DNA of 22,811 nucleotides from positions 1-22,811 of IMG/VR virus record IMGVR_UViG_3300025853_000713. One strand, written 5' to 3'. Position 1 is the first letter of the stretch, and each line of letters begins with the position of its first letter. The translations under genes were made by a program, and so were the position numbers. This DNA is from a virus. This document shows positions 1-22,811 of the stretch, one piece after another. The notes under the pieces were generated by a model, which worked only from the letters and a program-made list of their open reading frames with translations, did no database searches and had not been told where the DNA came from.

Positions 1-80
1 CTGATATTGAAGTGAGAGGAACTGGTGATACTAGTTCAGTTATTTCATCTTCTTTTGATGTTATACTAGTAGATAACTAA
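1..80 (+). CDS. C-terminal end of a virion-type protein (partial)
   Basis: An open frame enters from the left edge and ends at the TAA at 78-80. It leaves about 25 residues rich in Ser, Thr, Val and Asp, ending ISSSFDVILVDN. The beta-prone, Ser/Thr-rich tail resembles the end of a tail-fibre, neck or other structural phage protein, but too little remains to name it. The next gene starts 12 nt downstream. Open reading, stop and composition are seen directly; the structural role is inference from the tail composition and the phage context. Confidence 0.5.
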   Translation, partial: DIEVRGTGDTSSVISSSFDVILVDN

Positions 81-92
81 ACGAGTTTGTGA

Positions 93-818
93 ATGATTAT
101 ATCATATAGTAATGATTTTGTTTTAGTGAGAATACCAAAGACCGCATCGACTACATGTGTAGCGGGACTCTACGATATGGGTGCGGTTGTTGAGTCAGAA
201 GGTGATCTATGTCCGGGCGTGGAAGCGTCTATGGAATATGAGTCCGAAGATTCGACTAGAAGTGGTGTTAACTGGGGAAGTTGGATTACTGGGGTCACTG
301 AAATATTAGATCCCAATATGTACTGCCGCGAAGACCCTAGACACAGACAACTGTATAGACAACATGTCTGGCACACTGGGTTTCATAGGTTGGTTGAAGT
401 TGGATTGGTGGATGAAGATATGCCTTGCGTATCAACAATCCGTCATCCTGTAGATAGGTTCTTATCTATCAATGCATTTCTGGGTAAACACACACGTGTG
501 CCAGAACGCGATCCCAACAGTACGTGGGATCAATATAAAAACGGAGATGAAGTATTTGGAATGTGGGAGAACATGTTTCGATTACATCAAGACTACTATG
601 TTCCCGAACATGCCACGTTATGGAACATAGAAAACCTTTACGATTGGATGAAAAGGTTTGCAAAAGAAAAAGGGTTAGTGTATAAAGAACCAATCTATTT
701 TAAGAACAACAAGAAGTACAGGACAGTATCGTTGACTTCAGATAGAGAACAGGAAATCTTGGACCACTTTGAAAAAGATTTCTTGTTATGGGAACAGGCA
801 TTTAGAGAGTTTAACTAA
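93..818 (+). CDS. Sulfotransferase family protein
   Basis: A 241-residue protein with both hallmarks of PAPS-dependent sulfotransferases. Near the N terminus, residues 12-21 (VRIPKTASTT) match the 5'-phosphosulfate-binding loop, with Lys16 as the expected catalytic or binding lysine. Residues 115-125 (TIRHPVDRFLS) match the 3'-phosphate-binding motif, with Arg117 and Ser125. Enzymes of this family move a sulfo group from PAPS to a hydroxyl or amine on a sugar, lipid or protein. It follows a structural-type gene and its stop overlaps the next ATG by 1 nt. A target on host or virion glycans is plausible given the glycosyltransferase and carbamoyltransferase at the far end of the window, but the substrate is unknown. 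Family call is firm. Confidence 0.8.
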   Translation: MIISYSNDFVLVRIPKTASTTCVAGLYDMGAVVESEGDLCPGVEASMEYESEDSTRSGVNWGSWITGVTEILDPNMYCREDPRHRQLYRQHVWHTGFHRLVEVGLVDEDMPCVSTIRHPVDRFLSINAFLGKHTRVPERDPNSTWDQYKNGDEVFGMWENMFRLHQDYYVPEHATLWNIENLYDWMKRFAKEKGLVYKEPIYFKNNKKYRTVSLTSDREQEILDHFEKDFLLWEQAFREFN

Positions 819-2041
819 TGGAAGATTTTTTAGGGTTCATCACAGAACAGAAAAATACTCACATGACTCACATTGAGGACAGGGTTCTTTATGGTGGAGT
901 CAAGGGTACACGTGAGGCCATCTTCGCACTTCGTAACATGCGAGATATGTTGGCGGGGAAGAAAGAAGGTAAGGTATCTGTGAAGTGGGACGGTGCACCC
1001 GCAATCTTTTGTGGCGAAGACCCCAATGACGGAAAGTTTTTTGTTGCGAAGAAAGGTATCTTTGCGAAGAACCCAAAAATCTATAAGACCGATGCTGAGA
1101 TTGATGCTGACATGTCTGGTGACCTTGCAACCAAGATGAAGGCCGCCCTTCGGTATCTACCGGATCTGGGTATCACTGGAGTCATACAGGGAGACTTCCT
1201 ATTTGGGCCAGGCGACATAACCACAAAAACTATTGATGGTACAACGTACAAGGTTTTCCATCCAAACACGATTGTCTATGCAGTTCCGGTTGGTCAAGCC
1301 GGTCCTATCATGTCTGCGAAGATTGGTATTGTGTGGCATACAACCTACACGGGGACTTCGTTTGAAAACATGAGAGCGTCCTACGGTGTGGACGTATCGA
1401 AGTTTAAAAAGTCTACCGCAGTTTGGTCTCAGGACGCAATGTTGCGTGATGTAACCAAGGCGACAATGACCGCCGAAGAGACCGAAGAGGTTAACGGATA
1501 CCTAAGTACTGCGGGTTCGATATTCGCCAGTATCTCTGGTACTACCCTTCGACAACTGGAGGCAGATGAAGAACTCGCAAAGTTGATTGAACAGTACAAC
1601 AACACTTTTGTTAGGAGGGGTGCAATCATTGGTGATACTACTCGACACACCAATGGACTGATCAAATGGATCAGGGATAAATTTAAGGCGGAGATGGCGA
1701 AGAGAAGTTCCGCACGTGGTAAGAAGACCCAACAGGATAAGTTAGATGCAATCATGAAGTTCTTCTCTGCAACGAATAAAACTAACCTAATAAAAATGTT
1801 CGAATTGCAAAAAGTCATTGTTTTAGCGAAACTAAAACTTATAAATAAACTTAATAGACTAAAGTCAATTGATACTTTTGTCCAAACTCGAAAGGGTTAT
1901 CAAGTAACCGGAGAAGAAGGTTACGTGGCAATTGACCGTCTTGGTGGTGATGCGGTGAAATTGGTTGATCGTATGGAGTTCTCCTACAACAACTTTTCAC
2001 CAGATGTTATTAAGGGATGGGATAAACCAACGAGGAATTAA
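818..2041 (+). CDS. DUF6267-like phage protein with KWDG ligase-type motif
   Basis: A 407-residue protein of a family common in marine T4-like phages (DUF6267-like by recall). Residues 55-62 read VKWDGAPA, the KxDG form of motif I in ATP/NAD-dependent ligases and mRNA capping enzymes, where Lys56 would be the AMP-accepting residue. Residues 121-130 (GVIQGDFLFG) resemble motif III, and a second hydrophobic strand region follows at about 165-175. The N terminus (MEDFLGFITE, residues 1-10) resembles a T4 capsid-targeting sequence with an IxE cleavage site. The C-terminal third is Lys-rich and helical. A TATAAATA late-promoter match sits inside the gene at 1840. Family membership is likely; ligase or nucleotidyl-transfer activity is inferred from motifs only. 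Confidence 0.7.
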   Translation: MEDFLGFITEQKNTHMTHIEDRVLYGGVKGTREAIFALRNMRDMLAGKKEGKVSVKWDGAPAIFCGEDPNDGKFFVAKKGIFAKNPKIYKTDAEIDADMSGDLATKMKAALRYLPDLGITGVIQGDFLFGPGDITTKTIDGTTYKVFHPNTIVYAVPVGQAGPIMSAKIGIVWHTTYTGTSFENMRASYGVDVSKFKKSTAVWSQDAMLRDVTKATMTAEETEEVNGYLSTAGSIFASISGTTLRQLEADEELAKLIEQYNNTFVRRGAIIGDTTRHTNGLIKWIRDKFKAEMAKRSSARGKKTQQDKLDAIMKFFSATNKTNLIKMFELQKVIVLAKLKLINKLNRLKSIDTFVQTRKGYQVTGEEGYVAIDRLGGDAVKLVDRMEFSYNNFSPDVIKGWDKPTRN

Positions 2042-2044
2042 ACG

Positions 2045-2494
2045 ATGGCGAAGCCATTAGGATTTAAACAATTCGTATCTACAGATACTACTATGTCTGG
2101 TGATGACGAACTCGCATATCAAGCGAAGAAACGTCGAGGACATATTCCTACAGGGAACACAGGTGAGGCAGTAGATATGCAGACCCGCCGCAAGATGGCG
2201 CGGGCGATGAAAAAGAATAAGGCGAAAATCGCAATGGGTCGTAAACGTGCGGCCCGCAAGATTGCAAATCAAGAAGTCCTTATGAAACGGGCCCGCAAGG
2301 CGGCACGTAACGCATTCGCAAAGAAAATCACAAAGAACCTTTCTAAGTCTGACTTGACCTATGCACGGCGTCAAGAGATTGAGAAGCGTCTAGATAAAAT
2401 GAAACCAAAGATTGACAAACTTGCGAGAAAACTCCTACCCCAAATGAGGAAGAAGGAACTCGAAAGGAAGCGTGGCGGAAACAAAGATGATTAA
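2045..2494 (+). CDS. Highly basic prohead-core-like phage protein
   Basis: A 149-residue protein that is very rich in Lys and Arg from residue 45 onward, with alternating basic and hydrophobic residues predicting long helices (for example ARKAARNAFAKK around residues 81-92). Similar basic proteins sit in the accessory capsid cluster of marine T4-like phages. Likely roles are prohead core or DNA-associated internal protein; no catalytic motif is visible. The N terminus (MAKPLGFKQF) partly resembles the Phe-rich leaders of its neighbours but lacks the glutamate cleavage site. It starts 3 nt after the upstream stop, and its last 8 nt overlap the next gene's ATG. Function is inferred from composition and context. 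Confidence 0.65.
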   Translation: MAKPLGFKQFVSTDTTMSGDDELAYQAKKRRGHIPTGNTGEAVDMQTRRKMARAMKKNKAKIAMGRKRAARKIANQEVLMKRARKAARNAFAKKITKNLSKSDLTYARRQEIEKRLDKMKPKIDKLARKLLPQMRKKELERKRGGNKDD

Positions 2495-3977
2495 GAATTT
2501 CTCACAATATCTGGTCGAAGAGGAACGTGAAGTTTATTTTACCTTTGGTAGAATGAACCCGCCTACTATCGGTCACGGTAAAGTGATGGATACCCTTGCA
2601 ACCAAATCAGGCAAGGCAGACTACAAGGTATATCTGTCTCAGGTGTCCAATCCAAAGAAAGACCCCCTCTCATATTCAGACAAAGTTAAACACGTCCGTA
2701 AGATGTTTCCTACACACGCACGTAGTGTTATGATCGACAAGAACGTTAAGAACGTATTCGACGTTGCCTCTAGACTTTACGATCAGGGATACAAGAAGGT
2801 TACGATGGTTGTCGGTGATGACCGTGTGCGTGAGTTCGAAGTACTCCTGAACAAGTACAATGGTACGAAGGCGCGTCACGGGTTCTACAACTTCCAGTCA
2901 ATCAGAGTTGTGTCTGCGGGTAAACGCGATCCGGATGCGGAAGGTGTGGAAGGTATGTCCGCATCGAAACAGCGTGAGAACGCATCCAAGAACGATTTCG
3001 TTACCTTCGCACAAGGCGTACCCAAGTCCATGTCTAACAAGGACGCACGTAAACTATTCAATGACGTGCGTAAGGGTATGGGTCTCAAAGAAGAGCGTTC
3101 GTTCAAGAACCATGTTGAACTCGTTCCTGTTTCCGAAACAAGAGAACAGTATGTTCAGGGAGAACTATATGGTATCGGCGATCAAGTCGTTATCAAAGAA
3201 ACTGATGAAGTGGGTACAGTCTCAATGCTCGGGGCCAATTATGTTATCGTCGAACGCACAGATGGCACTCGACTACGCAAATGGTTGGATGCAGTCGAAC
3301 TCGTCGAAAAAGGATCAGGAAAGAATCAAGACCCTGACATTAAAGACAGAGAGGGAACCCAACCCGCAAGGTATCACGCAGGACTAGAAAAGTCCACCAA
3401 GGCGAAAAGAGACGCACACTTCAAGAAACACGGTAAGAAAGACGATGATGATGCTTCTGCCTACAAACCCGCGCCTGGCGATAAGACCGCCAAGACTAAA
3501 CCTTCTAAGTACACCAAGGCGTTCAAGGACATGTACGATGAAGATTCTTGGGACAGGTACAAAAAGGATCTGGATGAGATGCCACGTTGGATGATAGACG
3601 CTATTGGTGATAAGGTTAATCCAAAAACTTACAAGGCCGCTCTAGATACTCTCAAAGACGTTGTGACTCGTAAGAAGAAAGAGTCTGGTGGTAAACTCAG
3701 ACATGACGTTGGGTATTATGCCGCCACTATTGGAAGACAATACAATGGTGTTGATGCGAGAGTGTTGGCGCGCCTCTACAAGAAATCTGTTACCGAAGTC
3801 GCCGCACCTCGTGGGTCAGATCCAGTAGTTATTGCGAAGGCGAGGATCCGTAGAGAGAAGGATGCAGATCGTAAGAAACACGATAGACTTCTCGACACCG
3901 CAAGGTCCGCAAAAGCCCGTGCATCTAATGCAAACCGTAGTGCAAGAACACAGTCTAAGAACAGGAACACACAATGA
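2487..3977 (+). CDS. Cytidylyltransferase-like nucleotidyltransferase fused to capsid-type modules
   Basis: The ATG at 2487, giving 496 residues, is preferred over an upstream GTG at 2472 because it opens with the leader MIKNFSQYLVEE shared by neighbours. Residues 17-170 form a nucleotidyltransferase domain: GRMNPPTIGH (21-30) is a TxGH variant of the HxGH motif, VVGDDRVREF is at 108-117, and MSASKQR (157-163) matches the ISxTxxR motif. Such enzymes adenylylate or cytidylylate small phosphates (NMN, phosphopantetheine, sugar or glycerol phosphates); the substrate cannot be told. Later parts are a small beta domain (about 222-275), a DUF5872-like Lys/Asp stretch (about 300-355), a helical module (about 360-432) and a basic tail. 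The gene overlaps both neighbours by 4-8 nt. Capsid packaging is inferred. Confidence 0.75.
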   Translation: MIKNFSQYLVEEEREVYFTFGRMNPPTIGHGKVMDTLATKSGKADYKVYLSQVSNPKKDPLSYSDKVKHVRKMFPTHARSVMIDKNVKNVFDVASRLYDQGYKKVTMVVGDDRVREFEVLLNKYNGTKARHGFYNFQSIRVVSAGKRDPDAEGVEGMSASKQRENASKNDFVTFAQGVPKSMSNKDARKLFNDVRKGMGLKEERSFKNHVELVPVSETREQYVQGELYGIGDQVVIKETDEVGTVSMLGANYVIVERTDGTRLRKWLDAVELVEKGSGKNQDPDIKDREGTQPARYHAGLEKSTKAKRDAHFKKHGKKDDDDASAYKPAPGDKTAKTKPSKYTKAFKDMYDEDSWDRYKKDLDEMPRWMIDAIGDKVNPKTYKAALDTLKDVVTRKKKESGGKLRHDVGYYAATIGRQYNGVDARVLARLYKKSVTEVAAPRGSDPVVIAKARIRREKDADRKKHDRLLDTARSAKARASNANRSARTQSKNRNTQ

Positions 3978-4222
3978 GACGTTACTCTCTTTGGGATAGT
4001 TTAGGTAGTTTGGAAGAAGGTCCGGATGGTATCGCCGCGAAGGCGAAGAAGTCTGGTATCTCTCCTAAAACACTTAAGAAAGTTTATAATCGTGGGGTTG
4101 CCGCATGGAAGACCGGACACCGGCCTGGGACAACACCGCAACAGTGGGGGATGGCGCGAGTGAATGCGTTCATCGTTAAAAAGAAAAAGGGCACATTAAA
4201 TCACGATAAGGATCTCGCATGA
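3974..4222 (+). CDS. DUF5824-like small virion-associated protein
   Basis: An 82-residue basic protein. Residues from about 43 to 69 contain AWKTGHRPGTTPQQWG followed by ARVNAFI, a signature of a small domain (DUF5824-like by recall) that recurs alone or fused in T4-like marine phage proteins. Near the N terminus, LEE-G at residues 13-16 fits the LxE cleavage pattern of T4 prohead protease. The ATG overlaps the previous stop by 4 nt and the next gene overlaps its stop by 4 nt, so the three are translationally coupled. The biochemical role is unknown; packaging in the head is inferred from the company it keeps. Confidence 0.65.
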   Translation: MRRYSLWDSLGSLEEGPDGIAAKAKKSGISPKTLKKVYNRGVAAWKTGHRPGTTPQQWGMARVNAFIVKKKKGTLNHDKDLA

Positions 4223-5868
4223 TTAATTTTAAAGAGTTGCGGGAGAAGACTCTGACCCCCGCAGAGAAAAAGAAAAGAGAAGAGATTGCGAAGGCAATTG
4301 AGAAAGACGATCCTAAGATGTCGATGGACAAGAAGATGGCCATCGCTACTGCGACTGCGAAAAGAGTTGCAGAGGGTTTCACTCCTAAAGAAATCAAGAT
4401 GGCAATCGGTGTTGCATCTGATAAACGATATGCGGGTGGTAACTACTCTGGTGCGGTCAAGGCAATCGAAAAGATCAAGAAGGGTCTATCTAAACATAGT
4501 CAAGTAGCGGCAGTTCTCCGAAGACAGAATGAGTCAACAGAACTTGTTTCTGAAGCGGTAGACTACTTCAAGGTCGCAAAGGCATTCGATGACTATGCAA
4601 AGAAGCATGGTGGTATCGACAAGAAGGACTTCATGAAGGTCGGTCAGTTTGTACGTCAACTTGGTAAAGAGTCGGACGTGAACAAACAGGACAAAACGTT
4701 CGTAGCGATGAAGAAGTTTATTGGTGCAATGGACACTGACCCCCGTGATGGCGTAATCCAAATCTTGCAGAAGCATGGTATGTGGAAGGGTGGTCGGATC
4801 ATGCGTGAAGAAAAGGAAGGTATTTCTTTCTTTTCGTTGAGAGAAAAGAGAGATGCTGGTAAGTCTGCGACTGGGTATGACATTTATCACGATACGTATT
4901 CTGCGGCAATGCAACATGCATATGCACACGCCAAGAAGAAACATGGTGTGACCGTTCGTCCTAGTGAGATCGACGATAAGGTCGCAACCGGACCTAAGAA
5001 ACCGTCCACTGGTAAGACCGTAAAACATATTCTCAAAACAGACTCTAAGAAAAACCTTCACGTTCAGGTGTACAACACTGGTCGTAAGTACGAGTTGAAT
5101 ATGTACGTTGAGTCAGTAGAACTCAACGAGGCGGTTGCGATGCCTCGCAAACAGTTTGATACTCTGAGGAAGGGTGACAAGGTTACTATCACTTATGACT
5201 CATCGATCCGTAAGGGTACAACTACAACCTTCGTTGTGAAGGGTAAGTCACGTAGTGCCAAGTACAACGTAGATAAGGTCACCATGCACCCCGAAGGTAA
5301 ACCATCCGGAATGAAGTATTACCTCTACAGTAGAGATGGTAAGGACGCAACACTTGCACTGGGTGACATGGGTGCAACCATGACTAAGATTGTCAAGGAG
5401 GCGGTATCACCCGCACAACAGGCAGCGATTGCAATCTCTAAGAAAGAGAAGGGTGAGAAACCCGTGAAAGAAGAGAAGGTCGAATGTCCTAAGTGTAAGG
5501 GTGATGGTTGTTCTCATTGTGATAACAAGGGTTATCACGTCGAGAGTGCACGTTCTATGGCGATGCGAGATATCTCTAGAGACAAAGACTTCCAAGACAA
5601 AGATGATGAGAAGGATGTCAAGGCAACCGATGATGACCGCAAGGCCGCAGACAAGAATATCATCATGCAGATCCGTAGAGTCTCAGATCTACCAAAGGGT
5701 GGGACTCTAGAATTCAAGGACGGTAAGAAGGTGAAGATTAGTCAGAAAATTGCAAAACAAATCTCTGACAAGTTCAACAGTATACGCAAACCGCAGGACA
5801 AGAAGAAGTTCCAAGACATGGCGCAGACTTCCATGAACGGACTCAAACAGGCACTAAGGATCCGATAA
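4219..5868 (+). CDS. Multi-module phage capsid-accessory protein with a zinc-knuckle segment
   Basis: A 549-residue, Lys-rich protein that reads as several small domains strung together. The leader MINFKELREK is followed by a basic helical region (15-105), a second helical module (about 113-190), an alpha/beta segment (about 218-298), a small beta domain (about 305-394), a CxxC-x4-CxxC DnaJ-like zinc motif (Cys423, 426, 431, 434) and a C-terminal module (about 484-549). Modules are separated by similar linkers: LVSEAV (E112/A113), ELNEAV (E304/A305) and IVKEAV (E394/A395), which resemble T4 prohead-protease sites. A further SLREK at 206-210 repeats the leader. No enzyme motif was recognised. 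A role as cleavable core or internal protein is inferred. Confidence 0.65.
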   Translation: MINFKELREKTLTPAEKKKREEIAKAIEKDDPKMSMDKKMAIATATAKRVAEGFTPKEIKMAIGVASDKRYAGGNYSGAVKAIEKIKKGLSKHSQVAAVLRRQNESTELVSEAVDYFKVAKAFDDYAKKHGGIDKKDFMKVGQFVRQLGKESDVNKQDKTFVAMKKFIGAMDTDPRDGVIQILQKHGMWKGGRIMREEKEGISFFSLREKRDAGKSATGYDIYHDTYSAAMQHAYAHAKKKHGVTVRPSEIDDKVATGPKKPSTGKTVKHILKTDSKKNLHVQVYNTGRKYELNMYVESVELNEAVAMPRKQFDTLRKGDKVTITYDSSIRKGTTTTFVVKGKSRSAKYNVDKVTMHPEGKPSGMKYYLYSRDGKDATLALGDMGATMTKIVKEAVSPAQQAAIAISKKEKGEKPVKEEKVECPKCKGDGCSHCDNKGYHVESARSMAMRDISRDKDFQDKDDEKDVKATDDDRKAADKNIIMQIRRVSDLPKGGTLEFKDGKKVKISQKIAKQISDKFNSIRKPQDKKKFQDMAQTSMNGLKQALRIR

Positions 5869-6068
5869 TGAACACCATCGATCAGATCAAAGACATCGTA
5901 AAGACCAAAGGCGCCAAGAAGGTAGATGGAGTCATGATTGATCTATTTACCGCATCTGCAATTTCTCAGATTTATGACAAGGTGAACGATGCCAATAAAC
6001 AAAAGATGCAGAAGATGAAGGCGACTCAACTCGCCAACGCTGCATACAAGATTATGCAGAGAAAGTAA
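5868..6068 (+). CDS. Small helical phage protein, capsid-accessory cluster
   Basis: A 66-residue Lys-rich helical protein. The central MIDLFTASAISQIYDKVND segment (residues 24-42) is of a type I recall from T4-like marine phage proteins, where it may also occur as a fused module. Its ATG overlaps the previous stop by 1 nt, and the next gene overlaps its own stop by 1 nt. This suggests it is a split-off member of the modular series encoded just upstream. No catalytic residues or membrane segments are seen, and function is unknown. Confidence 0.6.
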   Translation: MNTIDQIKDIVKTKGAKKVDGVMIDLFTASAISQIYDKVNDANKQKMQKMKATQLANAAYKIMQRK

Positions 6069-6586
6069 TGAAGACATTCAACGAACATTGCGAGTGTGGT
6101 TCTCACTCCGATCTTGTAGAGAACAATATATACAGAGTTGGTTCTGAGATGTACTTCGCATACTGGAGAGACATCCGCGAACAGTGGAAGAAGGGCGAGG
6201 TCACAGTCAACCCATCTGAGGTGGACATTATGGAATCTGACCTTGGTAATTTTGGAGTGTATGATGGCCAGAACGTTGCGTTGGACTGTATCTTCGAAGA
6301 GGGGGATAAGAAGACCCCCGAACTTAACAAACCAAAGGCGGGGGGCCCGAAGAAGTACTACGTCTACGTTAAAGACCCTTCGACGGGAAATATCAAGAAG
6401 GTATCTTGGGGTGACACTACAGGACTCAAGGTCAAGTTGAATGACCCCGCTGCACGTAAATCATTCGCTGCGCGACACAAGTGTGCACAACAAAACGATA
6501 AGACGAAGGCCGCCTACTGGGCATGTCGCCTTCCCCGTTATGCAAAACAATTGGGGTTGAGTGGTGGCGGATCGTTCTTCTGGTAA
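6068..6586 (+). CDS. Conserved T4-like phage virion-associated protein
   Basis: A 172-residue protein with three recognisable parts. The leader MKTFNEHCE is close to the T4 internal-protein targeting sequence. A middle module (about residues 43-78) ends VALDCIFEEG. The C-terminal domain (about 95-165) contains GDTTGLKVKLNDPAARKSF and YWACRLPRYA, a block I recognise from many marine T4-like phage accessory proteins. Cysteines at 8, 10, 139 and 152 could bind metal, but this is not established. The end overlaps the next frame. Activity is unknown; head packaging is inferred from leader and neighbours. Confidence 0.6.
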   Translation: MKTFNEHCECGSHSDLVENNIYRVGSEMYFAYWRDIREQWKKGEVTVNPSEVDIMESDLGNFGVYDGQNVALDCIFEEGDKKTPELNKPKAGGPKKYYVYVKDPSTGNIKKVSWGDTTGLKVKLNDPAARKSFAARHKCAQQNDKTKAAYWACRLPRYAKQLGLSGGGSFFW

Positions 6587-6848
6587 ACCCTACGTAGATT
6601 TCAAGATGATGAACGGAGACACCCTTCGTTTATTTCGAAAGGAAATATGTGAGGAAGATTTAATTTGGCATCGTGATCTGCATGATCGTGATGTTAAAGT
6701 AGAAGACTGTGTTGGATGGAAATTCCAACTGGACAACGAGTTACCTGTCGATTTAAATATCGGCGACAGGTTTAGGATTCCAAAGATGACCTATCATCGT
6801 GTTATAAAAGGTGATAGTGACCTTCTTTTGAGAATAAGAGATATATAA
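6561..6848 (+). CDS. Small cupin-like phage protein
   Basis: A 95-residue protein starting at a GTG and overlapping the upstream gene by 26 nt; an ATG at 6606 would give a shorter form, but the GTG form keeps an intact N-terminal strand. The pattern LIWHRDLHDRDVKV (about residues 34-47), GWKFQLDNELP (52-62) and GDRFRIPKMTYHRVIKG (68-84) is that of a small cupin barrel, with histidines at 36, 40 and 79 as possible metal ligands. Similar proteins occur in T4-like marine phages beside capsid genes. Metal binding and role are not demonstrated. Confidence 0.55.
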   Translation: MVADRSSGKPYVDFKMMNGDTLRLFRKEICEEDLIWHRDLHDRDVKVEDCVGWKFQLDNELPVDLNIGDRFRIPKMTYHRVIKGDSDLLLRIRDI

Positions 6849-6851
6849 ATA
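6844..6851 (+). promoter_or_regulatory. T4-type late promoter motif TATAAATA
   Basis: An exact match to the T4 late promoter core TATAAATA, overlapping the stop codon of the cupin-like gene and 36 nt upstream of the next ATG at 6888. It lies in one of the few real intergenic gaps of the capsid cluster, which supports function. T4 late promoters are read by host RNA polymerase with gp55/gp33/gp45; those genes are not in this window. Confidence 0.5.
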
Positions 6852-6887
6852 GATGTAGCAACTAACGTTTATTTCTATGGGGCGAAC

Positions 6888-7175
6888 ATGGCAACACGAA
6901 TAACACAATCTCAACGGTTAGACCGCATTGAAGACAAGATTGATAAACTGTCTGATGCGATGATTTCTATTGCGAGAGCGGAAGAGAAGTTGATTGCAAT
7001 AGAGAATAACAATCACGCTAACTACGATAGGATGAATCGATTCTCTCAGAAGTTAGATGAGTTAACCGTTAAGGTTGATGACAACGCTCGCACTGTCACG
7101 ATTGTCAATAGGGTTGCGTTAGTTATCGGTACTGCGATAGTAGGTGCCATTATTAAATTTTTCTGGTTCATGTAA
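6888..7175 (+). CDS. Coiled-coil protein with C-terminal membrane anchor (XhlA/holin-like)
   Basis: A 95-residue protein. Residues 5-70 are an amphipathic helix with heptad-like spacing (RLDRIEDKIDKLSDAM, then KLDELTVKVDDN). Residues about 74-94 are a single hydrophobic segment ending IIKFFWFM. This layout matches XhlA-type haemolysin/holin-accessory proteins and also some spanin or virion membrane proteins. It has a clear ribosome binding site (GGGGCG, 3 nt before the ATG) and its own TATAAATA late promoter. A role in lysis or membrane interaction is a reasonable guess; no lysis gene adjoins it, since the M15 lysin is 11 kb away. Confidence 0.5.
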   Translation: MATRITQSQRLDRIEDKIDKLSDAMISIARAEEKLIAIENNNHANYDRMNRFSQKLDELTVKVDDNARTVTIVNRVALVIGTAIVGAIIKFFWFM

Positions 7176-7186
7176 CGGAGACTACC

Positions 7187-7816
7187 ATGAGAACTGAAGA
7201 CATTAAAAGACTGGCAGAGGCATGGCAAGAAGTTGTCTCTGAAAAGAAATTAGATCCAGTCGATGACAAAGAGAACGATAAAAAGTTCAAAGATCGTAAG
7301 GACAAAGACATCGACAATGATGGCGATGTGGATGATTCTGACGAATACCTTCACAAGAGACGCGCCGCTACCGACGATGCAATTGATGCACGTGACGGTA
7401 AGAAGGACGATGATGAGGGTGATGAGAAAGAAGACCCCAAGAAGAAAAAGAAGGTCGCAGGGAATGACGGTGAGAAGACTGCCGAGATTTCTAAGATCGG
7501 TGAGAAGAAACACACCGTAAAGAAAGAAGACGTTGATGTATTGATCGACGCCCTCGAAGAAGCGTCCAAGAAAGATCAGACTAAAGGTGCAACCGAACCC
7601 GAAGGTATCATGGATAAGGAATCACCCAAGTCCAAAGAGTTCGCTGACAAACATAAAGTCGATGTTAAGAAACATGACGATCTGGAGAAGATTGTCCCTA
7701 ACCCCAAAGTAAAGGTTAAGGAAGACAATCGTTCGTATCAACAGAAGATCATGGACATCCTGAATGGGAAGTCTTGGTCTGAGATCGCACAAGAAGTAGA
7801 TCAAGTCGAGGATTAA
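7187..7816 (+). CDS. EF-hand-like acidic/basic prohead-core-type protein
   Basis: A 209-residue, very charged protein with mixed Lys/Asp runs. Residues 41-52 (DIDNDGDVDDSD) fit a calcium-binding EF-hand or dockerin loop, with Asp at positions 1, 3, 5 and 12 and Gly at 6. Possible prohead-protease sites are LAE-A at 9-12 and LEE-A at 123-126. The C-terminal helix (about 185-205) contains a short conserved-looking segment, YQQKIMDIL. Similar charged proteins are found among capsid-core proteins of marine T4-like phages. A good SD (CGGAGA) precedes the ATG. Calcium binding and core function are inferred from sequence only. Confidence 0.6.
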   Translation: MRTEDIKRLAEAWQEVVSEKKLDPVDDKENDKKFKDRKDKDIDNDGDVDDSDEYLHKRRAATDDAIDARDGKKDDDEGDEKEDPKKKKKVAGNDGEKTAEISKIGEKKHTVKKEDVDVLIDALEEASKKDQTKGATEPEGIMDKESPKSKEFADKHKVDVKKHDDLEKIVPNPKVKVKEDNRSYQQKIMDILNGKSWSEIAQEVDQVED

Positions 7817-7818
7817 AA

Positions 7819-8133
7819 ATGGTGTCACCTCCTAACTGGTGCCGAAATGCGGTGCCTACTACTCGTGGTTGGATTGATCCTACTACTGGGGAACTTTTGA
7901 AATCACAACGTATGACTCTGGGTGAGATTGAAGATTATCTGGGTCAACGTACTGGTCCGGTTGTAACGGAACAGGTGGTTCATGAGGAACCTCAGATGTT
8001 GCATGAGGCGCCTGTGGGTAACAAGTCTCTTGAAGACATGACCAAGGCAGAACTACTCGCACTGGGAGAACAAACCGGAGTACAAGTAAGTAAGTGGGAA
8101 TCTAAATCTGTGTTGATTGAAAAGTTGTTGTAA
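7819..8133 (+). CDS. Conserved phage protein with Rho_N/SAP-like C-terminal helix pair
   Basis: A 104-residue protein. The N-terminal half holds NWCRNAVPTTRGWIDPTTGE and continues to a YLG at about 40-42, a block I recognise from marine T4-like phages. The C-terminal residues 70-104 (LEDMTKAELLALGEQTGV, then a KSVLIEKL helix) match the small helix-extended-helix fold of Rho_N/SAP/HeH domains, which often bind nucleic acid. It sits 2 nt after the previous stop and closes the first block of the capsid-accessory cluster. DNA or RNA binding is inferred from the C-terminal motif. Confidence 0.55.
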   Translation: MVSPPNWCRNAVPTTRGWIDPTTGELLKSQRMTLGEIEDYLGQRTGPVVTEQVVHEEPQMLHEAPVGNKSLEDMTKAELLALGEQTGVQVSKWESKSVLIEKLL

Positions 8134-8144
8134 CCCCTATATAA

Positions 8145-8165
8145 GGGATAGAATTAATTTATCCC
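8145..8165 (+). other. Intergenic hairpin of unknown role
   Basis: GGGATA and TATCCC form a 6-bp inverted repeat around a 9-nt loop that itself contains the palindrome AATTAATT. It fills most of the 45-nt gap between two genes. No T-run follows, so it is not a classical intrinsic terminator. It could be a weak terminator, an mRNA processing site or a 5' stabiliser for the downstream message. Confidence 0.3.
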
Positions 8166-8178
8166 ACACAGGTATATT

Positions 8179-8553
8179 ATGGATTTAGAACTTACACCGA
8201 ACAATGTTGTTTTGTATGCAGCGAAGAACTACTATACTCCGAACTGCATTGACAGTGAACAGTTCTTCGAAGACCTGAAACGGTTCAAATATGTTAAACG
8301 TCTCCTGAACCGTTACAGAGACTCCGGAGAACTCTCAGAGAGATTGATCTTGAATCATCTCATTGTAATCTTTAATGTGTTCGGGATAAGTGCCGGACTG
8401 AAGATATTAGAATTAAAAATCGACGAGGAACATTGGCCTGCACTCAAACCTTTTCTAATTTTCCTTAAGTCGATTGACTACGATGGTTATCCAGACGTTA
8501 TAATGGATGACCTCGCAGTACAAAGGTTAAGAGAAATTAAGAGGATCACATAA
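8179..8553 (+). CDS. Conserved T4-like phage protein (DUF7207-like)
   Basis: A 124-residue helical protein. Residues 1-20 (MDLELTPNNVVLYAAKNYYT) and the later ELSERLILNHLIVIFNVFG (about 52-70) recall a family found in virion gene clusters of marine T4-like phages (DUF7207-like, by recall). The hydrophobic stretch around 56-75 is probably a buried helix rather than a membrane span, because it is flanked by an amphipathic context. The weak SD CAGG lies upstream, and the stop overlaps the next ATG by 1 nt. Function is unknown. Confidence 0.6.
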   Translation: MDLELTPNNVVLYAAKNYYTPNCIDSEQFFEDLKRFKYVKRLLNRYRDSGELSERLILNHLIVIFNVFGISAGLKILELKIDEEHWPALKPFLIFLKSIDYDGYPDVIMDDLAVQRLREIKRIT

Positions 8554-9152
8554 TGGGAATTCTAAAAAGTGCTGCCGATCTGGTCTACACGATTAGATTC
8601 CTAAAACTCCTTGTAACCAAGTGGGAAGATACTGGTGCATACAAGGCGGGTATTATCAACTCAGACGGTTCTCGTAACAAAGATTTCAACACAAATTCTA
8701 TGGACGATAGGAAAGCGTATGAGGAACATTATACGATGTTCCATCGTCTTGTCTACAACATCAAAAGACTTATGACCAAAGTTCCTGGCGGACAATCCGT
8801 GGTTGCACGGTATGGTGCCGCACTTCTATTGATCAAGGAACATGGTGAACTGTCTGATGATCAGATTGAAAAGATACACAAGGAGACTGGAATAGACATC
8901 CTTGATGTACTCTCTGAGGAAACTCAGTGGTTCATGATTGAAGGGGATCACCTCTCGCCTGGCGTGTATAGAATGAAGAACGATAGTATGACCTGTTTGG
9001 GTCATGAGTCCGTTGAACGTGGAGACCAGATAAGAGTCGAAGAGGAGTGCAATGGTCCCATAGATGAAATTCTTGGTTTGAAAATATATCAGGCTACACA
9101 TCTTAAAACTCGTCAACGCATATATATTTCTACCGGAGAAATTCTTAGATGA
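8553..9152 (+). CDS. Conserved T4-like phage virion-cluster protein
   Basis: A 199-residue protein. Residues 1-20 (GILKSAADLVYTIRFLKLLV) and a second block around 65-95 (FHRLVYNIKRLMTKVPGGQ, then ARYGAALLLIKE) match a family I recognise from marine T4-like phages, always near structural genes. The C-terminal 60 residues look like a small beta domain (WFMIEGDHLSPGVYRM onward), possibly carbohydrate- or partner-binding. The gene is coupled to both neighbours by 1-nt and 4-nt overlaps. Exact role is unknown; a virion or head-assembly role is inferred. Confidence 0.6.
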   Translation: MGILKSAADLVYTIRFLKLLVTKWEDTGAYKAGIINSDGSRNKDFNTNSMDDRKAYEEHYTMFHRLVYNIKRLMTKVPGGQSVVARYGAALLLIKEHGELSDDQIEKIHKETGIDILDVLSEETQWFMIEGDHLSPGVYRMKNDSMTCLGHESVERGDQIRVEEECNGPIDEILGLKIYQATHLKTRQRIYISTGEILR

Positions 9153-9331
9153 GATCGTTCAATAAATTCCTAGAAGATATGACCAGTACCGCCTCTGTTG
9201 TAGGGACTGGTGACGATTCGTCTACTGTTATTGTCCGGAAAAAAAAGAAACGTAAGGATGCTACTGAGATCCTGAGACGTTTCAAGAGGGAATATAAGGA
9301 GACGAAGAATGACACACAGAAATCTAACTAG
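9149..9331 (+). CDS. Small basic capsid-cluster protein with targeting-type leader
   Basis: A 60-residue protein that begins MRSFNKFLEDM, the same M-x-x-F-x-x-F-L-E/D leader seen on several neighbours. It continues with a Ser/Thr/Gly stretch and then a run of basic residues (RKKKKRK at about 30-36). The layout, a short leader followed by a basic tail, is what a small internal head protein would have. The ATG overlaps the preceding stop by 4 nt. It is the last gene of the cluster; a promoter for the RNR operon follows. Confidence 0.55.
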   Translation: MRSFNKFLEDMTSTASVVGTGDDSSTVIVRKKKKRKDATEILRRFKREYKETKNDTQKSN

Positions 9332-9345
9332 ACTCAAACTAACTC

Positions 9346-9375
9346 TTGACAGATCCCTCTCCCCTTTGATATAAT
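9346..9375 (+). promoter_or_regulatory. Sigma70-type promoter of the RNR operon
   Basis: TTGACA at 9346-9351 and TATAAT at 9370-9375 are exact consensus hexamers separated by 18 nt. Start of transcription is expected near 9382, about 15 nt before the ATG at 9397. TTCTCC (9375-9380) and GGAGAA (9388-9393) form an inverted repeat that could hide the ribosome site in transcripts coming from upstream, but not in transcripts starting here. The shared spacer block of the promoters at 14901, 15363 and 19999 is absent. Confidence 0.7.
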
Positions 9376-9396
9376 TCTCCGTCTCTTGGAGAAATT

Positions 9397-9747
9397 ATGT
9401 CAAAACCTATCAACCTAGACTTCGGCAACAAACTCGTTATCTTCGATGGTGACGAAGATTTGTCGTGGGTCTATGAGATCCAAGAAAACTCAGATAGAAA
9501 CAAATTGGTCTACGTGGCGAGACGTGGGACAAAGGATAGATATCTCTACCCCGATAGATTCTTGGTGGAGAATTATGATGTTGACATGGAGGCGCACTTC
9601 ATGTATAATGATAAGTTCAACGAGGAAGACCGAACCGAATATCTTATCGAAAAGGCCCTAGCGTTTGTGAACGAGGGTCGAAGACTCTTTATAGAAGACT
9701 ATGCGTTTAGTAGACCTCTAGAATTTTTTGACTATACTAAACGATAA
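9397..9747 (+). CDS. Unknown protein, first gene of the RNR operon
   Basis: A 116-residue acidic protein with no family I recognise. It starts with a beta-like region (NKLVIFDGDEDLSWVYEI, about residues 11-28) and ends with a helix rich in aromatic and charged residues. The SD GGAGA lies 4 nt before the ATG, just downstream of a strong sigma70-type promoter. It runs directly into nrdA, whose preferred ATG is 13 nt past its stop. Being first in the operon suggests a role in early nucleotide metabolism or its control, but this is only context. Confidence 0.6.
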   Translation: MSKPINLDFGNKLVIFDGDEDLSWVYEIQENSDRNKLVYVARRGTKDRYLYPDRFLVENYDVDMEAHFMYNDKFNEEDRTEYLIEKALAFVNEGRRLFIEDYAFSRPLEFFDYTKR

Positions 9748-9760
9748 CTGGACAGAAAAC

Positions 9761-11749
9761 ATGACATTGAAAATTGATAAAAAGAGGGATGACCTACTGG
9801 CAGATTATGCAGTAGGTATGTTGAAAGACTTTTACCTTAACAGTTACGAGACATCACCACAGGAGGCGTATGGACGAGCAGCTACCGCATGGTCAACCTA
9901 TAAAGAAGAGTTGGATGAAGAACTGGCCCAACGCCTCTACGATTATGTCAGTAATAAGTGGTTCATGTTTGCAAGTCCTGTTCTATCTAATGCACCAAAC
10001 GGTCACGGCAAGGGAAAAGGTATGCCAATATCATGTTTCCTTACTTACGTACCCGACACACTTGAAGGTCTTATCGATCATAGTTCTGAGTTGCGTTGGC
10101 TTAGTGTCTATGGTGGTGGTGTGGGAGGTCATTGGTCTGATGTCCGAACAGTTTCCGACATTGCGCCAGGCCCTATCCCGTTCCTACACACTGTAGATGC
10201 GGATATGATTGCGTATCGACAGGGTAAGACTCGTAAGGGTTCTTACGCTGCGTACATGGATGTTTCTCATCCGGACATTGTAGAGTTCCTTAACATGCGT
10301 ATCCCAACGGGAGACGTTCAACGTAAGGCGTTAAACCTACACAACGCAATCAATATCACCAACGAGTTTATGCAGGCAGTAATGGACAACACTTCGTTTG
10401 ATCTGCGAGATCCCAAAGACGGTGGTGTCAAAGAGACCATCAATGCACGTAAACTTTGGGAACGAATTTTAGAAGTGAGGTTCCGTACAGGTGAACCGTA
10501 CCTCAATTTCATTGATACCGCAAACGATGCACTACCACAAAACCTGAAGGATCTGGGACTCAAGATTCATGGATCGAATCTTTGTAACGAGATTCACCTA
10601 CCTACTGGACCGGATCGAACGGCGGTGTGTTGTCTGTCCAGTCTAAACTTGGAGTACTATGATGAATGGAAAGATACAACGATTGTGCGTGATCTTGTCA
10701 CTATGCTTGATAACGTCTTGCAGTACTTTATCGACAGCGCACCCGACACAATCACCCGCGCAAAGTACAGTGCAGAAAGAGAAAGATCAATCGGACTGGG
10801 AGCGATGGGGTTTCACTCTCTGTTACAGAAACACGGTGTGGCTTGGGAATCAGCTCGGGCAAAGGAAATTAATGAAGTTGTGTTCAACCACATCAAAACA
10901 GAAGCCACTACCCAATCCAGACACCTTGCTGGATTGCGAGGTGAATATCCTGACGGAGAGGGGAGTGGATTGCGATTCGCGCATTTACTTGCCATCGCGC
11001 CAAACGCATCTTCCGGAGTTGTACTTTCAACCAGTCCGTCCATTGAGCCCCTGAAGGCGAACGCATACACGCATCGTACCCGAGCGGGAAGTTTTTTGGT
11101 GAAGAACAAGTATCTTGACAAATTACTTACCGAGCGGGGTATAAATACTGATTCTACTTGGACATCTATCATCACACAAAAAGGTTCGGTTCAACACCTT
11201 CCAGAGTTAACAGAGGGTGAGAAGGCGGTATTCAAGACCGCACAAGAACTTGATCAGAGTTGGGTTGTCACTCACGCCGCAGACAGACAGAAATATATTT
11301 GTCAAGGACAGTCGGTCAACCTATTCTTCCCCGCTGGTGCAGAGAAGTCCTACGTTAACAAAGTACATCTCAAAGCGTGGAGAGAGGGTCTCAAGGGACT
11401 CTACTATCTACGTACCGAAGCGAAGGCTCGTGCAGAGAACGTATCGGAGAAAGTGGAACGAGTTGCATTGCAAGATGACAGTCGCACCTTGGTGTACGGT
11501 AAGAAGAATTGTCCGTTCTGTCAACTTGCGAAAGAAGAACTCAAACTACGGGGAATCCCCTATGACTATATCGATCTGGAAGAGATCGGTAAGACCGCCG
11601 CTGAAGTGACAGGTAGAAAAGTAAAGACTGTCCCTCAAATCTACGTAGAGGGAACGTATGTCGGTGGGTACGAAGAACTCATTGAATTTCTAGATAATAC
11701 CACTACAGAAGTTGTTGAAGAAGAAGAGTGCAAGGCTTGCGAGGGATGA
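9761..11749 (+). CDS. nrdA: Class Ia ribonucleotide reductase alpha subunit with inserted glutaredoxin domain
   Basis: A 662-residue protein from the ATG at 9761; a TTG at 9728 would add 11 unlikely residues. It reduces ribonucleoside diphosphates to deoxy forms. Catalytic residues are present: Cys92 and Cys290 (redox pair), Asn273/Cys275/Glu277 in NLCNE (thiyl site), and Tyr548-Tyr549 in the radical path. The N terminus lacks the ATP-cone of E. coli NrdA, so dATP shut-off through that domain is not expected. Residues about 575-648 are a glutaredoxin (CPFC at 584-587, TVP at 623-625, GG at 635-636). The usual redox-active tail, CKACEG (Cys657, Cys660), comes after this domain. The gene ends 1 nt before iscU. 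Family and fusion are clear from motifs; self-reduction of the tail by the fused domain is inferred. Confidence 0.93.
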   Translation: MTLKIDKKRDDLLADYAVGMLKDFYLNSYETSPQEAYGRAATAWSTYKEELDEELAQRLYDYVSNKWFMFASPVLSNAPNGHGKGKGMPISCFLTYVPDTLEGLIDHSSELRWLSVYGGGVGGHWSDVRTVSDIAPGPIPFLHTVDADMIAYRQGKTRKGSYAAYMDVSHPDIVEFLNMRIPTGDVQRKALNLHNAINITNEFMQAVMDNTSFDLRDPKDGGVKETINARKLWERILEVRFRTGEPYLNFIDTANDALPQNLKDLGLKIHGSNLCNEIHLPTGPDRTAVCCLSSLNLEYYDEWKDTTIVRDLVTMLDNVLQYFIDSAPDTITRAKYSAERERSIGLGAMGFHSLLQKHGVAWESARAKEINEVVFNHIKTEATTQSRHLAGLRGEYPDGEGSGLRFAHLLAIAPNASSGVVLSTSPSIEPLKANAYTHRTRAGSFLVKNKYLDKLLTERGINTDSTWTSIITQKGSVQHLPELTEGEKAVFKTAQELDQSWVVTHAADRQKYICQGQSVNLFFPAGAEKSYVNKVHLKAWREGLKGLYYLRTEAKARAENVSEKVERVALQDDSRTLVYGKKNCPFCQLAKEELKLRGIPYDYIDLEEIGKTAAEVTGRKVKTVPQIYVEGTYVGGYEELIEFLDNTTTEVVEEEECKACEG

Positions 11750-11750
11750 C

Positions 11751-12128
11751 ATGGCATATTCGGAAAAGGTATTAGACCACTACGAAAACCCACGTAACGT
11801 GGGTAAGTTCGACGAAGACGAAGAAGACATTGGTACAGGTATGGTGGGTGCACCCGCTTGTGGTGATGTCATGAGACTACAGATCAGGGTGAGTGATGAA
11901 GGAATTATTGAAGACGCACGGTTTAAAACTTATGGTTGTGGTAGTGCTATCGCTTCTAGTTCTCTACTCACCGAATGGGTCAAAGGGAAAAATCTTGAAG
12001 ACGCCGGGCAAATCCGTAATACAGATATCGCAGAAGAACTCGCACTTCCACCCGTAAAAATTCATTGTAGTGTTCTTGCAGAAGACGCAATCAAAGCAGC
12101 CATCAAAGATTACAAGGAAAAACACTGA
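11751..12128 (+). CDS. iscU: Iron-sulfur cluster assembly scaffold IscU
   Basis: A 125-residue, full-length IscU starting at ATG 11751 behind the SD GAGGGA. In cells IscU receives sulfur from IscS and iron to build 2Fe-2S clusters, then hands them on with HscA/HscB. All ligands are present at the E. coli positions: Cys37 and Asp39 (APACGD), Cys63 (YGCGSA), and His105 and Cys106 (IHCS). The HscA recognition motif LPPVK is at 99-103. Long stretches, such as GIIEDARFKTYGCGSAIASS, match E. coli IscU as I remember it, suggesting a gammaproteobacterial source. It sits between nrdA and nrdB, overlapping nrdB by 1 nt. Assignment is very sure; its benefit to the phage (iron for NrdB, a host Fe-S pathway or a Grx-bound cluster) is unknown. 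Confidence 0.96.
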   Translation: MAYSEKVLDHYENPRNVGKFDEDEEDIGTGMVGAPACGDVMRLQIRVSDEGIIEDARFKTYGCGSAIASSSLLTEWVKGKNLEDAGQIRNTDIAEELALPPVKIHCSVLAEDAIKAAIKDYKEKH

Positions 12129-13120
12129 TGTCCCTATTAGAATTTAGTACAACCTACAAACCGTTCAAGTATCCTTGGGCGGTAGAACTCTCTAAGAAAC
12201 ATGAAGAGGTTCATTGGATTGAGGATGAGGCGGAACTGTCCGAAGACGTACAGGACTGGAAGACTAAACTTACCGATGAGGAGAAAGACTTCATCACACA
12301 CATTCTCAGACTGTTTACTCAGTCGGATGTTCAGGTGGGCGAGAACTACCACGAACTACTAATCCCTCGTTTTAAAAACAACGAGGTCCGTAACATGTTG
12401 TCCTCGTTCGCCGGACGGGAGGCAGTACACCAACGTGCATATGCACTGTTGAACGATACTCTGGGTCTACCCGACGAAGAGTACCACAAGTTTCTTGAGT
12501 TCAAGGAGATGGCAGACAAAGTTGACTTCATGAAAGAAGGTGACGTTAGTACACACACGGGTCTTGCACTCGCCCTTGCTCAGTCAGTATTCAACGAAGG
12601 TATGAGTCTTTTCTCTTCATTCGTGATGTTGTTGAACTTTCAACGATTCGGAAAGATGAAGGGTATGGGTACAATCGTGGAATGGTCGATACGTGATGAA
12701 ACACTTCACGTGCAAGGGAATGCAAAACTGTTTCGTACATTCTGTGAGGAACATCCTCGCATCGTGAACGATGAACTTAAATCCAAAATCTATGAGATGG
12801 CAAAAAATGCAGTTGAACTGGAAGACAAATTTATCAACCTTGCGTTCCGTGGTAACGATGTACAGGGACTCACTAAGACTGAAGTTAGGAAGTATATTCG
12901 TCATATCGCTGATAGGCGTTTACTTCAACTGGGTCTCAAACCAAAATTTAGACAGAAGGATAATCCCCTCACCTGGCTTGACTGGGTGCTTAACGGTGCA
13001 TCCCATGACAACTTCTTCGAAAAAAGAGTTACCGAATACAGTGTTGTTGGGATGGCAGGAAGTTGGGGATGGGAGGAAAGTCCCGTTGTGTGCGACATTA
13101 GCGAGAATGTCGCTGCATGA
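12128..13120 (+). CDS. nrdB: Class Ia ribonucleotide reductase beta subunit
   Basis: A 330-residue radical-generating subunit that houses the di-iron centre and tyrosyl radical used by NrdA. Iron ligands are visible at Asp67, Glu98, His101, Glu157, Glu191 and His194. The radical tyrosine is Tyr105 in EAVHQRAY, with the same E-x2-H-x3-Y spacing as E. coli Glu115/His118/Tyr122, so a normal tyrosyl-radical (not Tyr-less) enzyme is expected. The C-terminal tail VTEYSVVGMAGSWGW should bind NrdA. It overlaps iscU by 1 nt, and the zinc-ribbon gene starts within its stop codon. Call is firm. Confidence 0.95.
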   Translation: MSLLEFSTTYKPFKYPWAVELSKKHEEVHWIEDEAELSEDVQDWKTKLTDEEKDFITHILRLFTQSDVQVGENYHELLIPRFKNNEVRNMLSSFAGREAVHQRAYALLNDTLGLPDEEYHKFLEFKEMADKVDFMKEGDVSTHTGLALALAQSVFNEGMSLFSSFVMLLNFQRFGKMKGMGTIVEWSIRDETLHVQGNAKLFRTFCEEHPRIVNDELKSKIYEMAKNAVELEDKFINLAFRGNDVQGLTKTEVRKYIRHIADRRLLQLGLKPKFRQKDNPLTWLDWVLNGASHDNFFEKRVTEYSVVGMAGSWGWEESPVVCDISENVAA

Positions 13121-13269
13121 TGGAGTCTTACATATACCAAGTTGAGTGCGTTATATGTGATGGCATCACCAAGGTTGTTTGTAGTTACGATGATGACGAA
13201 CCTCTCTACTGTCCTTTGTGCGGTGAAGAGGCGGAAGTTGAATATCTAGGAGATAGTGCCGTAGTATAA
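13120..13269 (+). CDS. 49-residue zinc-ribbon peptide
   Basis: A small gene whose ATG overlaps the nrdB stop by 1 nt (TGATG), giving 49 residues. CVIC at 10-13 and CPLC at 31-34 form a two-knuckle zinc ribbon, with an extra Cys21 between. The acidic C terminus has no basic patch for nucleic acid, so a protein-protein or metal-handling role is as likely as DNA binding. Translational coupling to nrdB and closeness to iscU make a link to RNR or metal supply possible. No named family was recognised. Confidence 0.55.
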   Translation: MESYIYQVECVICDGITKVVCSYDDDEPLYCPLCGEEAEVEYLGDSAVV

Positions 13270-13282
13270 GTCTACATACAGT

Positions 13283-13690
13283 ATGTGGATTTATAACGGA
13301 ACGCCTTACGAACCAGATGAAGACGAACTCAGTCAGTGGGTTGGGTTCGTCTATCTGATCACTGAACGTGACACCAACAAGAAGTATGTTGGTAAGAAGT
13401 TCTTTTGGTCTACTCGAAAATTGCCTCCTCTTAAGGGACAAAAAAGGAAGAGGATCAAAAAGGTTCAGTCCGACTGGAGAGACTACTACGGATCATCCGA
13501 AGAACTAAAACTTCTAGTCGAAACGAAAGGTGGGGACGCCTACCATCGTCAAATTTTGAGGTTGTGCAAATCGAAAGGTGAGTGTTCCTACTATGAGGCG
13601 AAAGAACAATTTGATCGTGATGTTCTGTTGCGAGAGGATTACTACAATGCGTTCATTGGTTGTAAGATACATGCGAAACATATCCAATGA
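13283..13690 (+). CDS. SegE-like GIY-YIG endonuclease family protein
   Basis: A 135-residue protein. GFVYLITE (21-28) and KYVGKKFF (34-41) are the two strands of a GIY-YIG core (here FVY and YVG). YYEAKEQFD (103-111) supplies the likely catalytic Glu105, and YYNAFIGCKI (120-129) a conserved Asn122. The domain resembles the SegE-like putative homing endonucleases of T4-like phages. It is small, with no separate DNA-binding module, so homing activity is not assured. It stands beside nrdB, a common place for such genes in T4-like phages. The weak start region lacks a clear SD, and the end overlaps the next gene by 4 nt. Confidence 0.75.
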   Translation: MWIYNGTPYEPDEDELSQWVGFVYLITERDTNKKYVGKKFFWSTRKLPPLKGQKRKRIKKVQSDWRDYYGSSEELKLLVETKGGDAYHRQILRLCKSKGECSYYEAKEQFDRDVLLREDYYNAFIGCKIHAKHIQ

Positions 13691-14892
13691 TTGTTGATCG
13701 AAATATAATCAACCCCGATATTATTTACGATGGTAAGACCAAGAATGAACTCATTCGAGACATCGACGGTTGGAAGAGACTACTCGTAGACACGCATAGT
13801 TTGAAAAAGGGCGACATGGTTGCGGTGTCAATCATGAACGTAAGTACGAGACACGTGTCGGCCGTGTTCGCTTGTGCAGAACTAGGATTACGGTTGATCC
13901 TACTTGATTCCCCCGCACACAAAGAATCTTTACCGTACACCAAGATTGCAAGGTTTGGTCCAGCGGACCTAACTATCACCGATGGTATTGGTGAAAAATT
14001 GTACAAGGGGTTGCACGGTGATATGATCCACCACAATTCCAAAAAGGTCGTTCATGAACTTGATATGGAACCAAGTCCGGATCCATACTTCCCTTGGTAC
14101 GCCGAAGAGTCGGATCCCTTTTTAGTATCCAGTACTTCGGGAACGACACAGTACTCTCGCAAGATAGAGTTCACTCATGAAGACTGTATGGTCTTCGCAC
14201 TTCGAAACATTCACATATTCAAGTTCCACCCTAGTTCAGTTTGTTGGCACACCAAGAACATGCACCATGCATCTTCTATGTTGACAGACCTTCTACCCTC
14301 TGTGATGGCCAGTAATCGTCACTGGAGTTACTCTCTGCCAGACAGGAAAGAATGGTTACCACTCACCAAGAATGAGGCCATAACCTTCATAGAGGACCGT
14401 GGCATCAATCGGTGTATCGTACCTAACCGTGACATCCTAGATTGGTTGATAAGAGGACACACCTTCAAAAAACGCTTGACAATTAACATGTCTGGGTTTA
14501 CAATGGATAAAGACTATGGGGACATGTGTGCAATGCATAATCTCAGGTTCATATCCCACTACGGTTCTATAGACACCGCTATCCCCGCACTGGTGAACTA
14601 TGTGGATGAAACCTATGATGAGGATGAGAATTGTCTGGGTGTCCTAGCGGATACGCAATTTATGGTTGGGGTCAATCCCGAACACGCATATGTAATCCAC
14701 CAGAGATGGAAAGAATCCCGTCAACTGGGTGACAGACTCGAATATCGAAATGGGAAGTATTATCATTTGGGTAGAATCGAGAACATCAAACTGCCTGAGG
14801 GCATCGATCTAGAACCCTTTTACCAAGATACCAAGGTAAACATGGACCAACTGAGGGGGTACATGTGGGAAAAATTTTCAAAAATAATTTAA
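13687..14892 (+). CDS. ANL-superfamily AMP-binding enzyme, C-terminally shortened
   Basis: A 401-residue protein with the core motifs of acyl-CoA synthetases and NRPS adenylation domains. These are a Rossmann-like N-terminal segment (GDMVAVSIMN, 42-51), the P-loop SSTSGTT (148-154), a YGSIDTAIP A5-type motif (292-300), GDR (348-350) with a beta-turn, and GRIENIK (362-368) at the hinge. Full members have about 500-550 residues and a mobile C-terminal domain with a catalytic lysine; here only about 33 residues follow the hinge and no A10-type PxxxxGK is seen. It could adenylate a carboxylic acid without making a thioester, or work with a partner. The gene overlaps the GIY-YIG gene by 4 nt and ends just before a promoter. 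Family call is good; substrate is unknown. Confidence 0.75.
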   Translation: MIVDRNIINPDIIYDGKTKNELIRDIDGWKRLLVDTHSLKKGDMVAVSIMNVSTRHVSAVFACAELGLRLILLDSPAHKESLPYTKIARFGPADLTITDGIGEKLYKGLHGDMIHHNSKKVVHELDMEPSPDPYFPWYAEESDPFLVSSTSGTTQYSRKIEFTHEDCMVFALRNIHIFKFHPSSVCWHTKNMHHASSMLTDLLPSVMASNRHWSYSLPDRKEWLPLTKNEAITFIEDRGINRCIVPNRDILDWLIRGHTFKKRLTINMSGFTMDKDYGDMCAMHNLRFISHYGSIDTAIPALVNYVDETYDEDENCLGVLADTQFMVGVNPEHAYVIHQRWKESRQLGDRLEYRNGKYYHLGRIENIKLPEGIDLEPFYQDTKVNMDQLRGYMWEKFSKII

Positions 14893-14900
14893 AAAAACGC

Positions 14901-14929
14901 TTGACTTTTCTTGCCAGACTTGTTAGTAT
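14901..14929 (+). promoter_or_regulatory. Promoter 1 of a shared family (TTGACT...TAGTAT)
   Basis: TTGACT at 14901-14906 and TAGTAT at 14924-14929 with a 17-nt spacer. A run of seven A residues lies just upstream, and the spacer begins TTTCTTGCC, identical to the promoters at 15363 and 19999. It lies in the 80-nt gap after the ANL gene and would drive the two small genes at 14973 and 15110. Confidence 0.65.
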
Positions 14930-14972
14930 AAGAAGTAATTTGGTTGTTTTGAGGAGACTGTGAGGTAATGTG

Positions 14973-15110
14973 ATGGAAGACTTGGTTTACTACTTAGAAG
15001 TTGAGGGAGTACTCCTGCCGGAGTGTTTTGAGTGTGAAGATGATGCGATAGAATACGCAGTCCAGAATGGTCTGGATGAGTACGAAATCGTAGAATGGGA
15101 TGTTGATTGA
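14973..15110 (+). CDS. 45-residue acidic unknown peptide
   Basis: A small gene behind a shared-family promoter, with GAGG 7 nt before the ATG. The product is 45 residues, strongly acidic, with CFEC (Cys18, Cys21) and a final EYEIVEWDVD. It looks like a small alpha/beta phage early protein of the kind that binds host factors, but no family was recognised. The stop overlaps the next ATG by 1 nt (TGATG). That coupling and the promoter are the main evidence that it is real. Confidence 0.5.
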   Translation: MEDLVYYLEVEGVLLPECFECEDDAIEYAVQNGLDEYEIVEWDVD

Positions 15111-15334
15111 TGATTAGAATTGTGATTGGTTTGTTGATGACGTTTGGTGCGGTTGGTACTCAGGACTTCTATGATGAGTGTCTGATGGCCGCAGACTGTG
15201 TGGCTGGTGATCCCCCTAGTATGTGGGTGACTTGTGGTCTCGCCCTAGTTGGCCTCTTTCTGATGTATTGGGGTGTCTGGGACAACCGTGATGACTTCGT
15301 GAATGATGACGATGACCGTCCATATTGGGGGTAA
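15110..15334 (+). CDS. Small two-span membrane protein
   Basis: A 74-residue protein from the ATG at 15110; a TTG at 15107 is less likely. Two hydrophobic stretches are seen: residues 1-16 (MIRIVIGLLMTFGAVG), which could be a signal or first span, and about 38-56 (WVTCGLALVGLFLMYWGVW). A loop with two cysteines (24, 30) lies between, and the C-terminal tail is very acidic (DDFVNDDDDRP). Translationally coupled to the preceding small gene. It is likely an inner-membrane protein of unknown role. Confidence 0.5.
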   Translation: MIRIVIGLLMTFGAVGTQDFYDECLMAADCVAGDPPSMWVTCGLALVGLFLMYWGVWDNRDDFVNDDDDRPYWG

Positions 15335-15342
15335 AAAATATC

Positions 15343-15361
15343 ACTTTTTTTGAAAAAAAGT
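15343..15361 (+). repeat. Perfect A/T inverted repeat upstream of promoter 2
   Basis: ACTTTTTTT and AAAAAAAGT flank a single G, giving a 9+1+9 inverted repeat that ends one base before the -35 box of the promoter at 15363. A shorter version (TTTTTGAAAAA) stands in the same place before the promoter at 19999. It may act as an UP-element/A-tract bend; a terminator role for the upstream genes is also possible. Confidence 0.45.
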
Positions 15362-15362
15362 C

Positions 15363-15391
15363 TTGACTTTTCTTGCCCGATGGGTTATAGT
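15363..15391 (+). promoter_or_regulatory. Promoter 2 of a shared family (TTGACT...TATAGT)
   Basis: TTGACT at 15363-15368 and TATAGT at 15386-15391 with a 17-nt spacer beginning TTTCTTGCC. A run of A residues lies directly upstream. Start of transcription is expected near 15398, about 25 nt before the ATG at 15424. It should drive the small-gene array from 15424 to 16858. Confidence 0.7.
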
Positions 15392-15423
15392 ATACCTGTA
15401 ACGTTGATTGAGAGAGTATTGTT

Positions 15424-15972
15424 ATGAAAGAGTTGATTGCGAAGTTTGAAGAACGTGGATACGAGTTGGCCATGGATTATGGTAACAACGTTGCCAAGTG
15501 TGTCCGTCCCGCCCCCCGTGCTCGTCTTGGTTACAAGATTGAGTTCAACTACCGCTTCGGTAGTGAGGTTCGCATGGTGGAGTACTGTGAGGACTTCCTC
15601 GTCAGTCTTGATCGTGCTGCGAAGTACAAAGAAGAACGCAAGATTGCCCGTGCGAACGCTCGGAAAGAGGCAATCGCCAACGTCAAAGAGGGTGACTTGT
15701 TCGTCGCGTCTTGGGGTTGGGAACAGACTAACGTTGATGCCTATCAGGTTGTTGCGAAGAAGGGTGCGAGTGTTGTCCTTCGTGAGATCGCCCTTCAGAG
15801 TGTTGAAGGTTCTGAGGGTTTCATGAGTGACCGTGTTGTCCCCGTCAAGGATGCCTTCATTGGTAGTGAGTTCAAGAAGCGAATCGCTGGTAAGTACATC
15901 AACATTGATGACGTTCGTATGGCTTGTCCTGCGGAAGAAGGTAAAGATTTTTATAGGAGTTGGTACGCATAA
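15424..15972 (+). CDS. Conserved phage protein with GDxFVxSWGxxQTN domain
   Basis: A 182-residue protein. An N-terminal alpha/beta part and an Arg/Lys/Ala-rich helix (about residues 67-84) lead into a beta domain with GDLFVASWGWEQTNVDAYQV at about 90-109. That is a signature I recall from many phage and some plasmid proteins of unknown function. It is the first gene after a strong promoter with a GAGAG ribosome site, typical of an early gene. The last codons overlap the next ATG by 1 nt. No catalytic motif is seen. Confidence 0.6.
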   Translation: MKELIAKFEERGYELAMDYGNNVAKCVRPAPRARLGYKIEFNYRFGSEVRMVEYCEDFLVSLDRAAKYKEERKIARANARKEAIANVKEGDLFVASWGWEQTNVDAYQVVAKKGASVVLREIALQSVEGSEGFMSDRVVPVKDAFIGSEFKKRIAGKYINIDDVRMACPAEEGKDFYRSWYA

Positions 15973-16241
15973 TGACTGTTATTCCGATTGGTAGTGGTAA
16001 GATTGTGACTGAGAAATATCGTAAGTTCCAAATGTTTCGTGAGTTCCGTAACTATTGTCTGTCTTTCTATGGTTACGATGGGATCTACCCCATCGCTGGA
16101 TTGACTGTTGACTATCTCGAACAGGCTATTGTCAAGTACATTGACCTGTGTCGGGATCCTCAAAACTTCTTTGAGTGGGGTGACGGTGACAGTCTTGACC
16201 GTGAACGTGTTCGTGATTTAATTCTACAGGAGAGTGTGTAA
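15972..16241 (+). CDS. Unknown 89-residue protein of the small-gene array
   Basis: The ATG at 15972 overlaps the previous stop (TAATG) and is chosen over a TTG at 15960. The product is 89 residues, mixed alpha/beta, with a helical start (EKYRKFQMFREFRNYCL) and an acidic C-terminal helix ending DLILQESV. No family, metal-binding pattern or membrane segment is recognised. Its stop overlaps the next ATG by 1 nt. Confidence 0.5.
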   Translation: MTVIPIGSGKIVTEKYRKFQMFREFRNYCLSFYGYDGIYPIAGLTVDYLEQAIVKYIDLCRDPQNFFEWGDGDSLDRERVRDLILQESV

Positions 16242-16447
16242 TGACATATATTGCAAAACCATATCTTGGTCGAGAGAAGGGTCGCAAGGAATTTGCAACC
16301 GCAAAAGAGGCGGTCAAGTACCTTCTCGAAGAAACTGGGTGTGAGGAGTACGGTAACCGTATGACCGCCGAAGATTGGGTGATGATTGAAAAGTTGGTTC
16401 CGCCTGCGGGGGTATACTTCCGCGAGAACAAGGAGTTCGCGGCATGA
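16241..16447 (+). CDS. Unknown 68-residue protein of the small-gene array
   Basis: A 68-residue protein starting inside the preceding stop codon (TAATG). It has an N-terminal basic segment (KPYLGREKGRKEF), a helix (AKEAVKYLLEE) and a second short helix around MTAEDWVMIEKL. It looks like a compact helical domain. No family was recognised. The following gene overlaps its end by 4 nt, so all four genes here are translationally linked. Confidence 0.5.
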   Translation: MTYIAKPYLGREKGRKEFATAKEAVKYLLEETGCEEYGNRMTAEDWVMIEKLVPPAGVYFRENKEFAA

Positions 16448-16659
16448 GTTTAGTGTACTGCGATTTCATCGCAGACTTCATTAAGAAGACTCTTCCCTCT
16501 GCAAAGATGTATGGGGAAGACTTCACTAGTGATGTGGGTCCAGTCAAGTTGGATCTGAATGTCGATGGGGTTTTCTTGTCCACCAAGAAGACTCTGGATC
16601 TTGTAGATAATAACGGTACTAAGTATCGTATAACCGTTGAGGAAATGCCTGATGAGTAA
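16444..16659 (+). CDS. Unknown 71-residue protein of the small-gene array
   Basis: A 71-residue protein with an N-terminal helix (YCDFIADFIKKTL) followed by four probable beta strands (VKLDLNVDGVFLSTK, then TKYRITVEEM). This suggests a small alpha plus beta fold. The ATG overlaps the previous stop by 4 nt, and the next gene's ATG lies 8 nt before its stop. No recognisable function. Confidence 0.5.
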   Translation: MSLVYCDFIADFIKKTLPSAKMYGEDFTSDVGPVKLDLNVDGVFLSTKKTLDLVDNNGTKYRITVEEMPDE

Positions 16660-16858
16660 GATGGGTCAATTTGTTTTTGAAGTTCAAGAGATCGTGTGCG
16701 ATAACTACAACGAACCTTTCTCTGTTGTTGAGGAAAAGATCCGGACTCGTTTCGGGCCTGTAGCGGAATACGCTGTTCAAACCGCTCGTCAAGAGTACGA
16801 TCAAATTTTTTCAGATTTTGAAGAATTTGAACAATATCTTGCATCTGGGGAACGGTAA
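16652..16858 (+). CDS. Unknown 68-residue acidic protein of the small-gene array
   Basis: The ATG at 16652 overlaps the preceding gene by 8 nt (ATGAGTAA); a second ATG at 16661 would lose three residues. The 68-residue product is helical and acidic at the C terminus (FSDFEEFEQYL), with a central KIRTRFGPVAEYAVQTARQ helix. It is the last member of the coupled array after the promoter at 15363. Function is unknown. Confidence 0.5.
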   Translation: MSKMGQFVFEVQEIVCDNYNEPFSVVEEKIRTRFGPVAEYAVQTARQEYDQIFSDFEEFEQYLASGER

Positions 16859-16887
16859 AACCCTATATACTATAACAGGTGAATTAT

Positions 16888-17328
16888 ATGGCATACGTAG
16901 GTGAAACCAAACAAGTCTATGAAATTTTCGAGGAAATCGAAAATGCAAAAAACAAAGCAGAGCGGATGACAGTACTCAAGAAGTACTCTGACGTACCCGC
17001 ATTGAAGGATGTCCTTCGAGGAACCTTCGACAAATCTTTGGTCTTCCTTCTTCCCGAAGGCAAACCGCCCTATACTCCAAACATTCCGGAGTCAGTCCCA
17101 TCTTCCTTACTCAAAGCCCATAAAAACTTTGGATACTTTGTAAAGGGTGGGCCTGGTACAGAATTACCCGCATTCAGACGGGAGAAGATGTTTATCGACA
17201 TGCTCGAATCAATTCATCCGGCTGATGCAGAAATCGTCTTGAACATGGTTGCGAAAAAACAACCAGTGAAGGGCGTAACCCTTAAACTAGTACAGGAGGC
17301 ATTTCCAAACTTAATTCAATCTTCTTAA
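16888..17328 (+). CDS. DUF6433 family T4-like phage protein
   Basis: A 146-residue protein from the ATG at 16888; a GTG at 16879 would add three residues. The features match the DUF6433 family of T4-like marine phages: an N-terminal helix with NAKNKAERMTVLKKYSD, the central FDKSLVFLLPEGKPPY (about residues 48-63), and the C-terminal FIDMLESIHPADAEIVLNMV (about 105-124), KGVTLKLVQEAFP (about 129-141). It is conserved across marine T4-like phages but has no proven role. The 29-nt gap upstream holds CCCTATATACTATAAC, a possible but unconvincing promoter. Confidence 0.75.
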   Translation: MAYVGETKQVYEIFEEIENAKNKAERMTVLKKYSDVPALKDVLRGTFDKSLVFLLPEGKPPYTPNIPESVPSSLLKAHKNFGYFVKGGPGTELPAFRREKMFIDMLESIHPADAEIVLNMVAKKQPVKGVTLKLVQEAFPNLIQSS

Positions 17329-17351
17329 CTCACCAACAAAAAAGGAGTGTT

Positions 17352-17525
17352 ATGACAGCAACTCAGATAGAACGATTAAAAAGAGACAGTCGAGAACTAG
17401 ATAATTATATTGCGAGTCTCAATAAAAAGGGAAAAACTCAGAAGGCGCACAAACTGATGGCCAAACGGGAGTTTCTCAATCAGACTATTTTAGAAGTCGA
17501 ACCTAAATTCACTCAAGTACAATAA
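17352..17525 (+). CDS. 57-residue helical phage protein
   Basis: A small gene behind a strong ribosome site (AAAGGAG, 5 nt before the ATG). The 57-residue basic protein is almost wholly helical (IERLKRDSRELDNYIASL, then KAHKLMAKREFLNQTILEV), probably a short coiled-coil or helical hairpin. A similar short protein is found beside DUF6433 and phoH genes in marine T4-like phages, by recall. Function is unknown. Confidence 0.6.
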   Translation: MTATQIERLKRDSRELDNYIASLNKKGKTQKAHKLMAKREFLNQTILEVEPKFTQVQ

Positions 17526-17593
17526 GGAAGGTGATCCTATCTCTTCATCGAAAGATGTCGTAGTGAGGTTTGATATTAAGTGTGAAGTAAACC

Positions 17594-17830
17594 ATGCCAA
17601 CTTATACGTTTAAAAATTTGGAAACCGGAGAGATTTTGGAGGAGTCTCTCCGAATGTCCGAATACGATCAATTTAAGATCGACAATCCCCATCTAGAAAG
17701 AGTTTACAATTCAGTGCCAGGCCTGATATCTGGACGAATCAGTCCTATGCGTAAGGCGGGTAAGGAATGGGAAAATCATCTAGAGAGGATTAAGAAAGGT
17801 TCTGGAAAAGGAAATACCATCAATACATGA
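17594..17830 (+). CDS. FmdB-like small phage protein without zinc cysteines
   Basis: A 78-residue protein. It opens MPTYTFKNLETGEILEES, the start of FmdB-type zinc-ribbon proteins, and contains NPHLERVYNSVPGLISG (about residues 31-47) and a basic tail with ERIKKGSGKGNTINT. The family's CxxC pairs are missing, as in the T4-like phage version. It overlaps phoH by 4 nt, an arrangement I recall from other marine T4-like phages. Its job is unknown; regulation is only suggested by the family name. Confidence 0.65.
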   Translation: MPTYTFKNLETGEILEESLRMSEYDQFKIDNPHLERVYNSVPGLISGRISPMRKAGKEWENHLERIKKGSGKGNTINT

Positions 17831-18531
17831 AACCCAAAGTCAATACGCTTCCGCAGAAGTTACGCATTGATGATCTAAGAACCTTCGAACCAATCACAGC
17901 CTCTCAAGAAAAAGTTTATGCGGCCTGGGATAACGGTGATCATATCGTAATGTCCGGATCTGCCGGCACAGGTAAAACCTTCAGTGCGTTATATCTTGGA
18001 CTAGAAGAAGTTCTGGATAAAGGTAAGATGCCTGACAAGATCATACTTGTTCGATCCATAGTACCTACACGAGAGATCGGTTTTCTGCCAGGCACCTTAG
18101 AAGAAAAGATCGATGCATACACGGGTCCATACCGTGCACTGTGTTATGAACTCTTCGATGACAAAGAGGCCTATGACAAACTGATCAAAGAGGGTGTGAT
18201 TGAGTTCGTCTCAACATCATTCATTCGAGGGTTCACGTTTGACGATGCCGTGATCATAATCGATGAGATGCAGAACTGTACATTTCACGAGTTGGACTCT
18301 ATAATTACACGAGTGGGTCACAACTGCCGAATCATCTTTTGTGGGGACTACAGACAGACAGACTTCACCAAAGAAACCGACAAAAAAGGACTGTTAAAGT
18401 TCCTTGATGTTATAGATAATATGACTAAGTTCACTAACGTAGAGTTCACTTGGTCTGACATTGTGAGGTCAGACTTCGTAAGGGATTACATTATGACCAA
18501 GGAAATGTTGGGATACAACAGAGAGGAATAA
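17827..18531 (+). CDS. phoH: PhoH-like P-loop ATPase
   Basis: A 234-residue PhoH-family protein. Walker A is GSAGTGKT (44-51) and Walker B is VIIIDEMQN (142-150). VRSIVPTREIGFLPG (75-89) and IFCGDYRQTDF (motif III/sensor region) are further family marks. PhoH proteins are ATPases with a superfamily 1 helicase-like core, often linked to RNA metabolism. The gene is widespread in marine phages and used as a diversity marker, but its role in infection is not settled. It is coupled to the upstream FmdB-like gene and followed 4 nt later by the lysin. Family call is firm. Confidence 0.92.
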   Translation: MKPKVNTLPQKLRIDDLRTFEPITASQEKVYAAWDNGDHIVMSGSAGTGKTFSALYLGLEEVLDKGKMPDKIILVRSIVPTREIGFLPGTLEEKIDAYTGPYRALCYELFDDKEAYDKLIKEGVIEFVSTSFIRGFTFDDAVIIIDEMQNCTFHELDSIITRVGHNCRIIFCGDYRQTDFTKETDKKGLLKFLDVIDNMTKFTNVEFTWSDIVRSDFVRDYIMTKEMLGYNREE

Positions 18532-18535
18532 GGAA

Positions 18536-19036
18536 ATGCAACTTAGCGCGAACTTTGTATTGGCGGAATTCACAAAATCAGCCACTGCAACAAAAAAAGG
18601 GATTGACAACACCCCTCAAGACGAACACCTTGAAAACCTAAAATACGTTGTCCAGAATATCTGTCAACCAGTGCGTGAGGCATTTGGTAGACCAGTACGT
18701 ATCAACAGTGGATATAGATCCCCCGCACTGAACAAAGCGGTTGGTGGTTCTAAAACATCACAACACTGTAACGGACAAGCCGTTGACTTTGAGATCAACG
18801 GTGTTGCCAATCTTGCACTCGCAGATTGGATCAGTGAGAATTTGACTTTCGATCAACTCATCCTAGAATTCTATAACCCTGATGAGGGTGAGAACTCTGG
18901 TTGGGTTCACGCTTCGGTCAGATCGGATGGTCAAAATAGAGGTCAAAAACTTATTGCGTTCAAGGACGGGAGACGTACCCGTTACGAGGTGGTAGATGAT
19001 TTTGACCCTGACAATAACTACGACAAGTATCTCTGA
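18536..19036 (+). CDS. M15-family peptidoglycan peptidase (endolysin-type)
   Basis: A 166-residue protein of the peptidase M15A fold. SQHCNGQAVD (75-84) supplies zinc ligands His77 and Asp84, WVH (123-125) supplies the third ligand His125, and Glu111 in LILEF is a likely catalytic base. INSGYRSPALNKAVGG (57-71) is the usual substrate-side loop. Enzymes of this group cut D-Ala-containing or L-Ala-D-Glu cross-bridges of peptidoglycan. There is no signal peptide or transmembrane span, so release would need a holin. A ribosome site (AAGGA) precedes it. Lysis role is likely; exact bond specificity is unknown. Confidence 0.85.
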   Translation: MQLSANFVLAEFTKSATATKKGIDNTPQDEHLENLKYVVQNICQPVREAFGRPVRINSGYRSPALNKAVGGSKTSQHCNGQAVDFEINGVANLALADWISENLTFDQLILEFYNPDEGENSGWVHASVRSDGQNRGQKLIAFKDGRRTRYEVVDDFDPDNNYDKYL

Positions 19037-19053
19037 TATATAAAGGGGTGAAC

Positions 19054-19203
19054 ATGGCGAAGTTCAGTCGGCATGACACTAGAAACAAAAAACGTAACAG
19101 ACATAAGAATCTAACCAAGAGTGGATTCGTGGGAAAGATGCATCATGACTTCAGGCGAAAACCCAAATACAAATCTGATATTTCAGTATCTAGTTATAAA
19201 TGA
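19054..19203 (+). CDS. 49-residue very basic protein
   Basis: A short gene with a good ribosome site (AAAGGGGTG) and ATG at 19054. The product is rich in Arg, Lys and His, for example RHDTRNKKRNRHKNL (residues 6-20) and HDFRRKPKYK (31-40), so it probably contacts nucleic acid or membrane phosphates. Upstream, TATATAAAGG is a weak match to a late promoter. Its last 59 nt lie out of frame under the start of the glycosyltransferase gene, which is unusual in this otherwise tidy layout. Family not named. Confidence 0.5.
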   Translation: MAKFSRHDTRNKKRNRHKNLTKSGFVGKMHHDFRRKPKYKSDISVSSYK

Positions 19204-20002
19204 TGACCTAGACGAAAAACGGGGAGATATCCAAGGTAGATCACGATCACAACTGTATCGTGAGATGGCAGATATCTCCCGCGAGTCATTTGAGATTTAC
19301 GCCAAAACTGTTGGCGCTGATTACCTTTACTCTGATGAAGCGGTGTTCACCAAAGAAGAATATGTACGGGACACTACCGTGTGTCTGTTCGAGTGTCTTC
19401 GAGTAATCTACGATGAGTCGTTCGACAAGTATGACAAGGTTCTCTTTGTCGATACTGACATTGTAGCGAACACCGAACGAAACATCTTCGAAGAGGCTGA
19501 TGGTGAAGTCTCTGGTGTACTAGAGTCTGATATTCGAACTGCTAACGGTGGTGGATATAATGCATGGGACCACAAGGAATCTACTCTTCGAGATTACGTA
19601 GAGAAGTATGAGTGGCATGACGTACCCATAGTACCCGCCTTCGGAGTAATCCCTTCCAAACTAACAATCATGAATACCGGAGTAGTTGTCTGGACACGCG
19701 AGGCGCGTATACGTGCGCGAGAGGTCTTTGACGATTGGAAGTGGTGGTTCTTTGAGGGTCCGGTTAAACACATGTCAATCATGAATGATCAACCTTATAT
19801 CTCAGGCCAACTGGTGAAACACGATTTCGATATCGGTTGTATGGATCAGTTCTGGAACGACACACCAACACACTACTCCGATCCTTGGGGTGAGGAAGCC
19901 ATGTCTGCTGGGTTTCTTCACTACACTGGTGGCGAGAATAAGATCGTCATGGTGGACGGTTACAGGGAAAAAAAGTTTCCTATTTTTGAAAAAAGTTCTT
20001 GA
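19145..20002 (+). CDS. GT-A fold glycosyltransferase (GT8-like)
   Basis: A 285-residue protein from the ATG at 19145; a GTG at 19121 would add eight residues. VLFVDTDIVA (99-108) carries the DxD motif (Asp103, Asp105) that binds metal and nucleotide-sugar. MNTGVVVW (176-183) and LHYTGG (258-263) are typical of GT8-like and related GT-A enzymes. It should transfer a sugar from an NDP-sugar to an unknown acceptor, in the cytoplasm since no signal or span is seen. Its stop codon overlaps the -35 box of the next promoter. With the carbamoyltransferase downstream it may decorate a glycan, base or surface structure. Confidence 0.75.
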   Translation: MTSGENPNTNLIFQYLVINDDLDEKRGDIQGRSRSQLYREMADISRESFEIYAKTVGADYLYSDEAVFTKEEYVRDTTVCLFECLRVIYDESFDKYDKVLFVDTDIVANTERNIFEEADGEVSGVLESDIRTANGGGYNAWDHKESTLRDYVEKYEWHDVPIVPAFGVIPSKLTIMNTGVVVWTREARIRAREVFDDWKWWFFEGPVKHMSIMNDQPYISGQLVKHDFDIGCMDQFWNDTPTHYSDPWGEEAMSAGFLHYTGGENKIVMVDGYREKKFPIFEKSS

Positions 20003-20027
20003 CATTTCTTGCCTGATCAGTTATAGT
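19999..20027 (+). promoter_or_regulatory. Promoter 3 of a shared family (TTGACA...TATAGT)
   Basis: TTGACA at 19999-20004 and TATAGT at 20022-20027 with a 17-nt spacer beginning TTTCTTGCC, as at 14901 and 15363. TTTTTGAAAAA and further A residues lie just upstream. Start of transcription is expected near 20034, with GGAA as ribosome site before the ATG at 20050. The -35 overlaps the stop codon of the glycosyltransferase. Confidence 0.72.
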
Positions 20028-20049
20028 GTAACTGAATTAAGGAACTGTT

Positions 20050-20631
20050 ATGAAAACAGATTATGAAAAAGTGATTCTGACTGATGTTGATGGAGTACTC
20101 CTTAACTGGGGTTACGCCTTCGATATCTGGATGAATCAACATGGTTATGAAATGAAAAATCGGGATGTCTATGACATCGCTCAGTGTTACGGTATCTCTA
20201 AAACTAAGGGTAAGGAACTGGTAAAACACTTCAATGAGAGTGCGGCGATTGGTTTCATTCCCCCTCTCAGGGACGCAATCCACTACGTGAGAAAGTTACA
20301 CGAAGAACACGGATATGTGTTTCACGCAATTACCAGTCTGAGTCTTGATCCCCACGCTGCAAAGTTGCGGGAGATGAATCTCGCAAAGTTGTTTGGTGAG
20401 ACTGCGTTTGAAAAGGTTGTCTGCCTCGATACTGGTGCGGACAAAGACGAAGAACTTGTGAAGTACAAGGATACTGGTTTCGTCTGGATTGAAGACAAAA
20501 TCGAGAATGCCCATGTAGGAGATAAATTCGGTCTAGATAGTATCGTCATGGAACATGGTTACAATATGAACGACTACACGTTTCCTCTGATGAAAAACTG
20601 GAAAGAGGTATATGAATACCTAGAGGGTTGA
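20050..20631 (+). CDS. HAD-superfamily phosphatase
   Basis: A 193-residue HAD protein. DVDGVLLNW (12-20) gives the nucleophile Asp12 and acid/base Asp14, ITSLS (94-98) is motif II, and WIEDKIENA (146-154) is motif IV with Glu148/Asp149. It resembles the small nucleotidase or sugar-phosphatase-like HAD proteins of marine phages. The substrate is uncertain: 5'(3')-deoxyribonucleotides would suit phage metabolism, sugar phosphates would suit the neighbours. It is the first gene after the promoter at 19999 and is followed directly by the carbamoyltransferase. Confidence 0.75.
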   Translation: MKTDYEKVILTDVDGVLLNWGYAFDIWMNQHGYEMKNRDVYDIAQCYGISKTKGKELVKHFNESAAIGFIPPLRDAIHYVRKLHEEHGYVFHAITSLSLDPHAAKLREMNLAKLFGETAFEKVVCLDTGADKDEELVKYKDTGFVWIEDKIENAHVGDKFGLDSIVMEHGYNMNDYTFPLMKNWKEVYEYLEG

Positions 20632-22128
20632 ATGAGATACATAGGATTCTCTGAGTTCTATCATGATGCGGGAGTCAGTGTCATCGAAGAAGATGGCACT
20701 GTCTCCTATGCAACACATGCAGAACGATGGTCTAAGAAAAAGAATGATGCGATAATCCCACCTGAGTTGTGGGATTTTGTAGGCCAAGAAAAAGGTGATG
20801 TGGTCACCTTTTATGAGGACCACCACATCAAGTATAACGTTCGTGGTGGTTTGGCGGTAGAACCTAAGTTAGACAATTACAAAAAAGAACTCCATTACCA
20901 CCACAAGATCCCTGTGTATGAGTCTCTTGTGTATGACAAGAAAGAACTACATCACACATCCCATTGTGCGGGTGCATTCTATACACGCCCTTGGCAGTCA
21001 ATAGAAGATACCGTAATGGTGTCGATTGATGGTGCTGGAGAAGTCCAGACTGGGGTCATCCTAGATCACAACTTCAATCTAATCAAAGAGTGGCACTACC
21101 CTAAGTCCGTTGGGTTAATCTATGCAATGGTCACTGAGTTTCTTGGTCTGAGACCTCTAGAGGACGAATACGTGGTCATGGGATTATCATCCTATGGTGA
21201 ACCCGTATTCGCCGACTGGTTGTACGAACAATATCACAAGTTCTCTGATATCGCAAAGGAGATAGAAGAGGGTACTCTCATTGGGGTCAGTCATTCGGAT
21301 AGAGAGAAACGAAGAAAGGTTTTCCGTAAGGAACTAAAATGGAAGTGTTACAACAACAAGGACCAAGACTCCGCTGCATCTGTACAGGAGTTTGCGGAAC
21401 GTGCAATCCTTGAGATCATGCGTGAGGCGCGTAAACACGGATCTAAGTTAGTCTACTCTGGTGGATGTGCACAGAACGTTGTTACGAACTCTAAGATCGC
21501 AGAATTGTTTGATGAGGTTCACATTGCAATCGCTCCCGCAGACTCAGGGTCTTCTCTGGGGTGCGCCGCAAAAACGTGGGCGGATGAGACCGGAGGAACT
21601 CATCTTCGTTGGAACCCTTACTTAGGAACCAACATTGACCGTGAGATTAACCCGTCCGATGTTGTTGACCACTTATTGTCAGAACAATACTGTGGTATCG
21701 CAAACGGTAGATCAGAGTTTGGTCCACGTGCACTGGGTAACAGATCCTTGATTGCAGACGTTCGGTTTGATGTCAAGGATACGGTCAACGCAATCAAACG
21801 GAGACAGAAGTATCGTCCATTTGCTCCTGCGATTCTCGAAGAGTATGCGGACCAATATTTCTCTGGTCCGATGAATGAGTACATGCAATTTACCAGTAAG
21901 GCATTACATGACTACAAGTCGGTGACCCATGTAGATGGAACCGCAAGGGTACAGGTTGTCCGTAAGGATTGTCAATCTATATTCCGTAAAATTATTGAAG
22001 AGTACTATGAACGCACTGGTGTCCCTATGCTCTTGAATACTAGTCTTAACGTTAGGGGTAGACCTATGGTCGATGATCTTCGAGACGCTAAGATTTGGGA
22101 AAGTACATATAACGTAAGGGTATTTTAA
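20632..22128 (+). CDS. NodU/TobZ-type O-carbamoyltransferase
   Basis: A 498-residue carbamoyltransferase, which uses carbamoyl phosphate and ATP to put a carbamoyl group on a hydroxyl, usually of a sugar or antibiotic. The N-terminal Hsp70/actin-like part shows HDAGVSVIEEDG (11-22), HHTSHCAGAFY (107-117), SIDGAGE (131-137), VMGLSSYGEP (182-191), SGGCAQN (276-282) and PADSGSSLGCA (302-312). The YrdC-like C-terminal part shows GRSEFGPRALGNRS (359-372), KYRPFAPAILEE (393-404) and PMLLNTSLNVRGRP (465-478). It is slightly shorter than the roughly 550-600 residues I recall for typical members, but all core motifs remain. It starts at the base after the HAD stop, with SD GAGGG. The substrate is unknown; the nearby glycosyltransferase suggests a sugar. 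Confidence 0.9.
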   Translation: MRYIGFSEFYHDAGVSVIEEDGTVSYATHAERWSKKKNDAIIPPELWDFVGQEKGDVVTFYEDHHIKYNVRGGLAVEPKLDNYKKELHYHHKIPVYESLVYDKKELHHTSHCAGAFYTRPWQSIEDTVMVSIDGAGEVQTGVILDHNFNLIKEWHYPKSVGLIYAMVTEFLGLRPLEDEYVVMGLSSYGEPVFADWLYEQYHKFSDIAKEIEEGTLIGVSHSDREKRRKVFRKELKWKCYNNKDQDSAASVQEFAERAILEIMREARKHGSKLVYSGGCAQNVVTNSKIAELFDEVHIAIAPADSGSSLGCAAKTWADETGGTHLRWNPYLGTNIDREINPSDVVDHLLSEQYCGIANGRSEFGPRALGNRSLIADVRFDVKDTVNAIKRRQKYRPFAPAILEEYADQYFSGPMNEYMQFTSKALHDYKSVTHVDGTARVQVVRKDCQSIFRKIIEEYYERTGVPMLLNTSLNVRGRPMVDDLRDAKIWESTYNVRVF

Positions 22129-22129
22129 C

Positions 22130-22477
22130 ATGAAGGCAGGTAAGGTTTGGGGTCAGACGGAACTGATCGAAGCGAACGGTGTACTAGAGTTTCATCGTAT
22201 CGAAATGAAGAAGGGTGGTGTGTGTTCCAAACACAAACACAAGTATAAGTGGAACGGGTTCTTCTGTGAGTCCGGAGAACTACTCATTCGAGTGTGGAAG
22301 AACGCATATGATCTTGTTGATGAAACAATTCTCAAGCCCGGACAGTATACCAAGGTTGCGCCAGGCGAGTTTCACCAGTTCGAATGTTTGAAGGATGGTG
22401 TCGCCTATGAATTGTACTGGGCGGAGTTCAACCATGATGATATTGAAAGAGAGTCCGTAGGGTTCCAACAGGTATAA
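22130..22477 (+). CDS. Cupin-fold protein 1
   Basis: A 115-residue single-domain cupin. KHKHKYKWNGFFCESGEL (about residues 34-51) gives His35, His37 and an acidic ligand, and VAPGEFHQFE (76-85) gives His82 of the second motif. Small cupins of this type act as sugar isomerases/epimerases, dioxygenases or simple binding proteins. The ATG is 1 nt after the carbamoyltransferase stop, so the two are probably co-expressed and may act on the same substrate. AAG and AAC codons dominate as in the rest of the window. Activity is unknown. Confidence 0.75.
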   Translation: MKAGKVWGQTELIEANGVLEFHRIEMKKGGVCSKHKHKYKWNGFFCESGELLIRVWKNAYDLVDETILKPGQYTKVAPGEFHQFECLKDGVAYELYWAEFNHDDIERESVGFQQV

Positions 22478-22483
22478 AATATT

Positions 22484-22807
22484 ATGAAATTCAAAAGTTC
22501 AAGTATTGAAGGAACGGTTGTAAAAAATGATGATCGTTACATTGTAAAGGATAACACAACACTAAAAAATCTTGTTGTTAGTTCAACAAGATTAAATCCA
22601 CGCAAAAGCACAAGTGGACACAAGCACGAAGGACAGGAAGAAGTTTACATGTTTCTTGAAGGCAGTGGCACTATGGAACTGGATGATGTAACTCATAATG
22701 TTGAAGCAGGCGACACTGTGTTAATTGAGGACGGTGTGTTTCATCGTGTTCATGCAGGCAATGAAGAATTGTATTTTGTATGCGTGTTTGATGGAAGTAG
22801 AAAGTAA
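22484..22807 (+). CDS. Cupin-fold protein 2, atypical codon use
   Basis: A 107-residue cupin with a textbook first motif, GHKHEGQEEVYMFLEGSG (45-62; His46, His48 and Glu52 or Glu53), and second motif, GDTVLIEDGVFHRVHAGN (76-93; His87). Such proteins often bind metal and act on sugars, or sense small molecules. Codon use differs from the neighbour 6 nt upstream: 5 of 8 Lys codons are AAA and 5 of 6 Asn codons AAT, against mostly AAG and all AAC in cupin 1, and GGC is common for Gly. This suggests separate, recent acquisition. The full gene fits within the window. Substrate is unknown. Confidence 0.78.
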   Translation: MKFKSSSIEGTVVKNDDRYIVKDNTTLKNLVVSSTRLNPRKSTSGHKHEGQEEVYMFLEGSGTMELDDVTHNVEAGDTVLIEDGVFHRVHAGNEELYFVCVFDGSRK

Positions 22808-22811
22808 CGAG

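Follow-up and report, generated by a model that had tools for sequence, protein, structure and literature searches.

The window, a virus record of 22,811 bases, carries on its plus strand a gene at positions 11751-12128 that encodes IscU, the scaffold for Fe-S cluster assembly (125 aa). In profile searches, this ORF matched Pfam NifU_N with 183.5 bits and scored 224.3 bits against the NCBIfam model TIGR01999 (iscU), passing the curated cut-off of 192.4. The NCBIfam models NifU_clost, NifU_proper and SufU each stayed under their own cut-offs. Among phage protein families, the protein matched PHROG 8429, a 'NifU-like Fe-S cluster assembly protein' of the category moron/AMG/host takeover. Residues 1-124 aligned without gaps to residues 1-124 of the scaffold protein in PDB entry 2l4x. 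Thus C37, D39, C63, LPPVK (residues 99-103), H105 and C106 are all intact and in place, and the original prediction was right to call a complete IscU with these residue numbers. The cluster-site residues (three cysteines, Asp39 and His105) and LPPVK were invariant among 79 distinct phage IscUs, a set that left out one sequence cut at its start (L077) and one frameshifted sequence (L322), with L082 set aside as bacterial; when near-copies and L082 were included, the motif was present in 111 of 111 sequences. Retention of LPPVK makes the use of host HscA/HscB likely, as had been proposed. In nine sequence pairs, dN/dS ranged from 0.02 to 0.20, indicating purifying selection on phage IscU (two of 11 pairs were skipped because of unequal length, and several dS values are high).

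The gene is embedded between the two subunit genes of a class I ribonucleotide reductase (RNR), with the spacing and overlap of 1 nt that had first been noted. Following the nrdA stop codon (TGA, 11747-11749), a single base precedes the iscU start codon (ATG at 11751), and the iscU stop codon (TGA, 12126-12128) overlaps the nrdB ATG (12128) by one base. Shine-Dalgarno-like motifs lie on the same strand within the respective upstream gene: GAGGG inside the 3' end of nrdA (11741-11745), 5 nt upstream of the iscU ATG, and AAGGA inside the 3' end of iscU (12114-12118), 9 nt upstream of the nrdB ATG. From this layout we infer a shared nrdA-iscU-nrdB transcript.

The plus-strand gene nrdA (9761-11749) encodes a large subunit of 662 aa that matched Pfam Ribonuc_red_lgN/lgC and Glutaredoxin and the NCBIfam model PRK09102 (763 bits versus a cut-off of 620), without a Pfam ATP-cone match. 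Its C-terminal glutaredoxin (Grx) domain (PF00462, aa 577-634, 11489-11662) has the active site CPFC, and beyond this domain the protein ends in a Cys-Lys-Ala-Cys (CKAC) tail (11729-11740). The small subunit gene nrdB (12128-13120, plus strand) is of the Francisella type, and its product has a complete set of metal ligands (Asp/Glu/His) together with the radical tyrosine (D67, E98, H101, Y105, E157, E191 and H194). Its closest solved relative by sequence is 9dws, the apo beta subunit of Francisella hispaniensis, with 59% identity in structural alignment; the predicted NrdB model (pLDDT 67.1, middling) was used solely to identify such relatives. Judged by these residues, the window NrdB would be a class I, Tyr-radical (Ia-like) protein; its cofactor may be di-iron, Mn or Mn/Fe, and 9dws was crystallised metal-free. 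The seven positions were the same in 84 of 84 NrdB sequences, that is in the 10 with iscU at the junction as well as in the 74 without, so that at the positions checked no NrdB difference is linked to iscU.

Downstream, a 50-aa ORF with two CxxC pairs (13117-13269, plus strand) overlaps the end of nrdB; it has a weak PHROG match, and L014 also has one after nrdB (77%). Close behind lies a gene for a SegE-like GIY-YIG endonuclease (13283-13690) that might help cassette movement here; several relatives also carry it in the vicinity of nrdB or iscU. The ORF at 13687-14892 resembles AMP-binding enzymes (29.6 bits versus a Pfam cut-off of 29.9), and the stretch 20632-22807 holds a carbamoyltransferase followed by two small, putative cupin ORFs. 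By coordinate conversion, the parent contig G024 carries a radical-SAM gene about 1.3 kb beyond the window end. Some contigs that lack iscU also have carbamoyltransferase and radical-SAM genes at a short distance from each other.

A chimeric assembly, originally raised as a threat to the observation, is ruled out by copies elsewhere. The nrdA-iscU-nrdB stretch, with all three proteins 100% identical, is found in the IMG/VR contigs L163, L164 and L165, each with a sample number of its own, and diverged forms of the arrangement are present in further phage contigs. The IMG/VR IscU relatives analysed here are the best 80 of at least 590 stretches encoding one, and the phage lists (best 80 each) were seeded with proteins of iscU-carrying phages; therefore, fractions given below are not population frequencies.

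We then surveyed the junction between nrdA and nrdB, using the window NrdA and NrdB as seeds. Among the matches listed, 102 distinct junctions were found: 69 direct, 10 with iscU and 23 with another insert or gap (at least 60 bases; 19 of the 23 contain an ORF with 50 aa or more). The iscU junctions (L001, L011, L014, L015, L042, L043, L092, L095, L199 and L206) represent about six distinct kinds. In L042 the order is nrdA-iscU-iscA-nrdB, with iscA identified by Pfam Fe-S_biosyn, while L011 has nrdA-orf177-iscU-nrdB and L092 has an FkbM methyltransferase gene between nrdA and iscU, followed by nrdB. Other cargo at the junction comprised FkbM methyltransferase, carbamoyltransferases, a family with an SGNH-hydrolase-like start but no Pfam match, and several ORF families without assignment. 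A family of acidic proteins of 160-190 aa, likewise without a Pfam match, is encoded directly after nrdA in L011 (4325-4858), L015, L103, L181 and L099. The 177-aa ORF that precedes iscU in L011-type phages (model pLDDT 84.5) gave no PDB match at E <= 0.001.

NifU_N was also searched in 49 contigs with the window-type RNR (about 2.2 Mb). Nine contained it, and eight of these nine copies were located at the nrdA/nrdB junction; the ninth was divergent (135.9 bits) and away from it. The nearest annotated phage found, C48C1 (OQ984149, Kyanoviridae), encodes an IscU 83.7% identical to that of the window and the same type of nrdA and nrdB. In C48C1, however, nrdA and nrdB are directly joined and iscU lies about 32 kb off, separated from the replicative helicase gene by two genes. 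With C48C1 added, 8 of 10 iscU copies are at the junction. Three large contigs with the window-type RNR, G002 (131 kb), G003 (141 kb) and G004 (144 kb), all perhaps incomplete, gave no NifU_N or iscU match. As controls we followed two other cargo families in the 49 contigs, both picked after the inserts were known. Of 28 carbamoyltransferase matches, one was at the junction and about nine more lay within roughly 3.5 kb after nrdB (coordinate comparison). The SGNH-like family was there in three of six contigs, and in a fourth, in which no nrdA was seen, it immediately preceded nrdB. That is, iscU is concentrated at the junction, yet another cargo is likewise.

The same place is used in a second, unrelated RNR lineage. 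In L047, iscU lies between nrdA and nrdB of the E. coli type (NrdA, 771 aa, PRK09103 838 bits versus a cut-off of 813; NrdB, 366 aa, best model PRK09101 with 299 bits, below its cut-off of 346). Seeded with the L047 NrdB, 69 distinct junctions were listed, of which 30 were direct, five held iscU and 34 another insert or gap; with near-copies kept, the 75 junctions among the matches listed were 33 direct, six with iscU and 36 other, and both counts take in a few loci found via IscU. Nine further loci of this lineage have iscU 1.6-4.5 kb after nrdB, eight of them with iscA. Junction cargo again included other genes, among them 2OG-Fe(II) oxygenase, and one ORF family without assignment occurs at the junctions of both lineages (L130/L183 and L335/L343/L392). 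The nrdA/nrdB junction is thus a general cargo slot in both RNR lineages and not special to IscU. A third arrangement, iscU-iscA-nrdA-nrdB, was found in L041, whose NrdA is 47% identical to that of L047. In another contig with an E. coli-type RNR, L322, a frameshift splits iscU (10154-10535), reflecting either decay or a sequencing error.

Looking from iscU outwards, we took the 80 best IscU loci, near-copies included, and recorded same-strand genes no more than 250 bases away. Since assignments rest on similarity to examples, all adjacency counts are minima. The most frequent neighbour was the A-type carrier gene iscA, in at least 33 of the 80 loci, followed by class Ia RNR (at least nine), radical SAM (six), Fe/Mn superoxide dismutase (SOD; five) and class II RNR (three); DNA polymerase A (two), DNA polymerase B (one) and UvsW (one) were rarer, again as minima. 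A 2OG-Fe(II) oxygenase with Pfam support adjoins iscU in three of the 80 (L008, L019 and L051). In L021, L024 and L074 the neighbour is a C48C1-type protein without a Pfam match; that it is a 2OG-Fe(II) oxygenase as well is our guess. An RNR gene lay within the fetched stretch in 26 of the 80 best loci, whereas roughly 7% would be expected under uniform placement (a rough figure for a 150-kb genome with a single RNR operon, given flanks that total 7.35 kb on average). Together with the 8 of 10 copies at the junction, this means that the association of iscU with RNR is more than chance.

Class II RNRs use cobalamin and have no iron requirement. In L031 (550-2418), as in L049 and L055, a gene for a class II (B12-type) RNR stops a few bases upstream of iscU; the L031 protein exceeded the Pfam cut-off for RNR-II_ins_dom and reached 325 bits with TIGR02505, just below the cut-off of 340. 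Hence, iscU accompanies RNR and replication genes with or without iron involvement. Genes related to class II RNR are also present within the fetched stretches of L004, L009 and L023. Directly upstream of iscU, a Fe/Mn superoxide dismutase gene was found in L018 (4268-4867), L013, L020, L069 and L071, where iscA adjoins too, and the gene content of this SOD-iscU-iscA group would fit an oxidative-stress/Fe-S cassette. A radical-SAM gene takes the same upstream position in L057 (973-1887), L058, L061, L063, L064 and L078; four of the six have iscA directly after iscU.

With respect to origin, phage IscUs grouped with gammaproteobacterial ones, and the window IscU fell among the latter, whose rows are the best 80 among the matches listed in a scan seeded with the window IscU. 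Since the protein is short, support was low (6 of 144 inner branches starred). The L011/L015 IscUs were placed next to sequences from Halieaceae and SAR92/Porticoccaceae (support 84), a hint that these phages may infect such hosts. From their gene content and the family of C48C1, the phages appear to be T4-like. A single origin of the junction IscUs in the window's RNR lineage was not rejected (p-AU 0.329), and we therefore do not claim several gains there. On the NrdB tree, the iscU state needs six changes, at least three of them forced by starred branches. Constraining the junction IscUs of both RNR lineages to one clade was marginally rejected (p-AU 0.0455).

We next looked for genes that might work with IscU. 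In the 80 best IscU loci, queries for IscS, HscA, HscB and Fdx taken from one bacterial operon gave no match within at most 5 kb per side. This operon is that of L082 (CAKLQF020000009), which is named Acinetobacter phage MD-2021a, carries iscR-iscS-iscU-iscA-hscB-hscA-fdx amid housekeeping genes and looks like a mislabelled bacterial chromosome rather than a phage. IscS was found in none of 42 phage records (the same query had found its own operon in the 80-locus search; there was no control within the 42-record search). A Fer2 [2Fe-2S] ferredoxin was likewise found in 0 of the 42, with 12 of 14 control genomes matched. The contigs searched thus gave no match for a partner ferredoxin or IscS encoded by the phage. 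The radical-SAM gene was rejected as the client that would explain iscU, as it also occurs in records without iscU (19 of 30 records with a match).

On balance, we consider it fairly probable that the window iscU is an auxiliary metabolic gene for Fe-S supply which occupies a cargo slot in a dNTP operon, with RNR as an indirect beneficiary at most. As expected of an auxiliary gene, it is a host-type gene that is accessory among relatives, being present in 9 of the 49 contigs and missing from the three large ones. Phage IscU probably boosts the Fe-S supply of the host in infection and is probably not an RNR-special part. For its activity, host partners and clients we infer the following course. 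From the cargo slot, IscU would be translated together with NrdA and NrdB. Host IscS, the cysteine desulfurase, would supply the sulfur and a host ferredoxin the electrons, and a [2Fe-2S] cluster would be assembled on C37/D39/C63/H105/C106 and passed on via host HscA/HscB, which would use the LPPVK site. Fe-S supply would then be raised or protected during phage replication, to the general benefit of the Fe-S proteins of host and phage; the product of the radical-SAM gene past the window end in the parent contig of L001 (about 1.3 kb) is a possible phage client. What speaks against an auxiliary gene in a general slot is the contrast between iscU, at the junction in 8 of 10 cases, and carbamoyltransferase (1 of 28), and the excess of RNR genes near iscU (26 of 80 loci versus about 7%). 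An IscU-specific junction is in turn disfavoured by the SGNH-like cargo, there in three, perhaps four, of six contigs, and by the approximately nine additional carbamoyltransferases near nrdB.

The placement had originally been read as a possible sign of an RNR-specific role, and this part of the original prediction is weakened, while gene identity, residues, spacing and the likely host chaperones stood. A helper dedicated to RNR would give a [2Fe-2S] cluster to a host ferredoxin of the YfaE/Fdx type, or iron directly, for the formation or regeneration of the metal-tyrosyl cofactor of phage NrdB, and selection for matched expression would have driven iscU into RNR operons. In its favour are the occurrence of iscU inside nrdA/nrdB of two unrelated class I lineages and upstream in a third arrangement (L041), the marginal rejection of one clade for the junction IscUs of both lineages, and the eight of nine copies at the junction in the 49 contigs. 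The further claim that Fe-S chemistry is unconnected with class Ia RNR was too strong: according to excerpts of PMC8304116, the Fe-S protein YfaE is needed for upkeep of the diferric radical cofactor of E. coli class Ia RNR, and excerpts of PMC4180463 link the function or expression of yeast RNR to the Fe-S trafficking factors Grx3/4 and Dre2. These precedents give the RNR-coupled reading some weight, and it loses weight through the same-RNR contigs without iscU and through the class II case. A dedicated maturation factor should be present wherever its RNR needs it, but 69 of the 102 listed junctions were direct and G002, G003 and G004 (131-144 kb, perhaps incomplete) lacked NifU_N; it should also accompany iron-dependent RNRs only, but iscU adjoins the iron-free B12-type enzyme in L031, L049 and L055, and further DNA polymerases, radical SAM and SOD. 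In addition, NrdB residues do not vary with the presence of iscU, many unrelated cargo genes use the same junction in two lineages, none of the 42 phage records gave a Fer2 ferredoxin match, and the metal of this NrdB subtype may be iron, manganese or both, with the nearest solved relative crystallised without any. We therefore regard an RNR-dedicated helper as unlikely. That phage IscU, with or without IscA, limits NrdB radical activation or repair via a host [2Fe-2S] ferredoxin, and that this need drove iscU independently into RNR operons of at least two unrelated lineages, we likewise consider unlikely.

A variant of the RNR connection had IscU loading a cluster on the fused glutaredoxin. 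A proline in the active site of a glutaredoxin, as in CPFC, disfavours cluster binding. From this site, and from the role of NrdB-fused Grx as RNR reductant given in excerpts of PMC6187632, we judge such loading unlikely.

Alternatively, the location might carry no functional message at all: the junction of two conserved genes would be a recombination target at which cassettes swap via their nrdA and nrdB flanks, with a perhaps small benefit of their own. Inserts of many families at one point, their patchy distribution on the NrdB tree (six changes, at least three forced) and a second lineage with another insert or gap at 34 of 69 listed junctions are in line with this. Purifying selection and the intact residues speak for a protein in use, however, and the RNR association extends beyond the junction (26 of the 80 best loci), which makes a cargo slot without further meaning improbable. 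A decoy that titrates IscS away from tRNA thiolation or other sulfur acceptors and alters host physiology without making clusters would fit a scaffold without IscS in the phage contigs searched and the host-takeover category of PHROG 8429, but it would need neither the cluster residues and HscA site kept in 79 of 79 distinct phage IscUs nor the iscA that adjoins in 33 of the 80 best loci, and we consider it very improbable.

Phage iscU as such is already known. Together with A-type carriers, it was reported in marine environmental viral genomes (PMC5332604). As far as excerpts of that report go, its genes resemble ours in the gammaproteobacterial-type IscU, often with an A-type carrier, in T4-like genomes among the carriers, and in the proposal that they serve host and viral Fe-S proteins. 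They differ in that ribonucleotide reductase is named 0 times in the main text and the excerpts describe no RNR operon. HMO-2011-type phages likewise carry an iscU scaffold and an erpA carrier, but belong to a different phage group, and the excerpted text describes no nrdA-iscU-nrdB (PMC9038755). Fusions of Grx to an RNR subunit are reported in viruses and Francisella, including grx::nrdA in two viruses, with no mention of iscU in the excerpts (PMC6187632). Francisella NrdB is similar in being closest to the window NrdB among solved structures. In E. coli, yfaE adjoins nrdAB. Work by Wu et al. from 2007 reportedly dealt with the YfaE ferredoxin and NrdB. YfaE is comparable as an Fe-S protein tied to class Ia RNR, but it is a ferredoxin for NrdB itself, whereas phage IscU is an upstream scaffold and Fer2 gave no match in the 42 phage records. 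Among the papers listed on iscU or Fe-S genes with RNR or T4-like phages, no title or abstract opening describes iscU within an RNR operon. In the sources surveyed, as far as their titles, abstracts and excerpts go, the recurrent placement of iscU inside or beside unrelated RNR operons is thus not described. We confirmed that a known auxiliary gene recurs in this arrangement, and its place is best explained by a general cargo slot. If the coupling were functional, it would account for some of the Fe-S genes in marine viromes and allow the limits on RNR cofactor assembly to be studied in vivo in a simple bacterial system. Even if iscU is cargo, the nrdA/nrdB junction of these phages stands out as a place where auxiliary genes dock again and again, which helps to predict the sites of new ones.

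Among phage records, megablast with the window matched C48C1 only, with 4% of the window covered, and 17 records had an IscU-like match, two of which were examined. An IscU/NifU-like protein 48-55% identical to that of the window is encoded in MT835613, MT837499, MT835701 and MT837020, four phage records without annotation that come from human faeces.
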